From Olsenella uli (GTDB lineage: Bacteria > Actinomycetota > Coriobacteriia > Coriobacteriales > Atopobiaceae): a stretch of 64,000 bases of DNA. Location: positions 1 through 64,000 of the forward strand of contig NZ_JACJKN010000005.1 in NCBI RefSeq assembly GCF_016900775.1. Reading direction: 5' to 3'. Below the pieces are notes generated by a model. It was not told where the DNA came from and did no database searches. It saw only the letters and a list, made by a program, of their open reading frames with translations. The first letter of the stretch is position 1; each line of letters opens with the position of its first letter. Of this stretch, positions 1 through 64,000 are shown one piece after another. Made by a program: the position numbers and the translations under genes.

Positions 1-402
1 CCTTGATGCCCCCGCCCGCCCGAGACGACTCTTTCCGCTCAGATTAAAGCAAGGCTTGTTCTTCTCGCCAGATATGGGCACCAGTTGGGTGGCATGCTTG
101 ATAAAGACGAAGGTTGATATCAGACATGCCACCCAATCGCGGGGAGGCCCGGGCGGGAGGGGACTCTCGGCGGCGCGAGAGGGGCGCGGCACCCAATCGC
201 CCCGGGTTCGTGGCGCGACGCGCACGGCCGCCCCGCGCGCCCAAAACCCACCGGGCAGCTAGGAATATAAGCCCAGCTCAGGGCCGTCCGAGCGTCATTT
301 TGGGCTATACGCGGGTAACGGTTGCGCGAGCGGCGCGAAACGTGTAAAAACAGAATGAACCTGGGCGAGGGGCCCAGGCCCAGGCTAGAGAGAGGAAACA
401 AC
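1..402. other. Leading intergenic region with inverted repeat
   Basis: I see no gene here that looks real; the open frames lack ribosome-binding sites and family features. A 12-bp inverted repeat, TTGGGTGGCATG at 85-96 and its complement at 125-136, encloses a 28-nt AT-richer loop, and a further partial copy (GGCACCCAATCGC) lies near 188-200. One copy of the recurrent 9-mer GTTCTTCTC is at 58-66. A weak promoter (TTGCGC at 322-327, 17-bp spacer, TAAAAA at 345-350) could serve the ferredoxin gene. Confidence 0.5.
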
Positions 403-588
403 ATGAAGGCTACGGTCAACGAGGATTGCATCGGCTGCGGGCTCTGCGAGGGCACCTGCCCCGACGTCTTCTCCATCTCTGACGACGGCGTCGCCGTCGC
501 CATCGAGGAGGACGTCCCCGAGGACGCCGAGGACGCCGCCCAGGAGGCCGCTGACAACTGCCCCGTCTCCGCCATCGTCGTGGAGTAG
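403..588 (+). CDS. 4Fe-4S mono-cluster ferredoxin
   Basis: A 61-residue acidic ferredoxin, a small soluble electron carrier. The sequence shows C9-x2-C12-x2-C15-x3-C19-P and a distant C53-P, the arrangement of single-cluster [4Fe-4S] ferredoxins, in which three of the first cysteines plus the distant one bind the cluster; C19 may be a spare or form a disulfide. The start at 403 is preceded by a purine-rich AGAGAGGAAAC site; an in-frame ATG 27 codons upstream has no such site. It stands alone, followed by a strong terminator. Its partner is unknown, but the indolepyruvate oxidoreductase and other redox enzymes in the window are possible clients (inference). Confidence 0.92.
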   Translation: MKATVNEDCIGCGLCEGTCPDVFSISDDGVAVAIEEDVPEDAEDAAQEAADNCPVSAIVVE

Positions 589-611
589 GCGTCAGGACAT
601 CCCGAGTCGTG

Positions 612-640
612 CGGGGGCCGCGTGCGGCCCCCGTTTTTTT
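612..640 (+). terminator. Rho-independent terminator of ferredoxin gene
   Basis: Perfect GC hairpin (CGGGGGCCG, loop CGTG, CGGCCCCCG) followed by seven T residues, 24 bp after the ferredoxin stop codon. Confidence 0.9.
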
Positions 641-684
641 GTTTGCCGCCCCCGCGTCTGCCCGTGCGAGCGCAGGGGCGATCC

Positions 685-690
685 TACAAT
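685..690 (+). promoter_or_regulatory. Candidate -10 box for maf
   Basis: TACAAT lies 36 bp before the maf GTG start and just downstream of the preceding terminator. No good -35 hexamer is visible at 16-18 bp spacing. Confidence 0.4.
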
Positions 691-725
691 GGGACGCGCA
701 ACGTGACACGGACAGGAGGCCGCGC

Positions 726-1358
726 GTGATACTCGCCTCGCAATCCCCCCGCCGCCGCGAGCTGCTGGCGGACGCGGGCTTTGGGCTCACCATCATCCCC
801 GCCCAGATCGACGAGTCCCGACTGCCGGGAGAGACCCCCGTCGAGCTGGTGAACCGGCTCGCCGCCGAGAAGGCGGAGGCGGTCCGGGCGAGCCTGGGCG
901 CGGGGGTCCGCGATGACCTGCTCGTCGCGGCGGACACCATCGTGTGGATGGGCGACGAGGCCCTGGGGAAGCCCTCGGACGCCTCCGACGCGACGGCGAT
1001 GCTGCGCGAGCTCTCAGGCCGCACGCACCACGTCTCCACGGGCGTTTGCGCGATGAGGCTCTCCCCGGACGGAGGGCGCATGGCCGAGACGCGCTTCGTC
1101 GAGACCACGGACGTCACGTTCTGGGAGCTCACCGAGGCAGAGGTCGCGGCCTACGTCGCCACCGGCGAGCCGCTCGACAAGGCGGGCGCCTACGGCATCC
1201 AGGGGGCGGGGCGCATGCTCGTGAGAAAGATCGACGGCGACTACCCCAATGTCGTCGGCCTGCCCGTCGCCCGCCTGGTGCGCGAGCTCGGCCGGCTCAT
1301 GGACGGCGGGACAGACCCCGTCGCGGAATCCATCAGGATGGGAGGGCCCCATGCCTAG
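726..1358 (+). CDS. maf: Maf-family nucleoside triphosphate pyrophosphatase
   Basis: A 210-residue Maf/YhdE protein. Family members hydrolyse non-canonical or modified nucleoside triphosphates to monophosphate and pyrophosphate and have been linked to septum formation. The start is GTG at 726, 6 nt after AGGAGG; the open frame extends upstream through a terminator, so the longer version is rejected. Visible motifs are the N-terminal ILASQSPRRREL phosphate-binding loop, VAADTIVWMGDEALGKP in the middle, and DYPNVVGLPV near the C-terminus. The stop overlaps the start of the next gene, so the two are probably translated together. Confidence 0.93.
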   Translation: MILASQSPRRRELLADAGFGLTIIPAQIDESRLPGETPVELVNRLAAEKAEAVRASLGAGVRDDLLVAADTIVWMGDEALGKPSDASDATAMLRELSGRTHHVSTGVCAMRLSPDGGRMAETRFVETTDVTFWELTEAEVAAYVATGEPLDKAGAYGIQGAGRMLVRKIDGDYPNVVGLPVARLVRELGRLMDGGTDPVAESIRMGGPHA

Positions 1359-2325
1359 CGAGAAGAACATCCAGAGCGTCACGCAGATCCCGGGCGTCTT
1401 TGCCGCCCACGCAACCAACGAGGCGGCGGGAACCGGGTGCACCGTCATCGTCTGCCCGGGGGGCGCCACGGGGGGCGTCGACGTTCGGGGCGGCGCCCCC
1501 GCCACGCGCGAGACGGACCTCCTCCGCCCCGAGGAGACCGTCGAGGCGCTTCACGCCGTCGTGCTCTCCGGGGGAAGCGCGTTCGGGCTCGCGGCGGCAT
1601 GCGGCGTGGCCGAGGAGCTCGAGCGCCGCGGCGTCGGCCTCGACGTGGGCGTGGCGCGTGTGCCCATCGTGTCCGGGGCATGCCTGTTCGACCTCGCCTG
1701 CGGGGACCCGGGCGTGCGGCCCACGGCCGATGACGGGCGTGTCGCATGCGCCCGCGCCCTCGACGACCCCGGCGCCCCGCTCACGCGCGGCAACGTCGGG
1801 GCGGGGACGGGATGCACCGTCGGAAAGCTCGCCGGGCCCGAGCGCGCCATGAAGGGCGGCCTCGGCGAGGACGTCGAGCGCGCCGGCGAGCTCGTCTGCG
1901 GCGCGGTCTCCGCCGTTAACGCATGCGGCGACGTGCGAGACCCCGACACGGGGGAGCCGATCGCCGGGATGCGCGGGGAGACGGGCGGGCTCGCGTGCAC
2001 CCTCGACGTCCTTCTCGGCGGCTCGGCGAGCATGCCGCTCGGGCGGACCAACACCACGATCTCCTGCGTCGTCACCAACGCCCGGCTCACCAAGGCGCAG
2101 GCAACCAAGGTAGCCCAGATGGCGGCCGACGCCTACGCCCACGCCATCTCCCCCACCCACACCACCAACGACGGCGACACCGTCTTCGTCATGGCCACGG
2201 GCGCGGTGGAGGCGCCCGTCGACGTGGTGGGCTCGCTCGCCACGCGCGCGCTCGGGCGCGCCATCGCCGACGGCGCGCGCCAGGCCGAGACGGCCTACGG
2301 CTATCCCGCCGCGCGCGACCTCTAG
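1351..2325 (+). CDS. P1 family (S58) N-terminal nucleophile peptidase
   Basis: A 324-residue member of the DmpA/P1 aminopeptidase family, autoprocessing enzymes that cleave N-terminal residues or beta-peptides. The conserved GGSAFGL segment lies near residue 70, and the NTTISCVVTNARL region near residue 230 carries the expected autocleavage and nucleophile site. The ATG at 1351 overlaps the maf stop by 8 nt and has GGAGGG just upstream. Codons 4-6 (Glu-Lys-Asn) form a copy of the recurrent GAGAAGAAC 9-mer. The natural substrate cannot be told from sequence. Confidence 0.88.
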   Translation: MPSEKNIQSVTQIPGVFAAHATNEAAGTGCTVIVCPGGATGGVDVRGGAPATRETDLLRPEETVEALHAVVLSGGSAFGLAAACGVAEELERRGVGLDVGVARVPIVSGACLFDLACGDPGVRPTADDGRVACARALDDPGAPLTRGNVGAGTGCTVGKLAGPERAMKGGLGEDVERAGELVCGAVSAVNACGDVRDPDTGEPIAGMRGETGGLACTLDVLLGGSASMPLGRTNTTISCVVTNARLTKAQATKVAQMAADAYAHAISPTHTTNDGDTVFVMATGAVEAPVDVVGSLATRALGRAIADGARQAETAYGYPAARDL

Positions 2326-2860
2326 GCGCATCCTCGCATCTCGCCTGCGCGGCCCGGCACTCAGTTCCGCATCTGAGTGCCGGGCCGCGCTCATTTCCGG
2401 ATTTGAGTACGGTCTCGCGCTCAGTACGGCATCTGAGCGCCGAGCCAGCAGCACGGCCACACTCATTTCCGGATTTGAGCATCAGCCCACGCTCAGTTCA
2501 GGATTTGAGTACGAGCCCGTGCGCAATTCCGCATCTGAGTGCCGCAGAGGGGCCGCAGTGCGCTCGGCTTCGCATCGGGACGCGGGGTCAGAGCCGCCAT
2601 CGTGCTCAGTTCCGCATCTGCGTGCGGACGAGACACCGTCGACGCGCTCACTTCCGGATTTGAGCATCGGCCCGCACTCAGTTCCGCATCTGAGTGCCAC
2701 CCCGCGGGGCAGCGCATTCGCGGCTGACCCACCGGCATGCCGCGGCGGTGTGAGGCGGCATCGGCCGACGGCCAAGCGCCCGCCCTTCTCGCCCGGCGAC
2801 TCCTGCGAAGCAGTGGGCTGGGGAGAAGGGCGGGCGCTTGGCCGAAAAGCGGCGGAGAGG
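2326..2860. repeat. Array of nine 18-bp palindromic repeats, 30-bp period
   Basis: No gene is visible. Nine copies of CTCAnTTCCGsATyTGAG start at 2360, 2390, 2420, 2462, 2492, 2522, 2605, 2647 and 2677. Spacing is 30, 30, 42, 30, 30, 83, 42 and 30 bp. Each copy ends in complementary CTCA/TGAG, and the 12-bp linkers are themselves similar (often GAGCCCG or GGCCCG), so this is a degenerate 30-bp tandem repeat and not a CRISPR array. Copy 1 sits inside a larger hairpin with 13-bp arms. Confidence 0.85.
2770..2843. terminator. Long inverted repeat at 3' end of glycosyltransferase gene
   Basis: A perfect 21-bp inverted repeat (2770-2790 and 2823-2843) with a 32-nt loop lies between the repeat array and the stop codon of the minus-strand glycosyltransferase. 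There is no T-run, so it may act as a 3' mRNA stabiliser or a factor-dependent terminator. Confidence 0.5.
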
Positions 2861-3895
2861 CTAGTTGAACTTCACGAGCTTCTGCGCGGCCTTGTAGCCG
2901 GCGAGCGTGAGCGAGCGGCCCACCGTGCCGGGGAGGTTGGTGGCCATGCCCACGATGCCGTGGCGCGCGCGGCGGTACATGCGCTTGTCGTACGCCCTGA
3001 GCTCGTCCCAGAGGGCCTGGAGCTCGTCCATGGCGTCCGGGCGGTCGCTCTTCTTGGAGAAGACCGAGCAGATGGCCATGATGATCGTGAAGTAGTTCAT
3101 CATGTAGCTGCGCAGCTTCGCCGAGGAGATGTCGTCGTAGACGTGGTAGGCGTGCATCATGATGCGGGCGACGCGCCAGTAGTGGTCCACGCGGCTCGTG
3201 AGCACCTTGTCGTTCACGGACTGGTCCTCGCGGCCGATGAAGTAGCGGTAGACGTCCGCATCGAGGTAGTAGATGCTGCGGCACTTGGGGAACGGCACGT
3301 AGGCGTAGATGTTGTCCACGTAGAAGGTGTGGGGCGGCATCTGGAGGTTGGCCTCGCGCAGGGTGTCCACGCGGTAGGTGAGCGCGTGCATGAGTAGGTA
3401 CTGCCACATCATGAAGTGGCCCATGTCGTTCCAGGTGAAGACCTTGCCCCGCGGCAGCACGTGGTGGTAGTCCACGACGTTTTGCGTGTCGTCCTCGACG
3501 TGCTCGTAGACGTAGTTGGTGATCACGAGGTCGACGTGGTCGCCCAGGCTGATGAAGCGGCGCAGCTGAGCGAGCAGGGCCATCACGGCCTCGCCGTCCA
3601 CCCAGTCGTCCGAGTCGATGTTCTTGAAGTAGACGCCGTCGGCGTTGGCGACGGCCGTCATGACGGCCTTTCCGTGGCCGCCGTTCTCCTGGTGGACCGC
3701 CTTGATGAGCGAGGGGTGGCGCGCGGCCCACTCGTCCGACTTCGCGGGGGTCTCGTCCTTGGTGGAGCCGTCGTCCACGATGACGATCTGGACGTCCTCG
3801 GCATACCCCGTGCCCTCGAGGATAGACTCGATGCAGTGGTCCATGTACGCGGCCGAGTTGTAGCAGGGGATGCCAAAGGTGATGGTCTTGTTCAT
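2861..3895 (-). CDS. GT2-family glycosyltransferase
   Basis: A 344-residue GT-A fold glycosyltransferase. The N-terminus has TFGIPCYNSAAYM, then IVIVDDGSTKDET and the metal-binding KNIDSDDW near residue 100, all typical of family 2 enzymes. The C-terminal third is basic with aromatic residues and may contact membrane. It starts at the ATG at 3893-3895; a longer open frame continues through glf but that is only a shadow. It lies 89 bp downstream of glf on the same strand, so a role in galactofuranose-containing glycan assembly is likely (inference). Confidence 0.88.
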   Translation of the reverse strand: MNKTITFGIPCYNSAAYMDHCIESILEGTGYAEDVQIVIVDDGSTKDETPAKSDEWAARHPSLIKAVHQENGGHGKAVMTAVANADGVYFKNIDSDDWVDGEAVMALLAQLRRFISLGDHVDLVITNYVYEHVEDDTQNVVDYHHVLPRGKVFTWNDMGHFMMWQYLLMHALTYRVDTLREANLQMPPHTFYVDNIYAYVPFPKCRSIYYLDADVYRYFIGREDQSVNDKVLTSRVDHYWRVARIMMHAYHVYDDISSAKLRSYMMNYFTIIMAICSVFSKKSDRPDAMDELQALWDELRAYDKRMYRRARHGIVGMATNLPGTVGRSLTLAGYKAAQKLVKFN

Positions 3896-3984
3896 CGGGG
3901 CCCTTCGGGTCAAGGGAGGCGGGCCCTCGCGGCCCGCCCCGGAAAACATCACGTGAGCGGGCCCCGAGGGGCCCGCCGTCCGCG

Positions 3985-5187
3985 CTAGCTGTGCTGGGAC
4001 ACCAGCTCGTCTGAGAGCTCGAGCGCCGAGGCCACGACCCCGTCCATGTCGTAGTAGCGGTACTCGGCGAGCCTGCCCACGCAGTGGAAGTTCACCACGC
4101 CCGCGACGCGCTCGCGGTAGCGGCGGTAGAGCTCGCGGTTGGCGTCCTCGAGGATGGCGTAGTAGGGCGTCTCCCCGGAGCCGGGGGTGTAGGCCTTGGA
4201 GTACTCCTTCATGATGGTGGTCTTGCCGGGAACCACCTGGCCGGTCATGTTCTTGAACTCGGTGATGCGGGTGAAGTCCTCGCTCGTGGTGTAGTTGACG
4301 GTGCCCACGGGCTGGAACTGGTCCTGGTCGAGCGTCTCGAAGACCATGTCGAGCGTGCGGTACGGCAGCGCCCCCAGGTCGAGGTCGAAGAGCTCGTCGA
4401 GCGGGCCGGTGTAGATGACCTCGCCGCCGTAGGGCCTGCCGCACACCGAGACGCTCATGTCGGACACCTTGAGGATGTCGCGCGCGTCCACGTCGAGGAA
4501 GACCGAGATGAGGTCGTGTTCGAGCATGTGCTCGAAGAGCGCGGTGTAGCCCTCGGCCGGCATGCCCTGGAAGGGGGCGCCAGGGAAGTAGCGGTCGTCG
4601 TCGCCCACGAAGACGGGGACGCGCCCGGTGATGGAGGGGTCTATCTGGTCGGGCGTCTGGCCCCATTGCTTCATCGTGTAGTGCAGGAAGACGTTCTCGA
4701 AGACGTAGTCGGCGACCTCCACGAGCTCCGGGTCGTTCTTCTCGCGAAGCTCCATGATGGGGACCTTCTTGTTCTCGCCGAAGGTGGCCACGAGCTTCTG
4801 GTAGAGGCGCTCGCCCTTCTCCTCGCCGAAGGCGAGCTTGAGGGAGCGGTGGTTGAAGGGCACCGGCATGAGCGTGCCGTGGATGTTGGCGAGCACCTTG
4901 TGCTGGTAGTCGGTCCACTCCGTGAAGCGCGAGAGGAACTGGTTCACGCGCTCGCTCATGGTGTGGTAGATGTGCGGGCCGTACTTGTGCACGAGGATGC
5001 CCGCCTCGTCGTAGTAGTCGTACGCGTTGCCCGCGATGTGGTCGCGCCGCTCGAGGATGGCGACCTTGAACCCGCAGGACTCCGCAAGGCGGCGTGCGCA
5101 CACGGCGCCGGCATACCCCGCGCCGACGACGATGGCGTCATAGCTGTCCGGATTGAACCCGGCGGGCAGACCGTTTTCGATACCCAT
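3985..5187 (-). CDS. glf: UDP-galactopyranose mutase
   Basis: A 400-residue flavoenzyme that converts UDP-galactopyranose to UDP-galactofuranose, the donor for galactofuranose in surface glycans. It shows the N-terminal FAD-binding motif VVGAGYAGAVCARRLAE, then KVAILERRDHIAGNAYD, and family segments HKYGPHIYHT, VPFN and YTMKQWG, with a C-terminal RLAEYRYYDMD. Length matches the family. The 89-bp gap to the glycosyltransferase holds two GC hairpins that may modulate downstream expression. It is divergent from pta. Confidence 0.95.
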   Translation of the reverse strand: MGIENGLPAGFNPDSYDAIVVGAGYAGAVCARRLAESCGFKVAILERRDHIAGNAYDYYDEAGILVHKYGPHIYHTMSERVNQFLSRFTEWTDYQHKVLANIHGTLMPVPFNHRSLKLAFGEEKGERLYQKLVATFGENKKVPIMELREKNDPELVEVADYVFENVFLHYTMKQWGQTPDQIDPSITGRVPVFVGDDDRYFPGAPFQGMPAEGYTALFEHMLEHDLISVFLDVDARDILKVSDMSVSVCGRPYGGEVIYTGPLDELFDLDLGALPYRTLDMVFETLDQDQFQPVGTVNYTTSEDFTRITEFKNMTGQVVPGKTTIMKEYSKAYTPGSGETPYYAILEDANRELYRRYRERVAGVVNFHCVGRLAEYRYYDMDGVVASALELSDELVSQHS

Positions 5188-5269
5188 ACACGTCCTCTCA
5201 GCCGTCAGTTACTCGCGTGCCGCCGCTGCGGCGGGACGAGCAGGGTCCGCTCGCCCAATCGTGCGATAG

Positions 5270-5293
5270 ATTCTAGCACCTCGTCCCTATAAT
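5270..5293. promoter_or_regulatory. Overlapping divergent promoters of glf and pta
   Basis: A consensus TATAAT at 5288-5293 faces pta, about 95 bp before its start. On the other strand TAGAAT at 5270-5275 faces glf, about 83 bp before its start. Neither has a convincing -35 box. The two -10 elements lie within 24 bp, so the polymerases should compete. Confidence 0.45.
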
Positions 5294-5388
5294 GGTCTCG
5301 TGCCCGCCCCTCCCTGCCGATTCGCACACAATCCGGGAAGGCGGGCGCGCGAGGACGTGAGCGTATCGAGACAATTGGAAGGAAGAGC

Positions 5389-6375
5389 ATGAGCGACTTT
5401 CTCACGCGCATGAAGACCGCCGCCAAGGCGGACAAGAAGACCATCGTCCTGCCCGAGGGCGAGGACCCGCGCACCCTCGAGGCGGCCCGCAAGATCGTCG
5501 AGGAGGGCCTCGCCAACCTCGTCATCCTGGGCGACCCGGCCACGATCGACGTCGAGGGCGTGACCGTCATCGACCCGAAGAGCCCCACCGCCCCCAAGCA
5601 CGAGGCCTATGCCCAGAAGTTCGCCGAGCTGCGCGCCAAGAAGGGCGTGACCATCGAGCAGGCCCGCGCCCAGATGATGGACGCCACCTACTACGGCACC
5701 ATGATGGTCAAGATGGGCGACGCCGACGGCCTGGTCTCCGGCGCGTGCCACTCCACGGCCAACACGCTGCGCCCGGCCCTGCAGATCCTCAAGACCGCCC
5801 CGGGCACCAAGCTCGTCTCCGCCTTCATGGTCATGTGTACCAAGACCCCCGAGTTCGGCGCCGACGGCACGCTCGTCTTCGCCGACTGCGGCCTCAACAT
5901 CGATCCCACGTCCGACGAGCTCTCCGAGATCGCCATCGCCTCGGCCAACTCCTTCAGGACCTTCATGGGCGACGTCGAGCCCAAGGTTGCCATGCTCTCC
6001 TACTCCACGATGGGATCGGCCGGCGGCGACACCGCCAAGAAGGTCCAGGAGGCCACCAAGTTCGCCAAGGAGAAGGCCCCCGAGCTCGCCGTTGACGGCG
6101 ACCTGCAGCTCGACGCCGCCATCGTGCCCTCCGTGGCCCAGCTCAAGGCGCCCGAGAGCACCGTGGCCGGCCACGCCAACGTGCTCGTCTTCCCCAACCT
6201 CGAGACCGGCAACATCGGCTACAAGCTCGTGCAGCGCTTCGGCCAGGCGGACGCCTACGGCCCCATCCTGCAGGGCATCGCCAAGCCGGTGAACGACCTG
6301 TCCCGCGGCTGCTCCGCAGACGACATCGTGGGCGTCGTCGCCATCACCGCCGTCCAGGCGCAGATGGCCGAGTAG
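5389..6375 (+). CDS. pta: Phosphate acetyltransferase
   Basis: A 328-residue short-form Pta that interconverts acetyl-CoA plus phosphate and acetyl phosphate plus CoA. It contains IVLPEGEDPRTLEAA at the N-terminus, DGLVSGACHSTANTLRPALQI, and the C-terminal VFPNLETGNIGYKLVQR and GPILQGIAKPVNDLSRG segments. GGAAGGAAG precedes the ATG. Its partner ackA is encoded 8 kb away on the other strand instead of adjacent. Together they give ATP from acetyl-CoA during fermentation. Confidence 0.97.
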   Translation: MSDFLTRMKTAAKADKKTIVLPEGEDPRTLEAARKIVEEGLANLVILGDPATIDVEGVTVIDPKSPTAPKHEAYAQKFAELRAKKGVTIEQARAQMMDATYYGTMMVKMGDADGLVSGACHSTANTLRPALQILKTAPGTKLVSAFMVMCTKTPEFGADGTLVFADCGLNIDPTSDELSEIAIASANSFRTFMGDVEPKVAMLSYSTMGSAGGDTAKKVQEATKFAKEKAPELAVDGDLQLDAAIVPSVAQLKAPESTVAGHANVLVFPNLETGNIGYKLVQRFGQADAYGPILQGIAKPVNDLSRGCSADDIVGVVAITAVQAQMAE

Positions 6376-6416
6376 CGCTCGGGGCGCGCGGCGAGAAGAA
6401 CCGGCGAGAAGAACGT

Positions 6417-6447
6417 GGGGCCCGGCGGCAGCCGCCGGGCCCCTTTC
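6417..6447 (+). terminator. Terminator of pta
   Basis: A perfect 12-bp GC stem (6417-6428 with 6432-6443, loop CAG) followed by TTT. Two copies of GAGAAGAAC (6393-6401 and 6406-6414) lie between the pta stop and this hairpin. Confidence 0.8.
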
Positions 6448-6510
6448 CATGCCGGCGCCCGCCTCGGCCCTGCCCCAGCAGCTCCTCGCGCACTATGCAT
6501 CAGCCACACG

Positions 6511-6552
6511 AAAAATGGCGCCGCCCACCCCGGACGGGACGGGCGGCGCCAT
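6511..6552 (-). terminator. Terminator of pckA
   Basis: On the minus strand a 12-bp stem (ATGGCGCCGCCC and its complement, 6515-6526 with 6541-6552) is followed by TTTTT, 38 bp after the pckA stop. With the pta hairpin it separates two convergent genes. Confidence 0.85.
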
Positions 6553-6590
6553 CTCGGTCCCAGGCGGGACCGTCGCGCATCGGAAGAGGG

Positions 6591-8195
6591 CTACTTCCCC
6601 ATGATGGGCTTGGGGCCGGCGGCGCGGACCTCGGGCGCCATCGTGGTGAGGCGCTTCTCGGCGTTGTCGACGAACATCTGAGCGAGCTTCTCGGCCATCT
6701 CGTCGTAGGCCGCGCGGTCCTCCCAGGTGTTGCGGGCGTTGAGCAGCTCCGAGGGCACGCCCGGGCAGGTGGTGGGAACGTCGAGGTTGAAGCGCTCGTC
6801 GTGGACGAACTCGCAGTCGTCGATGATGCCGGACTGGGCGGCCTCGACCATCTTGCGGGTATAGGCGAGCTTCATGCGCTTGCCGGTGCCGTAGGGGCCG
6901 CCGGTCCAGCCGGTGTTGATGAGGTAGACGCGCACGCCGCCGTGATCGATCTTCTCGCCGAGCATCTGGGCGTAGACGTTGGGGTCGAGCGGCATGAACG
7001 GCTCGCCAAAGAGCGAGGAGAAGGTGGGCTGGGGCTCCTTGATGCCACGCTCGGTGCCGGCGACCTTGGAGGTGAAGCCGGTCATGAAGTGATACATGGC
7101 AGCATTGCGGTCGAGCTTGGCGATCGGCGGCAGCACGCCGAAGGCGTCGGCCGTGAGGAAGATCACGACGTCGGGGGTGCGCTTGGCGCGGCCCTTGCGC
7201 ACGGCGCCGGGGACGAACTCCACCGGGTAGGCCACGCGGCCGTTCTCGGTGAGCGAGGTGTCGAAGTAGTCCGCCTCGCGGGTGTCGGGGTCGATGACCA
7301 CGTTCTCGCACATGGAGCCGAAGCGGATGGCGTTCCAGATCTGCGGCTCGGTCTCCGGGGTGATGTCGATGGTCTTGGCGTAGCAGCCGCCCTCGATGTT
7401 GAAGACCTTGTCCTCAGCCCAGCCGTGCTCGTCGTCGCCGATGAGCAGACGGTCCTCGGCGGCCGAGAGGGTGGTCTTGCCGGTGCCGGAGAGGCCGAAG
7501 AAGACCGTGGTGCCGTGGGAGCGCGGGTTCATGTTGCAGGAGCAGTGCATGGTGAGCACGTTGTCCTCGACGGGCAGCAGGTAGTTCATCACCGAGAAGA
7601 CGGACTTCTTGATCTCGCCGGAGTACTGGGTGCCCACCACGAGAATCATGCGCTCCTGGAAGTTGATGAGGACGGCGGCCTCGGAGTGGGTGCCGTGGAC
7701 CGCCGGGTCGAGCTTGAGGGTGGGCGCGGCCATCACGACGAAGTCAGCCTCGCCAAAGTCGCGCAGCTCGCTCTGCGTGGGGCGCACGAGCATCTGGTGC
7801 ACGAAGAGCGCCTGGCTCGCGAGCTCGCAGACGGCGCAGATCTTGCGGGAGTAGCGGCGGTCGGCGCCGGCGAGGCCGTGGACCACGAAGAGGCGCCGCT
7901 CGGAGAGGTGCCCAATGACCTCGGCCTTGATCTTGTTGTAGTTCTCGACGGAGAACGGCACGTTGACGCTGCCCCACGCGATCTTGTCGTGCACGTCGGG
8001 GGTGTCCACGATGAAGCGGTCCTTGGGCGAGCGGCCCGTGTACTGCCCGGTGATGACGGAGAGCGAGCCGGTGTCGGTGAGCTCTCCCTCTCCGCGCTCG
8101 ACGGCGGTCTCGATGAGGACGGCCGGAGACGCGTCGATGACGGTCTTCTCCTCAGTGTGAGCGATGCCGTAGCGCAGAAGCTCCTCGATAATCAT
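6591..8195 (-). CDS. pckA: Phosphoenolpyruvate carboxykinase (ATP)
   Basis: A 534-residue ATP-type PEPCK that interconverts oxaloacetate plus ATP and PEP plus CO2 plus ADP. In fermenters it often runs toward oxaloacetate, conserving ATP. The P-loop FFGLSGTGKTTLS, the metal-binding region LIGDDEHGW, the TGQYTGRSPKDRF segment and the C-terminal YLINTGWTGGPYGTGKRM are all present. The start at 8195 has AAGGAGG 6 nt upstream; the frame extends 55 codons further without such a site. It has its own terminator. Confidence 0.97.
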   Translation of the reverse strand: MIIEELLRYGIAHTEEKTVIDASPAVLIETAVERGEGELTDTGSLSVITGQYTGRSPKDRFIVDTPDVHDKIAWGSVNVPFSVENYNKIKAEVIGHLSERRLFVVHGLAGADRRYSRKICAVCELASQALFVHQMLVRPTQSELRDFGEADFVVMAAPTLKLDPAVHGTHSEAAVLINFQERMILVVGTQYSGEIKKSVFSVMNYLLPVEDNVLTMHCSCNMNPRSHGTTVFFGLSGTGKTTLSAAEDRLLIGDDEHGWAEDKVFNIEGGCYAKTIDITPETEPQIWNAIRFGSMCENVVIDPDTREADYFDTSLTENGRVAYPVEFVPGAVRKGRAKRTPDVVIFLTADAFGVLPPIAKLDRNAAMYHFMTGFTSKVAGTERGIKEPQPTFSSLFGEPFMPLDPNVYAQMLGEKIDHGGVRVYLINTGWTGGPYGTGKRMKLAYTRKMVEAAQSGIIDDCEFVHDERFNLDVPTTCPGVPSELLNARNTWEDRAAYDEMAEKLAQMFVDNAEKRLTTMAPEVRAAGPKPIMGK

Positions 8196-8301
8196 GCGTA
8201 CCTCCTTGGAAAAAAGCGGTCCCCGACCGCCCCTTTTGACGCGACGATTGAGGCGACGACGCAGCCGTCCGCCCCGGAGGCGGACGTGTTTTGCACGTGC
8301 T

Positions 8302-8307
8302 ATTATG
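8302..8307 (-). promoter_or_regulatory. Candidate -10 box for pckA
   Basis: CATAAT on the minus strand about 107 bp before the pckA start; the same bases read TATTAT (8301-8306) on the plus strand and could serve the divergent epimerase gene. No clear -35 hexamer is seen in either direction. Confidence 0.35.
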
Positions 8308-8416
8308 CCACATCGGCCCGCTAGCGGCGCCAACGCCTCCATTCGGCAAGATTCACGCAACAATGCGTCCTGAGATAGATAAAGTTTTGAGAGATAGGGA
8401 ACGAAGGGAGAAGAAC

Positions 8417-9301
8417 ATGGGCGCCATCACCACCATCTCCGACGGCAGGGTCCAGGCGAGCGTCGACGCGACCGGGGCGCAGCTCATGAGCCTGCGCACG
8501 GACGCGGGCGAGTACCTCTGGCAGGGCGACAAGCGGTTCTGGCCGCGCCGCGCCCCCGTGCTCTTCCCCATCGTCGGGTGCCTGCGCAACGACCGCGCGA
8601 CGAGCGCCCAGGGCGAGGTCCGCCTCAAGCGCCACGGCATCGCGCGCCTCTACGACCACGCCGTCGTGTCCCAGACCCCGTCGAGCGTGACCTACGAGCT
8701 CTCCTCCACGGACGAGACGCGCGCGGCCTACCCCTTCGACTTCCGCCTCAACATGACCTACGCCGTCGAGGGCGGCGCGCTCTCCCAGACCTTCGCGGTC
8801 ACCAACACCGGCGGGGTGCCCCTGCCCTTCACGCTGGGCGGCCACCCCGCCTTTAACGTCCCCGCCCCCGGCGGCGAGGGCGAGTCCTTCTCGGACTACG
8901 AGCTCGTCTTCCCCGAGCCCTGGACCGCCGAGGTCCCCACGATCGATGCCGCTGGCCTGCACGACTTCTCCAAGACGCACGAGCTCTTCCGCGGCTCCGA
9001 CCGCCTGCGGCTCTCCCACGAGCTCATCTCGGAGCTCCTCACGCTGGTCTTCGTCGACGTGCCCGGACGCGCCGTAAGGCTCGTCGGCCCCTCCGGCCAC
9101 GGCGTCGAGGTCTCCTTCGAGGGCTTCGACTACCTCGGGGTGTGGACCGCGTCGCCCGAGGCGCCGTTCGTCGCCATCGAGCCCTGGGTCGGCTGCGCGA
9201 CGGCCTACGACGAGTCCGACGTCTTCGAGGAGAAGCGCGGCACCATCACGCTCATGCCCGGCGAGTCCTGCGAGAAGACCTTCTCCATGAGGCCGCTCTA
9301 G
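8417..9301 (+). CDS. Aldose 1-epimerase family protein (LacX-like)
   Basis: A 294-residue beta-sandwich protein of the galactose-mutarotase superfamily, in the LacX-like branch. It contains RRAPVLFPIVGCLRN, KRHGIARLYDHAV and FTLGGHPAFNVP, with histidines where mutarotases place catalytic residues. The start at 8417 follows GAAGGGAGAAGAAC; this Shine-Dalgarno region contains a full copy of the 9-mer GAGAAGAAC, abutting the ATG. The stop overlaps the next start by one base. The substrate is probably a hexose or hexose phosphate (inference). Confidence 0.85.
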   Translation: MGAITTISDGRVQASVDATGAQLMSLRTDAGEYLWQGDKRFWPRRAPVLFPIVGCLRNDRATSAQGEVRLKRHGIARLYDHAVVSQTPSSVTYELSSTDETRAAYPFDFRLNMTYAVEGGALSQTFAVTNTGGVPLPFTLGGHPAFNVPAPGGEGESFSDYELVFPEPWTAEVPTIDAAGLHDFSKTHELFRGSDRLRLSHELISELLTLVFVDVPGRAVRLVGPSGHGVEVSFEGFDYLGVWTASPEAPFVAIEPWVGCATAYDESDVFEEKRGTITLMPGESCEKTFSMRPL

Positions 9302-9792
9302 TGGCGGGCGTCATCCGGCGGGCGACCGAGGCCGACCTCGACGCGGTCATGGCCGCCTACGACGCCGCCCGCGCCTTCATGCGCGCGACGGGCAACCTCA
9401 CGCAGTGGGTGGGCGGCTACCCCTCCCGCGCGGGCGCCGAGCGCGACCTCGCGGGAGGCTGGCTCTGGGTGCTCGACGAGGGCGCGGGGCCCGTGGCCTG
9501 CATGAGCGTCATGCCCGGGCCCGACCGCACCTACGCCGCCATCGAGGGCGAGCCCTGGCTGAACGACCGGCCGTACTGGGTCATGCACCGGCTCGCCTGC
9601 GCCGAGCAGGGCCGCGGCCTCGGCTCCCAGATGCTCTCCTGGCTCTGCGCGCGCCACGACAACGTGCGGGCGGACACCCACGAGGACAACGCCCCCATGC
9701 GCCGCGCCCTCGAGCGCGCGGGGTTCGTCAGGCGCGGCACCATCATCTGTGACGACGGAACCCCGAGGATCGCCTACCACTTCGTCCGGTAG
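9301..9792 (+). CDS. GNAT-family N-acetyltransferase
   Basis: A 163-residue GNAT protein using acetyl-CoA to acetylate an unknown amine. The N-terminal IRRATEADLDAVMAAYDAAR is typical, the acetyl-CoA loop reads CAEQGRGLGSQMLSWL, and NAPMRRALERAGF is the usual last helix. The start is taken as GTG at 9301, overlapping the upstream stop (TAGTG), which implies translational coupling with the epimerase-like gene. Confidence 0.82.
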   Translation: MAGVIRRATEADLDAVMAAYDAARAFMRATGNLTQWVGGYPSRAGAERDLAGGWLWVLDEGAGPVACMSVMPGPDRTYAAIEGEPWLNDRPYWVMHRLACAEQGRGLGSQMLSWLCARHDNVRADTHEDNAPMRRALERAGFVRRGTIICDDGTPRIAYHFVR

Positions 9793-10033
9793 CGCCGACG
9801 CGCGTCCGAGCAACCGACTCTGCCGCCCGGCGATCCGTGCGCAACGGCATCCCGGGCGGCACGTTCTTCTCGTCCCGGGCCCCGCGGGGACGCCGCGGGC
9901 ATGCGCATGCGCACGGTGCCGCCGAGCATGCCCCGGCGCACGAAACAAGCCCCCTCCGGCGGAAAACCGTGCATGGGGGCATGCTCGACGAATCCGTGCA
10001 TGGGAGCATGCTCGATGCGGCGAGCGAGAAGGG
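9793..10033. repeat. GCATGC-centred repeat cluster A
   Basis: A 241-bp gap between convergent genes with at least three copies of a 23-bp repeat, consensus GCCGAGCATGCCCCnnnGCACGG: 9921-9942 forward, about 9967-9989 inverted, about 9994-10016 inverted, plus a partial copy near 9897. Forward and inverted copies can pair into a long stem. A GTTCTTCTC 9-mer lies at 9863-9871. The same repeat recurs at 14.25-14.40 and 42.58-42.81 kb. Confidence 0.75.
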
Positions 10034-10774
10034 CTAGCGGCAGGCGTCCACGAACGAGCGCCAGAGCGCGCGGTCCGTCGGCAGGGTCCGCCAGGTGTAC
10101 TCGGGGTGCCACTGCACGCCCACGCAGAAGCGCCGGCCGGGCACCTCGATGGCCTCGGGCACGCCGTCGGTGGCGCGCGCGACGAGGCGCACGCCCTCGC
10201 CCAGGCGGTCGACGCAGCAGTGGTGCGCGGAGTTGACCTGTGCGGACGTCACGCCGCCGAGGGCCCGCGAGAGGAGCGACTCGGGCTCCACCTCGACCGG
10301 GTGCGCGGGGTCGTTCAGGATGCCCTCGTGCCTCCACTGCGCCATGCCCTCGGGCGCGCCGAGGCTCGGCACGTCCATGCAGAGCGTGCCGCCGAGCGCC
10401 ACGTTCAGGAGCTGCGTCCCGCGGCAGGTGGTGAGCAGCGGCAGGTCCGCCGCGAGGGCGCGCACCACGAGCGGGAACTCGAAGGCGTCGCGCTGCTCGC
10501 AGAGGAGCGCGGGGTCGTAGTCCATGTCGCTCCCCCACCGGCGCGGGTTGACGTCGGGCCCGCCGGGGACGGCGATGCCGTCCGCAAGCTCGAGGTAGGA
10601 GTCGATGACGCCCTCGTCCTCAGTGAGCGACATGACGAGCGGCAGGCCGCCCGCCGCGAGGATGGCGTCCACGAAGCAGTCCGCGATGGCCTCCTGCGGG
10701 GCCATCCGCTCCAAGCCCGCGCGGGACTCCGGCACCCAGCGGGGCGCCATGAGCACGACCGGTCTTCTCGCCAT
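10034..10774 (-). CDS. Gamma-glutamyl-gamma-aminobutyrate hydrolase-like class I glutamine amidotransferase (C26)
   Basis: A 246-residue C26 peptidase of the PuuD type, which cleaves gamma-glutamyl bonds. The nucleophile elbow is TTCRGTQLLN with Cys117; the His-Glu pair is in GVQWHPEY near the C-terminus. DGIAVPGGPDVNPRRWG is the family signature forming the oxyanion pocket. It starts 1 nt after the stop of the ABC ATPase and is the last gene of the amino-acid ABC operon, which suggests that the imported substrate is, or contains, a gamma-glutamyl compound (inference). Confidence 0.9.
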   Translation of the reverse strand: MARRPVVLMAPRWVPESRAGLERMAPQEAIADCFVDAILAAGGLPLVMSLTEDEGVIDSYLELADGIAVPGGPDVNPRRWGSDMDYDPALLCEQRDAFEFPLVVRALAADLPLLTTCRGTQLLNVALGGTLCMDVPSLGAPEGMAQWRHEGILNDPAHPVEVEPESLLSRALGGVTSAQVNSAHHCCVDRLGEGVRLVARATDGVPEAIEVPGRRFCVGVQWHPEYTWRTLPTDRALWRSFVDACR

Positions 10775-10775
10775 G

Positions 10776-11540
10776 CTAGTGCCCCCTGATGGAGTCGAGG
10801 AAGTCGCGCGCCCGCTGGCTCTGGGGGCGCTCGAAGAACTCGTCGGGGGCGCCCTCCTCCACGATCTGTCCGTCGGCCATGAAGACCACGCGGTCGGCCA
10901 CGCGCCGGGCGAAGCCCATCTCGTGCGTGACCACGACCATCGTCATGCCCCTGCGCGCAAGCTCCACCATGACGTCGAGGACCTCGTTGATCATCTCGGG
11001 GTCGAGCGCGCTCGTGGGCTCGTCGAACATCATGGCCTTGGGGCGCATCGCGAGCGAGCGCGCGATGGCGGCGCGCTGCTGCTGGCCGCCGGAGAGCTGG
11101 GCGGGCACCTTGTGCGCCTGCTCGCCCACGCCGACGCGCTCGAGGAGCTCCATCGCGCGCGCCTCGGCCTCCTCCCTGCCCATGCCGAGGACCTCGCGCG
11201 GCCCGAGTGTGACGTTGTCGAGGATCGTCATGTGCGCGAAGAGGTTGAACTGCTGGAAGACCATACCGAGCTCCGCGCGCATGCGGGCGAGGTCGCGCCC
11301 CTCCTGCGGGAGCGGCTCGCCCTCGATGAGGATCTCGCCGGAGTCGATGGTCTCGAGCCGGTTGATGGTGCGGCACATCGTGGACTTCCCGGAGCCGGAG
11401 GGGCCGATCACCACGACGACCTCGCCGCGCCCCACGCTGAGGCTGACGTCGCGCAGGACGTGGAGGTCCCCGTAGCGCTTGTCCACGTGGCGCAGCTCGA
11501 TCACCGGCACGTTCTTCTCGGTTGCGCTGTCTTGGCTCAT
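10776..11540 (-). CDS. Polar amino acid ABC transporter, ATP-binding protein
   Basis: A 254-residue ATPase of the GlnQ/HisP type that powers uptake from the cytoplasmic face. Walker A is GPSGSGKST, the Q-loop is in [10 protein letters not shown], the signature is LSGGQQQR and Walker B is [14 protein letters not shown], followed by the H-loop in VVVTHEM. The start is the ATG at 11540 with GGGAG upstream; the longer frame is rejected. Codons 8-10 (Glu-Lys-Asn) are a copy of GAGAAGAAC. Confidence 0.95.
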
Positions 11541-11553
11541 GGCACTCCCGTTC

Positions 11554-12387
11554 CTAGCGAATGATCTTGACGCCCGTGCGGCGGGCGACGTAGACCGAGG
11601 CCTTGTTGATGGCAAAGTTGATCAGGATGTAGATGACGGCGACGACGAGGTACATGGAGAGCAGCGCGTCGTAGTTGGTGATGAGCACGCGCGCGTTCTG
11701 CATGAGGTCCGGGTAGCTCACCACGTAGGCGACCGTCGTGTCCTTGACCACGACGACGAGCTGGGCGATGAGCGAGGGGATGACGTAGCGCACCGCCTGG
11801 GGCAGCACGATCTTTCGCATGGTCTGCGCCGGGCTGAGGCCGATAGAGAGCGCGGCCTCCACCTGTCCCTTGGGCACGGCGTTCACGCCCGCGCGGAAGA
11901 CCTCGGCGAGCACGCCCGAGGCCGCGAGCGCCACCGGCAGGGTGAGCATCCAGAAGGCGGGCATCTGGATGCCGTACTGCGGGATAACGAGGAAGAAGAA
12001 GTAGATGAGCAGCAGGCTCGGCACGCCGCGGAAGAAGTCCGTGACCGCGCGGCACGCAGCCGCGAGCGGGGCGATGCCGCTCGTGCGCCCCAGCATGAGC
12101 GCGAGGCCGAGCACGAGCGCGATGGCGCCCGCCGTGAGGGCCACCTCGACGGTGCCGACGAAGCCCTGCAGCAGGAAGCGCCACGTGGGCCACTCGAGCA
12201 GGAACGACCAGTAGCGCGGCGCGAGCTGGCCCGTCACGGAGAACTGGCGGACGACGAGCGCCGCAAGCAGGGCGAGAAGGACGGCGGAGATCGCGGTGCC
12301 CACCGCGATGCGGCGCCGGGCGCGCGGGCCGGGGGCCTCGTAGAGGGCGTCGCGCACGCTCGGCGCGGTGTTGGCGTGTGCGCTCAT
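11554..12387 (-). CDS. Amino acid ABC transporter permease
   Basis: A 277-residue HisM/GlnP-type permease. A hydrophilic N-terminus precedes a first helix near residues 30-46, then the conserved core with the ATPase-contact EAA loop at [22 protein letters not shown]. The ATG overlaps the stop of the upstream permease by 4 nt, so the two are translated together and probably form a heterodimeric channel. Confidence 0.94.
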
Positions 12388-13043
12388 CGGAGAATCCTCA
12401 CCCTCCTGTCAATCCTGTTGCCGATAAACGAGATGACAAACGCCGTGGCCACGTAGCCGAGCGCCGAAATCAGGAAGGCGAGGATGCCGCCCGTGGCGCG
12501 CGTGTTGACGTAGGAGACCACGCCCGTAAGCTCCTGGGGCGAGAGCGGCACCTGGGAGCCGAGCGCCGTCGTGAGCATGACGGCGATGAGCAGGTTGGTC
12601 ATGGGCAGGACCGTCGTGCGCAGCGCCTGCGGGATCACGACGTGGCGCAGGATCTGCGTGAACGTGAGCCCCACGGAGCGCGCCGCCTCGATCTGCCCGA
12701 CGCCGATCGTGTTGATGCCGCTCATGAAGTTCTCCGAGCCGAAGGCCGAGCCGAGCAGCACCACGGTCACGATGACGCAGGTGCGCCAGTCGAGGACCAC
12801 GCGCAGCTGCGGCAGGGCGTAGGCGATGATGATGAGCAGCGCCACGCCGGGGATATTGCGGAAGACCTGGACGTAGAGCTCGCCGAGGCCGCGCAGGGGC
12901 GCGACCGGGCTCACCCGCGCGACCGTCACGAGCACGGCGAGCACCATGACGAAGACGAACGACACCGCCGTCATCGACCACGTGGCGAGAAGTCCGTCCA
13001 GGTAGTTCTGTCCGTAAGTTGAGAGAAGCTCCGAGAGCCCCAT
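12384..13043 (-). CDS. Amino acid ABC transporter permease
   Basis: A 219-residue HisM/GlnP-type permease with about five membrane helices. The EAA loop is IEAARSVGLTFTQILRHVVIPQA. The start at 13043 has GGGAGG 5 nt upstream; the open frame runs 12 codons further without a site. The upstream 101-bp gap carries direct repeats that separate it from the binding-protein gene. Confidence 0.94.
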   Translation of the reverse strand: MGLSELLSTYGQNYLDGLLATWSMTAVSFVFVMVLAVLVTVARVSPVAPLRGLGELYVQVFRNIPGVALLIIIAYALPQLRVVLDWRTCVIVTVVLLGSAFGSENFMSGINTIGVGQIEAARSVGLTFTQILRHVVIPQALRTTVLPMTNLLIAVMLTTALGSQVPLSPQELTGVVSYVNTRATGGILAFLISALGYVATAFVISFIGNRIDRRVRILR

Positions 13044-13082
13044 GGAACCTCCCGTTGACGCAGGGGGACGCAAGATCATGAG

Positions 13083-13139
13083 GGGCGCCCGACGGAAGGC
13101 CCGCCGGGCGCCCGACGGAAGGCCCGCCGGGCGCCCGAC
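13083..13139. repeat. Tandem GC-rich direct repeats in ABC operon
   Basis: Two and a half tandem copies of a 23-bp unit (GGGCGCCCGACGGAAGGCCCG followed by CC) sit between the binding-protein stop and the first permease. Each unit can fold, so the region may act as a partial terminator or mRNA stabiliser that raises binding-protein levels relative to the permeases. Confidence 0.6.
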
Positions 13140-13144
13140 GGCGG

Positions 13145-14110
13145 CTAGGCGCCGATCGCGGGAGGCTCCGGCGCCTCCTCGATGCCGGCGCGGTCACCGA
13201 TGCAGAGCTGCCAGAGCTGCTCCCAGATGCCCTCGTCCTCGATCTGCTGGAGCCAGGCGTTGACGAACGCGACGCCGTCGGAGTCGTGCGGCAGGCCGAT
13301 GCCGTAGGGGTCGACGGGGCCGAAGGGGTCGCCCGCGAGGCGGTAGCGGCCGGGGTTGCGCGTCATCGAGCCCATCTGCATCGCCGTGTCAATCACGTAG
13401 GCGTCGACGCGACCCTGGGAGAGCGCCGTGCGGGCCTCCTCGTCGGTCTTGAACTCCTGGACATTGGCCTCCGGTGCGTACTCCTCGAGGATAGAGGGGC
13501 CGGTGGAGCCGGACTGCGCGGCGACGTTCCTGCCGGCGAGGTCCTCGACGGAGTTGATGTCGGAGTTGTCGGCCATCACGAGGATGGACTGCTGGGTGCT
13601 GTAGTAGGGGCCGGCGAAGGAGATGATCTCCTTGCGGGCGTCCGTGATCGAGTAGGTGGCAAAGACGACGTCGACCTGGTCGTTCTGGAGCACGGACTCG
13701 CGGGTGTCGGAGGTGACCTGGGTGATCTCCTGCTTGGTCTCGTCCCCCAGGATGTAGCGCGTGAGCAGCTGGGAGAGGCCGGCGTCAAAGCCGCGGGTCA
13801 CGCCGTCCTGCTCGTTGAGCGACGAGAAGAGCAGCGACGTCTGGACGCCGCCGACGCGCAGGGTGCCCGCCTCCTTGACCGCGCTCGCCCACGCCGAGGC
13901 GGCGACGACGTCGTCGGCGGCGACGGCGCCCGCGGCGATGAGCTCGTCGTAGGCGGCGGCGTCGAGCTGGGTCTCCTCGGTCGCCTCCTCATTGGCCGAG
14001 GGGGCGGGGGCCTCCGCGTCGCCGCAGGCGGCGAGTCCGAGGCTGGCAAGGGCGGCGGCGCCGAGGCCGAGGGCCTGTCGGCGGCTGAGCATGAGGTCGT
14101 TGAGGGCCAT
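13145..14110 (-). CDS. Amino acid ABC transporter substrate-binding lipoprotein
   Basis: A 321-residue family 3 solute-binding protein and first gene of the transporter operon. The N-terminus has SRRQALGLGAAALASLGLAAC: a twin-arginine pair and a lipobox ending at the lipidated cysteine, so it is probably exported folded and anchored outside. The binding fold shows GTLRVGGVQTSLLF, GFDAGLSQLLTRYI and VDVVFATYSITDARK, as in glutamine/glutamate-type proteins. The ATG at 14110 has AAAGGA upstream. The exact ligand cannot be read from sequence. Confidence 0.93.
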   Translation of the reverse strand: MALNDLMLSRRQALGLGAAALASLGLAACGDAEAPAPSANEEATEETQLDAAAYDELIAAGAVAADDVVAASAWASAVKEAGTLRVGGVQTSLLFSSLNEQDGVTRGFDAGLSQLLTRYILGDETKQEITQVTSDTRESVLQNDQVDVVFATYSITDARKEIISFAGPYYSTQQSILVMADNSDINSVEDLAGRNVAAQSGSTGPSILEEYAPEANVQEFKTDEEARTALSQGRVDAYVIDTAMQMGSMTRNPGRYRLAGDPFGPVDPYGIGLPHDSDGVAFVNAWLQQIEDEGIWEQLWQLCIGDRAGIEEAPEPPAIGA

Positions 14111-14150
14111 GATGGAATCCTTTCGGGACGTTGGCCGTTGACACTCACAA

Positions 14151-14156
14151 ATTGTA
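14151..14156 (-). promoter_or_regulatory. Candidate -10 box of the amino acid ABC operon
   Basis: TACAAT on the minus strand, about 41 bp before the binding-protein ATG. A poor -35 (TCTGAA or GTCTGA) lies 16-17 bp further upstream. Confidence 0.4.
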
Positions 14157-14161
14157 CCCAA

Positions 14162-14485
14162 CTCACTAGGATTTCAGACAGCGCACCCGGCCGCGCGAAA
14201 TCCTGCGCTAACGTAGACGCGCCTTGCCGCAGGGCGAGAGCCGCACCCCGCGGCATGCTCGACGGGCGGCGACCGTCGCCTCACGAGCTCGCGTGCGGCG
14301 CCCGAGCATGCGCTCGCGCACGGTTTGGCCGAGCATGCCCCCGCGCACGGAAACGCGCCTCAGTGCCGTCGGACTGTGCGCGGGGGCATGCTCGGCCGGC
14401 GGGCCTCAGCCTGGCCGTCCACGCAAAGCGGGGCCCGCCCCCAGAGGCAGGCCCCGCGCGCAGGCTCACGATGTCGCCGACGGCG
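14162..14485. repeat. GCATGC-centred repeat cluster B
   Basis: A 324-bp gap without a gene. It holds about four copies of the 23-bp repeat: partial inverted near 14251, forward 14303-14323, forward 14328-14350 and inverted 14375-14398. After them a hairpin with 8-bp arms (GCGGGGCC, 14428-14435, with GGCCCCGC) lies just beyond the ackA stop and may terminate ackA. Confidence 0.75.
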
Positions 14486-15655
14486 CTACCCCAGCAGCTC
14501 CGCGACGTCGAGGGCGATCATGTACTCCTCGTTGGTGGGGACCACCATGACGGTGATCGAGGAGTCCGGCGTGGAGATCACGCGCGGCTCGTCGGAGCGG
14601 ACGGCGTTCTTCTCGTCGTCGATCTTGACGCCCATCCAGGCGAGGCGGTTGGCCACGCCGGCGCGCATCTCGGGCGAGTTCTCGCCGATGCCGGCGGTGA
14701 AGGCCATCGTGTCGAAGCCCTCCATCGAGGCCGCCATCTCGGCGATGAGCTGGGAGGTGCGGTAGTAGAACATGTCGAGGGCCATCTGGCACTTCTCGTC
14801 GCCGTTGGCGGCGCCGGCCTCGATGTCGCGGGAGTCCGAGGACACCTCGGAGACGGCGAGCAGGCCGGACTTCTTGTTCATCATCGTGTCGATGTCATCG
14901 ATGGAGTAGCCGCCCACGCGGTTGAGGTAGAAGACCGTGGCCGGGTCGAGCGTGCCGCAGCGGGTGCCCATGATGAGGCCGTCGAGCGGGGTGAGGCCCA
15001 TCGTGGTGTCCATGCACGTGCCGTCCTCGATGGCGCACAGGGACGCGCCGGAGCCGAGGTGGCAGCTCACGAGCTTGTGGGTCTTATCGCCCATCACCTC
15101 GTGCACGGTGCGCCAGATGAAGCGGTGGCTCGTGCCGTGGGCGCCGTACTTGCGGACGTGATACTTGTCAACGACGTCGCGCGGGAGGGCGTAGCGCCAG
15201 GCGCGCTCGGGCATGTGGTAGTGGAACGCCGTGTCCGGCACGATGACGTTGCCGAGCTCGGGGAACATGTCGCGGCAGATCTCGATGACGTCGGCCTCGG
15301 CGTAGTTGTGCAGCGGCGCAAGCGGGGCGACCTCGCGGACCTGGGCGAGCGTCTCGTCGGTCACGACGGCGGACTCGGGGAAGTACCAGCCGCCCTGGAC
15401 CACGCGGTGGCCGATGCCGCCGATGGGCTTGTCCACGGTCTTGAGGATGTCGAAGACGTACTTGATGGCCGTCTTGTGGTCGGGGAGCGCGACCTCGAGC
15501 TTCTGCTTCTCGCCGCCCATCTCCTCGTGGCCGACGAACGAGCCGTCGATGCCGATGCGCTCGCAGTTGCCCTTCGCGTAGACCTCGCGCGTGTCGACGT
15601 CAAGAAGCTGGTACTTGAGCGACGAGCTGCCGGCGTTGATGACAAGGACGTTCAT
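14486..15655 (-). CDS. ackA: Acetate kinase
   Basis: A 389-residue acetate kinase that makes ATP and acetate from acetyl phosphate. It opens with VLVINAGSSSLKYQL, carries AHGTSHRF, CHLGSGASLCAI and MGLTPLDGLIMGTRCGTLDP, and ends with FTAGIGENSP; all are family signatures. AGGAG precedes the ATG. TATCAT at 15709-15714 on the minus strand is a possible -10 box. It completes the Pta-AckA route together with pta at 5.4 kb. Confidence 0.97.
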   Translation of the reverse strand: MNVLVINAGSSSLKYQLLDVDTREVYAKGNCERIGIDGSFVGHEEMGGEKQKLEVALPDHKTAIKYVFDILKTVDKPIGGIGHRVVQGGWYFPESAVVTDETLAQVREVAPLAPLHNYAEADVIEICRDMFPELGNVIVPDTAFHYHMPERAWRYALPRDVVDKYHVRKYGAHGTSHRFIWRTVHEVMGDKTHKLVSCHLGSGASLCAIEDGTCMDTTMGLTPLDGLIMGTRCGTLDPATVFYLNRVGGYSIDDIDTMMNKKSGLLAVSEVSSDSRDIEAGAANGDEKCQMALDMFYYRTSQLIAEMAASMEGFDTMAFTAGIGENSPEMRAGVANRLAWMGVKIDDEKNAVRSDEPRVISTPDSSITVMVVPTNEEYMIALDVAELLG

Positions 15656-15753
15656 GACTCTCCTCTCGCGGGGTCTCCCCCACCCTCCGTGTTTGGGACA
15701 TCCACCCTATGATACGCCCCGTCGCGGGCTTCCGGAGGGGCGCTACGACAAAA

Positions 15754-16098
15754 TCAGGCGGGGATCAGCCCCTCGCCGAGGGGCCGGCCGCCGAGGACGT
15801 GCATGTGCAGGTGCATGACGGTCTGGCCGGCCGCCGCGCCCGTGTTCATGATGCAGCGAAAGCCCGACTCGGCGATCCCGGTCTTCTCGGCCACGGCCGC
15901 CACGGCGCGCTCCATGGAGGCGAGCGTCTCGGCGGGGACGTCGTCGACGAAGTTCTCGTGGTGTGCCTTGGGGACCACGAGCACGTGGACGGGCGCCTGC
16001 GGGTTGAGGTCGTTGAAGGCGACGACGTTCTCGTCCTCGTAGAGGAACTCGGAGGGGATCTCCCCGTTGGCGATCTTGCAGAAGATGCAGTCTGACAT
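15754..16098 (-). CDS. HIT-family nucleotide hydrolase
   Basis: A 114-residue histidine-triad protein (HINT branch) that hydrolyses phosphoramidate or related nucleotide bonds. It begins CIFCKIANGEIPS and ends with the active-site HLHMHVLGG. The start at 16098 has GGGAGG upstream; the ATG four codons earlier overlaps that ribosome-binding site and is less likely. It follows xseB on the same strand with a 25-bp gap, so it is probably in the same operon. Confidence 0.93.
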   Translation of the reverse strand: MSDCIFCKIANGEIPSEFLYEDENVVAFNDLNPQAPVHVLVVPKAHHENFVDDVPAETLASMERAVAAVAEKTGIAESGFRCIMNTGAAAGQTVMHLHMHVLGGRPLGEGLIPA

Positions 16099-16123
16099 GG
16101 TGCCTCCCATCGGTTTGCGCGGG

Positions 16124-16396
16124 CTACTCGTTAATATACGCCGTGCTCGGGGCCGAGGACGTGTCGGTCACCGGGGCGTTCTCGTCGGTGGCGTCGAGAA
16201 GGACGCGCACCTTCTGCTCCGCGCCGGAGAGGCGCTCGCGCAGGCTCTTCAGGAGCTCGACGCCGCGGGCGTAGCGCTCGAGCGACTCCTCGAGCTCGAG
16301 CTCCCCGGACTCGAGCGCGCGCACGATCTGCTCAAGCTCGACGGAGGCCTCCTTGAACGTCATCTCGTCGATGGGGCGGTAGGTTGCATCAGCCAT
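16124..16396 (-). CDS. xseB: Exodeoxyribonuclease VII small subunit
   Basis: A 90-residue XseB that joins the large subunit XseA in the exonuclease VII complex. The helical core MTFKEASVELEQIVRALESGELELEESLERYARGVEL is split here only to note its start (MTFKEASVELEQIV) and the LEESL turn; the C-terminus is a short acidic tail. The start at 16396 follows AAAGG; a Met eight codons earlier is possible but has no clear site. Confidence 0.92.
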   Translation of the reverse strand: MADATYRPIDEMTFKEASVELEQIVRALESGELELEESLERYARGVELLKSLRERLSGAEQKVRVLLDATDENAPVTDTSSAPSTAYINE

Positions 16397-16426
16397 GGTC
16401 TCACACCTTTCCGGGCGCATGCCCAG

Positions 16427-17773
16427 CTAGTCGTTGACGGACGTGACGGTGGCATCGATCGAGCCCGTGCCCAGAAGGACGCGCACGGCGTCCCCGCGGG
16501 AGAGCGCGGAGGCCTCCTTCACCACGTGGCCCTCGGCGTCGCGCGCGATGGCGTAGCCGCGCGCGAGCACGGAGAGCGGCGAGAGCGCGTCGAGCGAGGC
16601 GGCGAGGCGCGCGAGCGTGGACTCGGCGGGGCGCAGCAGGCGCGCGGCCAGCTCGCCGAGGCGCTCGGCGGAGCGCTCGGTCGCCTCGCGGTCGCGCGCG
16701 AGGGCGCGCGGAATCGCGTCATGCAGGCGCTGCTCGGTCTGCATGAGGTCCGCCTCGCGGTCGCGCACCGGGGAGAGCGGGTCCGTGAGGCAGCGCCTAG
16801 CGCCGAGCGCCTCGACTGCCACCCGGCGCCTGGAGAGCGCGGCGGACATGGACGTCGCCATGAGGCGCGCGAGCGAGCCCGCCCGCTGGGAGCGGACCTC
16901 GAGCGCGGCGGACATGGCCCGCCCCAGGCGCACCTGGCGCTGGAGCATCTGCCGCTCGACGTCGTCGATCGCCGGCGCCACGGACTCCGCCGCCGCGGTG
17001 GGCGTGGAGGCGCGCCGGTCGGCCACCATGTCGGCGATCGTGGTGTCGGGCTCGTGCCCGATGCCCGTCACCACCGGGACGGGGCAGGCCGCCACGGCGC
17101 GCGCGACCGACTCGTCGTTGAAGCACATGAGGTCCTCGAAGGAGCCGCCGCCGCGCACGAGCAGGATCGCGTCCGGGCGGGCGGCCGCGGCCGTGGCGAG
17201 CGCGCGGACGATGGTGGCGGGGGCGGAGGCGCCCTGCACCGAGCAGCCCACGACATCGATCTCGACGAGAGGGTTGCGCCGCGCGAGCGTGCGCTTGACG
17301 TCCTCGATGACGCTTCCGGAAAGCGAGGTCACCACGCAGACGCGCGAGCAGAACACGGGGACGTGCCGCTTGCGCTCCTGCGCCATGAGGCCCTCGCGCT
17401 CGAGCCGGCGCGCGAGCTCGGCCACCTGCTGGCGGAGCAGCCCCTCGCCCGCCGCCTCAACCCTGCTCGCGACGAAGGAGAGCTTGCCCGAGGCCTGGTA
17501 GACGTCGAACTTGCCCGTGAGCTGCACGGTGAGGCCGTCGCGCAGCTGGAAGCCCATCTTGGCCGCTGTGCCGCGCCAGACGATGACGCTCATGGCGGCG
17601 CCCTCGTCCTTCACCTCGAAGTAGCAGTGGCCCGAGCGGGCGTTGGGCCCGCGGAAGCCCGAGACCTCGCCCGAGACGACGAGCGTCGGCCAGGCGGAGA
17701 CGGCGCCCTTGGCGAGCGCCACGGCGTCGGATACCGAGATGGGCGCCGAGGACGCGCGGGACTCGCCCGACAT
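16427..17773 (-). CDS. xseA: Exodeoxyribonuclease VII large subunit
   Basis: A 448-residue XseA. An N-terminal OB-fold (residues about 10-110, with VSGEVSGFRGP and GHCYFEVKDEGA) is followed by the catalytic domain: VCVVTSLSGSVIEDV, ILLVRGGGSFEDLMCFND and PVVTGIGHEPDTTIAD, then a long coiled coil. The enzyme degrades single-stranded DNA from both ends to oligonucleotides. Its ATG overlaps the stop of the upstream metalloprotease by one base (TGATG), with GGAGGAG as ribosome-binding site. Confidence 0.95.
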   Translation of the reverse strand: MSGESRASSAPISVSDAVALAKGAVSAWPTLVVSGEVSGFRGPNARSGHCYFEVKDEGAAMSVIVWRGTAAKMGFQLRDGLTVQLTGKFDVYQASGKLSFVASRVEAAGEGLLRQQVAELARRLEREGLMAQERKRHVPVFCSRVCVVTSLSGSVIEDVKRTLARRNPLVEIDVVGCSVQGASAPATIVRALATAAAARPDAILLVRGGGSFEDLMCFNDESVARAVAACPVPVVTGIGHEPDTTIADMVADRRASTPTAAAESVAPAIDDVERQMLQRQVRLGRAMSAALEVRSQRAGSLARLMATSMSAALSRRRVAVEALGARRCLTDPLSPVRDREADLMQTEQRLHDAIPRALARDREATERSAERLGELAARLLRPAESTLARLAASLDALSPLSVLARGYAIARDAEGHVVKEASALSRGDAVRVLLGTGSIDATVTSVND

Positions 17774-18474
17774 CACTCCTCCCCCCTGCCGCCGTAGCGG
17801 CCGAGGAGGTAGAGGAGCTGCATGATGGAAGTGAGCGCGGCCGCCACGTACGTGAGCGCCGCGGCGGTGAGGACCTTGCGGGCGCCCTGCTCGTCGAGCC
17901 CGGCGCCGTTCTGGGAGAGGTAGGCGACGGCGCGGCGCGAGGCGTCGATCTCCACGGGCAGCGTGACGAGCTGGAACACCACGGAGAGGGCGAAGAGCAG
18001 GATGGCGAGCTGGACAAGGTTGAGGGCGTTGAGCATCACGCCGAGCACGAGCACGAGCACCCAGCCCTGCTGCGCGATGTTGACCGCCGGGACGAGCGCC
18101 GAGCGCAGGCGGTAGAGCCCGAAGCCCTGGGCGGCCTGGATGGCGTGGCCCGCCTCGTGGCACGCGACGGCGACCGAGGCCACCGACGCCCCGCGGTAGT
18201 TGTCGTCTGAGAGGTGCAGGCGGTTGTCGCGCGGGTCGTAGTGGTCGGTCAGCGAGCCCGCGACGCGCGTGATGCCCACCTCGCCGGCGCCGCCCTCGGC
18301 GAGCATGCGCCGCGCGACGTCCGCGCCCGTGCCGCCGACGTTGGCGGGCACCTTGGACCACTTGCGGTAGGTGCTCCTGATGTAGGCCTGCGCCACGCCG
18401 CCGATGGCGAGGGCCACGAGCGCGATGAGGTAGTAGCCCATGTCAATGCCGTAGAAGCCGTAGTAGAGGGGCAT
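17773..18474 (-). CDS. YugP-type membrane zinc metallopeptidase
   Basis: A 233-residue predicted zinc protease of the YugP family (neutral zinc metallopeptidase). An N-terminal helix (MGYYLIALVALAIGGVAQAY) is followed by a soluble part, the HEAGHAIQAAQGF motif supplying two zinc histidines near residue 106, then helices around 120-170 and a C-terminal helix around 210-225. It appears to be the first gene of an operon with xseA, xseB and the HIT gene; TAGAAT at 18505-18510 on the minus strand is a candidate -10 box. Confidence 0.88.
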   Translation of the reverse strand: MPLYYGFYGIDMGYYLIALVALAIGGVAQAYIRSTYRKWSKVPANVGGTGADVARRMLAEGGAGEVGITRVAGSLTDHYDPRDNRLHLSDDNYRGASVASVAVACHEAGHAIQAAQGFGLYRLRSALVPAVNIAQQGWVLVLVLGVMLNALNLVQLAILLFALSVVFQLVTLPVEIDASRRAVAYLSQNGAGLDEQGARKVLTAAALTYVAAALTSIMQLLYLLGRYGGRGEE

Positions 18475-18561
18475 GTCCTGTCTCCAATCGGTTGACTGAG
18501 GACCATTCTACCCGCGCGCCGGACAATAATTCCCCGGGCGCGCGCCCTTCTCGCCCCGCGG

Positions 18562-19692
18562 CTAGAGCAGCTCGATGCGCCCCTCCTTGACGGTGAGGCC
18601 GACCTCCCCCGCGAGCAGCCGCTCGAGCGTGCGCCCGGCGAGCTCCCAGCGCCAGGAGCGCGAGAGGCGCGAGCCCTCGCGGTCCGAGACGAAGTCGAGC
18701 AGGTCGTCTCTCGTGGCGATGAGCTGCGTGGCCACGCCGCTGCGCTCGGAGACGAGCCGCAGGACCGCGTACATGAGGTCTATCACGCTCTCCGTCTCGG
18801 CGGAGGGCCGGGCGTGGCGCGTGACCTTGGGGCACTCCTCGGCCGGGCACGCGAGGCCCCGCGCGACGGCCGCGACGAGCCGCGCCCCCTCGCGCTCGCC
18901 GAGCTGGTCGGTCCCGCGGATGCGCCTCAGTCGCTCGAGGGTGGTCGGCGCGCGCTTGCAGACCTCGACGGCCACCTCGTCGGAGACGACCCACTTGCGC
19001 GGGACGTCGCGCCGGGCGGCCACCTCCTCGCGCCAGGCGCACACCTCGCGCGCGACGGCAAGCTGCCGGCGCGTCAGCGAGCCCGAGCGCCGGAGCCTGA
19101 GGTAGGCCTCCCGGGGGTCGCGCCGCACGCGCGCCGGGTCGGCGAGCTCGGCCATCTCGGGCTCGACCCACGAGAGCCGGTCGAGCTCGACCAGGCGCGC
19201 CATCATCGTCTCGTAGATCCCCGGCAGGTAGCGGACGTCGTCCTCGGCGTAGGCGAGCTGCTCGGGGTCGAGGGGGCGCCTCGACCAGTCAGTGAGCGAC
19301 TCGGCCTTGGGCAGGTGGACGCCGCAGTAGGCGTCCACGAGCGCGCCGTAGCTCGCCTGCTGGCGCATGCCGAGGAAGGCCGCGGCGACCTGCGTGTCGA
19401 ACACGGGCGCGCACGCGCAGCCGAGCCCGTCGAGCAGGACCTCGATGTCCTGGCTGCAGGCGTGCAGGACCTTCGTGACCGTGGGGTCCTCGAGAAGCGC
19501 CCGGAGGGGCGCGAGGTCATCTATGAGGATGGGGTCGATGGCGGCAATCTCGTCTCCCGCGGCGACCTGGACGAGGCAGAGCCGGGGATAGTAGGTCTTC
19601 TCGCGCAGGAACTCGGTGTCCACGGCGAGGACCTTGGCAGATGCGGCGCGCTCGCAGAAGTCGGCAAGCTCGGAGGGGGTCGATACGTACAC
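18562..19692 (-). CDS. rnd: Ribonuclease D
   Basis: A 376-residue 3'-5' exoribonuclease of the DEDD-Y family acting in RNA trimming. The DxE motif is in AVDTEFLREKTYYPRLCLVQ, then HACSQDIEVLLDGLG and the YAEDDVRYL motif with the Tyr and Asp of ExoIII. HRDC-like helical regions follow (about residues 210-290). The start is GTG at 19692 with a poor ribosome-binding site; no better in-frame start exists before an upstream stop. It is divergent from the lipid kinase gene. Confidence 0.92.
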   Translation of the reverse strand: MYVSTPSELADFCERAASAKVLAVDTEFLREKTYYPRLCLVQVAAGDEIAAIDPILIDDLAPLRALLEDPTVTKVLHACSQDIEVLLDGLGCACAPVFDTQVAAAFLGMRQQASYGALVDAYCGVHLPKAESLTDWSRRPLDPEQLAYAEDDVRYLPGIYETMMARLVELDRLSWVEPEMAELADPARVRRDPREAYLRLRRSGSLTRRQLAVAREVCAWREEVAARRDVPRKWVVSDEVAVEVCKRAPTTLERLRRIRGTDQLGEREGARLVAAVARGLACPAEECPKVTRHARPSAETESVIDLMYAVLRLVSERSGVATQLIATRDDLLDFVSDREGSRLSRSWRWELAGRTLERLLAGEVGLTVKEGRIELL

Positions 19693-19808
19693 GGCGCTCG
19701 ATTCTGTGTCATGCGAGGTTTGGGTACCATAAGGGGGTGCCGCGCCCCTCGCGGGCGGCGGCGCGTTCCATGATACCCAATAGCCCCCGCGTCCCGGGGA
19801 GGAGACCC

Positions 19809-20783
19809 ATGCGCACCCTCATCATCCACAACCCGAGGTCCGGATTCGGCTCGGACGCCGTGTTCCAGTTCGAGCGCTCGCTCGCGCGTGAGGGCGACGA
19901 GTGCGTGCTCAGGGTCCTCGACGAGGACTTCGACGCGCGCGAGGCCTGCGCGGGGGCCGAGGGCTTCGACCTCGTGGTGGCCTCGGGCGGCGACGGCACC
20001 GTGGCCGCGCTCCTGCACGCCCTCGCCGGGACGGGCATCCCGGTCTGCGTCTTTCCCTCCGGCACCGCCAACCTGCTCGCCGCCAACATCGGCAACGCGC
20101 CCGAGCCCTCCGCGCTCGCGCGCGCCTGCCGCAAGGGCAAGACGGCCCTCGTCGACCTCGGCGAGATCTCCTGGTCGGACGCGCGCGGGGCGGGCGGCTC
20201 GCGCGGCTTTGCCCTCATGTCGGGGACGGGCTTCGACGCCCAGCTCATGCAGGCGGCGCTGCCCAACAAGGCCATCATGGGCCAGGCGGCCTACTTCGCC
20301 GCGGCGCTCTCCAACCCCCGCCCCGCGGTCGTGCGCTTCCGCATCACCGTGGACGGGGCCACCCACGAGCGCGAGGGGATCACCTGCCTCGTCGCCAACA
20401 ACGCGATGATACAGGGGGACATCGAGCTCATCCCCGACTGCCGGATGGACGACGGCATGCTCGACGTCATCGTGGCCGAGACCTCCGACGCCGCCCAGCT
20501 CCTGAAGCCCCTCGCCTTCGGGCTCATGGACCGCAGCGGCAAGGTGATGGGCAGGCCCCACCTGGAGAGCTTCCGCGGCCGCGAGATACACGTCGAGATC
20601 GACGAGCCCGCGGCGCTCGAGGTGGACGGCGACGTGATCCCCGGCCTCGTGACCTCCTACGAGGCGCGCGTGCTCCCCGCCGCCGCGCGCATCGTCGTCG
20701 ACTCGATGGGCCCCTACGCGAGCGGCGACGACGGCCCGAGCCGCTTTGGCGGCTCCGACGTCATCGCCTACCCCGACGCATAG
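19809..20783 (+). CDS. Diacylglycerol kinase family lipid kinase
   Basis: A 324-residue DagK/YegS-type kinase. It starts TLIIHNPRSGFGSDA, has the nucleotide-binding motif VVASGGDGTVAALLHAL near residue 62 and VFPSGTANLLAANIG; the C-terminal beta-sandwich ends with EVDGDVIPG. These enzymes phosphorylate diacylglycerol or related lipids at the inner membrane face. GGGGAGGAG precedes the ATG at 19809; the frame upstream overlaps rnd and is rejected. Confidence 0.92.
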   Translation: MRTLIIHNPRSGFGSDAVFQFERSLAREGDECVLRVLDEDFDAREACAGAEGFDLVVASGGDGTVAALLHALAGTGIPVCVFPSGTANLLAANIGNAPEPSALARACRKGKTALVDLGEISWSDARGAGGSRGFALMSGTGFDAQLMQAALPNKAIMGQAAYFAAALSNPRPAVVRFRITVDGATHEREGITCLVANNAMIQGDIELIPDCRMDDGMLDVIVAETSDAAQLLKPLAFGLMDRSGKVMGRPHLESFRGREIHVEIDEPAALEVDGDVIPGLVTSYEARVLPAAARIVVDSMGPYASGDDGPSRFGGSDVIAYPDA

Positions 20784-21149
20784 CGACGCCCTCGCCGGAG
20801 GTCAAGCGTCGAGACGGAACGCGCCGCCCCGGCCGGTGCGTACGGCGGGCCATGGGCTTAGCCACCTTCGGCGCCGCCGCTTTGGGGGTTGCGGCAATCC
20901 CGCGCCCGTGGCGTTGCCGAATGCGGGGCTATGGCGGCAGTCGCCCCGCCACAACCCCGCAATCCGCAACGTGCCGAGAAGAACGTCCAGTTGACGCCCG
21001 CATCCGGCTGCCATAATCCCCAAAGCGACAACGCCTGCGGCCCGGGAGTTGCCACGAGCCCGAATCCCGCAACGCGCGCATGCCCCCGGCCCTCGCACCC
21101 AATTCCTGGCGGCGGGAGCGCCATGAGAAGCGAGCTCCCGAGGCCGCCC
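20784..21149. repeat. GTTGC repeat region between convergent genes
   Basis: A 366-bp gap with no gene. About five copies, in both orientations, of a family with consensus GTTGCsGnATkCGGG lie between about 20886 and 21075, mixed with CCCCAAAG/CTTTGGGG half-sites (20879 and 21018 areas). A GAGAAGAAC 9-mer is at 20976-20984. This family differs from the GCATGC and TCCG repeats elsewhere in the window. Confidence 0.65.
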
Positions 21150-21467
21150 CTACCCCAGACCGAGGGCGGCGAGCGCCGCGTAGGAGGCCATCCCCGTGAC
21201 GGCGCACCAGATGAGCGAGCCCGTCCTTCTCGCCACGAGGGCCACGAGGGCGGCCGCGACGAGCGGCGCCGGCCGGAGCGGGGCGGCGGGGTCGAAGAGG
21301 TCGTTTGCCACGAGGGCGGCGAAGGCGGCGGGAGGGATGAGCGCGAGCGCCTCGCCCGTGCGCGGCGAGAGCGGCCGGCCCTTGAGGGCGAGCAGCGGCA
21401 GGCAGCGGCAGGCGAGCATCACGACGAGCACGCACGCGTAGAAGACGAGGAAGTCAGAGCCGCTCAC
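21150..21467 (-). CDS. azlD: AzlD-family branched-chain amino acid exporter subunit
   Basis: A 105-residue protein with three to four hydrophobic helices, matching AzlD, the small partner of AzlC. It begins DFLVFYACVLVVMLACRCLPLL, and ALIPPAAFAALV is characteristic. The start is GTG, overlapping the AzlC stop by 4 nt (GTGA). The pair exports branched-chain amino acids or analogues in characterised cases. Confidence 0.88.
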   Translation of the reverse strand: MSGSDFLVFYACVLVVMLACRCLPLLALKGRPLSPRTGEALALIPPAAFAALVANDLFDPAAPLRPAPLVAAALVALVARRTGSLIWCAVTGMASYAALAALGLG

Positions 21468-22159
21468 CGCGCACGCCTCCCCCGCGCGAGGGCGTCGGCG
21501 GCGAGCCCGGCCGCGACGCCCGCGATCGCCCCGAAGAAGACCGCGAGCGAGCCCGCCCCGCAGAGCCTAAGCGCCACGACCGTGCAGGCGGCGGCGAGCG
21601 CCGCCGCGGCCGTGCGCGCGACCCATCGCTGCCCCACGAGCAGGCAGACGAAGATCGACGTCATGGCGAACGACATGACGGCGGTGGGGATGGCGAGCGC
21701 GGGGCCCACCGCGGCGCCGAGCGCGTTGGCGGCGGCCCAGGAGAGCATGCTCATGAGGTTGACGAGCGTCGCGCGCAGGGGCGTCCAGGCGCCGTCGGAG
21801 ACGAAGCGGTCGAGGTTGACGCCGAAGCTCTCGTCAGTCACCGTGGCGGCGAAGAGGACCGCGAGCGGCCGCGGCGCGGACGAGACGTGCGGCGCGAGCG
21901 CGGCGGCGTAGAGGGTCTGCCGCGCGCTCAGCAGCGAGACGCTCGCCACCATGGCGGCGACGGGTGTGCCAGCGAGGGCGAGCGAGGACATCATGAACTG
22001 TCCCGCGCCCGAGTAGAAGGTCGCAGAGACCACGAAGGCCCAGAGCGGCGAGAGGCCGGCCTCGGCCTCCATGACCCCGCAGGGGATGCCGATGGTGAGG
22101 TACCCCAGCATGACGGGCAGCGCCGCCGCGGCCGCGGCGCGCAGGTCGGACCGGCCCAT
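21464..22159 (-). CDS. azlC: AzlC-family branched-chain amino acid exporter
   Basis: A 231-residue inner-membrane protein of the AzlC/YgaZ family. It starts in the usual way with AALPVMLGYLTIGIPCGVM and continues AFVVSATFYSGAGQFMM and FAATVTDESFGVN, with about six to seven helices. The start at 22159 lies 8 nt after the stop of the upstream oxidoreductase and lacks a clear Shine-Dalgarno, so it is probably translated by coupling. Confidence 0.9.
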   Translation of the reverse strand: MGRSDLRAAAAAALPVMLGYLTIGIPCGVMEAEAGLSPLWAFVVSATFYSGAGQFMMSSLALAGTPVAAMVASVSLLSARQTLYAAALAPHVSSAPRPLAVLFAATVTDESFGVNLDRFVSDGAWTPLRATLVNLMSMLSWAAANALGAAVGPALAIPTAVMSFAMTSIFVCLLVGQRWVARTAAAALAAACTVVALRLCGAGSLAVFFGAIAGVAAGLAADALARGRRAR

Positions 22160-22167
22160 CCGCGCGC

Positions 22168-23229
22168 TCAGAGGAGGTCCGCCGGGAAGCGCACGCCCGC
22201 CTGGCGGCGCACCTCGTCCATCACGGCCAGGGAGTCGAGCGTCACGCGCTCGAAGCGCTCCCGCGCCGCGAGAGCCGCCGCGTCGCCGCGCGCCGCGGCC
22301 ACGAAGTCGGCGAGCTCGCAGACCATGTCGTTCTCGGGCACCTCCACCTCGAGGGGCCGCATCTCGGCCCGCTCGACGCGGAAGACCTGGCCCGCGACCG
22401 CGCACTCGTGGAGCCACAGGCGCTCGGGGCCCGAGGTGGGCTCCCAGACGAGCGTGCCGCGCTCGCCCTCGACCTGCGAGCCGAGCATCCCGTCGCTCGC
22501 CTTGCCGTAGGAGAGGCTCACGACCTTGTCGGCGTAGCCGAGGATGACCTCGCCGGCGAGGTCGATCGTCGAGCAGGGGTCCCCCTCGGCGCATCCCGGC
22601 ACCGGCGCCGTGACGGAGAGCGCGCGCACCTCGTCCGGGCGGCCGAAGAGCGCGACCGCGGGCTCCACGCAGTAGACGCCGATGTCCATGAGGGCGCCGG
22701 CCGCGAGGGCGGGGTCGAAGATGTTGACGCGCTCCCCCGCGAGCAGGCGCGGCATGCGCGAGGAGACCTTGGAGAAGCGGATCGTGGCGAGGCGCACCGG
22801 GCCCAGCTCCCCCGAGACGACGCGCTCGATGGCGCGGAAGCTGGGGGTGTGCAGGCTGCGCGTCGCCTCGAGCGCGACCACGCCCGCGGCGCGCGCCGCG
22901 TCGAAGACCTCGCGGGCCTCGCGCTCGTTGGAGGCGAGCGCCTTCTCGACGAGCACGTGCTTGCCGCCGGCGATCATCCTGAGCGTCTGGGAGGCGTGCA
23001 GCGCGTTGGGGCTCGCCACGTAGACGGCGTCGACCTCGGGGCTCCCCGCGAGCGCGTCGAGATCGTCGAAGAACAGGCGCGCGCCGCGCGGGCCGCCAAA
23101 GGAGCGGGCGCGGTCCAGGTCGCGCGAGTAGGTGCCGACGAGCTCGACGCCCTCGCACTCCGCGAGCGCGTCGCAAAAGCGCGCGCAGATGCCGCTCGTC
23201 CCGATCGTCGCGATGCGCAGGCCCTCCAC
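22168..23229 (-). CDS. Gfo/Idh/MocA-family oxidoreductase
   Basis: A 353-residue NAD(P)-dependent dehydrogenase. The Rossmann start is LRIATIGTSGICARFCDAL; VDAVYVASPNALH and GKHVLVEKALASNEREA are family motifs including the EK pair, and GVYCVEPAVALFG follows. The start is GTG at 23229 after GGAAAGGGG; the longer frame is rejected. Substrate unknown, usually a sugar or inositol derivative. It sits directly upstream of azlC on the same strand. Confidence 0.87.
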   Translation of the reverse strand: MEGLRIATIGTSGICARFCDALAECEGVELVGTYSRDLDRARSFGGPRGARLFFDDLDALAGSPEVDAVYVASPNALHASQTLRMIAGGKHVLVEKALASNEREAREVFDAARAAGVVALEATRSLHTPSFRAIERVVSGELGPVRLATIRFSKVSSRMPRLLAGERVNIFDPALAAGALMDIGVYCVEPAVALFGRPDEVRALSVTAPVPGCAEGDPCSTIDLAGEVILGYADKVVSLSYGKASDGMLGSQVEGERGTLVWEPTSGPERLWLHECAVAGQVFRVERAEMRPLEVEVPENDMVCELADFVAAARGDAAALAARERFERVTLDSLAVMDEVRRQAGVRFPADLL

Positions 23230-23378
23230 GTGGTTCCCCTTTCCGCCGCTCGGTCGCGTGCACCGGCCGTGCCGGCGCCTCGATTGTACACTGCGCCCCG
23301 CGCCCCGACCTTCTCGCGCGCCGGGCGCGCCGAGGACTGCTAAGGTCATGTCTTGGAAACTACGCAAGGAGGACGAAG

Positions 23379-24095
23379 ATGTACTCGTTCGGTGGCCGCG
23401 TCCGCTACAGCGAGTGCGACGACACGGGACGCCTCTCGCTCGTCTCGCTCATGAACTACTTCCAGGACTGCTCGACCTTCCAGTCGGAGAGCCTGGGCCT
23501 GGGCATCTCCCGGCTCACCGAGGAGCGCCTCGCCTGGGTGCTCGCGCTCTGGAGGATAGAGATAGACGAGCTGCCGCCCTTCGGCGCGCCCGTCGAGGTC
23601 CGCACGTGGTGCTACGAGATGACGCGCGCCCACGCGCGGCGCAACTTCGAGCTTCGCGGCGAGGGCGGCCGCTCGCTCGCCCGGGCGGACTCGCAGTGGA
23701 TCGTGTACGACGTCGAGCGCGGCCGCGCGACCCGCGTGCCCGAGCACCAGCTCGTCTACGCCTCGGCCGAGCCGCCGCTCGAGATGGGGCCGCTCGACCG
23801 ACGCATGCGCGCCGAGGGCGAGGGCGTGAGCTGCCCGAGCGTCGTCGTGGGGGCGCGCAGCATAGACACCAACCACCACGTCAACAACGCCCAGTACGTG
23901 CTCTTCGCCGAGGACGCGCTTGACGGGCTCGGGGTGCGCCCCCGGCCGGCGACGCTCTCGGTGCGCTACTGCGCGCAGGCGCGCCTCGGGGACGTGGTCA
24001 CGCCCGTCGCCCACGCGCGCGCCGACGGCTGGGACGTGAGCCTCAACGACGCGGCGGGGGCGAGCTTCGCCCTCGTCAGGTTTCAGGAACGCTAG
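23379..24095 (+). CDS. Acyl-ACP thioesterase family protein
   Basis: A 238-residue double-hotdog thioesterase related to plant FatA/B and bacterial acyl-ACP thioesterases, releasing fatty acids from acyl carrier protein. It starts GGRVRYSECDDTGRLSLVSLMNYFQDCS; the catalytic region is DTNHHVNNAQYV near residue 167. AAGGAGGAC precedes the ATG. It is the first of four closely spaced plus-strand genes. Confidence 0.88.
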   Translation: MYSFGGRVRYSECDDTGRLSLVSLMNYFQDCSTFQSESLGLGISRLTEERLAWVLALWRIEIDELPPFGAPVEVRTWCYEMTRAHARRNFELRGEGGRSLARADSQWIVYDVERGRATRVPEHQLVYASAEPPLEMGPLDRRMRAEGEGVSCPSVVVGARSIDTNHHVNNAQYVLFAEDALDGLGVRPRPATLSVRYCAQARLGDVVTPVAHARADGWDVSLNDAAGASFALVRFQER

Positions 24096-24103
24096 GAGGG
24101 ACC

Positions 24104-24535
24104 ATGGAAGACAGAAGGACCGTGCGCGTTGCCGCGGGCATCATCCACCGCGACGGGCGCATCCTCGCCGCGCACCGCACAGACGGGGCGCTGCCCGGGG
24201 GCTGGGAGCTTCCCGGCGGCAAGATCGAGCCCGGAGAGACGGCCGTCGAGGCGCTGCGCCGCGAGGTGCGCGAGGAGCTCGGCTGCCCCGTGCGCTCGGC
24301 CTGGCCCTACGACACCGTCGAGTACGACTACCCCGACTTCCACCTCTCGATGGACTGCCTCGTCTGCACGCTCGACGACGCCGCGGAGCCGACCGTGGCC
24401 GACGCGTCTCACGACGAGCTGCGCTGGCTCGCGCGCGGCGAGCTCGCCGACGTCGAGTGGCTGCCCGCCGACGTGGCGCTCGTGGGCGCGCTCTCGTACT
24501 ACTGGGACGAGGCGCTCTCGGACCAGATGCTCTGA
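24104..24535 (+). CDS. MutT-like Nudix hydrolase
   Basis: A 143-residue Nudix protein. The Nudix box reads GGKIEPGETAVEALRREVREELG, whose key residues are the E-x-x-E-E catalytic set; VRVAAGIIHRDGRILAAHR at the start matches MutT/NudG types that clean oxidised or modified nucleotides. It starts 8 nt after the thioesterase stop with AGGAGGG in between. Confidence 0.9.
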   Translation: MEDRRTVRVAAGIIHRDGRILAAHRTDGALPGGWELPGGKIEPGETAVEALRREVREELGCPVRSAWPYDTVEYDYPDFHLSMDCLVCTLDDAAEPTVADASHDELRWLARGELADVEWLPADVALVGALSYYWDEALSDQML

Positions 24536-24564
24536 CGCGCGGCCGGGGCGGCCGCCGGGGCTGC

Positions 24565-24570
24565 TATGAT
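24565..24570 (+). promoter_or_regulatory. Candidate -10 box before the single-helix protein and thyA
   Basis: TATGAT, 26 bp before the chosen GTG start. It overlaps the ATG pair that an automatic caller would take as the gene start. No good -35 seen. Confidence 0.35.
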
Positions 24571-24595
24571 GGGGCAAGCCAACGAGAGGAGCATC

Positions 24596-24922
24596 GTGAA
24601 CGAACAGCCCGACGAGAGGAGCCTCACACCCGAGGCCCCCGTCATCGAGAGCGCGAGCGGCACCACCGACCCGCGCAACTCGGAGTCCGGCCCGACCGCC
24701 TACGTCGTGTTCGGCGTGGTCGCGGCCCTGCTCGTCCTTCTCGCCATGAGCTTCTCCAGCTGCAGCTCCGCGCTCGGCTCGATCGCGAGCAGCTCGCGCC
24801 TGTGGGATGACGCGTGGACGGACGACGACTGGGACGGCGACTGGGACGAGGGGTACGGGACAGGCCTGCCCTGGGCCGAGGACGGGCACGCGGCCCCCTT
24901 CGAGAGCCCGTATGACGCCTAG
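24596..24922 (+). CDS. Single-helix membrane protein, unknown function
   Basis: A 108-residue protein. It has a hydrophilic N-terminus of about 37 residues, one membrane helix (AYVVFGVVAALLVLLAMSF), then a Ser/Cys-rich stretch and an acidic aromatic tail (DDAWTDDDWDGDWDEGYG). I chose the GTG at 24596, which has AGAGGAG 6 nt upstream; the ATG at 24566 lies inside a -10-like sequence. It is not recognised as a known family. It may be cotranscribed with thyA 27 bp downstream. Confidence 0.65.
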   Translation: MNEQPDERSLTPEAPVIESASGTTDPRNSESGPTAYVVFGVVAALLVLLAMSFSSCSSALGSIASSSRLWDDAWTDDDWDGDWDEGYGTGLPWAEDGHAAPFESPYDA

Positions 24923-24949
24923 GGCGACGGGACGGCGAGGAGGGACGCG

Positions 24950-25798
24950 ATGAGCAAGGCAGACGACATCTTCATCTCCATGTGCTCGGACATCATCGAG
25001 CACGGCACCACCACCGAGGGCCAGAGGGTCCGCCCGCGCTGGGAGGACGGCACGCCCGCCTACACGATCAAGCGCTTTGGCGTGTGCAACCGCTACGACC
25101 TGCGCGAGGAGTTTCCCGCGCTGACGCTTCGCCGCACGGCGCTCAAGTCCGCGATGGACGAGGTGCTGTGGATCTACCAGCGCAAGTCCAACAACATCCA
25201 CGACCTCAACTCCCACATCTGGGACGAGTGGGCGGACGAGACGGGCTCGATCGGCAAGGCGTACGGCTACCAGGTGGGCCAGGTCTCGCACTACCCCGAC
25301 GGCGACTTCGACCAGATGGACCGCGTCCTCAAGGACCTGCGCGAGAACCCCTACTCGCGCCGCATCATGACGAACCTCTACACCTTCGCCGACCTCTCCG
25401 AGATGAACCTCTACCCCTGCGCCTACAACGCGATCTACAACGTGACGCAGGAGCCGGGCGAGGGGCGCCCCACGCTCAACATGGTGCTCGTCCAGCGCAG
25501 CCAGGACGTGCTGGCGGCCAACAACTGGAACGTCTGCCAGTACGCGATCCTGCTCATGATGGTGGCGCAGGTCTCGGGCATGAACGCCGGCGAGCTCGTC
25601 CACATGATCGCTGACGCCCACATCTACGACCGGCACGTGGACGTCATCCGCGAGCTCATAGCGCGCCCGACCTTCCCCGCACCCACGGTGCGCCTCAACC
25701 CCGACGTCACGAACTTCTACGACTTCACGACCGACGACCTAATCGTCGAAAACTACGAGCACGGCCCGCAGGTGAGGAACATCCCGATCGCGGTGTGA
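24950..25798 (+). CDS. thyA: Thymidylate synthase
   Basis: A 282-residue folate-dependent thymidylate synthase converting dUMP to dTMP using methylene-THF and yielding dihydrofolate. Catalytic Cys157 lies in MNLYPCAYNAIYNV where most ThyA proteins read PPC-H, and the phosphate-binding QRSQDV and the YDRHVD motif are present. The NWNVCQYAILLMMVAQ segment also departs from the usual GxPFN. It resembles the divergent B. subtilis/phi3T-type branch (from memory, moderate certainty). folA, which recycles the product, follows 237 bp downstream. Confidence 0.93.
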   Translation: MSKADDIFISMCSDIIEHGTTTEGQRVRPRWEDGTPAYTIKRFGVCNRYDLREEFPALTLRRTALKSAMDEVLWIYQRKSNNIHDLNSHIWDEWADETGSIGKAYGYQVGQVSHYPDGDFDQMDRVLKDLRENPYSRRIMTNLYTFADLSEMNLYPCAYNAIYNVTQEPGEGRPTLNMVLVQRSQDVLAANNWNVCQYAILLMMVAQVSGMNAGELVHMIADAHIYDRHVDVIRELIARPTFPAPTVRLNPDVTNFYDFTTDDLIVENYEHGPQVRNIPIAV

Positions 25799-25804
25799 GC
25801 GTCC

Positions 25805-26007
25805 GGCGAGGGGATGGGCGGCATTGCTCCGGTGCTCAAACAGCTTGCCGAGAAGAGCGCTCGGCAAGAACTCGCGGCGGGACAAAGCCGCCCATCCCCT
25901 CGCCTGCGTTTCTCGAGCTCGTGGCCCGGCATGTCGTCCCGCGCGCAGTTCTGCAGCCGGGCGTCCTTTGCCCGGCGAAGCTGTCTGAGCACGGGGCGAC
26001 ATGCCGG
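25805..26007. repeat. Nested inverted repeats between thyA and folA
   Basis: Two long-range hairpins. The first has perfect 18-bp arms (25805-25822 and 25887-25904) and an inner 9-bp hairpin (25844-25852 with 25860-25868). The second has 11-bp arms (25926-25936 and 25997-26007) around a 7-bp hairpin (25956-25976). The region may end thyA transcripts or form a structured folA leader; neither matches a riboswitch I know. Confidence 0.6.
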
Positions 26008-26035
26008 ACCACCACCTTACAGAAAGGTATGAGAG

Positions 26036-26533
26036 ATGAGCTGCAAGCTGAAGGCGATCGTGGCGGTATGCGACGACTGGGGCATTGGGCTCGATGGTGG
26101 GATGGTCGTGGAGAATCGCGAGGACATGCGGCACTTCGTGGCCTGCACGACGGGACACCCCGTCATCATGGGCCGGCGCACGCTCGAGAGCTTCCCCGGG
26201 GGGCGTCCGCTCAAGAACCGACGCAACGTGGTGCTCACGCGCGACGCGTCCTTCTCGCCCGATGGCGTTGAGGTCGTGCACTCAGTCGATGAGGCACTTG
26301 ATGCCGTCGCCGACGAGGGCGAGGCGTGGGTCATCGGCGGCGGGCAGGTGTACGAGCTGCTCCTCCCCCATTGCTCCGAGGCCGTCGTGACGCGAAATCA
26401 CTGCGTCCGGCCCAGCGACACGTTCTTCCCCGACCTCGACGCGCGCCCCGACTGGGAGCTCGCCGAGGTGCGCGACGGAGGCGTCACGCCCGACGGCGTC
26501 CCGTTCGACTTCGCTACCTACCGCAGGCTCTGA
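26036..26533 (+). CDS. folA: Dihydrofolate reductase
   Basis: A 165-residue DHFR that reduces dihydrofolate with NADPH. It has KAIVAVCDDWGIGLDGGM, the NADPH-binding VIMGRRTLESFPGGRPLKNRRNVVLTR (quoted only up to its GRRTLESFP core as motif) and the VIGGGQVYELLLP glycine turn. AAAGG precedes the start. With thyA it completes the thymidylate cycle. Confidence 0.95.
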   Translation: MSCKLKAIVAVCDDWGIGLDGGMVVENREDMRHFVACTTGHPVIMGRRTLESFPGGRPLKNRRNVVLTRDASFSPDGVEVVHSVDEALDAVADEGEAWVIGGGQVYELLLPHCSEAVVTRNHCVRPSDTFFPDLDARPDWELAEVRDGGVTPDGVPFDFATYRRL

Positions 26534-26654
26534 TTGTCGGTGGTTTTTGCCCGACCGGCTCCGTAGCGCTCGTTTCGGGGGTTAAGGAGCCCCAGCTAGA
26601 GAGCGGGGCGCTTGTGCGGCTACTCGCCCGCCTCTTCAAAAATCACCGACAATC
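26532..26654. repeat. MITE-like 123-bp inverted-repeat element / bidirectional terminator
   Basis: Terminal 17-bp inverted repeats (26532-26548 and 26638-26654, one mismatch) with T-runs on both strands enclose about 89 nt with further internal pairing. The element fills the space between two convergent stop codons exactly, overlapping the folA TGA by two bases. It should work as a terminator in both directions; its shape also resembles a small non-autonomous element. Confidence 0.65.
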
Positions 26655-26655
26655 G

Positions 26656-27318
26656 TCAGGACTGCTGCGCTGCGAGCCCGGAGAGGACGTCCGAGCCGCC
26701 GTAGAGGGCGGAGAAAAAGGCGGCGTCGCCGGCGACCTGCGGGGTCCATGCGCCCTCTTCGTCTCTCGAGCAGCTCACCTGCACCGTGGTCGTGACGGGG
26801 CTCTCGTTGGCGTCGAGGTGCGCGTAGACGCTGTCAACGAGGTGCGAGAAGAGCGCCGCGCGGCCGCCCTGCGCATATGCCGACTCGGCGTCGGCGGTCT
26901 GCGAGAAGGCTGAGAAGTCCGAGCCCGCCGCCTGGACGGCGGACGAGAGGCTCGCGTTGGTGAGCGTCACGCCGACCGTCGCCGTACCGGCAGCGGAATC
27001 CGCCTGGGCCTCCCCCACCTCATACGTCAGGTTCCCCAGGCAGTGGCGGCGCCACTCATCCGCGTCGACGCCAAAGCGGCCGAGGGCCTCCATCGTGGCC
27101 GCGTCGCCATAGTCGTCCGCCGGCCAGGCGGCGTCCTCGGGCTCCTCGCCCTCCTCGTTCGGGGCCGGCACGACATAGGACGCCATGAGCTCGGCGACCG
27201 CGTCCCGGGCGCGCTCCTCGTCCGACTTGAAGGCGCCCAGCGACGCGGCGACGCAGACCCCGGCCACCACGAGGGCGGCGAGGGCGACGCCTGCCAGGAC
27301 GAGCCGCTTGTTCCGCAT
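26656..27318 (-). CDS. Secreted or membrane-anchored protein of unknown function
   Basis: A 220-residue protein with a basic start and a hydrophobic helix (RLVLAGVALAALVVAGVCVAA) that serves as signal peptide or anchor; a cysteine inside it is not in a good lipobox. The mature part is acidic, with a repeated Ala/Asp-rich composition and the motif DEERARDAVAELMASY right after the membrane, as in many Coriobacteriia exported proteins with a domain of unknown function. The start at 27318 has AAAGGAG upstream. Confidence 0.75.
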   Translation of the reverse strand: MRNKRLVLAGVALAALVVAGVCVAASLGAFKSDEERARDAVAELMASYVVPAPNEEGEEPEDAAWPADDYGDAATMEALGRFGVDADEWRRHCLGNLTYEVGEAQADSAAGTATVGVTLTNASLSSAVQAAGSDFSAFSQTADAESAYAQGGRAALFSHLVDSVYAHLDANESPVTTTVQVSCSRDEEGAWTPQVAGDAAFFSALYGGSDVLSGLAAQQS

Positions 27319-27499
27319 GGGACTCCTTTCGCGCTGCATTCCGCATCTCAGCTTAGCCCAAGCCGGCGGGGCGCGTCGATGCGGACCGCCCGATTTGTGA
27401 CGGTCCCGGAAGCGGCGGGCGTCGCACGGCGCCCGACCCGGAGAGGGCCGGGCAGTCTTGTGGCCGCCTTCGCCACCATCGGGGGGTTGCCACAGAGAA

Positions 27500-27527
27500 G
27501 GGCCCGCCAGCCTGAGCTGACGGGCCC
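27500..27527 (-). terminator. Hairpin after the APH-like kinase gene
   Basis: GGGCCCG (27500-27506) pairs with CGGGCCC (27521-27527), with an inner CAGC/GCTG stem. It lies about 24 bp beyond the kinase stop on the minus strand; the T content after it is modest. Confidence 0.6.
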
Positions 27528-27550
27528 GAAGCGGTGCGTGGGACGGGCCG

Positions 27551-28324
27551 CTAGTCGATGTCGAGCGCGGCGTCGACCTGGCTGCGGAGGAACTCCTCGG
27601 CGTCCTTGCGGCCGCGGGAGAGCTCGGCGGCGGCCATGACGGGCACCCAGTAGTGCACCTTCTGCTTGGCGACGTCGGCCTTCTTGGAGTAGACGTCGAG
27701 GTACTTCTCGGCGTGGCCGGCGTGATACATCTTGAAGAGGATGTAGGTCATCGCCGCGTCGGCCTCGGGCAGGCCGCGGGTGACGTGCGTCCAGTCGCAG
27801 GCGTAGAGCGTGCCGTCCTCGGTCACGATGACGTTCGAGGGGTTGAAGTCGCAGTGGCAGATGGCGCGGCCGGGGGCCATGCGGTCGGCGCGCATCTGGA
27901 GGTCGTAGCGCACGGACGGGTCGAGGCCGGGGGCCTTGCCCACCATGCCGGCGATCTTGGTCTTCTGGTCCTTCATGAGCTCGGGCGCGGGCGTGCTCTG
28001 GATCTCGATCTGGAAGTCCACGAACTGCTCGAGGAGCTTGTCGTACTCGTCGGTGCCCTCGGCCGCGTCCATGAGCGAGCGCATGGTCACGCCCTCGACG
28101 TACTCGGTGGCCAGGGCCCAGGCGCCGTCGGCGACCTGGGAGACCTCGAGGATCTTGGGAACGCGCACGCCGGCCTCGATGGCGCGGGCGATGTTCAGCG
28201 CCTCGTTGAAGATGTCGGAGGCCGGCTTCTCGGCCTTGAACACCTTGACGATGCGGTCGCCATCAAGGTAGACGGCCTTGTTGTGGCGCTCGACGATGAC
28301 CTGCTTGCTGTCAGAAAGTTCCAT
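27551..28324 (-). CDS. Aminoglycoside phosphotransferase/choline kinase-fold protein
   Basis: A 257-residue kinase-like protein. It shows a nucleotide-binding start (VYLDGDRIVKVFKAE), the catalytic loop ICHCDFNPSNVIV with Asp and Asn of the HxDxxxxN motif, and LYACDWTHVTRG carrying the metal-binding Asp. The start at 28324 has AAGGAGG 5 nt upstream. The substrate is unknown; antibiotic resistance should not be assumed. It follows adhE by 39 bp and is probably in the same transcript. Confidence 0.82.
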   Translation of the reverse strand: MELSDSKQVIVERHNKAVYLDGDRIVKVFKAEKPASDIFNEALNIARAIEAGVRVPKILEVSQVADGAWALATEYVEGVTMRSLMDAAEGTDEYDKLLEQFVDFQIEIQSTPAPELMKDQKTKIAGMVGKAPGLDPSVRYDLQMRADRMAPGRAICHCDFNPSNVIVTEDGTLYACDWTHVTRGLPEADAAMTYILFKMYHAGHAEKYLDVYSKKADVAKQKVHYWVPVMAAAELSRGRKDAEEFLRSQVDAALDID

Positions 28325-28363
28325 TGCTGCCTCCTTAGGCAACGAGTGAACAACCGATGCGGA

Positions 28364-30985
28364 CTAGTCCTCGTAGGAGCTGGGCTCGCGGCCGTAGAAG
28401 GCGTCGAGGTAGAGCTCCTTGATCTCAGACACGAGCGGGTAGCGCGGGTTGGCGCCGGTGCACTGGTCGTTGAAGGCGTTCTCGGACATCTCGTCGATCG
28501 TGGCGAGGAAGTCCTCCTCGGTGACGCCGAAGCCGGCGATGGTCGTCGGGACGCCCACGTGGGCCTTGAGCTCCTCGATGCGGGCGATGAAGTTCTCGAA
28601 GACCTCCTTGTCGTCCTTGCCCTGGATGCCGCAGAAGCGACCGGCCTCGGCGTAGCGCGCGAGGGTCTTGGGGTGGTCGTACTGCGGGAAGGTGCCCATC
28701 TTCACCGGGCGCTCGGCGGCGTTGTAGCGCATGACGCGGGTCAGGATGACCGCGTTGGCCAGGCCGTGGGCGATGTGGTGGTAGGCGCCGAGCTTGTGGG
28801 CCATGGAGTGGTTGACGCCGAGGAAGGCGTTGGCGAAGGCCATGCCGGCGAGGCAGGACGCGTTGGCCATGTGGTCGCGGGCCTCGACGTCGGTGCCGTC
28901 GTCATAGGCGCGCTCGAGGTAGTTGAGCACGAGCTTCATCGCGCGCAGCGCGAGGCCGTCGGTGTAGTCGGACGCCATGATGGAGACGTAGGCCTCGAGG
29001 GCGTGCGTGAGCACGTCGACGCCGGAGGCGGCGGTGAGGCCCTTGGGCTGGGTCATCATGTTGTCGGTGTCGACGATGGCCATGTTGGGCAGGAGCTGGT
29101 AGTCGGCGATCGGCCACTTGGTGCCGGTGGTGGCGTCGGTGATGATCGAGAACGGCGTCACCTCGGAGCCCGTGCCCGAGGAGGTGGGGATGGCCACGAA
29201 GAAGGCCTTCTGACCCATCTCGGGGAAGGTGTAGATGCGCTTGCGGATGTCCATGAAGTCCATGGCCATGTCCTCGAACTTGGCCTCGGGGTGCTCGTAC
29301 ATCATCCACATGATCTTGCCGGCGTCCATGGCCGAGCCGCCGCCGATGGCGATGATGCAGTCGGGCTCGAAGGCCTTGACCTGCTCGAGGCCGCGCTCGC
29401 AGTCCTGGAGCTTCGGGTCGGGCGAGATGGACCAGAAGCTGGAGTAGACGATGCCCTGCTCGTCCAGGGACTCCTCGATCTTCTTGGTGAAGCCGCTCTT
29501 GTAGAGGAAGGAGTCGGTGACGATGAAGGCGCGCTTCTTGCCGTAGACCTCGGAGAGCTCGCGCAGGGCCACGGGCATGCAGCCCTTCTTGAAGAAGACC
29601 TTCTCGGGGACACGGAACCACAGCATGTTCTCACGCCTCTCTGCGACGGACTTGATGTTCAGCAGGTGCTGGGGGCCAACGTTGCCGGAGACGGAGTTGC
29701 CGCCCCAGGAGCCGCAGCCGAGCGTCAGAGACGGGGCCATCTTGAAGTTGTAGATGTCGCCGATGCCGCCCTGGGCAGCCGGGGTGTTGATGAGGATGCG
29801 GCAGGTCTTCATGCGCTTGGCGTGCTCGGCCATCTTCTCGGTCTCGCGCGTGTCGATGAACAGCGAGCTCGTGTGGCCGTAGCCGCCGTCGGCGATGAGG
29901 CGCTCGGCCTTGGAGAGCGCGTCCTCCCAGTCGGAGGCGCGGTACATGCCGAGGATGGTGGTCAGCTTCTCGTGGGCCCAGGGCTCGGAGGGCTCGACGG
30001 ACTCGACCTCGCCGATGAGGACCTTGGTGCTCTCGGGGACGGTCACGCCCGCGGCCGCGGCGATCTTCGGGGCGGGCTGGCCGACCATCTTGGCGTTGAC
30101 GCCGCCGTTGACGATGACGGTGTTGCCGACCTTGGCGATCTCGTCGCCCTGCAGGAAGTAGCAGCCGCGCTTCTGGAACTCGGCCTTCACGGCGTCGTAG
30201 ATGCCGTCGAGGACGATCACGTTCTGCTCGGTGGCGCAGATCATGCCGTTGTCGAAGGTCTTGGAGTGGATGATCGAGTTCACGGAGAGCTCGACGTCGG
30301 CGGAGTCGTCGATGATGGCGGGGTTGTTGCCGGGGCCGACGCCGAGGGCGGGCTTGCCGGAGGAGTACGCGGCGTTGACCATGCCCGGGCCGCCGGTGGC
30401 CAGGATGATGTCGGCGGAGCGCATGAGCTCGCTCGTCATGTCGAGGGACGGCACGTCGATCCAGTCGATGATGCCCTTGGGGCAGCCGGCGGCCTCGGCG
30501 GCGTCGCGCACGATGCGGGCGGCCTCGGCGGTGCAGGCCTTGGCGCGCGGGTGCGGCGAGATGAGGATGGCGTTGCGCGTCTTCAGGCAGATGAGCGTCT
30601 TGAAGATGGCGGTGGAGGTGGGGTTGGTCGTCGGGATGACGGCGGCCACCAGGCCGATGGGCTCGGCGATCTGCTTGTAGCCGAAGGCCTTGTCGTCGGA
30701 GATGACGTCGCAGGTCTTCATGTCCTTGTACTTGTTGTAGATGTACTCGGAGGCGTAGTGGTTCTTGATGACCTTGTCCTCCATGATGCCGTAGCCGGTC
30801 TCCTCGACGGCCATCTTGGCCAGCGGGATGCGGGCCTTGTTCGCGGCCATGGCGGCGGCGTAGAAGATCTTGTCCACCTGCTCCTGGGTGAACTTCGCGA
30901 ACTCGGCCTGCGCGGCGCGCATCTCCTTGATGCGGGCTTGCAGCGCCTCGACGCTGTCAATCGTGGTCGTAACGTTGTCTGCCAT
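28364..30985 (-). CDS. adhE: Bifunctional acetaldehyde-CoA/alcohol dehydrogenase
   Basis: An 873-residue AdhE that reduces acetyl-CoA to ethanol and regenerates NAD+. The N-terminal CoA-acylating aldehyde dehydrogenase has its catalytic Cys250 in DNGMICATEQNVIV; a linker near residue 440-450 leads to the iron-dependent alcohol dehydrogenase with GGGSAMDAGKIMW, the HALEAYVS segment and the iron ligands in NHSMAHKLGAYHHIAHG. Full length. TAGGAGGAACGC precedes the ATG. TATACT on the minus strand at 31098-31103 is a possible -10 box; I saw no Rex site. Confidence 0.97.
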   Translation of the reverse strand: MADNVTTTIDSVEALQARIKEMRAAQAEFAKFTQEQVDKIFYAAAMAANKARIPLAKMAVEETGYGIMEDKVIKNHYASEYIYNKYKDMKTCDVISDDKAFGYKQIAEPIGLVAAVIPTTNPTSTAIFKTLICLKTRNAILISPHPRAKACTAEAARIVRDAAEAAGCPKGIIDWIDVPSLDMTSELMRSADIILATGGPGMVNAAYSSGKPALGVGPGNNPAIIDDSADVELSVNSIIHSKTFDNGMICATEQNVIVLDGIYDAVKAEFQKRGCYFLQGDEIAKVGNTVIVNGGVNAKMVGQPAPKIAAAAGVTVPESTKVLIGEVESVEPSEPWAHEKLTTILGMYRASDWEDALSKAERLIADGGYGHTSSLFIDTRETEKMAEHAKRMKTCRILINTPAAQGGIGDIYNFKMAPSLTLGCGSWGGNSVSGNVGPQHLLNIKSVAERRENMLWFRVPEKVFFKKGCMPVALRELSEVYGKKRAFIVTDSFLYKSGFTKKIEESLDEQGIVYSSFWSISPDPKLQDCERGLEQVKAFEPDCIIAIGGGSAMDAGKIMWMMYEHPEAKFEDMAMDFMDIRKRIYTFPEMGQKAFFVAIPTSSGTGSEVTPFSIITDATTGTKWPIADYQLLPNMAIVDTDNMMTQPKGLTAASGVDVLTHALEAYVSIMASDYTDGLALRAMKLVLNYLERAYDDGTDVEARDHMANASCLAGMAFANAFLGVNHSMAHKLGAYHHIAHGLANAVILTRVMRYNAAERPVKMGTFPQYDHPKTLARYAEAGRFCGIQGKDDKEVFENFIARIEELKAHVGVPTTIAGFGVTEEDFLATIDEMSENAFNDQCTGANPRYPLVSEIKELYLDAFYGREPSSYED

Positions 30986-31170
30986 GCGTTCCTCCTATTC
31001 CATCGGACCGCACGGGCTTCCAGTAACCCGCGCGATCGTACAGAAGACAAAGAATACCGCTGCTCGAAACTCGTGGTCACTCAGAATGTTCCAAACGAGT
31101 ATATCACGGGCGCGGCGAGACCCTGCGTCACGTGCCGGCCCCGCCGCGCCCCTCCCCCGTGCGCGGGCCC

Positions 31171-33036
31171 CTACCTGCGGCCGGAGAGCACGTCCACGAC
31201 CCAGTCGACGTCGTCTGTGGTCTTCATCCTCTCCAGGACGGACTCGTCCTCGAGGATGCGGCAGATGTTGGCGAGCACCTCGAGGTGCTCCTCGCCCTTG
31301 CCGGCGATGCCAAAGACCAGATACGCCTTCTCCCCGTCGAAGTCCACGCCCTCCGGGTACTGCTGCAGCACCACGCCGGTCCTTCTGACGGACTCCTTGG
31401 CCTCGTTGGTCCCGTGCGGGATGGCGATGCCCATGCCAATGTAGACGCTCGTGAGGCGGTCGCGCTCGACCATGGCGTCCACGTAGGGCTCGCTCACGCA
31501 GCCGCGCTGGACGAGCAGGGCGCCGGAGTCGCGGATGCACTGCTCGCGACCAACCGCGGGCACGCCCAGGCGCACGTCGGCCCGCTCGATGGCGAGGCTC
31601 GGGCGCTCCTCCTCGGCGGGCGCCGGGGCCGGGGCGGGCGCGGGCTCGATGAGCTCGGCGGCGTGGCCGATCTGGGTGAGCGCCTTGTAGAGCGCGTCGA
31701 GCGCCGGGTCGTCGAGGAAGTTGTCGATGGTCACGATCTGCGCCTGCGGGGCGCTCTTGCGGGCGCGCTCGGAAAGGACGCGCTGGCAGACCACGATGCT
31801 CGCGTCCGCGGGCACGCTGTCCACGCTCGAGTGCTCGACCGTGAGGTCGGGGCGCTCGGCCTTGACGCGGTTGCGGAAGCGCGTCGCGCCCATGGCGGAG
31901 GAGCCCATGCCGGCGTCGCAGGCGAAGACGATCTTGCCTCCCTGCGTGTCGGAGATGACGGCGGCCTCCGCGGAGCCCTTCATGTCGCGCATCTGCTGGC
32001 TCGCCTGGTCGAGGTCGGCCACGGCCATGGAGCGCACGAGCGGCGTCGCGATGGCGAAGGAGACGCCGGCCGCGATGATCACGCCGATGATGTTGGTGAG
32101 CATGAGGTCCGAGGGGGTCATCGAGAGGAACGCGATGATCGACCCCGGGGAGGCCGCCGAGGTGAGGCCCGCGCCGGTGAAGCTGAACCACGCGATGGCG
32201 CACATGTTGCCCACGATGGGGGCGATGATGACCTTGGGGTTCATGAGCACGTACGGGAAGTAGATCTCGTGGATGCCGCCGAAGAAGTGGATGATCACCG
32301 CGCCCGGGGCGGACTGGCGGGTCTTTGCGTCCCTGCAGAAGAGGCAGTACGCGAGAAGGACTCCCAGGCCGGGGCCGGGGTTGGCCTCGAGCATGTACAT
32401 GATCGAGCGGCCGGTCGCCTCGGCCTGCGCGATGCCGATGGGCGTGAAGATGCCGTGGTTGATCGCGTTGTTGAGGAAGAGCACCTTGGCGGGCTCGATG
32501 AAGATGGCCAGAAGCGGCATGAGGCCGTACTGCATGAGGATCTGCACGCCGCCCATGAGGACCGCCAGAATCGCGGTCATGATCGGGCCGATGGCGATGT
32601 AGCCGAGCATGGAGAGGAACATGCCGATCAGGCCCACGGAGAAGTTGTCGACGAGCATCTCGAAGCCCGCCGGCGTCCGCCCCTCCATGAACGTGTCGAA
32701 CATCTTGATGACCCAGCCGGCGAACGGGCCCATGACCATGGCGCCCATGAGCATCGTGGTGTCCGGCGCGCCCGTGATGCAGCCGATGACCGCGATGGCG
32801 CCCGCGATGCGGCCGCGGTCGCCGCCGGTGAGATACCCGCCCTGGGCGGCGATAAGCACGGGGATGAGGTAGCTGAGCATGGGGCCGGCGATGCTGGCGA
32901 ACCCCTCGTTGGGCAGCCAGCCGGTCTCGATGAACAGTGCCGTCAGAAAGCCCCAGGCGATGAACGCACCGATGTTGGGCATGACCATGCCGCTGAGGAA
33001 CTTGCCGAACCGAGAGAGACCCTCGCGTACTGACAT
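31171..33036 (-). CDS. mtlA: Mannitol-specific PTS enzyme EIICBA
   Basis: A 621-residue fused PTS permease that imports and phosphorylates mannitol to mannitol 1-phosphate. EIIC spans about residues 1-345, with LFLNNAINHGIFTPIG and GGIHEIYFPYVLM (Glu256). EIIB (about 365-455) has phospho-Cys373 in IVFACDAGMGSSAMGA. An Ala-Pro linker (465-475) leads to EIIA with phospho-His541 in GIAIPHGTNEAKESV. The start at 33036 has AAGGAGGGACCG upstream. It is divergent from a hexitol catabolic gene set and shares its operator region. Confidence 0.94.
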   Translation of the reverse strand: MSVREGLSRFGKFLSGMVMPNIGAFIAWGFLTALFIETGWLPNEGFASIAGPMLSYLIPVLIAAQGGYLTGGDRGRIAGAIAVIGCITGAPDTTMLMGAMVMGPFAGWVIKMFDTFMEGRTPAGFEMLVDNFSVGLIGMFLSMLGYIAIGPIMTAILAVLMGGVQILMQYGLMPLLAIFIEPAKVLFLNNAINHGIFTPIGIAQAEATGRSIMYMLEANPGPGLGVLLAYCLFCRDAKTRQSAPGAVIIHFFGGIHEIYFPYVLMNPKVIIAPIVGNMCAIAWFSFTGAGLTSAASPGSIIAFLSMTPSDLMLTNIIGVIIAAGVSFAIATPLVRSMAVADLDQASQQMRDMKGSAEAAVISDTQGGKIVFACDAGMGSSAMGATRFRNRVKAERPDLTVEHSSVDSVPADASIVVCQRVLSERARKSAPQAQIVTIDNFLDDPALDALYKALTQIGHAAELIEPAPAPAPAPAEEERPSLAIERADVRLGVPAVGREQCIRDSGALLVQRGCVSEPYVDAMVERDRLTSVYIGMGIAIPHGTNEAKESVRRTGVVLQQYPEGVDFDGEKAYLVFGIAGKGEEHLEVLANICRILEDESVLERMKTTDDVDWVVDVLSGRR

Positions 33037-33322
33037 CGGTCCCTCCTTCCTTGAGGCCCGTCGCAACGGGCCGACGCGTTGAACAGGGTGGGCGTGCGCC
33101 CGTGACTTTTGTTTCAACGACTCAAATTCTAGACTTTCATTTCGATAGTATGCCGAGATTGGCCTTAGAGCCGCTTAATGGTAGGAATCTGCCGATAAAC
33201 GGCTGTTATTTCAAAATTTCTGCTTTTGTATTGACAACAATGTCGCCCGTCCTATGCTAGCTAATGACTTTTGTTTCGACAGTTCTAACAATCAATACAA
33301 CAAAACAGGAGAGGAGAGGCGC
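33037..33322. promoter_or_regulatory. Divergent mannitol control region with two operator-like repeats
   Basis: This AT-richer 286-bp gap separates mtlA and the pfkB-type gene. TTGACA (33231-33236), a 16-bp spacer and TATGCT (33253-33258) form a strong plus-strand promoter. A direct repeat, TGACTTTTGTTTCAACGA at 33103-33120 and TGACTTTTGTTTCGACAG at 33265-33282 (15 of 18 identical), brackets the region; the second copy lies at the expected transcription start and the first between mtlA and its candidate -10 (TACTAT, minus, 33145-33150). Likely targets of the DeoR-type regulator encoded at 35.7 kb (inference). Confidence 0.7.
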
Positions 33323-34252
33323 ATGATCTACACCGTCACGCTCAACCCGGCGCTCGACAAGACCGCCACGGTCCCGAGATTCTCCGTGGACGCGGTGAAC
33401 CGCATCACGGGGCTGCGGGAGGACCCGGGCGGAAAGGGCATCAACGTCTCCAAGGTCATCGCCAAGCTCGGCGGGAGGAGCCGCGCGCTCGCGCTTCTCG
33501 GCGGCTCGGTCGGAGACAAGATCGCGTCCGCGCTCGAGGGCGAGGGCATCGACGTCTGGGCCTTCGAGGCCGCGGGAGAGACCCGCACCAACCTCAAGGT
33601 CGTGGACCCCGAGCTCGACACCCACACCGACATCAACGAGCCCGGCCCCGAGGCGACGGTCGCCCAGCTCGACGCGATGCTTGGGGAGCTCGCGCAGGCC
33701 GTCGAGAAGGACGACGTCGTGGTGCTCTCGGGGAGCCTGCCCAAGGGCGCCCCGGTGGGGACCTACGGCGCCTGGGCGCGGGCATGCTCCGGGGCCGGCG
33801 CGAAGGTCTTCCTCGACGCCGACGGCGCCGCCCTCTCCAAGGGGCTCGAGGCGCGCCCCTACCTCGCCAAGCCCAACGACGCCGAGCTCTCCCGGATCTG
33901 CGGGCGCGCGCTCGGGGAGGTGGCGGAGATAGCCGCCGAGGCCCGCGCGCTCGTCGAGGCCGGCGTGGGGCGCGTCGTGGTCTCGATGGGCGGGGCCGGC
34001 GCCGTCGTCGCCGACGGCGAGCGCGTCCTTCTCGCCCGCTCGCCCCGGGTCCCGGTGGGCTCGACCGTGGGCGCCGGGGACTCCGTGGTCGCGGCGCTCG
34101 CCTACGCGGAGGAGCGCGGCATGGGCCCCGAGGACGCCGCCCGCCTGGCGATGGCCACGGGCGCGGCCAACGTCATGCAGTCCGGCACCCAGGCGGCCGA
34201 GCGCGAGCTCGTCGACTCGCTCCTGGGCAAGGTCTCCATCGAGGCGCTCTAG
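33323..34252 (+). CDS. PfkB-family 1-phosphofructokinase-type hexose kinase
   Basis: A 309-residue ribokinase-superfamily kinase in the FruK/LacC branch. It starts IYTVTLNPALDKTATVPRF, has EDPGGKGINVSKVIAKLGG, and ends with the ATP-binding GSTVGAGDSVVAALAYA containing the catalytic Asp. Such enzymes make fructose 1,6-bisphosphate from fructose 1-phosphate, or tagatose bisphosphate. Start at 33323 after GAGAGGAGAGG. Being under the mannitol control region suggests a hexitol-derived ketose phosphate as substrate (inference). Confidence 0.9.
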   Translation: MIYTVTLNPALDKTATVPRFSVDAVNRITGLREDPGGKGINVSKVIAKLGGRSRALALLGGSVGDKIASALEGEGIDVWAFEAAGETRTNLKVVDPELDTHTDINEPGPEATVAQLDAMLGELAQAVEKDDVVVLSGSLPKGAPVGTYGAWARACSGAGAKVFLDADGAALSKGLEARPYLAKPNDAELSRICGRALGEVAEIAAEARALVEAGVGRVVVSMGGAGAVVADGERVLLARSPRVPVGSTVGAGDSVVAALAYAEERGMGPEDAARLAMATGAANVMQSGTQAAERELVDSLLGKVSIEAL

Positions 34253-34263
34253 GGCGCCGAGAA

Positions 34264-34319
34264 CCTGACGGACGACCCCGTCACCAAAACCTGACAGATG
34301 ACCCTGACACCAATGTCAC
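34264..34319. repeat. Two tandem GACCCTGACACC-type REP-like units
   Basis: CCTGACGGACGACCCCGTCACC (34264-34285, 22 nt, given here as its ends CCTGACGG and CCGTCACC) and a second unit at 34290-34319 related to the elements at 48591-48620 and 51581-51611. They fill the gap between two plus-strand genes of the hexitol set. Confidence 0.55.
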
Positions 34320-34336
34320 GAGAGAAAGGTTGCATC

Positions 34337-35602
34337 ATGAAGGCTAAGGCAGTGCGTCTCCACGCGGCGAACGACCTGCGCGTGGACGAGTTCGAGCTCC
34401 CCCGGATCAAGGACGACGAGGTGCTCGTCAAGGTGGTCTCCGACAGCATCTGCATGTCCACCTACAAGTGCGCCACCCTGGGCGTCGAGCACAAGCGCGT
34501 CCACGAGGACGTGGCCGAGCATCCCGCGATCATGGGCCACGAGTTCGCGGGCGACATCGTGGAGGTGGGCGCCAGGTGGGCCGACCGCTTCAGGCCCGGC
34601 ATGAAGTTCACGATCCAGCCCGCCCTCAACTACAAGGGCACCATGTGGAGCCCCGGCTACTCCTACGAGTTCTGCGGCGGCGACGCCACCTACTGCATCC
34701 TGCCCGCCGAGGTCATGGAGTGCGACTGCCTCCTCGAGTACACGGGCGAGGCCTACTACCAGGCATCCCTTGCCGAGCCGATGAGCTGCTCCATCGGCGC
34801 GTTCCATGCCGCGTACCACACGCAGATGGGCGTCTACACGCACGAGATGGGCATCCGCGAGGGCGGCAAGCTCGCCATCGTGGCGGGCGCGGGCCCCATG
34901 GGCCTCGGCGCGCTCACCTATGCCCTCCACTGCGACCGTCGCCCCGCGCTCGTGTGCGTGGCCGACATCAACCAGGACCGCCTCGACCGCGCGACGGAGC
35001 TCTTCGACCCCGCGGAGGTCAAGGCGGAGTGCGGCGTCGACCTCGTCTTCATCAACAACGGGGCCTGCGAGGACCAGGTGGCGGCGCTGCGCGAGGTCTC
35101 GGGCGGCACGGGCTTCGACGACGTGCTCTGCTACGCGCCCGTGGCGCCGGTGGTGACGCTGTCCTCCGCCATCATGGGCCGCGACGGCTGCCTCAACTTC
35201 TTCGCCGGCCCCACCGACAAGGAGTTCAGCGCGCCCATCAACTTCTACGAGGTCCACTACGGAAGCCACCACGTGATGGGCACCACCGGCGGCAACACCG
35301 CGGACATGGTGGAGTCCCTCGAGCTCACCGCCGCGGGGCGCGTGGACCCCTCCGTCATGGTGACCCACGTGGGCGGCCTTGACTCCGCCGCCGAGACCAC
35401 GCTCGGCCTGCCCAAGATCCCGGGCGGCAAGAAGCTCATCTACACGCACGTGAGCATGCCCCTGACGGCGCTCGAGGACCTGCGCGCCGCGGCCGAGAAG
35501 GACGGGCGCTTCGAGGGCCTCGCCGACATCGTGGAGGCCAACCGCGGCCTCTGGTGCCCCGCGGCCGAGCGCTACCTGCTCGAGCACTGGGCCGAGAACT
35601 AG
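34337..35602 (+). CDS. Zinc-type MDR alcohol/polyol-phosphate dehydrogenase
   Basis: A 421-residue medium-chain dehydrogenase. IMGHEFAGDIVEVG supplies the conserved zinc-site GHE region, SLAEPMSCSIGAFHA follows, and KLAIVAGAGPMGLGALTYA is the NAD-binding Rossmann turn. It is longer than usual (about 340) and resembles the L-sorbose-1-phosphate reductase/SorE branch (from memory). Start at 34337 after GAAAGG. Next to a mannitol PTS it may oxidise mannitol 1-phosphate, since no MtlD is present in the window (inference). Confidence 0.85.
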   Translation: MKAKAVRLHAANDLRVDEFELPRIKDDEVLVKVVSDSICMSTYKCATLGVEHKRVHEDVAEHPAIMGHEFAGDIVEVGARWADRFRPGMKFTIQPALNYKGTMWSPGYSYEFCGGDATYCILPAEVMECDCLLEYTGEAYYQASLAEPMSCSIGAFHAAYHTQMGVYTHEMGIREGGKLAIVAGAGPMGLGALTYALHCDRRPALVCVADINQDRLDRATELFDPAEVKAECGVDLVFINNGACEDQVAALREVSGGTGFDDVLCYAPVAPVVTLSSAIMGRDGCLNFFAGPTDKEFSAPINFYEVHYGSHHVMGTTGGNTADMVESLELTAAGRVDPSVMVTHVGGLDSAAETTLGLPKIPGGKKLIYTHVSMPLTALEDLRAAAEKDGRFEGLADIVEANRGLWCPAAERYLLEHWAEN

Positions 35603-35729
35603 CCGCCGCGCCCGCGCCGCCCCAGGCCGCACGTTCCGGGGCGGCGCGCACCATCCAATCGCCGCGAGCCGCCCCATTCGCGCTACCATCTCTGTAAGGC
35701 AAGTCCACGCGGCGAAAGCGAGTCCAGCC

Positions 35730-36494
35730 ATGAGCTCATCGATGAGGGAGCGGCGCGACGGGATCGTGCTCTTTGTCAACTCCGAGGGCAGCGTGACCTT
35801 CGGGCAGCTCAAGAAGGCGTTTCCCGACGTCTCCGAGATGACGCTGCGCACCGACCTCAAGGCGCTCGACGAGGCGCGCCTCATCGTGCGCACCCACGGC
35901 GGCGCGCGCTCGGTGGAGTACGTGGTGGGGACCGACGACCTCCTGCTCAACCGCACCACGAGAAACGTCGAGGAGAAGGCCGTCATCGCGCGCAAGGCCA
36001 AGGGGCTAGTCCGGCCGGACAGCACGATCTTTCTCGACTCCGGCTCCACCACGACGGCGCTCGCCCGCGAGCTCGACGACGTGCGCACGCTCGCGTTCAC
36101 CAACAGCCTCACCTGCGCGGCCGAGCTCGCGCGCTACGAGCGCGTCCGCACCATCATGATCGGCGGGAGCCTCAACCGCTACAGCATGAGCCTCAACGGC
36201 TCCAAGAGCATCGAGGAGATCGGATCGCTCAACTTCGACCTGCTGTTCCTCGGGGTGACGTCCTTCCAGTCCGCGACGGGCTTCGCCTGCGGCTCGGACG
36301 ACGAGGCGGCGCTCAAGCGCGCGCTCATCGCCCACGCCGAGCGCACGGCCGTGCTCATGGACTCCTCCAAGCTCGGGCAGCGGAGCACGTTCAAGATCTG
36401 CGACCTCGCGGACGTGGACTACGTCGTCTCCGACGGCAACCTCACCGAGCACTTCAGGAAGTACTGCGAGGAGGCCGAGGTCACGGTCCTGTAG
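35730..36494 (+). CDS. DeoR/GlpR-family transcriptional regulator
   Basis: A 254-residue repressor-type regulator. The N-terminal winged HTH includes VTFGQLKKAFPDVSEMTLR and the IVRTHGGA turn typical of DeoR. The effector domain (about 75-254) has FLDSGSTTTALARELDD and VLMDSSKLGQRS, which bind a phosphosugar. The start may be 35730 or the in-frame ATG at 35742. TACCAT at 35684-35689 is a possible -10 box. It probably controls the divergent mtlA and pfkB-dehydrogenase transcripts. Confidence 0.9.
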   Translation: MSSSMRERRDGIVLFVNSEGSVTFGQLKKAFPDVSEMTLRTDLKALDEARLIVRTHGGARSVEYVVGTDDLLLNRTTRNVEEKAVIARKAKGLVRPDSTIFLDSGSTTTALARELDDVRTLAFTNSLTCAAELARYERVRTIMIGGSLNRYSMSLNGSKSIEEIGSLNFDLLFLGVTSFQSATGFACGSDDEAALKRALIAHAERTAVLMDSSKLGQRSTFKICDLADVDYVVSDGNLTEHFRKYCEEAEVTVL

Positions 36495-36500
36495 GCACAG

Positions 36501-36571
36501 TGACGGCAAAGGTGGCAGGGTCGGCTGTCATAAAAGTTTTATGACAGCCGACCCTGCCACCTTTGCCGTCA
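36501..36571. repeat. Perfect 35-bp inverted repeat (71-nt palindrome)
   Basis: Arms 36501-36535 and 36537-36571 are exactly complementary around a single G. The arm starts TGACGGCAAAGGTGGCAGGG and ends in TAAAA, so each strand shows a TTTT run at the centre. It separates the convergent DeoR gene and the AT-rich island and can act as a terminator in both directions. Confidence 0.85.
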
Positions 36572-36637
36572 ACTCTCCTCAACCACGCGGTCTGACGGGG
36601 CATCAAAAGAATGCTCCGTCAGAGAACACTTTCCGTG

Positions 36638-36859
36638 TTATTCTCGTACCTCAAACCATCGGCGAACTCTCCAGGCGATGTAATACATCGCAGCGCAAAC
36701 GGACAGGGAGAGAATAAGCCCCTCGGAGATTTCTAACGCCGTTACAAACGCTGGGTTATTGCCGAACGATAGGCACTGATCGAGGATGAGCTTCGGCACG
36801 CCCACTGATGCAACAACAAGCATCCCCGCCGCGATCTCACCGAAGAGCTGCTTTGCCAT
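36638..36859 (-). CDS. Small two-helix membrane protein, unknown function
   Basis: A 73-residue protein with two hydrophobic segments (IAAGMLVVASVGVPKLIL and GLILSLSVCAAMYYIAWRV) and a basic C-terminal tail. The start at 36859 follows a G-rich site; an ATG five codons earlier is also possible. It is the last gene of an AT-richer minus-strand group after two secreted proteins and a membrane-bound LuxR protein. The size and layout recall small membrane, immunity or holin-like proteins, but no family was recognised. Confidence 0.6.
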   Translation of the reverse strand: MAKQLFGEIAAGMLVVASVGVPKLILDQCLSFGNNPAFVTALEISEGLILSLSVCAAMYYIAWRVRRWFEVRE

Positions 36860-36889
36860 AGCTACCCCCCTCATAGGTAAGCTGCATCG

Positions 36890-37561
36890 TTAAACGAAGT
36901 CATGTGTCCTCACGAAGGAATAACCGACCGCCTTCTTCGCGGTACCTGTGCTCAAATAATACTGAGACATATAAACGTCGTAGGAGTAATTGTCGTAGAG
37001 GGGGTAAGCGATAAGGTGGCCCTGGCGGACTGTCCTCCCGTTTACAGTGGATGGAATCGCATAGGAACCCGAAATGCTAATAGATTCCGATCCTGTAACA
37101 TTAAACCCGACACATGCATTAATTGTACCGGTATCGACTCCTGAAGCACAGGAATAGCTATTTGAGACACCCACGGTCTTCTGTATTGTCACTGTTACGC
37201 CAGGCTGACCGGTAGCCTCAGCAAGCTTGTTTGCCCCTCTAGTCTGACCTGTTTTGCGAAGATTCTTGAGAGTATAGGGAGAGCGTGGAGAAATGATAGG
37301 TTCGGCTTCAGTCCCTGTCTGGTTCGCAGAATCAATCAGCCACTGATTAATGACCGATACTTCGGTGACAGACGGATCGGAAAAGGCTTCGAGAACGTCG
37401 TTTGTCATATCGTCGTTTTTGTCAGTCCTATACAGCGTCACGGTCCTCCCCGGCATTCCGAGTTCCTCGGCAAGAATGCGCGAGGGAGAGATAACTAAAA
37501 TCGCTACGACAAGCAAGGCGAGGACAGCAAAAAGGGAGCGCAGGCTCTTTTTCATCTTCAT
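36890..37561 (-). CDS. Secreted protein of unknown function (AT-rich island)
   Basis: A 223-residue exported protein. MKMKKSLRSLFAVLALLVVA begins a clear signal peptide, with a probable cleavage after SRILA. The mature part has a helical, charged first half and a second half with alternating small and beta-prone residues (VGFNVTGSESISISGSYAIP) and two cysteines about 12 residues apart (YSCAS and INACV) that may form a disulfide, then a Tyr-rich strand region. GGAG lies 6 nt before the ATG. Function unknown; composition differs from neighbouring genes. Confidence 0.7.
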   Translation of the reverse strand: MKMKKSLRSLFAVLALLVVAILVISPSRILAEELGMPGRTVTLYRTDKNDDMTNDVLEAFSDPSVTEVSVINQWLIDSANQTGTEAEPIISPRSPYTLKNLRKTGQTRGANKLAEATGQPGVTVTIQKTVGVSNSYSCASGVDTGTINACVGFNVTGSESISISGSYAIPSTVNGRTVRQGHLIAYPLYDNYSYDVYMSQYYLSTGTAKKAVGYSFVRTHDFV

Positions 37562-37691
37562 AATGGGCTCCGAATCTATGCACTAGCGCCACTTTTCAAA
37601 AATGCATCTATTTCCGATAGCTCGGCCTTACTGGTTGCCCCCTCTCCATAGAGTCCTATATTAAAAGATTGCAATCTTTTACCAATTAAAC

Positions 37692-38144
37692 TCACCAGCT
37701 GTACATTGCAATATCCGAGCTAGTTACTCTGACGCCATCAAGTGGTTTTGACATGACAAAGTAGTAGACGCCAGATCCAACACCCTCCCAAGTTGCCTTG
37801 GTGAAGCCATTGCGCATAAAAGTTGCTGTGCCAAGAGAAGCGCTGGAGGACCCCTCAACCCGCATCAAAGTAACACCGAACGTGCCGGAGCTGCTCGAGA
37901 CGCAAGTCATCTCTATACCTACGCTGCTTCCGTCATAATGATGTGATGCGGTTTCAAATGTTGTGTATAGAACCATGGTAGATCCGTACCATGATCTTGG
38001 CATAGCATGAGCTGTTTGCTCGTAGGAAAGGATGATGTTCACATCATCACTTATTCCCTCAGCTTGAGCGGGCAACGCCCATACGGTCTCCAAGCCAACC
38101 GCCAAGGCTAACGCAAGCAGGGAATTAATCCTCGGTCTTGTCAT
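37692..38144 (-). CDS. Small secreted protein of unknown function (AT-rich island)
   Basis: A 150-residue protein with a signal peptide (INSLLALALAVGLETVWALPAQA) and a predicted cut after AQA. The mature chain is Ser/Gly/Thr-rich and looks like a beta-sandwich (GVTLMRVEGSSSASLGTATF, then GSGVYYFVMSKPLDG), with a single cysteine. AAGGAGG is 7 nt upstream of the ATG at 38144. It lies 89 bp after the LuxR-type gene. Not recognised; size and composition would fit a secreted binding or bacteriocin-associated protein, which is only a guess. Confidence 0.7.
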   Translation of the reverse strand: MTRPRINSLLALALAVGLETVWALPAQAEGISDDVNIILSYEQTAHAMPRSWYGSTMVLYTTFETASHHYDGSSVGIEMTCVSSSSGTFGVTLMRVEGSSSASLGTATFMRNGFTKATWEGVGSGVYYFVMSKPLDGVRVTSSDIAMYSW

Positions 38145-38233
38145 TGCCACCCTCCTTACCCGACGTGCAACAGCGTAGTCAGAGAGACGGCAATCGTCGT
38201 GTCAGCAGCCTATATGAGAAATGTCTGACCCCT

Positions 38234-40192
38234 TCAACCTGCATGTTTTTCCAAAAGAGCCTTAAGCTCGCTTGCGCTATGTATATTGAGCTTGCGATAG
38301 GCGGTTGCTTTTGCGCCATTAACGGTACCCGGCGCAATATAGAGTTGGTTTGCTATCTGACTCCTGCTCATGCCCAGAGACGCGAGGGTCAAAACGCGCG
38401 CCTCCGTCTCGGTTAGACCAAGATCACTAAGAACCTCAACGGTCTTTCTATTCCTTTCAACTGGAGTCTCTCTAGCATCAAGCTGTCTCTCGCGACTTAT
38501 TCGGACGGCATCAACAATAGAAAGACCTATCGTGAGCACAATCCCAATAAAGAAAACCTCTTGAAGACTTGTGTTAAGCAGGGCAGCTCGACGAAACGAG
38601 AGACCAGATCCGACCAGCAGCAGAAACGCATGACGATGAGAGCATATCGTACGCATTCCTTGACTCAAACTAGCTACCAGCCGAGACCAATACGCCTTCA
38701 AAACGAAGGAGAACTTGGGCTCCAGAACAAGACCCTCACGCAAGGCGGAAACACCTAAGCCAAGCTCGGAGAGTGCAACATTGATGATTCCCAAAGGAAA
38801 ACCGCCGTAGTTCACGGATGTGTAGCATCCAAGAAGCTGAGCGCATATACAGGTCAACGCGCAACCTCTGTCACCTGTCCGTACGGCCACGGATCCCCAC
38901 AAACCAGTACCTACCATTGTCATCTGTGTCAGTGCGACAACGATGAGGAGGGCACCCGCAACGAGCAAGGCGCTCTCTTGGTACGGCGTTGGAACTCCCA
39001 CGGTAAGCGGAAGCAAAATCAACAACCCAGAAAAAATCTTCTCCAGCAACGAATTAAGTCTCATCCTCCCACGAGATGGCCGACCAGAAGAGTCGTTCAC
39101 TTCACGCGCCGCCTCCAGCCGGGAGGACAGTTGATCGAGGCTCTCAAAGCCCAGGGCATCTAATGCGCGCCTCTGAAACGTACTTACCGTTCCCCTTGCA
39201 ATGCCAAGCCTATCGGCAATCTCAGCACCCTTCATGCCCTTGAGTCGCAAAGCAATCACATCACGCTGACGCGCACTCAGCGAGTCAGCGCCAGGAAGAT
39301 GGCTCAAAAAAACCGAGGGACGATCATCGCGCGGAACAGCATCGGAAGTAAACGACTCCATACCGTCTTGCGCAACCCAATACGCATAGGCGGCAATGAG
39401 GGCAAGCACTAAGGCTACAAACACCAGAAAGACGGCAACAATAAGGACAGAGGTTTGAGTATTCACGTCTGAAAAATTGGCCGGATGAAACGTCAATATC
39501 TCAGAGAAGACTCTTCCGGATGCGGAGGAGGCAAACAGACCACCAATTATAACGAGCTCGCAAGTTACGAGCTCGGTTGATGTAAACCTCCCGTCAGTGA
39601 TACGTCGCAGAACGCACCATGACATCACTCCTGACATCACGCAAAGCAGAGGACCAGACCATGCTGGGAGGAGTAAAGAAACGACGCCGATTACTAGGGG
39701 GAAACACACACTCAAAATGAGCAGCGTCAACATGAGCCCCCTCTTGCCCGAGGCGTCAGGCAACTCCCCTCCTGTTCGCAAAAGAGAACCGTTTAATGCC
39801 CAGAAGACCAAAGACAGCACAAGAGCCACGCCGCCAAGAGCCTCGAAAAGAGGCTGGCGTTCAAGAAGGGAGTAGTCCCCTAGCCGCATGGGCAGCCACC
39901 CAGCCTCGCATAATGCAATAACCGGAATGCACGTAAACGCAATTACAGGTGATGCCATGCGAACAATTAGAACAAACCGGTCGAGACGACGACTGCCAAG
40001 GATCGTCCAAACCAAGACGAGAAGCGACAGGGCAATCGCGAGGAATTCTACTTGGTATTGAAGGGGGGCCACCAATGACGCAGCATTGAAGAGAAAGGTG
40101 GCCGATGATCTTAACGTGCAGGGCATGGCACACATGAGCGTGCCCCAGAGACACCATAGGTTCCTGGCCCTCTGCTCACGCTCCTCGGTCAC
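38234..40192 (-). CDS. Membrane protein with two LuxR-type HTH domains in tandem membrane-HTH modules
   Basis: A 652-residue predicted membrane-bound regulator. Residues about 15-275 hold seven to nine hydrophobic helices; residues 304-360 form a LuxR-type HTH (LSARQRDVIALRLKGMKGAE, then GTVSTFQRRALDAL). Residues about 383-561 are a second membrane module and 591-648 a second HTH (LTETEARVLTLASLGMSRSQ, then GTVNGAKATAYRKLNIHS). The usual Coriobacteriia form has one module. The GTG at 40192 overlaps the upstream stop (GTGA) with GGAGG 10 nt before. The gene is AT-richer than its neighbours. Confidence 0.82.
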   Translation of the reverse strand: MTEEREQRARNLWCLWGTLMCAMPCTLRSSATFLFNAASLVAPLQYQVEFLAIALSLLVLVWTILGSRRLDRFVLIVRMASPVIAFTCIPVIALCEAGWLPMRLGDYSLLERQPLFEALGGVALVLSLVFWALNGSLLRTGGELPDASGKRGLMLTLLILSVCFPLVIGVVSLLLPAWSGPLLCVMSGVMSWCVLRRITDGRFTSTELVTCELVIIGGLFASSASGRVFSEILTFHPANFSDVNTQTSVLIVAVFLVFVALVLALIAAYAYWVAQDGMESFTSDAVPRDDRPSVFLSHLPGADSLSARQRDVIALRLKGMKGAEIADRLGIARGTVSTFQRRALDALGFESLDQLSSRLEAAREVNDSSGRPSRGRMRLNSLLEKIFSGLLILLPLTVGVPTPYQESALLVAGALLIVVALTQMTMVGTGLWGSVAVRTGDRGCALTCICAQLLGCYTSVNYGGFPLGIINVALSELGLGVSALREGLVLEPKFSFVLKAYWSRLVASLSQGMRTICSHRHAFLLLVGSGLSFRRAALLNTSLQEVFFIGIVLTIGLSIVDAVRISRERQLDARETPVERNRKTVEVLSDLGLTETEARVLTLASLGMSRSQIANQLYIAPGTVNGAKATAYRKLNIHSASELKALLEKHAG

Positions 40193-40497
40193 GAGAGCAG
40201 CACCTCCAGCTCCATCACCTGGTCGCGGGCGTCGCGATCGTCGGCCTCCCAGAGGCGCCACTCCCCCGCCGCGCGGTACGCCACGCGCGGCCCGAAGCCG
40301 CCCACGAGCGTGTTCGCGGCGCGGCCGAAGTCCGGGTCGGACTTGAGCCCGGGGTAGCGCACGGCCTCCACGCGCGGGTGGCAGACAAGGTAGTTGGCCA
40401 CCACCTGGGCCGCGTCCGAAAGCGCCCTCCAGCGCTCCCGCCCCATCTGGGACGAGAGCTCCTGGAGGGCCGCAAGATCGAGGTTCTTCTCGCCCAC
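40189..40497 (-). CDS. Orphan C-terminal domain of Cys/Met-metabolism PLP enzymes
   Basis: A 102-residue protein. Its core, VVANYLVCHPRVEAVRYPGL followed by KSDPDFGRAANTLVGGFGP, matches the start of the C-terminal domain of cystathionine gamma-synthase/MetB-like enzymes, but the PLP-binding lysine domain is absent and no other part of such an enzyme is nearby. The start is GTG; codons 3-5 (Glu-Lys-Asn) are a GAGAAGAAC copy. It lies 17 bp after thrS and its stop overlaps the LuxR-type gene start. It could be a relic or a small protein with a new role. Confidence 0.6.
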   Translation of the reverse strand: MGEKNLDLAALQELSSQMGRERWRALSDAAQVVANYLVCHPRVEAVRYPGLKSDPDFGRAANTLVGGFGPRVAYRAAGEWRLWEADDRDARDQVMELEVLLS

Positions 40498-40514
40498 CGC
40501 GCTCGTGCCGGGGC

Positions 40515-42278
40515 CTAGCGGCGCTCGGCGATCTCTGCGGTGACGTCGGCGATGAAGTCGTCCAGCGAGCGGGAGACGGTCTCGTTGGAGCGGTCGCGGA
40601 CGGAGATGGTCCCGGCCTCGACCTCCTTCTCGCCGAGGATGAGCATGTAGGGCGGGCGGTCCACGGAGCGGGCCTCGCGGATCTTGTAGCCGATCTTCTC
40701 GTCACGCTCGTCGAGGACGGCGCGGATGCCGGCGGCCTCCAGGCGCTCGGTGACGGCGCGCGCGTAGTCGCGGCTCTTCTCGGAGACGGGCAGGACCTTC
40801 ACCTGGCACGGCGCGAGCCACGTGGGGAACTTGCCCGCGAAGTGCTCGATCAGGATGCCGATGAAGCGCTCGATGGAGCCGAAGCACACGCGGTGCAGCA
40901 TGATTGGGCGCTGCTTGGAGCCGTCGGCGTCCGTGTACTCGAGGTCGAAGTTAAGCGGCATCTGGAAGTCCAGCTGCACCGTGCCGCACTGCCAGGTGCG
41001 GCCGAGCGAGTCCTCCAGGTGGAAGTCGATCTTGGGGCCGTAGAAGGCGCCGTCGCCCTCGTTGACCACGTAGTCCTTGCCGAGCTTCTCAAGGGCGACG
41101 CGCAGGGCGGACTCGGCGCGCTCCCAGTCCTCGTCGGAGCCCATGGAGTCCTCGGGGCGCGTGGAGAGCTCGAGGTGGTAGGTGAAGCCGAACTTCTCGT
41201 ACACCGAGTCGATGAGGTTCACCACGCCCACGATCTCGTCCGTGAGCTGGTCCGGACGCACGAAGAGGTGGGCGTCGTCCTGGTTGAAGCAGCGCACGCG
41301 GAAGAGGCCGTGCAGGGCGCCGCGCATCTCGTGGCGGTGCACCAGGCCGATCTCGCCAGCGCGGATGGGGAGCTCCCGGTAGCTGTGCGGACGGGACGCG
41401 TAGACGAGCACGCCGCCCGGGCAGTTCATGGGCTTCACGCAGTACTCCTCGTCATCGATGATCGTGGAGTACATGTTGTCCTTGTAGTGGTCCCAGTGGC
41501 CGGAGGTCTTCCAGAGCTCCTTGCTCATGATCATGGGCGTGGAGATCTCCACGTAGCCGGCGGCGCGGTGGATCTCGCGCCAGTACTGGAGCAGCTCGTT
41601 CTTGAGCGTCATGCCGTTGGGCAGGAAGAACGGGAAGCCGGGGGCCTCGTCGCGCATCATGAAGATGTCCATCTCGCGGCCGATCTTGCGGTGGTCGCGC
41701 TTCTTGGCCTCCTCGAGCAGGCGCAGGTGCTCGTCGAGCTCGTCCTTGGTGGCAAAGGCGGTGCCGTTCACGCGGGTGAGCATCTTGTTGTTCTTGTCGC
41801 CCTTCCAGTAGGCGCCCGAGACGCCCGTGAGCTTGAAGGCCTTGAGCGCCTTGGTGTAGGTGAGGTGCGGGCCCACGCACATGTCGATGTACTCGCCCTG
41901 CTGGTAGAAGGTGATGCGCGCGTCCTCGGGCAGGTCGCCGATGTGCTCGACCTTGTACTTCTCGCCCCGCTCCTCCATGAGGGCCACGGCCTCGGCGCGC
42001 GGGAGCTCGAAGACGGTGAACTTGAGGTTCTCCTTCACGATCTTCTTCATCTCTGCCTCGATCGCGGGGAAGTCCTCCTCGGAGATCTTCTGGCCCTCGG
42101 GCAGGTCGATGTCGTAGTAGAAGCCGTTGTCCGTGGCGGGGCCGTAGGCGAAGTCGGCCTCGGGGTAGAGGCGCTTCACGGCCTGCGCCATGATGTGGGC
42201 GGCGCTGTGGCGGACGACGTGGGTGACCTCGTCGGCGGGGCACTCGTCGATGTGGCCGTCGTTGTACAGGACCTTCAT
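40515..42278 (-). CDS. thrS: Threonyl-tRNA synthetase lacking the TGS domain
   Basis: A 587-residue ThrRS that charges tRNA-Thr. The editing domain has HSAAHIMAQAVKRLYP and the ...YIDMCVGPHL zinc-type motif; the class II core has motif 2 in FRVRCFNQDDAHLF and zinc ligands in KPMNCPGG; the anticodon-binding domain ends the protein. Bacterial ThrRS is usually about 640 residues with an N-terminal TGS domain; here the chain starts just before the editing domain. The ATG at 42278 follows AGAGAGGT and no upstream continuation is seen. Confidence 0.94.
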   Translation of the reverse strand: MKVLYNDGHIDECPADEVTHVVRHSAAHIMAQAVKRLYPEADFAYGPATDNGFYYDIDLPEGQKISEEDFPAIEAEMKKIVKENLKFTVFELPRAEAVALMEERGEKYKVEHIGDLPEDARITFYQQGEYIDMCVGPHLTYTKALKAFKLTGVSGAYWKGDKNNKMLTRVNGTAFATKDELDEHLRLLEEAKKRDHRKIGREMDIFMMRDEAPGFPFFLPNGMTLKNELLQYWREIHRAAGYVEISTPMIMSKELWKTSGHWDHYKDNMYSTIIDDEEYCVKPMNCPGGVLVYASRPHSYRELPIRAGEIGLVHRHEMRGALHGLFRVRCFNQDDAHLFVRPDQLTDEIVGVVNLIDSVYEKFGFTYHLELSTRPEDSMGSDEDWERAESALRVALEKLGKDYVVNEGDGAFYGPKIDFHLEDSLGRTWQCGTVQLDFQMPLNFDLEYTDADGSKQRPIMLHRVCFGSIERFIGILIEHFAGKFPTWLAPCQVKVLPVSEKSRDYARAVTERLEAAGIRAVLDERDEKIGYKIREARSVDRPPYMLILGEKEVEAGTISVRDRSNETVSRSLDDFIADVTAEIAERR

Positions 42279-42840
42279 GGGAATACCTCTCTGTCGGGTG
42301 TCGGAATCCTCAGAACATGAAAAACGCCCGCACGCCGCCTCCTGGCAGCGTCGAGCGATATGCGGCGCCTGTCCGGGGCCCGCCGGGCCCGGGGAAGGGA
42401 CAGACGCCTAGATAGTCTGCGTTCGAGCGCTATGTGCGAAGATGCGCTGCATCGAGGACACGCCTTTCGTCATTGCCTGCCCATAGGTTTACCACAAGTG
42501 GGCCGCGTCTATGCACGGGGAAACAGATTCGCAGCATCTGCGCGTACGCACCGGGCGCCAGGCCGGGGGCGGGGGCTGGGGCCGAGCATGCCCCCATGCA
42601 CGGATTGAGCCGGATTCCGCACGATTCCGTGCGCCGAGGCATGCCCGAGCGGAATGTGCGCCGGGGCATGCTCGGTGGGCCCGGAGGGCGGGTTCTTCTC
42701 GCCAGCGCGTCCTTTGGGAATGCCTCTGCGCACGGTTCTGCCGAGCATGCCTCCATGCACGAAACCGGCGATAAAACCAGTGAAACCGTGCGCTGGGGCA
42801 TGCTCGGGGCAGGCTGGCGGAAGGCCACGCCAGACGAGGG
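42279..42840. other. thrS leader and GCATGC-centred repeat cluster C
   Basis: A 562-bp gap. Near thrS, the minus strand carries a GC-rich hairpin (about 42364-42407) and a second fold ending at a GTTTTT run near 42316-42322, which could form an attenuator; no T-box sequence was found. From about 42581 to 42810 lie five copies of the 23-bp repeat in both orientations (42581-42603 forward, about 42627 and 42656-42680 inverted, 42740-42762 forward, 42786-42810 inverted). A GTTCTTCTC 9-mer is at 42692-42700. Confidence 0.65.
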
Positions 42841-43551
42841 CTACCTCCTCGCCCTGGAGCGAATCACAAGCGCGACGGCCGCAAGGCACGCCAGGACGGC
42901 GACGCCCGCGGCAGCAGGGGGCACCGCGGAATCGTCGCTGACGAGGGATGCCGACTCCCCCGCCCCTCCGGACGGCCGTGCCGTCAGGTCACGCGCCAGC
43001 GAGAAGCCAAGCGACTCCGCAGGACCAAGCTCGACGGTCTCGACGGCCAAGAAATAGGACGGGATCACCCCCTCGGAGAGGTCCGCCCGGCCGTCGACGG
43101 TCTCGACGGCCTCGAAGGCCGTGGCAAGCGACGTGCCGTCCCACACTCGGCACGCGCCGCGATCGAACACGAGGGCGGCACGATCGGGCCCCAGCGAGCC
43201 GACGCCTCGGGCGAGCACGGTATCCAGCTGGAATGCGCCGCCCTCGACGCGCAGGGCAAACGCCACGAGCTCGCCGTCGCAGAAGAGTGGGAAGTAGTCG
43301 AGCCCCGCGCGCTTGGGGCCTGCGGGAAGCGCCTCGTAGGCCGGCAGGGACTCACCCACGTCAAGCGCCTCGAAGTCTGCGTCGCCAAGCCCGAACGAGT
43401 CACGGTCAAGATAGACGGACGCGAGGGCTTCGACTATCCCCTCCCGGTCATCGTCAGAGAGCTGGGCGGCGACAGACCGCGCGGGGATAGCGGCGCAGGC
43501 AAGGGCCGCAAGCGCCAAGAGCAGTGCAGCCAGACGACGTGATGCGCCCAT
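42841..43551 (-). CDS. Exported protein with C-terminal membrane anchor, unknown function
   Basis: A 236-residue protein. A signal peptide (RRLAALLLALAALACAAIPA) is followed by a mature domain with DREGIVEALASVYLDRDSFG and ends with a hydrophobic helix (AAGVAVLACLAAVALVI) and a basic tail, so it should face outward from the membrane. The start at 43551 has GAGAGGGG upstream; an ATG eight codons earlier is an alternative. TACACT on the minus strand at 43585-43590 is a possible -10 box. Family unknown. Confidence 0.7.
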   Translation of the reverse strand: MGASRRLAALLLALAALACAAIPARSVAAQLSDDDREGIVEALASVYLDRDSFGLGDADFEALDVGESLPAYEALPAGPKRAGLDYFPLFCDGELVAFALRVEGGAFQLDTVLARGVGSLGPDRAALVFDRGACRVWDGTSLATAFEAVETVDGRADLSEGVIPSYFLAVETVELGPAESLGFSLARDLTARPSGGAGESASLVSDDSAVPPAAAGVAVLACLAAVALVIRSRARR

Positions 43552-43613
43552 GCGAGCCCCTCTCCCCGAGCTCATGATGCTCTTAGTGTATCGCTCCGCC
43601 CATGCCCGCCGGA

Positions 43614-43639
43614 CAAAAAAGCCCCGCCGAGGCGGGGCC
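43614..43639 (-). terminator. Terminator after the zinc-ribbon membrane protein
   Basis: On the minus strand GCCCCGCC/GGCGGGGC (43621-43638) forms an 8-bp stem with a 2-nt loop, followed by TTTTTT. It lies 29 bp beyond the stop codon. Confidence 0.85.
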
Positions 43640-43667
43640 GTGCGTGCCGAGAAGAACCTGCGGGCCG

Positions 43668-44099
43668 CTACTGGATGCGGGTGCGGCAGTACGGGCACAC
43701 CTTCCAGTCCGCGTTGAGCGGGCGGTGGCAGGTGGGGCAGACGTTGCGCACCTGCGTGTTGCAGATCGGGCAGACCACGAAGTCGCGGTCGATGGGGGCG
43801 CCGCACTTGGGGCAGATGCCGTAGTGGGAGAGCTGGTGCTCGCGCAGGGCGATGTCGAGGTCCTGCTCCTCGCGGTCGATGAGGTAGGAGCTCGGGCGCA
43901 GGATGACGTAGGCGAGCAGGCCCACGATGGGGATCACGGAGATGATCGCCCACATCCACCAGGGCTCCGCGCCGCGGCGCTGGGCGTCGCGGATCACGTA
44001 GACGATCGAGAGGATGTAGAGCATGACGACGCACACGACCATGAGGTAGAGGACCATGCGGACCTCGGGCGTGATGAGCTGGTCGAAAAGTTCTTGCAT
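43668..44099 (-). CDS. Membrane protein with double zinc ribbon
   Basis: A 143-residue protein. Two helices (MVLYLMVVCVVMLYILSIVYV and MWAIISVIPIVGLLAYVIL) resemble the phospholipase-D-type N-terminal membrane pair (RRGAEPWWMW in the loop). The C-terminus has four CxxC pairs: CPKC, CPIC, CPTC, CPYC, forming two zinc ribbons. The start at 44099 has AAGGAG 8 nt upstream. TACAAT on the minus strand at 44166-44171 is a likely -10 box. Function unknown. Confidence 0.82.
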   Translation of the reverse strand: MQELFDQLITPEVRMVLYLMVVCVVMLYILSIVYVIRDAQRRGAEPWWMWAIISVIPIVGLLAYVILRPSSYLIDREEQDLDIALREHQLSHYGICPKCGAPIDRDFVVCPICNTQVRNVCPTCHRPLNADWKVCPYCRTRIQ

Positions 44100-44178
44100 G
44101 ACGGGGACTCCTTCTGCCATCTCTGCCATCGGAAAACGTCACGGTGCGACGCCACAGACAGCTGAATTGTAACAAAAG

Positions 44179-45555
44179 CTATCCGAGGAGGGCCGCAAGC
44201 TCGCCCGCAAGCGTGATGGAACCGCATCCGACGTAGGATTCTCCACACAATGCCGACGTTGCGGCCTCAACCGTGGGATACACTCCCACGACCTCAGACC
44301 CCATCCCCTCGAAGGCGCGGGCGAGCTCGTCGGCCGCAAGCGCACGCGGGCTCGCGGTCTGCGTGACCGCCACGCGGGGGAACGCGCGGGCGAGGAGGGC
44401 CACGATCCCCTCCACGTCCTTGTCGGCAAGGACCGCGGCGAGAAGGACGGGCCGCTCCTCAGGGACGGGCGCCACGGCGTCGATGGCGGTCAGGAACGCC
44501 TCGACCGACTGCGGGTTGTGGCAGGCGTCGATGAGGACGGGCGGCTCGGGGCGCAGGAGCTGGAAGCGCCCGGGCGTGGGGCACCGGACGACGGAGGCGA
44601 AGAGGGCCTCGGCGTCGAGGGCGCGGCCGAGGTAGCCCTCGCAGAGCGCGACGGCGCAGGCGATGTTCTGCGCCTGGTAGGCGGGCTTCAGGGCCGCGAG
44701 CTCGGCGTAGGTCGCGCGGGGCGTCGTCACGTCGAGCTCGAGCGGGGCGCCGATGCGCTGCGGCTGCCTGGTGACGTGGAACTCCGCCACGGGAAGCCCC
44801 GCCGGGGTGCCGGCGGGCGCCGGCTCGCTCCGGACGAGCACGGGCGTCACGCCGGCGGCGCGGGCCTGGTCGAGGAAGACCCGCTCGACCGAGGCGGGGC
44901 TCGCCGTCCCCGCGCCCAGCACGCAGGCGCGCCCGGGCTTGATGATGGCGGCCTTCTCGCCGGCGATCTTCTCGAGCGTGTCCCCGAGGACGCGCATGTG
45001 GTCGAGCCCGATGCCGGTCACCGCCACGGCGCGGATGGACTTGGCGGCGGAGGTGGCGTCCCAGCGGCCGCCCATGCCGCACTCGAGCACGGCGACGTCG
45101 ACCCCCGCCTCGGCGAAGACGACCATCGCGGCCACGGTGAGCGTGTCGAACTCCGTCACGTCATAGGGGCGCAGGCCCGCCGCCGCGCGGCGCTCGTTCA
45201 CGCGGCGGCCCGCCTCGTGCGCGGCGGAGACGCCGTGCGCGAAGGCCCCCTCGGAGACGGGGGCGCCGCCGACCTCCATGCGCTCGGTGTAGCTCACGAG
45301 CTCGGGCGAGGTGTAGAGCGCCGTGGAGAGGCCCTCGCCGGCCAGGACGGCCGCCGCGTAGCGGCTCGTGGACGTCTTGCCGTTGGTGCCGGCTATCTGT
45401 ACGCACTCGAATGCGAGGTCGGGGTCCCCGAGCTCGGCGAGCATGTCCTCCACGGTCTCCAGGAGGGGCTCGATTCCAAAGCGCAGCGCCCCGTGCAGGA
45501 TGCCAAGCGCCTCCTCGTACGTGATCTCCGGAACCTTGAACGGCAGCTGGTACAC
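44179..45555 (-). CDS. folC: Folylpolyglutamate synthase/dihydrofolate synthase
   Basis: A 458-residue Mur-ligase-family enzyme that adds glutamate to dihydropteroate or folates. The ATP loop is IAGTNGKTSTSRYAAAVL, then LECGMGGRWDATSA and TGIGLDHMRVLGDTLEKIA (core GLDHM), and the C-terminal domain has LIDACHNPQSVEAF. The start is GTG at 45555 after AGGGAG; the longer frame crosses a palindrome. It follows folE on the same strand and belongs to the folate gene group. Confidence 0.94.
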   Translation of the reverse strand: MYQLPFKVPEITYEEALGILHGALRFGIEPLLETVEDMLAELGDPDLAFECVQIAGTNGKTSTSRYAAAVLAGEGLSTALYTSPELVSYTERMEVGGAPVSEGAFAHGVSAAHEAGRRVNERRAAAGLRPYDVTEFDTLTVAAMVVFAEAGVDVAVLECGMGGRWDATSAAKSIRAVAVTGIGLDHMRVLGDTLEKIAGEKAAIIKPGRACVLGAGTASPASVERVFLDQARAAGVTPVLVRSEPAPAGTPAGLPVAEFHVTRQPQRIGAPLELDVTTPRATYAELAALKPAYQAQNIACAVALCEGYLGRALDAEALFASVVRCPTPGRFQLLRPEPPVLIDACHNPQSVEAFLTAIDAVAPVPEERPVLLAAVLADKDVEGIVALLARAFPRVAVTQTASPRALAADELARAFEGMGSEVVGVYPTVEAATSALCGESYVGCGSITLAGELAALLG

Positions 45556-45579
45556 AGTGTCTCCCTTGTCACTCGTTCC

Positions 45580-45665
45580 CTCGCCTATTTGGGGACAGGC
45601 CCCTTTTAGGCAAGTTTTCAAGCATGCAAACTTGCCTAAAAGGGGCCTGTCCCCAAATAGGCGAG
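45580..45665. repeat. Perfect 38-bp inverted repeat with GGGGACAGG core
   Basis: Arms 45580-45617 and 45628-45665 are fully complementary, with a 10-nt loop TCAAGCATGC. The arm contains TTTGGGGACAGGCCCCTTTT. It sits between the folE stop (45666) and folC, so folC expression must pass through it. Confidence 0.85.
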
Positions 45666-46256
45666 CTACAGCCCGAGGAGGCGCAGGGCCTCCTGGCGGG
45701 TCTTGAGGTCGCGCAGGCACCCGCGCACCGCCGAGGTGGTGGTGAGGGCGCCGGCCGCGCGGACGCCGCGCATGGTCATGCACGTGTGCTCGGCCTCCAG
45801 TACCACGAGGACGCCCAGCGGGTCGAGCTCGCGCACCATGGCGTCGGCGATCTGCCCGGTGAGCCGCTCCTGCACCTGGAGGCGCCGCGCGTAGCCGGAG
45901 ACGCAGCGGGCGATCTTGGAGAGGCCCGTTATGCGGCCGTCCCGCGGGATGTAGCAGACGTGCGCCCGCCCGGTGAAGGGCAGGATGTGGTGCTCGCAGA
46001 GCGAGGAGAACGGGATGTCCTTGACGATCACCATCTCCTGGTTGCCCGGCTCGTGGAACTGCCGGCGCAGGTGCGCGCCCGGGTCCTCCTGCATCCCGCC
46101 GAGGATCTCCTCGCAGGCGCGCGCCACGCGGTCGGGCGTGCCGAGCAGGCCCTCGCGGTCCGGGTCCTCGCCGATGGCGAGCAGGAGCTCGCGGACCGCC
46201 GCCTCCACGCGCGGCTTGTCGATGGGGCCGAAGCCCTCCCGGTTCTTCTCGCTCAC
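45666..46256 (-). CDS. folE: GTP cyclohydrolase I
   Basis: A 196-residue GTP cyclohydrolase, first step from GTP to dihydroneopterin in folate synthesis. It has [19 protein letters not shown] with the zinc Cys and His, [20 protein letters not shown] and [13 protein letters not shown] with the second zinc Cys. The start is GTG at 46256, overlapping the upstream stop (GTGA), with GAGGGAGGG before it. Codons 3-5 are a GAGAAGAAC copy. Confidence 0.95.
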
Positions 46257-47083
46257 GCGCGGTCCCTCCCTCGCCCGTACACGAACCAGTAGGACGCCCC
46301 CACCAGCACGACGCCGCCCACGAGGTTGCCGAGCGTGGCCGCGCTCAGGTTGTGCAGGACGCCCGCAAGGTCGACCGAGCCCGAGGCGACGCCCGTCGCC
46401 TGCAGCATCATCGCATAGGGCAGGAAGAACATGTTGGCCACGCAGTGCTCGAAGCCCGCCGCCATGAACCCCATGACCGGCAGCAGGGCCGAGAAGAACT
46501 TGTCGGTGACCGAGTTGGCGGAGTGGCCGACCCAGACGGCGAGGCACACGAGCATGTTGCAGAGGACGCCGCGCGCGAAGGCGACGCCCCAGCCAAGCGC
46601 GACCTTGCCCTCCGCGACGGCGACGGCGGCCTCGCCGAGGGCGCCCCCGTTGGCCGAGGCCACGCCCGCGGCGAGCATGACGGCGGACGCCAGCAGGGCG
46701 CCCGCGAGGTTGCCCGCGAGCACCACGAGCCAGCTCGAGAGGAGCCTCCCCCACGAGAACCGCCCGGAGAGCGGGCCCATGACCATGAGGCAGTTGCCGG
46801 TGAAGAGCTCGGCGCCCGCCGCCAGGACGAGGAAGAGCCCGAGCGTGAACGAGAAGCCGCCGAGCAGCTGCGTCGCGGCGAAGGGCAGCGTGGCGTCCGA
46901 CTTCACGACGAGCATGAACGTGGCGCCGAGCGAGATGAAGGCGCCGGCCATGACGGCGAGCACGAGGGCGCTCGCGAGGTCGGTGCCGGCCTTGGTCTCG
47001 GCCACGCGCTCGTTCTTGAGCTCCATCGACGCGGGGGTCATCGCCCCGCTGTAGGACGAGGAGGGCTTCTCGGTAACTCTCAT
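46253..47083 (-). CDS. Formate/nitrite transporter family channel
   Basis: A 276-residue FNT protein with six membrane helices. Recognisable parts are [18 protein letters not shown], the [11 protein letters not shown] segment in helix 2 and [17 protein letters not shown] in helix 4-5, and [12 protein letters not shown] carrying the pore histidine. Since it is embedded between folD and folE and downstream of formate-THF ligase, formate is the likely substrate (inference). Its ATG overlaps the folD stop by 4 nt. Confidence 0.9.
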
Positions 47084-47937
47084 CGGCAGGTCCTCTCTGC
47101 GGCCTCGACCACGTGGCGGGCCAGGATCGCGGTGGTTACGGCGCCCACGCCGCCGGGCACGGGCGTGATGGCGGAGACGATCGGCTCGACGGCGGCGAAG
47201 TCGGCGTCGCCCACGAGGCGGCCCGCCGCGGCGTCCCAGTTGGTGCCCACGTCGACGACCACCTGGCCCGGCCGGACGCAGCCGGCCCCGAGGGCGCCGG
47301 GCGAGCCCGCCGCGACCACGACCACGTCCGCCGCGCGGCAGGCAGCCGCGAGGTCGCGCGTGTGGGTGTGGCAGGTGGTCACCGTGGCGTTTCTCGCCAG
47401 CAGGAGCGCGGAGGCGGGCCGCCCGATCACGAGCGAGCGGCCCACGACGGTCACGTTGGCCCCGTCGAGCGGCACGCCGTAGTGGTCCAGGATCGCCAGG
47501 GCGGACTCGGCGGTGCAGGGGGCGAAGCCCCCGCCGCGCCCGGAGAGCGTGGCGAGAAGGGCCGCGGGGCCGGCGCAGTCCACGTCCTTGCCGGCGGGGA
47601 TGCGGGCCACGGCGGCCGCATCGTCGAGGGGCGCGGGCAGGGGGCGCAGGAGCAGGATGCCGTGCACCTCGTCCCGGGCGCCGAGCGCGTCGAGCTCTCC
47701 CTCGAGCCGGGCCTGGTCGAGGGAGGCGGGCTCGAGGGAGAGCCTCCTCACCGCGATGCCGGCCGCGAGGCAGCGCTTCTCGGCCGCCCGCTCGTAGGCG
47801 AGGTCGTCCTCGCGCGCGCCCACGCGCACTATAGCGAGGCAGGGGGTGACGCCCCGCTCCCGCAGGGCCGCGACGCGCGGGGCGAGCCCCTCCATGACGG
47901 CACGCGCGACGGGGGCACCCCTGAGCAGCTCCGCCAT
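47080..47937 (-). CDS. folD: Methylene-THF dehydrogenase/methenyl-THF cyclohydrolase
   Basis: A 285-residue FolD. It has [20 protein letters not shown] (catalytic Tyr and Lys region: [10 protein letters not shown]), [27 protein letters not shown], and the NADP-binding [18 protein letters not shown]. The usual K of YVxxKxK is present in the AAEK stretch. The ATG overlaps the cyclodeaminase stop by one base (TGATG). It interconverts 5,10-methylene-, methenyl- and 10-formyl-THF. Confidence 0.94.
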
Positions 47938-48572
47938 CAGCGCGACCCCCCGCGGATGCCCGCAAGGACGCGCTCGGCGAGCCGCTCGGCGCGCGGCACG
48001 TACTCCTCGACGAGCTCGTCGCAGGCCGACTCGATGGCGGCCGCCTGCGCGCGGTCCGCGAGCGCGGAGGTGTTCACGTAGACGTTGACGCTCGCCGCGC
48101 CGAGCGCCGCGCGCACGAGCAGGGCGCCGCAGGCCACGTCGGAGGCGAGCAGGCGCGAGCAGCGCTCGCCCATGCGCTCGAGGAGGGTCACCGCCCGGCA
48201 GCACTCCCCCACCATCGCGAGCGGCGCCATCGCGGCGGCCTCCGTCGCGCGCTCGAGGGCCTCGGCGCGGCCGGGGTCGTCGCGCGGGATGGCGTAGGAG
48301 GCGGCGAGCGGCGCGAAGCCCTCGGCGTCCTCCTCCACGAGCTCGACGAGGCGGTAGCGCACGTCCTCGGCCTCGTCCATGAGGGCGCGGACCTCGTCCT
48401 CCACGTCTGCGTAGCGGGGCTTTCCCACGGTGAAGGAGCCCGCCATCGAGCAGAGCGCCACCCCGAGCGCGCCGACGAGCGCCGCCGCGCCGCCCCCGCC
48501 CGGGACGCCCTCGCGCGCGGCGAGCCGGTCGGCGAACTCCTCGCAGCTCAGCTCCGTGTACCTCTCGTCCAC
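47937..48572 (-). CDS. fchA: Formimidoyl-THF cyclodeaminase-like protein
   Basis: A 211-residue all-helical protein of the cyclodeaminase family (FchA/FTCD C-terminal domain), which yields methenyl-THF from formimino-THF, or can act as methenyl-THF cyclohydrolase. Typical is FADRLAAREGVPGGGGAAALVGALG, whose PGGGG loop binds folate. The start is GTG at 48572 after GGAAGGGG; upstream in-frame codons run through a REP-like repeat. Confidence 0.85.
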   Translation of the reverse strand: MDERYTELSCEEFADRLAAREGVPGGGGAAALVGALGVALCSMAGSFTVGKPRYADVEDEVRALMDEAEDVRYRLVELVEEDAEGFAPLAASYAIPRDDPGRAEALERATEAAAMAPLAMVGECCRAVTLLERMGERCSRLLASDVACGALLVRAALGAASVNVYVNTSALADRAQAAAIESACDELVEEYVPRAERLAERVLAGIRGGSR

Positions 48573-48590
48573 GACACCCCTTCCCCAGGA

Positions 48591-48620
48591 CCTGACAAAC
48601 GACCCTGTCACCTTTGTCAT
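48591..48620. repeat. REP-like unit between fhs and fchA
   Basis: A 30-bp imperfect palindrome (arms CCTGACAAA and TTTGTCA, core GACCCTGTCACC), two mismatches from the complement of the element at 51581-51611. It lies between the fhs stop and the cyclodeaminase start. Confidence 0.65.
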
Positions 48621-48628
48621 GACCGGCG

Positions 48629-50302
48629 TCAGAACAGGCCGACGATCTTGCCGTCGGGCGTGACGTCAATCTTCTCGGCCGCCGGGACCTTGGGCAGGCC
48701 GGGCATCGTCATGATGTCGCCGGTGAGGGCCACGATGAAGCCGGCGCCCGCGGAGACGCGGAGGTTCCTCACCGTGATGCGGAAGCCCTCGGGCGCGCCG
48801 AGCTTGGTCTGGTCGTCCGTGAACGAGTACTGGGTCTTGGCCATGCAGATGGGAAGGCCGCCGTAGCCGAGCTCCTCCAGCTGCTTGAGCTGGCGGCGCG
48901 CCGGGGCGGTGAAGTCCACGCCGTCAGCGTGGTAGACGCGCGTGGCGATGGCCTCGATCTTCTCGGCGATTCCGCCCTCGAGCTCGTAGGCGTAGCGGAA
49001 GTCGGAGGGTTCGTCGCAGAGGCGCACGACCTCGCGGGCGAGCGCCTCGCCGCCCTCGCCGCCCTTGGCCCAGACCTCGGAGAGCGCCACGTTGACGCCG
49101 AGCTCGTTGCAGCGGCGCTCGACGAGCTCGAGCTCGGCCGCGGTGTCCGTGGGGAACGCGTTGATGGCCACCACCACGGGCAGGCCCCAGACGTCCTTGA
49201 TGTTGGACACGTGGCGCAGCAGGTTGGGCAGGCCGGCCTCGAGCGCCTCGAGGTTCTCCTCGGTGAGCGACGCCTTGGGGACGCCGCCGTTGTACTTGAG
49301 CGCGCGCACGGTGGCCACGAGCACCACCGCGGAGGGTGCGAGCCCGGTGGCGCGGCACTTGATGTCGAGGAACTTCTCGGCGCCGAGGTCCGCGCCGAAG
49401 CCGGCCTCGGTCACCACGTAGTCGGCGAGCTTGAGGGCGGTCGTCGTGGCCTCCACCGAGTTGCAGCCGTGCGCGATGTTGGCGAAGGGGCCGCCGTGGA
49501 CGAACGCGGGGTTGCCCTCGAGCGTCTGCACGAGGTTGGGCTTGATGGCGTCCTTGAGCAGGGCCGTCATGGCGCCCTCGGCGTGGATGTCGGAGACGGT
49601 GACGGGCCTGCGGTCGTAGGTGTAGGCGATCACCATGCGCCCGAGGCGCGCCTTGAGGTCGGCGAGGTCCGTGGCGAGGCAGAAGACGGCCATGACCTCG
49701 GAGGCCACGGTGATGTCGAAGCCGTCCTGGCGGGGGCATCCGTCCGCGATGCCGCCGAGGCCGTCCACGACGTTTCTGAGCTGGCGGTCGTTCATGTCGA
49801 CGCAGCGCTTCCAGACGATGCGGCGCGGGTCGATGCCGAGGGCGTTGCCCTGCTTGATGTGGTTGTCCAGCATGGCGGCGCAGAGGTTGTTGGCCGCGCC
49901 GATGGCGTGGAAGTCCCCGGTGAAGTGCAGGTTGATGTCCTCCATGGGGACGACCTGCGCGTAGCCGCCGCCCGCCGCGCCGCCCTTGATGCCGAAGACC
50001 GGGCCGAGCGAGGGCTCGCGCAGGCAGAGCATGGTCTGGTGGCCGAGGCGGTTCATCGCGTCGGCCAGGCCCACGGACGTGGTGGTCTTGCCCTCGCCCG
50101 CAGGCGTGGGGTTGATGGCGGTGACCAGGACGAGCTTGCCCTTCATGGGCCGGTCGGCAAGCGAGTGGATGTCCACCTTCGCCTTGGTGCGCCCGTAGGG
50201 CTCGAGCATGTCCTCCGTGAGGCCCGCCTTGGCCGCGACCTCCGCGATGGGCAGCATCTCTGCCTCCTGGGCGATCTGGATGTCCGACTTGTACTCCGCC
50301 AT
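48629..50302 (-). CDS. fhs: Formate--tetrahydrofolate ligase
   Basis: A 557-residue Fhs that makes 10-formyl-THF from formate, THF and ATP. It contains the P-loop [36 protein letters not shown] and the C-terminal [11 protein letters not shown], followed by [18 protein letters not shown]. The start at 50302 has GAGGGGAG upstream. It heads the one-carbon operon; TATAGT at 50337-50342 on the minus strand is a candidate -10 box. Together with FchA, FolD and the FNT channel it links formate and the folate pool. Confidence 0.96.
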
Positions 50303-50336
50303 ATCCGCTCCCCTCGTACGCGCCATAGGAACGTCT

Positions 50337-50342
50337 ACTATA
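50337..50342 (-). promoter_or_regulatory. Candidate -10 box of the one-carbon/folate operon
   Basis: TATAGT on the minus strand, 34 bp before the fhs ATG. No clear -35 hexamer. Confidence 0.4.
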
Positions 50343-50370
50343 GCGCAGCCCGGCCGGGCGGTCCGCGCCC

Positions 50371-50448
50371 GCGCCCCTGGGGCCCGAGTGACAGGTTTCG
50401 GCCGGACGGGGCGCCCCAGGGGCCTGGTTCGGCCGAAACCCGTCACTC
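50371..50448. repeat. Interleaved inverted repeats between fhs and galM
   Basis: Arm A GCGCCCCTGGGGC (50371-50383) is complementary to 50413-50423; arm B (50386-50404, GAGTGACAGGTTTCGGCCG) is complementary, with one mismatch, to 50430-50448. The order A-B-A'-B' would form a pseudoknot if both paired. It lies between divergent genes. Confidence 0.55.
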
Positions 50449-50511
50449 ATGCCGCGGGCGCCAGGGCCGCTTGCACTAGACTAGGCTCAACCACGGATGC
50501 GGAGGTGCGCC

Positions 50512-51585
50512 ATGATCGAGAGAGAGCCCTTTGGGACCGCCCCGGACGGAACGGAGGCCAGCCGGTACGTCCTCTCGTCGGGCAAGGTCAGGGTGGCGGT
50601 GTCCGACTTTGGGGCCACGCTCCTCTCCCTCGAGGCGCCCGACCGCGACGGCCGCGCGGCTGACGTCGTCCTGGGCTTCGACGGCCTCGACGGCTACGCC
50701 GGGGAGAACCCCGCCTTCTTCGGCGGAACGGTGGGCCCCGTGGCCAACCGCACGGACCGCGCCGAGGTCCCCCTGCGCGGCACCACCTACCACCTGGAGG
50801 GAAACGACGGCCCGGGCGGGCGCAACAACAACCACACCAGCTCCTCGCGCGGGCTCCACAAGCGGCGCTGGGAGGCGGAGGCCGACGAGGCCGCGAACGC
50901 CGTGACCCTCACGTGCCGTCTCGCGGACGGCGAGCTCGGCCTTCCAGGCAACCGCACCTTCCGCGCCACCTACGCGCTGGGCGAGAAGAACGGCGCGGCG
51001 GAGCTCCGCGTCTCCTACCGCTGCGAGTCCGACGCCCCCACGTACGTGAACGTGACCAACCACACCTACTTCAACCTCGCGGGGAACGGCGCGGGCGACG
51101 TCCTGGGCCACATCGTCCAGGTGGACGCCGACCAGTTCCTCTCCGTGCGCGAGGACTCCGTCCCCACCGGGGAGGTCCTGGGCGTGGCGGGGACCCCGTT
51201 CGACTTCCACCGCCCCAAGGCGCTCGGGGCCGACATCGCGGCCGACGACGAGCAGCTCCGTCGCGGGCGCGGCTACGACCACTGCCTCGTCGTGCGCGGC
51301 TACGTTCCGGGCGGCCTCCCGCGGCGCGCTCTGCTCGCACGCGACCCCGCAAGCGGACGCGAGCTCGAGGTTCTTCTCACCACGCCCGCCGCGCACCTCT
51401 ACACGGGCAACTGGCTGGGCGACGCGGGCGCCAAGGGCGGCGTCGACTACGCGCCGCGCTCGGGGTTTGCCTTTGAGCCGGAATTCTACCCCGACGCCAT
51501 CCATCACCCCGACTGGCCGCAGCCCGTCTGCGAGCCCGGCCACCCTTGGGAGTCCACGATCGTCTACCGCATCTCGACGACCTGA
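50512..51585 (+). CDS. galM: Aldose 1-epimerase (galactose mutarotase)
   Basis: A 357-residue GalM interconverting alpha and beta anomers of aldoses. It has AVSDFGATLLSLEAPDRDG, the GGTVGPVANRTDRA region, VNVTNHTYFNLAGNG with the catalytic His, and a C-terminal FAFEPEFYPDAIHHP carrying the catalytic Glu. Start at 50512 after GGAGG. The gene holds two in-frame GAGAAGAAC/GTTCTTCTC copies (50983-50991 and 51370-51378). Confidence 0.93.
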   Translation: MIEREPFGTAPDGTEASRYVLSSGKVRVAVSDFGATLLSLEAPDRDGRAADVVLGFDGLDGYAGENPAFFGGTVGPVANRTDRAEVPLRGTTYHLEGNDGPGGRNNNHTSSSRGLHKRRWEAEADEAANAVTLTCRLADGELGLPGNRTFRATYALGEKNGAAELRVSYRCESDAPTYVNVTNHTYFNLAGNGAGDVLGHIVQVDADQFLSVREDSVPTGEVLGVAGTPFDFHRPKALGADIAADDEQLRRGRGYDHCLVVRGYVPGGLPRRALLARDPASGRELEVLLTTPAAHLYTGNWLGDAGAKGGVDYAPRSGFAFEPEFYPDAIHHPDWPQPVCEPGHPWESTIVYRISTT

Positions 51586-51616
51586 CAAAGGTGTCAGGGT
51601 CGTTTGTCAGGTCGTC
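51576..51616. terminator. Bidirectional hairpin between galM and paaK (REP-like)
   Basis: A perfect 14-bp stem (51576-51589 with 51603-51616) with a 13-nt loop GGTGTCAGGGTCG. It overlaps the galM stop region and lies 14 bp from the paaK stop. Its core matches the elements at 34290 and 48591. Confidence 0.7.
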
Positions 51617-51630
51617 CGGGCGCCGGACGG

Positions 51631-52866
51631 CTACTCGTAGCGCTCGTCGAAGACGCGCCTCGTCTTCTTCTCGCTCCTGGGCAGCACGCCCAGCTCCACG
51701 ACCTTCACGAGCGGCGTGAAGCCGATGCGATGCTTGACCTCGTGCGCGACCTCGTCGGCCAGCTCGAGGAAGTCCTGCGTGCCGTCGGTCTCCACGTAGA
51801 TGCGCATGGTGTCGCGGCCCTCGAGGTGCGAGATGCGGATCTGGTACTCGCTCGAGAGCTGCGGGAACTCCTGGAGGACCTCCTCGATCTGGCGCGGGAA
51901 GACGTTCACGCCCTTGATCTTGACCATGTCGTCCGAGCGACCGTGCAGGGCGTCGATCCGCGGGAACGCGCAGCCGCAGGGGCACGGCCCGGGGATGATC
52001 CGGGAGAGGTCGTGGGTGCGGAAGCGGATGAGCGGCGCGCCCTCCTTGACGAGCGTGGTGATGACGATCTCGCCCCAGGTGCCGTCGGGCACGGGCTCGC
52101 CCGTCGCGGGGTCGACGATCTCCAGGTAGAGGTAGTCGTCCCAGTAGTGCATGCCGTTCTCGGCGTCGCAGGAGATGCCGATGCCCGGTCCGTAGACCTC
52201 GGTGAGGCCGTAGATGTCGTAGATCTGGATGCCCAGGCCCGCCTTCACGCGGTCGCGCATGACCCTGCCCCAGCGCTCGGAGCCGATGACCCCCTTGCGC
52301 AGGGCAATCTCGTCGCGCATGCCGCGCGCCTCGACCTCCTCGGCGAGCAGGAGGGCGTAGCTCGACGTGGCGCCGATGACCGTGGTCTGCAGATCGACCA
52401 TGAACTGCAGCTGCTTCTCGGTGTTGCCGGGGCCCATGGGGACGACCATCGCGCCGAGCTTCTCGGCCCCCGCCTGAAACCCGATGCCCGCGGTCCAGAG
52501 GCCGTAGCCGGGCGTTATCTGGATGCGGTCCTCGGCCGTGATGCCGGCGAGCTCGTAGCAGCGGCGGAACTGCTCGGCCCAGTCGTCGATGTCCTTGGTG
52601 GTGTAGGGGATGATCACGGGCGTGCCCGTGGTGCCCGAGCTGGAGTGGATGCGCACGATCTGGCGCTCGTCCACCGCGGAGACCCCGAGCGGGTAGCAGT
52701 TGCGCAGGTCCTCCTTCTCGGAGAAGGGGAGCGCCAGGAAGTCGGACTCGGTGCGGACCTCCGTGACGCCCGCCTCCCGGAGGCGCCTGCCAAAGTAGTT
52801 GCCCGACGCCACGAGGCGCTGGACCTGCTCGTTCACGAGCTTGAGCTGGGACTCGCTGATCTTCAT
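51631..52866 (-). CDS. paaK: Phenylacetate--CoA ligase
   Basis: A 411-residue adenylate-forming ligase activating phenylacetate or related aryl acids to CoA thioesters. It contains the ATP-binding HSSSGTTGTPVIIPYT, IYGLTEVYGPGIGISC, and KIKGVNVFPRQIEEVL with the C-terminal domain that rotates in catalysis. The ATG at 52866 has GGAG 6 nt upstream. It lies downstream of iorA-iorB, which supply arylacetyl-CoA; PaaK may run in reverse to gain ATP from arylacetyl-CoA (inference). Confidence 0.94.
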   Translation of the reverse strand: MKISESQLKLVNEQVQRLVASGNYFGRRLREAGVTEVRTESDFLALPFSEKEDLRNCYPLGVSAVDERQIVRIHSSSGTTGTPVIIPYTTKDIDDWAEQFRRCYELAGITAEDRIQITPGYGLWTAGIGFQAGAEKLGAMVVPMGPGNTEKQLQFMVDLQTTVIGATSSYALLLAEEVEARGMRDEIALRKGVIGSERWGRVMRDRVKAGLGIQIYDIYGLTEVYGPGIGISCDAENGMHYWDDYLYLEIVDPATGEPVPDGTWGEIVITTLVKEGAPLIRFRTHDLSRIIPGPCPCGCAFPRIDALHGRSDDMVKIKGVNVFPRQIEEVLQEFPQLSSEYQIRISHLEGRDTMRIYVETDGTQDFLELADEVAHEVKHRIGFTPLVKVVELGVLPRSEKKTRRVFDERYE

Positions 52867-53125
52867 CGAGCGCTCCAATCGTCAATGCGGGCAGATGCCC
52901 GGCGGATGGTCCGACAAACGCGTCAATCAGCGGCGAGCTGCCAAAAAGTGCGCAAAGTGCACGGTCGAGAGCGTGCCTGGAGGCCCGTCTGTCCAGAGGA
53001 CGTGACAAATCCGCAGGTGGCGCTGAGGGAGGTCGCCCATCGGAACGGGCGTTGCCCGTTTTGCGATGCACTTCGTGCGTTTTATGGCAGGTGCCATCTC
53101 GTAACCACGCTCCAGGGCCGGAGGG
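52867..53125. other. Intergenic region iorB-paaK
   Basis: A 259-bp gap without a convincing gene. Small hairpins are visible: GGGCGTTGCCC near 53048 flanked by T-runs, and GCACTTCGTGC near 53067. On the minus strand the sequence after iorB contains two such short stems, which could reduce read-through into paaK. Confidence 0.45.
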
Positions 53126-53707
53126 CTATGTCCCGAGCTGCAGGGCGCGCAGGTCGAGGTCGACGAAGCGCAGGCTCACAATGGCGCGGACGGTGGCGGC
53201 GAGGTCATCCACGGTGACGGGGCCGAGCGCGCCGGCGCGCGCGGCGGCGCCGAGAAGGACGACATTCAGCGCCTTGGCGGTGCCGAGCTCGGCCGCGGCC
53301 GCGGCGGCGTCCACGACGACGAGGTCCTTCTCGCCCACGCGCTCGCGCAGGTGGGACATGATGGCCGGCAGGTCGTAGGCCGGGCCGCCCGTGGCGGCCG
53401 AGACCGGGACCACCGGCGCGTCGCTCGTCACGACCATGCCCCCCGGGCGCAGGAACGGCAGCTGGCGCGCCGCCTCGGCCGGCTCGAAGGCGACGATCGC
53501 GTCCGCGCGCCCGCGGCCGACGAGCGGGGATGCGGCGCCCTCGCCCAGCCTCACGTGGCTGAAGACCGATCCCCCGCGCTGCGCCATGCCGATGGTCTCG
53601 GCTGTCTTGACGCTGAGGCCGCGGCCCATCGCGGCGCGGGCGAGGAGCTTTGATGCGAGGACGGCACCCTGGCCGCCCACGCCCGCGAGGATGACGTTGG
53701 TGCTCAC
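53126..53707 (-). CDS. iorB: Indolepyruvate:ferredoxin oxidoreductase, beta subunit
   Basis: A 193-residue gamma-type oxidoreductase subunit. It begins VILAGVGGQGAVLASKLLARAA, then VKTAETIGMAQRGGSVFSHVR, all typical of IorB. The start is GTG at 53707, overlapping the iorA stop by 4 nt. With IorA it oxidatively decarboxylates indolepyruvate, phenylpyruvate or similar acids to aryl-acetyl-CoA with reduced ferredoxin. Confidence 0.94.
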   Translation of the reverse strand: MSTNVILAGVGGQGAVLASKLLARAAMGRGLSVKTAETIGMAQRGGSVFSHVRLGEGAASPLVGRGRADAIVAFEPAEAARQLPFLRPGGMVVTSDAPVVPVSAATGGPAYDLPAIMSHLRERVGEKDLVVVDAAAAAAELGTAKALNVVLLGAAARAGALGPVTVDDLAATVRAIVSLRFVDLDLRALQLGT

Positions 53708-55521
53708 AGGCGCTCACCTCCCGAGATGGCGTGCGTGGGGCAGACCTGCTCGCAGAGGGTGCAGCCGGTGCACTGCGCCCCGTCGATCGAGACCTTGCCC
53801 GTGGCGGCGTCGGGCACGAGCGCCGGGCACCCGAGCTCGCGCACGCAGCGCTGGCAGCCGACGCACCTCTCGGCGTCGACCGCGCTCCTTGCCTGCGGAC
53901 GGGCGAGCACCACGCACGGGCTCCGGAAGACGATGGCCTTGACGTCCGGCTCGTCCGCGACGCGGCGCACCGTTGCGACCGCGGCCTCGAGGTCGAGCGG
54001 GTCCACGGTCTCCACGGTGCTGAGCCCGATGGCGCGAAGGACGCGCTCGATGCTCACCTTCTCCACGACCTGGCCCATCATCGTGCGGCCCGTGCCGGGG
54101 TGCGGCTGGTGGCCGGTCATGGCCGTGGTGGAGTTGTCCAGCACGACGAGCGTCATGTCCGCCTGGTTGTAGAAGGCGTTGACCACGCCCGTGATGCCGG
54201 AGGCGAAAAACGTCGAGTCGCCCACGAACGCGAAGGCCTTGGTGTCCGGCTCCACGCGACAGACGCCCTGCGCGATGTTGATGCCCGCGCCCATGCACAG
54301 GCACGTGTCAACCATGTCGAGCGGGGCGGCGTTTCCGAGCGTGTAGCAGCCGATGTCGCCGCAGAAGAGGGTCTTGCGGCCGCGCATGGCACGCTTCACG
54401 GCGTAGAAGCTCGCGCGATGCGGGCACCCGGCGCACAGCACCGGCGGGCGAACGGGCAGCTGCGGGGCCGCGGGCGCGGGGGCGGCGGCCGTCGGGCGGC
54501 CGAGAAAGGCGTCGAGCGCGCGGCCGACGCCCTCGACGGTGTTCTCGCCGGAGGGCTGGACGTCGCCGGTGAGCTTGCCGCGAATCCTGACGCTCAGGCC
54601 GCGGCGGCCGCAGGCGGCGACGAGCGCGCGCTCGATCACGGGGTCGAGCTCCTCCACGCAGAGGACCTCGTCGAGCCCCTCCAGGAAGCGCGCCGCCAGG
54701 TCCTCGGGGAAGGGGTACGGCGTCGCCACGCGGAGCACGCGCACGCCGTCCCTCTCGCCCAGGTTCTCCGCCACGTAGGTGGCGCTGATGCCGTGCGTGG
54801 CCACGCCGAGGCGCGGCGAGGCGACGGGCGGCTCGGAGATGACGTTGCGAGCGTAGCCGGAGAGCCGGCGCGAGAGCTCGGCGTCACGCGCCTCTATGGC
54901 GGCGTGGGCGCGCACCGAGAGCGCCGGGAAGATGACCCAGCGCGACGGGTCGCGCACGAAGCCCTCGGGCTCGTGGCGCTCCCACTCCCCCGGGTCCGCC
55001 ACCTCGACGTCCTCGTACCCGTGGTCCACGCGCGTGGTGGGGCGAACGATCACCGGGCAGCCCAGCTCCTCGGAGAGCGCGAAGGCATCCCCCATCATCT
55101 CGTAGGCCTCCTGCGGCGAGCTGGGATCGAGGACCGGCAGCTTGGCATAGGCGGCGAAGGTCCTCGTGTCCTGCTCGGTCTGGGAGGATATGGGGCCCGG
55201 GTCGTCGGCCACGAGCACCACCATGCCGCCCTTGACGCCGATGTAGGAGAGGCTCATGAGCGGGTCGGACGCCACGTTGAGGCCCACCTGCTTCATGGTC
55301 ACGAGCGCCCGCGCCCCGGCGTAGGCCGCCCCGGCGGCCACCTCGAGCGCCGCCTTCTCGTTGACGGACCACTCCACGTACACGCCCTCCGGCCGGCGGC
55401 GGGCCACGGCCTCCAGGACCTCCGTGGACGGGGTGCCCGGGTACCCCGCCACCACGTTCACGCCGGCGGCGAGCGCGCCCACGGCCATCGCCTCGTTGCC
55501 CATCAGGAACTCTCTGTGCAT
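53704..55521 (-). CDS. iorA: Indolepyruvate:ferredoxin oxidoreductase, alpha subunit
   Basis: A 605-residue IorA. The N-terminal pyrimidine-binding region has GNEAMAVGALAAGVNVVAGY, the TPP-binding C-terminal region has FCGDIGCYTLGNAAPLDMVD and FVGDSTFFASGITGVVNAFY, and two [4Fe-4S] sites close the protein (CVGCQRCVRELGCP and CTGCTLCEQVCP). GGAGG lies before the ATG at 55521; the upstream frame enters a large palindrome. Acts in anaerobic aromatic amino-acid fermentation. Confidence 0.95.
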   Translation of the reverse strand: MHREFLMGNEAMAVGALAAGVNVVAGYPGTPSTEVLEAVARRRPEGVYVEWSVNEKAALEVAAGAAYAGARALVTMKQVGLNVASDPLMSLSYIGVKGGMVVLVADDPGPISSQTEQDTRTFAAYAKLPVLDPSSPQEAYEMMGDAFALSEELGCPVIVRPTTRVDHGYEDVEVADPGEWERHEPEGFVRDPSRWVIFPALSVRAHAAIEARDAELSRRLSGYARNVISEPPVASPRLGVATHGISATYVAENLGERDGVRVLRVATPYPFPEDLAARFLEGLDEVLCVEELDPVIERALVAACGRRGLSVRIRGKLTGDVQPSGENTVEGVGRALDAFLGRPTAAAPAPAAPQLPVRPPVLCAGCPHRASFYAVKRAMRGRKTLFCGDIGCYTLGNAAPLDMVDTCLCMGAGINIAQGVCRVEPDTKAFAFVGDSTFFASGITGVVNAFYNQADMTLVVLDNSTTAMTGHQPHPGTGRTMMGQVVEKVSIERVLRAIGLSTVETVDPLDLEAAVATVRRVADEPDVKAIVFRSPCVVLARPQARSAVDAERCVGCQRCVRELGCPALVPDAATGKVSIDGAQCTGCTLCEQVCPTHAISGGERL

Positions 55522-55592
55522 GGCACCTCCTTCGTCTCGCAGCACTCTATCAAAGTAAAGCGCCTCCCGGCGGAGCCGTCGCAAACCGGAAA

Positions 55593-55707
55593 CCTGCACC
55601 TTGGGGACGAGTTATTTCTCACAGAGATTTTGGGACAGGTCTGTTGCGGCGAGGGCCAGACCTGTCCCAAAATCTCTGGGAGAAATAACGCGTCCCCAAG
55701 GTGCAGG
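55593..55707. repeat. 51-bp near-perfect inverted repeat (GGGACAGG type)
   Basis: Arms 55593-55643 and 55657-55707 are complementary with two mismatches; loop TTGCGGCGAGGGC. The arm contains TTTTGGGACAGGTCTG near the loop. The right arm includes the first part of the AGGAGG ribosome-binding site of the next gene, so mRNA folding could block its translation. Confidence 0.85.
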
Positions 55708-55717
55708 AGGCAACGTG

Positions 55718-56440
55718 GTGGAGACGGCGACGGACAGGCTGAGGCTCATCCTCGGAGACGAGGGGCTCGCGCGGCTCGCGGAGGCGCGCGTGGCCGTGAT
55801 CGGCCTCGGCGGCGTGGGGTCCTCCTGCGCGGAGGCGCTCGCGCGCGGCGGCGTGGGGCGCCTCGTGCTCCTGGACCGCGACGTGGTGGCCCCGAGCAAC
55901 ATCAACCGCCAGGCGCTCGCCTTCCAGAGCACGATAGGCCGCCCCAAGGCCGAGGTCATGGGCCAGATGGTGCTCGACATCAACCCCGCAGCCACCGTTG
56001 AGGCGCACGTGGCCTTCCTGGACAAGGACGCGCTCCCCGAGCAGATGGACGCCCTCGGACGCCTCGACTACGTGGTCGACGCCATCGACACCGTGGCGCA
56101 GAAGCTCCGCCTGGCGCAGTGGTGCCAGGAGCGCGGCGTGCCCGAGCTCTCCGCGATGGGCGGGGCCAACAAGCTCGACCCGTGCCGCCTGCGCTTCGCG
56201 CGCATCGAGGACACCGTCAACTGCCCGCTCGCGCGCGTCATGCGGAAAGAGTGCCGCCGCCGCGGCATCCGGGGCCTGCGCGTGCTCTTCTCTGACGAGA
56301 AGCCCGTCCGCATGGAGCGCATCTCCGACGAGCGCTGGCGCGAGGAGGGGTCGCTCCTGGGCACGATGAGCTACCTGCCGCCCATCATGGGCCAGATGAT
56401 CGCGAGCCGCGTGATCCGCGACCTTCTGGGCTGGGCGTAG
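55718..56440 (+). CDS. tcdA: tRNA threonylcarbamoyladenosine dehydratase (ThiF/E1-like)
   Basis: A 240-residue E1-like ATPase that cyclises t6A at tRNA position 37. It has VAVIGLGGVGSSCAEALARG for ATP, DRDVVAPSNINRQ, and KLDPCRLRFARIEDT and a conserved CP pair later (NCPLARVMRKE). GTG starts are possible at 55715 and 55718; 55718 has better spacing to AGGAGG. MoeB or ThiF are less likely given the length and the VFSDEKP region typical of TcdA. Confidence 0.9.
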   Translation: METATDRLRLILGDEGLARLAEARVAVIGLGGVGSSCAEALARGGVGRLVLLDRDVVAPSNINRQALAFQSTIGRPKAEVMGQMVLDINPAATVEAHVAFLDKDALPEQMDALGRLDYVVDAIDTVAQKLRLAQWCQERGVPELSAMGGANKLDPCRLRFARIEDTVNCPLARVMRKECRRRGIRGLRVLFSDEKPVRMERISDERWREEGSLLGTMSYLPPIMGQMIASRVIRDLLGWA

Positions 56441-56473
56441 CGCGGCGCGCGAGGTCGCCCTCGCCCGCGGGCC

Positions 56474-57061
56474 CTACTCGGCCGGATAGACCGTCCGGCC
56501 GAACTCGTATGCCTCCTCGAGGTGTGCGGTCTTATCGATCTGGGGGCCGCCGTCGGTGTCACCGCAGCCGCCGGCGAGTAGCATGCCCCTGTCGCGGTAG
56601 CCGATGTAGTTGACGACGCACTGGCGGTAGTAGCCAACGGCCAGCTCAAACGTCCAGAAGAAGTCGTCCGCGGCGGTCATGAGCAGGGCGCAGTCGCGCA
56701 CGTCGTACTTCTCGTAGCGGCCGTGCGGCGGGTTGGGGTCGGGCTGTGCCAGGCAGTAGAAGCGCTCGATGAACGCCTTCATGCGCGCCGGGAGGGTCCA
56801 GTAGTAGAGCGGCGACGCAAGCACCAGCAGGTCCGCGGCGAGCACCTTGGGCGCGATGTCGTTGAAGGCGTCCCTCTGCACGCACGGCTTGCCGTAGCGG
56901 CACGCGTTGCAGCCCAGGCAGCCGCGGACCTCGTTCTTGACGAGCGAGACCACCTCGACCGCATGGCCCGCGTCGCGCGCGCCTGCGCAGAAGCGCTCCA
57001 CGAGCTGGGAGGTGTTGCCGCGCGGGCGGCCGCCTCCCTGAATGACCAGGATGTTCTTCAT
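56474..57061 (-). CDS. NADPH-dependent FMN reductase/flavodoxin-fold protein
   Basis: A 195-residue flavodoxin-fold protein. ILVIQGGGRPRGNTSQLVERF is the phosphate loop, GCLGCNACRYGKPCVQRD is a Cys-rich loop seen in iron-sulfur flavoprotein relatives, and DLLVLASPLYYWTLPARMKAF contacts FMN. Four cysteines could bind a cluster. The start at 57061 has GAGAGG upstream; TATCAT at 57106-57111 on the minus strand is a likely -10 box, with a GAGAAGAAC copy between (57092-57100). Confidence 0.86.
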   Translation of the reverse strand: MKNILVIQGGGRPRGNTSQLVERFCAGARDAGHAVEVVSLVKNEVRGCLGCNACRYGKPCVQRDAFNDIAPKVLAADLLVLASPLYYWTLPARMKAFIERFYCLAQPDPNPPHGRYEKYDVRDCALLMTAADDFFWTFELAVGYYRQCVVNYIGYRDRGMLLAGGCGDTDGGPQIDKTAHLEEAYEFGRTVYPAE

Positions 57062-57274
57062 ATCCGACACCTCTCCCGCAATCTGCCGCACGTTCTTCTC
57101 GCCCCATGATACACAGCGCCATGCGGGCGGGATGCAGACGCTCTGGCGAGAAGGACCGTCCGCGAGCCGCCCTCGCACCGGATGTGGGCAGCTCGCGGTC
57201 GCTTTCCCGCCCGAGTTCATCCGGAACCCGCACCTATGTCAGGATGACGTGACGGCCAGAAGAGAGGAGCCCCC

Positions 57275-57727
57275 ATGTCCGACGCCACAATCCGCCCCGT
57301 GACCGACCGTACGCCCGAGCTCGTGTCGCAGCTCGCACGGGTGTGGGAGCGCTCCGTGCGCTCCACGCACGCGTTTCTCACCGAGGAGGGCATCGCAGAG
57401 ATCAGGCCCTTCGTCCCGCAGGCGATCCAGGGCGTGGGCGCGCTCGCCGTTGCCGAGAGGGACGGCGCTCTCATAGGCTTCATGGGCGTGGAGGACGGGC
57501 GCCTGGAAATGCTCTTCCTCGACCCGGACGCGCGCGGGCAGGGGCTCGGCCGCGCGCTTCTCTCCCACGGCATCGAGCGCCTGGGCGTCACCGAGCTCAC
57601 CGTCAACGAGCAGAACCCCCAGGCCGTGGGCTTCTACGAGCACATGGGCTTCTCGACCTGCCACCGGGCGGAGACCGACGAGGAGGGCTGCCCCTGCCCG
57701 CTGCTCTACATGCGACTCGGGAGGTAG
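57275..57727 (+). CDS. GNAT-family N-acetyltransferase
   Basis: A 150-residue acetyltransferase. It has IRPVTDRTPELVSQLARVWERSV at the start, the acetyl-CoA loop MLFLDPDARGQGLGRALL, and NEQNPQAVGFYEHMGF. AGAGGAG precedes the ATG. The FMN reductase gene is divergent and 213 bp away. Substrate unknown. Confidence 0.88.
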   Translation: MSDATIRPVTDRTPELVSQLARVWERSVRSTHAFLTEEGIAEIRPFVPQAIQGVGALAVAERDGALIGFMGVEDGRLEMLFLDPDARGQGLGRALLSHGIERLGVTELTVNEQNPQAVGFYEHMGFSTCHRAETDEEGCPCPLLYMRLGR

Positions 57728-57768
57728 GACAGAGGGCGCAAGGCGACGCCGATGGCGGACGGCGAGCG

Positions 57769-58689
57769 CTACCCCTCCCTGACGACGAGCTCCAGCACGT
57801 CCGGCCGGGCGTAGTGCCCCACCGCGTCGTGCTCCATCTTGCACGCGGCCGGCAGGCTCATGTCCAGATCGGCGTAGGCGATCGTCTCCTCGTCCCAGAC
57901 GGGCTCCGTCACGTAGTGCCCATAGGGGTCGATGACGCAGCTGCCCCCGCGGCACACCGTCTCTGGCAGCCGGGAGATCGCGTCCTCCTCGTGGAGGCCC
58001 GAGGGGTAGGAGGAGCGCCGGACGATCATGTCCGCGTTGATCACGTAGCACTTTCCCTCGATCGCGATGTGCTGGACGGTTGCCTGCCACTCGGGGTTGT
58101 CGTTGGTGTTGGGCGCCAGATAGATGGTGACGCCTCTCTGATAGAGCGCGACCCGGGCGAGGGGCATGTAGCTCTCCCAGCAGATCAGACCGCCCATGGG
58201 GCCCCACGGCGTCTCCGAGATGGGAAAGTAGCCGCGGTTGGCGTCTCCCCAGACGGTCCGCTCGGAGCCGGTGGGCTTCAGCTTGCGGTGGACCTTGTGG
58301 GAGCCGTCCGGCTCGAAGACCACGTTGCTGTTGTAGAGCGTCCCGCTGACCGCGTCGCGCTCGGAGAACCCCAGGCTGATGTAGGCACCGGTCCTTCTCG
58401 CCCGCTCGGCGAGCGCGTCGAACTCCGGCCCTCCCTCGATGACGGAGGCGTCGTAGTAGCGCTTCCAGTCCCTCCTCCCGTCCTCCGTCCGCTTGCCCAT
58501 GCTGAAGCCGAAGCTCATCCCAATTGGGTAGCCGGGGATGAAGAGCTCGGGGAAGACGATGAGGTCCGGGCGCCGGGGCGCCGCCTCGTCGATGAGCCGC
58601 AGCGCCTTGGCGAGCGAGGCCTTCTTGTCGAACATGACCGGCTCCGCCTGCACCAGGGCGACCTTGCACGCTTCCTTGACGTCCTTCAT
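57769..58689 (-). CDS. Nitrilase-family carbon-nitrogen hydrolase
   Basis: A 306-residue nitrilase-type enzyme that converts nitriles (or possibly cyanide) to carboxylic acids. The triad is E48 in FPELFIPGYP, K136 in HRKLKPT and C170 in LICWESYMPL. The CWE signature is that of true nitrilases, not amidases. AAGGGA precedes the ATG. An aryl-acetonitrile substrate would fit the aryl-acid genes at 51-55 kb, but they are not adjacent (inference). Confidence 0.9.
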   Translation of the reverse strand: MKDVKEACKVALVQAEPVMFDKKASLAKALRLIDEAAPRRPDLIVFPELFIPGYPIGMSFGFSMGKRTEDGRRDWKRYYDASVIEGGPEFDALAERARRTGAYISLGFSERDAVSGTLYNSNVVFEPDGSHKVHRKLKPTGSERTVWGDANRGYFPISETPWGPMGGLICWESYMPLARVALYQRGVTIYLAPNTNDNPEWQATVQHIAIEGKCYVINADMIVRRSSYPSGLHEEDAISRLPETVCRGGSCVIDPYGHYVTEPVWDEETIAYADLDMSLPAACKMEHDAVGHYARPDVLELVVREG

Positions 58690-58786
58690 GGGGATCCCTT
58701 CGACGTGGCTTCACCGCATTGTATGCCACCACGTCCTCGGGCGCAGAAGGGCCAGAAATCGGCGAGAAGAACCTCCGCCTGCCCGC

Positions 58787-58935
58787 TTGACACGACACAA
58801 AGAGCGCTCATAATGGGGGCAGAAAATCCAAGCGGATTTTTCCGGATGCCGCCATCATCTTTTCGCCGCTCACCTGCCTCGGGCAGATGGGCGGTTTTTC
58901 TATATTGGCGGGTCCGGCGGGAGAAGGGACATGGC
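58787..58935 (+). promoter_or_regulatory. Strong promoter and structured leader of nitroreductase gene
   Basis: TTGACA (58787-58792), a 16-bp spacer and CATAAT (58809-58814) form a near-consensus promoter. The leader of about 115 nt has a 7-bp hairpin (58823-58829 with 58834-58840, followed by TT) and a 13-bp stem (58866-58878 with 58882-58894, one wobble and one mismatch) followed by TTTTT, which looks like an intrinsic terminator ahead of the start codon at 58936. This layout suggests attenuation or a short leader RNA. Confidence 0.65.
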
Positions 58936-59457
58936 ATGGCAAGCGACCTCATCGACCTCATCAAGACGCGCAGGAGCGTGCGCAGCTACAAGGCGGACCC
59001 CGTCCCCCAGGAGCTGCTCGATACCGTACTTGAGGCGGGCACCTACGCGCCCACGGGCGGCGGGCACCAGTCTCCGGTGATCGTTGCGGTGACGAGCCCC
59101 GAGACCCGCGAGCGCCTGCGCGCACTCAACGCCGCCGTCATGGGCAAGGACACCGACCCGTACTACGGCGCGCCGGCCATCGTGGTGGTGCTCGCCGACG
59201 GCGAGCGCGGCACCTTCGTGGAGGACGGCTCCTGCGTGCTCGAGAACCTCATGCTCGCGGCGCACGCCGTGGGCCTCTCTAGCTGCTGGATCCACCGCGA
59301 GCGCGAGATCTTCGACAGCGAGGAGGGCAAGGAGCTCCTCAAGGAGTGGGGCCTGCCCGAGACGCTGCGCGGCGTAGGCTCCATCGCGCTGGGCTACGCC
59401 GACGGCCCCGAGCCCGCCGCCGCCCCGCGCAAGGACGGCTACGTGCTGCTCGTGTAG
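58936..59457 (+). CDS. Nitroreductase family protein
   Basis: A 173-residue FMN-dependent nitroreductase. It starts DLIKTRRSVRSYKADPVPQE, with the FMN-binding RRSVRSY, and continues LEAGTYAPTGGGHQSPVIV and GLSSCWIHRERE. The chain is of the short type. GAGAAGGGAC is the ribosome-binding region; ATG at 58936 is in frame, the ATG at 58931 is not. Confidence 0.9.
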   Translation: MASDLIDLIKTRRSVRSYKADPVPQELLDTVLEAGTYAPTGGGHQSPVIVAVTSPETRERLRALNAAVMGKDTDPYYGAPAIVVVLADGERGTFVEDGSCVLENLMLAAHAVGLSSCWIHREREIFDSEEGKELLKEWGLPETLRGVGSIALGYADGPEPAAAPRKDGYVLLV

Positions 59458-59552
59458 TACCTGGCCACCTGCACGATGCCGGGCGGCGCGTGAGCGAGGC
59501 GATGCGATTCCGCTCACGCGCCGCCCCCAACGGTTCTTCTCGACACCCCAGC

Positions 59553-59753
59553 TTACGGGTTGTAGAGAATCATGTGCAGGGACACCATCTCGTCGCCAGC
59601 GTTCCAGAGCGTTGAGAGCGTCGGGTTGCCCTCCCCGCGCTCGATCTGCGCGAGCATGCTCTTGCTCACGCCGCTCAGCTTGGACAGCCGCTCCAGGCTG
59701 AGCCCCTCGCGCTCGCGCAGGGCCCTGACGTTGTGGGCGACGATCTGGCTCAT
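59553..59753 (-). pseudogene. XRE-family HTH regulator with internal deletion of its cupin domain
   Basis: A 66-residue remnant. Residues 1-50 are a complete XRE HTH (IVAHNVRALREREGLSLERL, then GVSKSMLAQIERGEGNPTLST). The last 15 residues, NAGDEMVSLHMILYNP, look like the end of a cupin domain (usual pattern N-GDE-x-F-x-MIIYYP), so the roughly 100 residues between appear to have been deleted in frame. The remnant could still bind DNA. TATATA near 59785-59790 on the minus strand may be its -10; a GAGAAGAAC copy lies at 59763-59771. Confidence 0.65.
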
Positions 59754-59780
59754 CGGATCCACGTTCTTCTCACCCACCCA

Positions 59781-60218
59781 TTGACCTATATAGTGTACAA
59801 GCAGGACTTCGTCTCGCTGAACCTCGCGTGGATCGAGAAGTACTTCAAGGTCGAGCCGCAGGACGTGCACATGCTGGAGGACGTCGAGGACTTCCGGCGC
59901 CGCGGCGCCGAGGCGTTCTTTGCTGCGGAGGGAAACAAGGCCATCGCCACGTGCATGGTGACGCCGGTCGGCGATGGCGTGTGGGAGATATGCAAGCTCG
60001 CCTGCGACGAGCGCCACCAGGGGAAGGGCGTCGGTAGCGCCGTGCTCGAGGCCTGTCAGGCCTATGTCCGCGAACACGGTGCGCGCCGGCTCATGCTCGT
60101 GACGAACACGGTCCTTGCCGCCGCCGTGCATCTGTACCGCAAGCACGGCTTCCGTGAGGTACCCATCACCAACCCCGAGTACGAGCGCGTCAACATCCAG
60201 CTGGGGCGGGATGCCTAA
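59781..60218 (+). CDS. GNAT-family N-acetyltransferase, start uncertain
   Basis: A GNAT protein of about 145 residues. FVSLNLAWIEKYFKVEPQD is the usual N-terminal helix, ICKLACDERHQGKGVGSAVL is the acetyl-CoA loop, and AVHLYRKHGFREVPI the last part. The chain has no Met start with a ribosome-binding site: choices are TTG at 59781, GTG at 59792-59794 (in-frame GTG reading Val-Tyr-Lys), or an ATG at 59733 inside the antisense HTH remnant. Expression may be leaderless or the 5' end may have been altered with the deletion next door. Confidence 0.7.
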   Translation: MTYIVYKQDFVSLNLAWIEKYFKVEPQDVHMLEDVEDFRRRGAEAFFAAEGNKAIATCMVTPVGDGVWEICKLACDERHQGKGVGSAVLEACQAYVREHGARRLMLVTNTVLAAAVHLYRKHGFREVPITNPEYERVNIQLGRDA

Positions 60219-60227
60219 TGCCTCCTA

Positions 60228-61178
60228 CTATATCGACGCCGCAGCCACATCGAGACGGGCAAGGTCTTCTGCCGTGAGGCCGATGTCGGCCGCACCGGCG
60301 TTCTCGCGGATGCGCTCCTCCTTGCGCGAGCCCGGGATGGGCACCACGCGCACGTCCTTGTCCATCATGTAGGCGAGCGAGACCTGCGCCCGCGTAGCGT
60401 CGTGCGCCCGCGCCACCTCTTCGACCGCCTGGATGAGCGGGGCGTACGTGCGGAAGCCCTCCTCGGTGAACTGCGGCATGTGGCTACGGAAGTCCTCCGC
60501 CTCGAACGTTGACGCCGCGCTGTATGCGCCGCTCAGCAGGCCTTTGGAGAGCGGACAGGCGGAGACGTAGGTGATGCCGAGCTCCTCAACCACGGGGAAC
60601 AGGGCCTCGTCGTGAGTGTCCGTAAGGTTATAGAGGTTCTGCACCGCCGAGACGGGGCACACGGCGTGCGCGCGGCGCAACGCGTCCTCCCCCACCATGG
60701 AGAGGCCCCACGCCCGAACCTTCCCCTCTCGGATGAGGTCGGCGACGGTCTCGGCCACCACCTCCACGGGCACGCGCGGGTCGAGGCGATGCTGATAGTA
60801 GAGGTCGATGTGATCGGTGCGCAGGCGACGCAGGCTCGACTCCACCGACTCGCGGATCGTGGAGGGCGCGCTGTCGCAGGCGAGGCCGTCGCAGATGAAC
60901 TGCACGCCAAACTTGGTGGCGATGACCGCCTGGTCGCGCACGGGCTCGAGGGCCTCGCCCACGACGTCCTCGTTGCAGGCGAGCGCACCGTCCCCGTACA
61001 CCCCGTTGTAGCACTGCACCGTATCGAAGAAGGTGTACCCGGCGTCTACCGCCGCCCTGATGAGCCGGACGGCCTCGGCGCGCTCGACGGGCCTGCCCGC
61101 AGCGTGCGTGAGTCCCATGCAGCCGTACCCGATGGACGAGACGCTGATGCCGGTCTTTCCGAGCTCCTGGTAACGCAT
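60228..61178 (-). CDS. Aldo/keto reductase
   Basis: A 316-residue NADPH-dependent AKR with TIM-barrel fold. It opens YQELGKTGISVSSIGYGCMG; the catalytic tetrad is Asp and Tyr in FFDTVQCYNG, Lys in VIATKFG and His in LYYQHRLDP. The cofactor region is VVPIPGSRKEERI. It overlaps the flavodoxin stop by one base (TGATG). Typical of YakC-like members that reduce aldehydes. Confidence 0.92.
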   Translation of the reverse strand: MRYQELGKTGISVSSIGYGCMGLTHAAGRPVERAEAVRLIRAAVDAGYTFFDTVQCYNGVYGDGALACNEDVVGEALEPVRDQAVIATKFGVQFICDGLACDSAPSTIRESVESSLRRLRTDHIDLYYQHRLDPRVPVEVVAETVADLIREGKVRAWGLSMVGEDALRRAHAVCPVSAVQNLYNLTDTHDEALFPVVEELGITYVSACPLSKGLLSGAYSAASTFEAEDFRSHMPQFTEEGFRTYAPLIQAVEEVARAHDATRAQVSLAYMMDKDVRVVPIPGSRKEERIRENAGAADIGLTAEDLARLDVAAASI

Positions 61179-61693
61179 CAGTTGCCCTCCTTCGCCCAGC
61201 GTTCGATCTTCTCGCGAGACCGCGTCACCTCGCCGCCGATGATCGAGAGGCCCGCGCCGACCTCAGCGCCCGTGCAGAGCCGACGGATGTCCCCCTCGCT
61301 TCTGCCCATGCCGCTTCCCTCGTTGGTGCAGAGCGGGCGGATGGTCTTGCCGGTGAAGTCAAAGCGCTCGAGGAAGGTCCACACCGCCATGGGCATGGTG
61401 CCCCAGTAGTTGGGGTAGGCGAGATACACGGTGTCGTATGCGTCAAGGCCTTCGGGATAGGTGGCGAGCGCAGGGCGCGCGTCGGTCTCGAGGTTGCGCT
61501 TGGCCTCCTCGATACAGACCATGTGGTCGTCGGAATAGGGCTCCGCCTGCTCGATCTCGAAGACGTCCGCGCCGGTGAGCTCTTGGAGCATCTCCGCCGC
61601 CACCTTGGTGTTTCCCACCTCGATCCTACGAATCTCGCCACCCACGTAGTTCTCGCCCGCACGCGAGTAGAACGCGATCAGCTCATGTGCCAT
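61178..61693 (-). CDS. Flavodoxin
   Basis: A 171-residue flavodoxin-family protein. IAFYSRAGENYVGGEIRRIE is the FMN phosphate loop region (variant with an insert), and YDTVYLAYPNYWGTMPMAVW contacts the isoalloxazine ring. GGAAGGAAGAG precedes the ATG. It lies between a SnoaL-like gene and an aldo/keto reductase on the same strand and may donate electrons to them (inference). Confidence 0.9.
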   Translation of the reverse strand: MAHELIAFYSRAGENYVGGEIRRIEVGNTKVAAEMLQELTGADVFEIEQAEPYSDDHMVCIEEAKRNLETDARPALATYPEGLDAYDTVYLAYPNYWGTMPMAVWTFLERFDFTGKTIRPLCTNEGSGMGRSEGDIRRLCTGAEVGAGLSIIGGEVTRSREKIERWAKEGN

Positions 61694-61710
61694 AGATCTC
61701 TTCCTTCCTT

Positions 61711-62181
61711 TCAGATGCCCGCCGAAACGCTAGCGCGCGGGGCATCGACCAGATACCAGGCCTTCTCGCGGCGTCTGAAGCAGTGGGTGACGCGCATGCG
61801 GTACACGCCGCGCGCGCCGTACGCCCGGACGTCGAGAGCCGCCACGTAGGAGACCTTTGCCTCATCGCCCGCAACATCGATTCTCGGGTGCTCCACACGG
61901 ATGGCGTAGTAGGCGAGCGCGCCGCTCGTCACGTCTGCTATGAACTCATCGCGCGATTGCCTCAGGCCGCTCATGTGGGTGAACGTCGCGCCCGAATCGA
62001 TGATCCGCTCCAAGGCGCCCCCATCGGCGTCAACCATCGCCTGGCAGTACTCGGCGACACGAGCGAGCAGCGCCCGCCCGTCGGCGTCAAGCTCGTCAAA
62101 ACCCTCGTCGAGCACCTCGACATCCGGGTATGCCGCGAGATCGGACGGCGCAAGGCCGCCATGGTCGCCTCGCCTCGTCAT
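61711..62181 (-). CDS. SnoaL/NTF2-like protein
   Basis: A 156-residue protein with a cone-shaped NTF2-like fold. An N-terminal disordered part is followed by LLARVAEYCQAMVDADGGAL, FTHMSGLRQSRDEFIADV and YRMRVTHCFRRREKAWYLVD, the usual order of helices and strands. Possible enzyme or binding protein. The ATG overlaps the stop of the upstream AKR gene (ATGA). Confidence 0.82.
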   Translation of the reverse strand: MTRRGDHGGLAPSDLAAYPDVEVLDEGFDELDADGRALLARVAEYCQAMVDADGGALERIIDSGATFTHMSGLRQSRDEFIADVTSGALAYYAIRVEHPRIDVAGDEAKVSYVAALDVRAYGARGVYRMRVTHCFRRREKAWYLVDAPRASVSAGI

Positions 62182-63311
62182 TGGGCGCCCCCCTCGAAAA
62201 ACGCGGTGCAGCGGCGCAGGTGGTCGATGACCTCGAGGTGCTGCGGGCAGGCGCGCTCGCACTGGCCGCAGGCCACGCAGTCGGATGCGCGACCGGCGCC
62301 CGGAGCGGAGACGGCGCGGTCGTAGGCGGCTCGGGCCTCCTCAGCCTGGCCGTTGCCCAACCGTAGGTTCATCGCCGAGAAGATCTCGGGGATGGGGATG
62401 TGGCGCGGGCAGCCCTCCGCGCAGTAGTGACACGCCGTGCACGGGATGGTGGAGGAGTTGCCCAAGATGCGCTGCGCCTGCTGAATCACGCGGCGCTCCT
62501 CCTCGTCGAGCGGCTGGAAGTCGCGCATGTAGGAGAGGTTGTCCTTCATCTGCGCCACGTTGGACATGCCGGAGAGCACCGTGAGCACACCCGGCAGCGA
62601 CGCCACGAAGCGGATGGCCCACGACGCGTACGACATGCGCGGTCTGCAAGCGTCCATGAGACGGCGAACCTCCTCCGGCGGGTTCGCCAGGTTGCCGCCC
62701 TTGACGGGCTCCATGACCACGATGGGCTTGCCATGGGCGCGGGCCACCTCGTAGTTGGCGCGGCTCTTGACGCTCGGGTTCTCCCAGTCCGCGTAGTTCA
62801 GCTGCAGCTGCACGAAGTCCACGTCAGGGTGCTCGGTGAGCAGCCGCTCAAGCAGGTCGGGTCCGCCGTGGAACGAGAAGCCAAGGCGACGAATCAAGCC
62901 CTACCGCTTTTTCTCGGCCACGAAGTCCCAGAGGTGGAAGCGATCATACTTCTGATAGTTGTTGTCCATGAGCGCGTGGAGCAGGTAGTAGTCGAAGTAG
63001 CCCGTGCGCTCGAGCGAGGTGTCGAACTGCCGCTTCGCGGCCTTCTCGGTGGGTGCCATGAGAAACGCGTTGAGCTTGGTGGCCAGCGTGTAGGACGCGC
63101 GCGGGTAGCGCTCGACGAGCGCCTTGCGGATGGCGGCCTCGCTGCCCGCATACACGAACGCCGTGTCGAAGTAGGTGAAGCCCGCCTCCATGAACAGGTC
63201 GACCATCTGCTTGACCTGCTCGACGTCGGTCAGGGGTCCCTTGTGCGGCAGGCGCATGAGGCCAAAGCCCAGCTTGCCGGTCTTTTCCATGGGGGTGTGG
63301 CTCGCGTCCAT
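62178..63311 (-). pseudogene. Aldo/keto reductase with C-terminal 4Fe-4S domain, interrupted by an amber codon
   Basis: Two open segments in the same frame, 62901-63311 (136 residues, starts at ATG 63311 after AGGAGG) and 62178-62900, are separated only by a TAG at 62901-62903. The reading ...WDFVAEKKR-stop-GLIRRLGFSFHGG matches intact relatives that read through this point, so one base change (for example GAG to TAG) explains it. The C-terminus has CTACHYCAEGCP and CVACGQCERACP for two clusters. The protein is non-functional unless the stop is read through or is an error. Confidence 0.85.
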
Positions 63312-63475
63312 GATCGACCTCCTGTGATTTGCCAACGTGACCGCCGGGACGGACGGCGCTCCCGCCTTCAGCCTCTCATCACAACCGGCATAGTTCAATG
63401 GTCGATATTCCCAGTTTGGGCGCATATGCCACGCTTTTCGGGAAACCGTCGCGTTTCATGGGCCAAAAGGTGCCA

Positions 63476-63508
63476 TGGGTCAAAAGGTGCCTGACCCCTT
63501 TTGACCCA
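63476..63508. repeat. REP element GGGTCAGGCACC overlapping gene end
   Basis: A 12-bp inverted repeat TGGGTCAAAAGG (63476-63487) and its complement (63497-63508) flank a TGCCTGACC loop. The core matches a widespread REP motif. A half copy (GGGCCAAAAGGTGCC) lies just before it at about 63460-63474. Confidence 0.7.
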
Positions 63509-64000
63509 CGCAGCGGCCGCAGTCGGAGCAGCCGTTGCAGATGAGGCGCTGCCCGCACGTCTCGCAGCGCTCGCGGAAGCTTGGCCGGTAGAGCTCCTCC
63601 TCCGGAATCGGCAGGCCGAGCGCGTCGTGCAGGCGCCACTCGATCGGACGGCCCGCGAAGCTCATGCCGGACTTGAACGCCTGCTCGGACTGGAGTCGGT
63701 GGCTGCGCAGGTGATAGGTCCGCCCGTCCTTCACAAAGACCGTGCCCGTCTCGGTGAACGCGAACGTCACGTCATGAGCGCGACACTGCGCAGCGAGCAG
63801 GCGCACCCAGTCGAAGTCGCACGGGCGCGCGCCGTCGTAGTTCTCGCCGCCGCAGATGACCTGCTCGATGCCGCAGCCGCGCACGTCGTCCCCGCCGTGC
63901 TCGCCAAGCCTCAGGTACTTCTCGATGTCCACCCGCCCGATGAGCGGCGCGCACATGATGCCCTTGTGCCTGGCCGGCGTGGCAAGCAGCAGCGCAGTCC
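63480..64000 (-). CDS. DUF5131/phage Gp37-Gp68-like protein, 5' end outside window
   Basis: At least 173 residues; the frame is open to the right edge. The segment TPARHKGIMCAPLIGRVDI, then GIEQVICGGENYDGARPCDF and FAFTETGTVFVKDGRTYHL match the C-terminal half of DUF5131 (Gp37/Gp68) proteins, some of which are radical-SAM-like. The end is a Cys-rich ribbon (CETCGQRLICNGCSDCGRC). The last residues Val-Gly-Gln-Lys-Gly-Ser-Gly-Thr-Phe and the stop are encoded by a REP element, so the native C-terminus may have been replaced. Confidence 0.65.
   Translation of the reverse strand, partial: TALLLATPARHKGIMCAPLIGRVDIEKYLRLGEHGGDDVRGCGIEQVICGGENYDGARPCDFDWVRLLAAQCRAHDVTFAFTETGTVFVKDGRTYHLRSHRLQSEQAFKSGMSFAGRPIEWRLHDALGLPIPEEELYRPSFRERCETCGQRLICNGCSDCGRCVGQKGSGTF

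Follow-up and report, generated by a model that had tools for sequence, protein, structure and literature searches.

A membrane protein with two unlike LuxR-type HTHs in Olsenella uli and a promoter-like element associated with its gene family

The locus carries a two-HTH membrane LuxR-type regulator

The window, a stretch of 64,000 nucleotides from Olsenella uli (source genome G000, 2.48 Mb in 66 contigs), contains a gene for a membrane LuxR-type regulator with two HTHs, here called dLuxR. The gene and its neighbouring features are listed in Table 1. The frame starts with GTG at 40192 and contains no internal stops. In agreement with the preliminary description, the intact frame, two separate GerE matches and the topology prediction support one chain with two units, each made of a membrane module followed by an HTH. 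The gene resembling the C-terminal part of PLP enzymes sits between thrS and dLuxR, and both thrS and a similar short PLP-fold-like frame are found upstream of dLuxR in G002 and G007. These two are the genomes with full-length orthologues of the target (52-53% identity in G002, 50-51% in G007) among the 31 genus genomes searched, at least 27 of which gave a match to the target.

Table 1. Features of the dLuxR locus and other two-HTH proteins of the same genome
Feature	Position	Strand	Basis or remark
Short protein like C-terminal part of Cys/Met-metabolism PLP enzymes	40189..40497	minus	overlaps dLuxR start
Two-HTH membrane LuxR-type regulator (dLuxR), 652 aa	38234..40192	minus	GTG start overlaps upstream gene's end
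Membrane module 1, 8 predicted TM helices, residues 26-267	39392..40117	minus	hydropathy, positive-inside pattern, AlphaFold2 helices
HTH1, LuxR/NarL type, about residues 304-360	39113..39283	minus	GerE 39.9 bits; fold match residues 294-363
Membrane module 2, 6 predicted TM helices, residues 382-566	38495..39049	minus	hydropathy, AlphaFold2
HTH2, distinct conserved LuxR-type, about residues 591-648	38249..38422	minus	GerE 42.5 bits; NarL/RcsB/StyR fold, Z about 10
Asymmetric promoter-like element	38172..38216	minus	CAT 38214-38216; core ACACGAC 38196-38202; -10-like TACGCT 38172-38177
Small exported protein, AM(Y/F)SW family, ATG 38144, presumed controlled partner	37692..38150	minus	family alignment; other genomes
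Second small exported-looking protein, 223 aa, possible further operon member	36890..37561	minus	no Pfam or NCBIfam match
TM-HTH-TM-HTH protein	G000 C24:14250-15110
HTH-HTH-TM-PASTA protein (L048)	G000 C10:35559-35987		PASTA E 7.6e-15
Short HTH-HTH protein (L049)	G000 C24:136187-136600

Two-HTH proteins form a family

The first set comprised 51 intact two-HTH frames in 25 of the 31 genus genomes. They fall into classes T (tandem, 12 proteins), S (22), M590 (6), M650 (3, the group of the target), M690 (4) and X (4). Sixty further regions from family and class searches, picked by HTH2 score, yielded 56 more two-HTH proteins, some of them from two other families of the order. The search for homologues with the double layout thus returned, besides the full-length orthologues in two species, 107 two-HTH proteins overall from the genus, its family and two sister families; since regions were picked by HTH score, this number describes a catalogue and not prevalence. 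Seven and eleven one-HTH frames were left out, including true singles, split genes (e.g., L078) and contig-edge copies (e.g., L094). In L078 (G016:C18), a two-HTH gene is apparently split across two reading frames. Counts from genome searches, in which a capped set of candidates was scored per genome (10 to 44 in the wide searches), are lower bounds. Among the matches listed for 396 genomes sampled across the phylum, the top HTH2 scores and complete tandem units occurred only inside the order. The S-class genes (e.g., L047) commonly follow rplT, and ilvC often flanks them on the opposite side.

HTH1 and HTH2 are LuxR-type domains of different kinds

Each HTH was run singly against Pfam GerE (PF00196), and both exceeded the curated cut-off of 23.5 bits, HTH1 over 39128-39286 (residues 303-355) and HTH2 over 38264-38416 (residues 593-643). 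In structure comparison with the PDB, HTH2 matched over 61-66 residues and HTH1 over 68 residues (Z 9.0-9.1), in both cases with the NarL-like tetrahelical fold. Foldseek alone gave no match with E below 0.001; its probability was 1.00, yet E exceeded 0.3. With the curated cut-off passed and a NarL-like fold, both HTHs belong to the LuxR/NarL (GerE) superfamily, as had been read from the letters alone. The autoinducer-binding domain of quorum-sensing LuxR proteins had no Pfam match in the target up to E 1.

The pair of unlike HTHs is fixed across the family. When models were built with the tested class held out, the first HTHs were closer to the HTH1 model in 51 of 51 proteins and the second HTHs to the HTH2 model in 51 of 51. 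Among the 56 new proteins, the HTH1 model was correct for 56 and the HTH2 model for 55. Judged by these models, the two HTHs represent separate conserved types, and their order is fixed.

The membrane modules are predicted to leave both HTHs inside

Hydropathy averaged over three orthologues at a lenient threshold gave 8 TM helices, HTH1, 6 TM helices and HTH2. A stricter single-sequence threshold put the target at 6 and 3 TM helices and its orthologues at 8 and 3-4. The exact number is provisional, because the stricter threshold gives fewer helices. The number of K+R per loop alternates (3, 0, 3, 2, 3, 0, 3, 1, 17, 0, 2, 0, 6, 0, and 13 in the tail), a pattern that puts both HTHs inside; the cytoplasmic location raised as a question in the preliminary description is thereby predicted for both. 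An AlphaFold2 model of the target, based on 49 sequences, reached a pLDDT of 84.3 and a pTM of 0.82. Its first helix (residues 2-22) disagrees with the first hydropathy segment (residues 26-44), and the model is no proof of HTH-HTH packing or of a DNA-facing pose of the HTHs.

Profile comparison by hhalign related module 1 of class M to those of M3 (90-92% probability), X (69-83%) and S (39-67%). Between classes, no other pair of module 1 and no pair of module 2 exceeded 2.3% probability. Module 1 (residues 1-282 of the frame at 38237-40192) shows a weak likeness to MFS proteins, with Z about 9; against MFS chains, Z was 8.7-9.5 over 200-220 residues with an rmsd of 4.6-4.9, under the level advised for helical proteins. 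We considered and rejected a whole chain formed by one MFS-like domain split by HTH1: the whole-chain MFS TM-score is at most 0.25, module 1 alone aligns, and module 2 is unalignable across classes.

A promoter-like element is associated with dLuxR genes

An open k-mer count past the stop codons found TGACAGAC in 12 of 58 non-redundant polytopic loci, compared with a shuffled maximum of 5. ACAGAC lies within 110 bp after the stop of 23 of 58 non-redundant polytopic dLuxRs versus 9 of 334 other genes of the same loci (Fisher p 1.2e-14). It follows one of 6 S genes and was found in 0 of 57 mid-gene positions, after 0 of 19 single-HTH LuxRs and after 0 of 11 T genes. Alignment of 22 ACAGAC sites revealed CAT 11 bases ahead of the core (C in 16, A in 17 and T in 15 of the 22) and, 18 bases past the core, a -10-like box with A in 20, the final T in 19 and T at the first base in 10. 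The general layout is CAT-N11-ACAGAC-N18 followed by the -10-like box.

A matrix was built from 20 of the 22 sites, with L175 and L179 left out as ill-fitting. At 12 bits, with leave-one-out for training loci, it matched 29 of 57 loci, compared with 0 of 171 shuffles, 2 of 57 reverse strands and 6 of 254 other genes; these six include two sites of paired dLuxRs in L145, which were kept in the count. Single LuxRs scored at most 8.8 bits, and 28 of the 57 loci scored below 12 bits.

Just past the target gene, the element reads CAT-N11-ACACGAC-N18-TACGCT, in the layout learned from other loci. It scored 20.3, and the sites of the two orthologues 13.4 and 18.9, all three outside the training set; the target does not carry ACAGAC itself, its core needing a one-base insertion that the matrix permits, and both this insertion and the widened pattern were permitted only after the target's site had been seen. 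Within the window, the target's site is the single match to the widened pattern, and the exact target-type pattern has one match in the whole genome. In G007 the element is kept and the next gene is different.

Across the family, 17 of 26 S genes carry the widened pattern on their upstream side, with 14 different site sequences, and 4 of 13 T genes do so, each with a different one. A single genus and a single chromosomal place account for most of the S sites, and three of the T sites are orthologous. Downstream of polytopic genes it was found in 10 of 68 cases (9 distinct), three of which are the target and its orthologues. The reverse strand gave 0 on either side, as did the upstream regions of the 68 polytopic dLuxRs, and the pattern was absent from the stretches fetched around 22 single-HTH membrane LuxRs. 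Away from masked dLuxR genes there were 25 matches. On inspection, 22 were unmasked copies or fragments of dLuxR loci, which leaves L090, L175 and L197 unexplained in this way. With the widened pattern behind 10 of 68 polytopic genes and scores below 12 bits at 28 of 57 loci, the element is, by these counts, not universal in the family.

The first core pattern, TGWYTACAGAC, gave 19 matches in 14 genomes versus 5 for the reversed control. Among the sites whose surroundings were fetched, four lack a dLuxR in the neighbouring 4 kb or so, and for a fifth the distance to one is 5 kb. One cluster (L277, G219:C14:17000-36900) contains two dLuxR genes; TGWYTACAGAC sites precede several of its genes in matching orientation, one of them near the start of the second dLuxR.

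Small exported proteins follow two-HTH genes

The gene next to the element at the target encodes a small exported-looking protein of a family whose members, in alignment, end with AM(Y/F)SW or close variants. In 296 class genomes, the family was found at no fewer than 15 places in at least 13 genomes. At thirteen of the 15 listed places, the family member comes immediately behind a two-HTH gene and shares its strand. One of the other two is divergent beside a two-HTH gene (G219:C9), and the last, in G159, has no HTH match in its 2.4-kb locus. Like the element, the exported partner is thus associated with the dLuxR gene family. More small exported-looking proteins and permease-like genes occur at other dLuxR loci. 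Pfam searches of the exported partners and the permease-like neighbour gave nothing over the cut-off except one C92 peptidase.

Proposed mechanism and alternatives

Together, these observations make it rather probable, in our judgement, that dLuxR works as a one-component regulator in the membrane, its differing HTHs reading the dissimilar halves of a single promoter to control an operon of exported proteins. The membrane modules would sense a signal, and the relative placement of the two cytoplasmic HTHs would change as a result. The chain would then act at the asymmetric element that lies a short way past the dLuxR gene, with the core of the element taking the -35 position, and the operon that starts with the small exported AMYSW protein would be switched on. 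We infer that dLuxR binds the element with one half for each HTH, and that the outcome is activation rather than repression. The suggestion in the preliminary description that a single polypeptide could bind two half-sites is indirectly favoured by the asymmetric promoter-like element found near many genes of the family. As a class, dLuxRs could tentatively be pictured as single-chain, membrane-anchored mimics of heterodimers, in which unlike HTHs read CAT and ACAGAC of a polar promoter as a monomer and a ligand, perhaps the AM(Y/F)SW protein, moves the modules, sets the spacing of the HTHs and so controls transcription. If true, this possible arrangement would make dLuxRs a signalling class that spans the order and has a promoter type to itself.

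The usual view of LuxR-type regulators is that chains with one HTH each pair into dimers, and many LuxR/NarL proteins dimerise via the C-terminal helix of the HTH. It is conceivable, if somewhat unlikely, that one HTH of dLuxR alone reads DNA and the other serves as a dimerisation or regulatory domain, so that the protein binds as an ordinary dimer of chains. In addition to this common mode of dimerisation, the residues of the two HTHs lend the idea some weight. A near-invariant R-E pair is present in HTH1 (96% and 95%) and in 22 single LuxRs (100% and 95%) and is missing from HTH2, where the same stretch is mostly E, L/T and Q, so HTH1 and HTH2 are under different constraints. Against it stand a basic residue in the recognition-helix region that is conserved in both (R in 93% of HTH1 and 89% of HTH2) and the make-up of the element, in which CAT and ACAGAC form two conserved blocks that differ from each other.

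With its resemblance to a promoter, the element might instead serve another regulator or an alternative sigma factor, its closeness to dLuxR then reflecting co-regulation within a cassette. We regard this as unlikely. Its spacing is indeed -35/-10-like, the S and T classes carry it upstream of the dLuxR gene itself, and one cluster has several copies ahead of several genes. However, such an explanation fits poorly with the absence of ACAGAC after T genes and single membrane LuxRs and its low count after other genes. It also has to account for the distribution in 140 family genomes, where 20 of the 76 places with the ACAGAC pattern lie within 400 bp of HTH2 matches among the 95 listed, against 0.02 expected. 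Another 10 places are within 6 kb of a listed HTH2 and 46 are elsewhere; the reversed control gave 38, so many of the far places are chance matches.

A recent origin by in-frame fusion of two ordinary membrane LuxRs with one HTH each, or by duplication, close to the duplicated architecture of the preliminary description, would explain why a membrane module precedes each HTH, but it is very improbable. The HTH types are constant across classes, and orthologues exist in other species. Homology between modules 1 and 2 was not detected by profile comparison (at most 2.8% probability within a class, 11.4% for the best pair across classes), and the term "duplicated" is not supported for either the HTHs or the modules. 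An artefact of assembly or a frameshift, the other concern raised at the outset, is practically negligible, as the frame is intact and the same two-HTH layout recurs in the assemblies of other species (G002 and G007).

With two unlike HTHs in one membrane chain and a candidate polar promoter element, the family makes it possible to test how DNA might be located and read by a membrane protein that does not dimerise. It also offers a route to predicting the targets of many uncharacterised Coriobacteriia regulators, and it points to an unstudied family of exported proteins that may be under dLuxR control.

Comparison with known regulators

AraC/MarA-type regulators have two HTHs in one chain and act at an asymmetric site near -35; they are soluble, with adjacent HTHs. 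dLuxR shares the number of HTHs per chain, but its HTHs are of the GerE family, and no AraC match to the target was found in Pfam. NarL/FixJ and LuxR proteins carry one HTH per chain and form dimers of chains. Their DNA-binding domains (1yio, 1je8 and 4wul) have the same fold as the dLuxR HTHs, whereas these proteins have no membrane modules.

The closest relatives in design are DadR, HcdR and CadR of Eggerthella lenta, described in PMC9734109 (Nat Commun 2022) as 10-12-TM LuxR regulators with a single C-terminal HTH. They resemble dLuxR in being membrane-embedded, one-component LuxR-type regulators of the same bacterial class. Their genes lie near those they control, and neighbouring genes are activated in response to a substrate; for dLuxR the controlled neighbour is a presumed one. 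In contrast to their one HTH after one N-terminal 10-12-TM domain, dLuxR has two unlike HTHs, each after a membrane module, with 6-8 TM helices before HTH1 and 3-6 between the HTHs, depending on the threshold. The dLuxR modules compared with the membrane domains of 22 single-HTH LuxRs by hhalign gave at most 1.5% probability, with unrelated controls up to 0.9%; within the 10-12-TM family itself, membrane domains are generally less than 20% identical, as reported in PMC9734109. The promoter-like element is present at many dLuxR genes and was not found at the 22 single-HTH LuxRs. A "double luxR" is mentioned in PMC4288048, where it means two neighbouring genes. No description of two LuxR HTHs in one chain was found in open-access full text. 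The preliminary view that no protein with this layout had been described stands to that extent, but the layout is not unique to the target, as the family catalogue demonstrates. dLuxRs appear to form a class of membrane gene switches with no earlier description.

Other two-HTH proteins of the same genome

Besides the target, G000 encodes three more two-HTH proteins (Table 1). The C-terminal part of L049 is unlike that of its close relatives in G008 and G015, whose TM segment it does not have, and a transposase-like frame lies beside it on the opposite strand. In L048, a tandem HTH1-HTH2 unit is followed by one TM helix and PASTA domains, making it a possible cell-wall-sensing one-component regulator.
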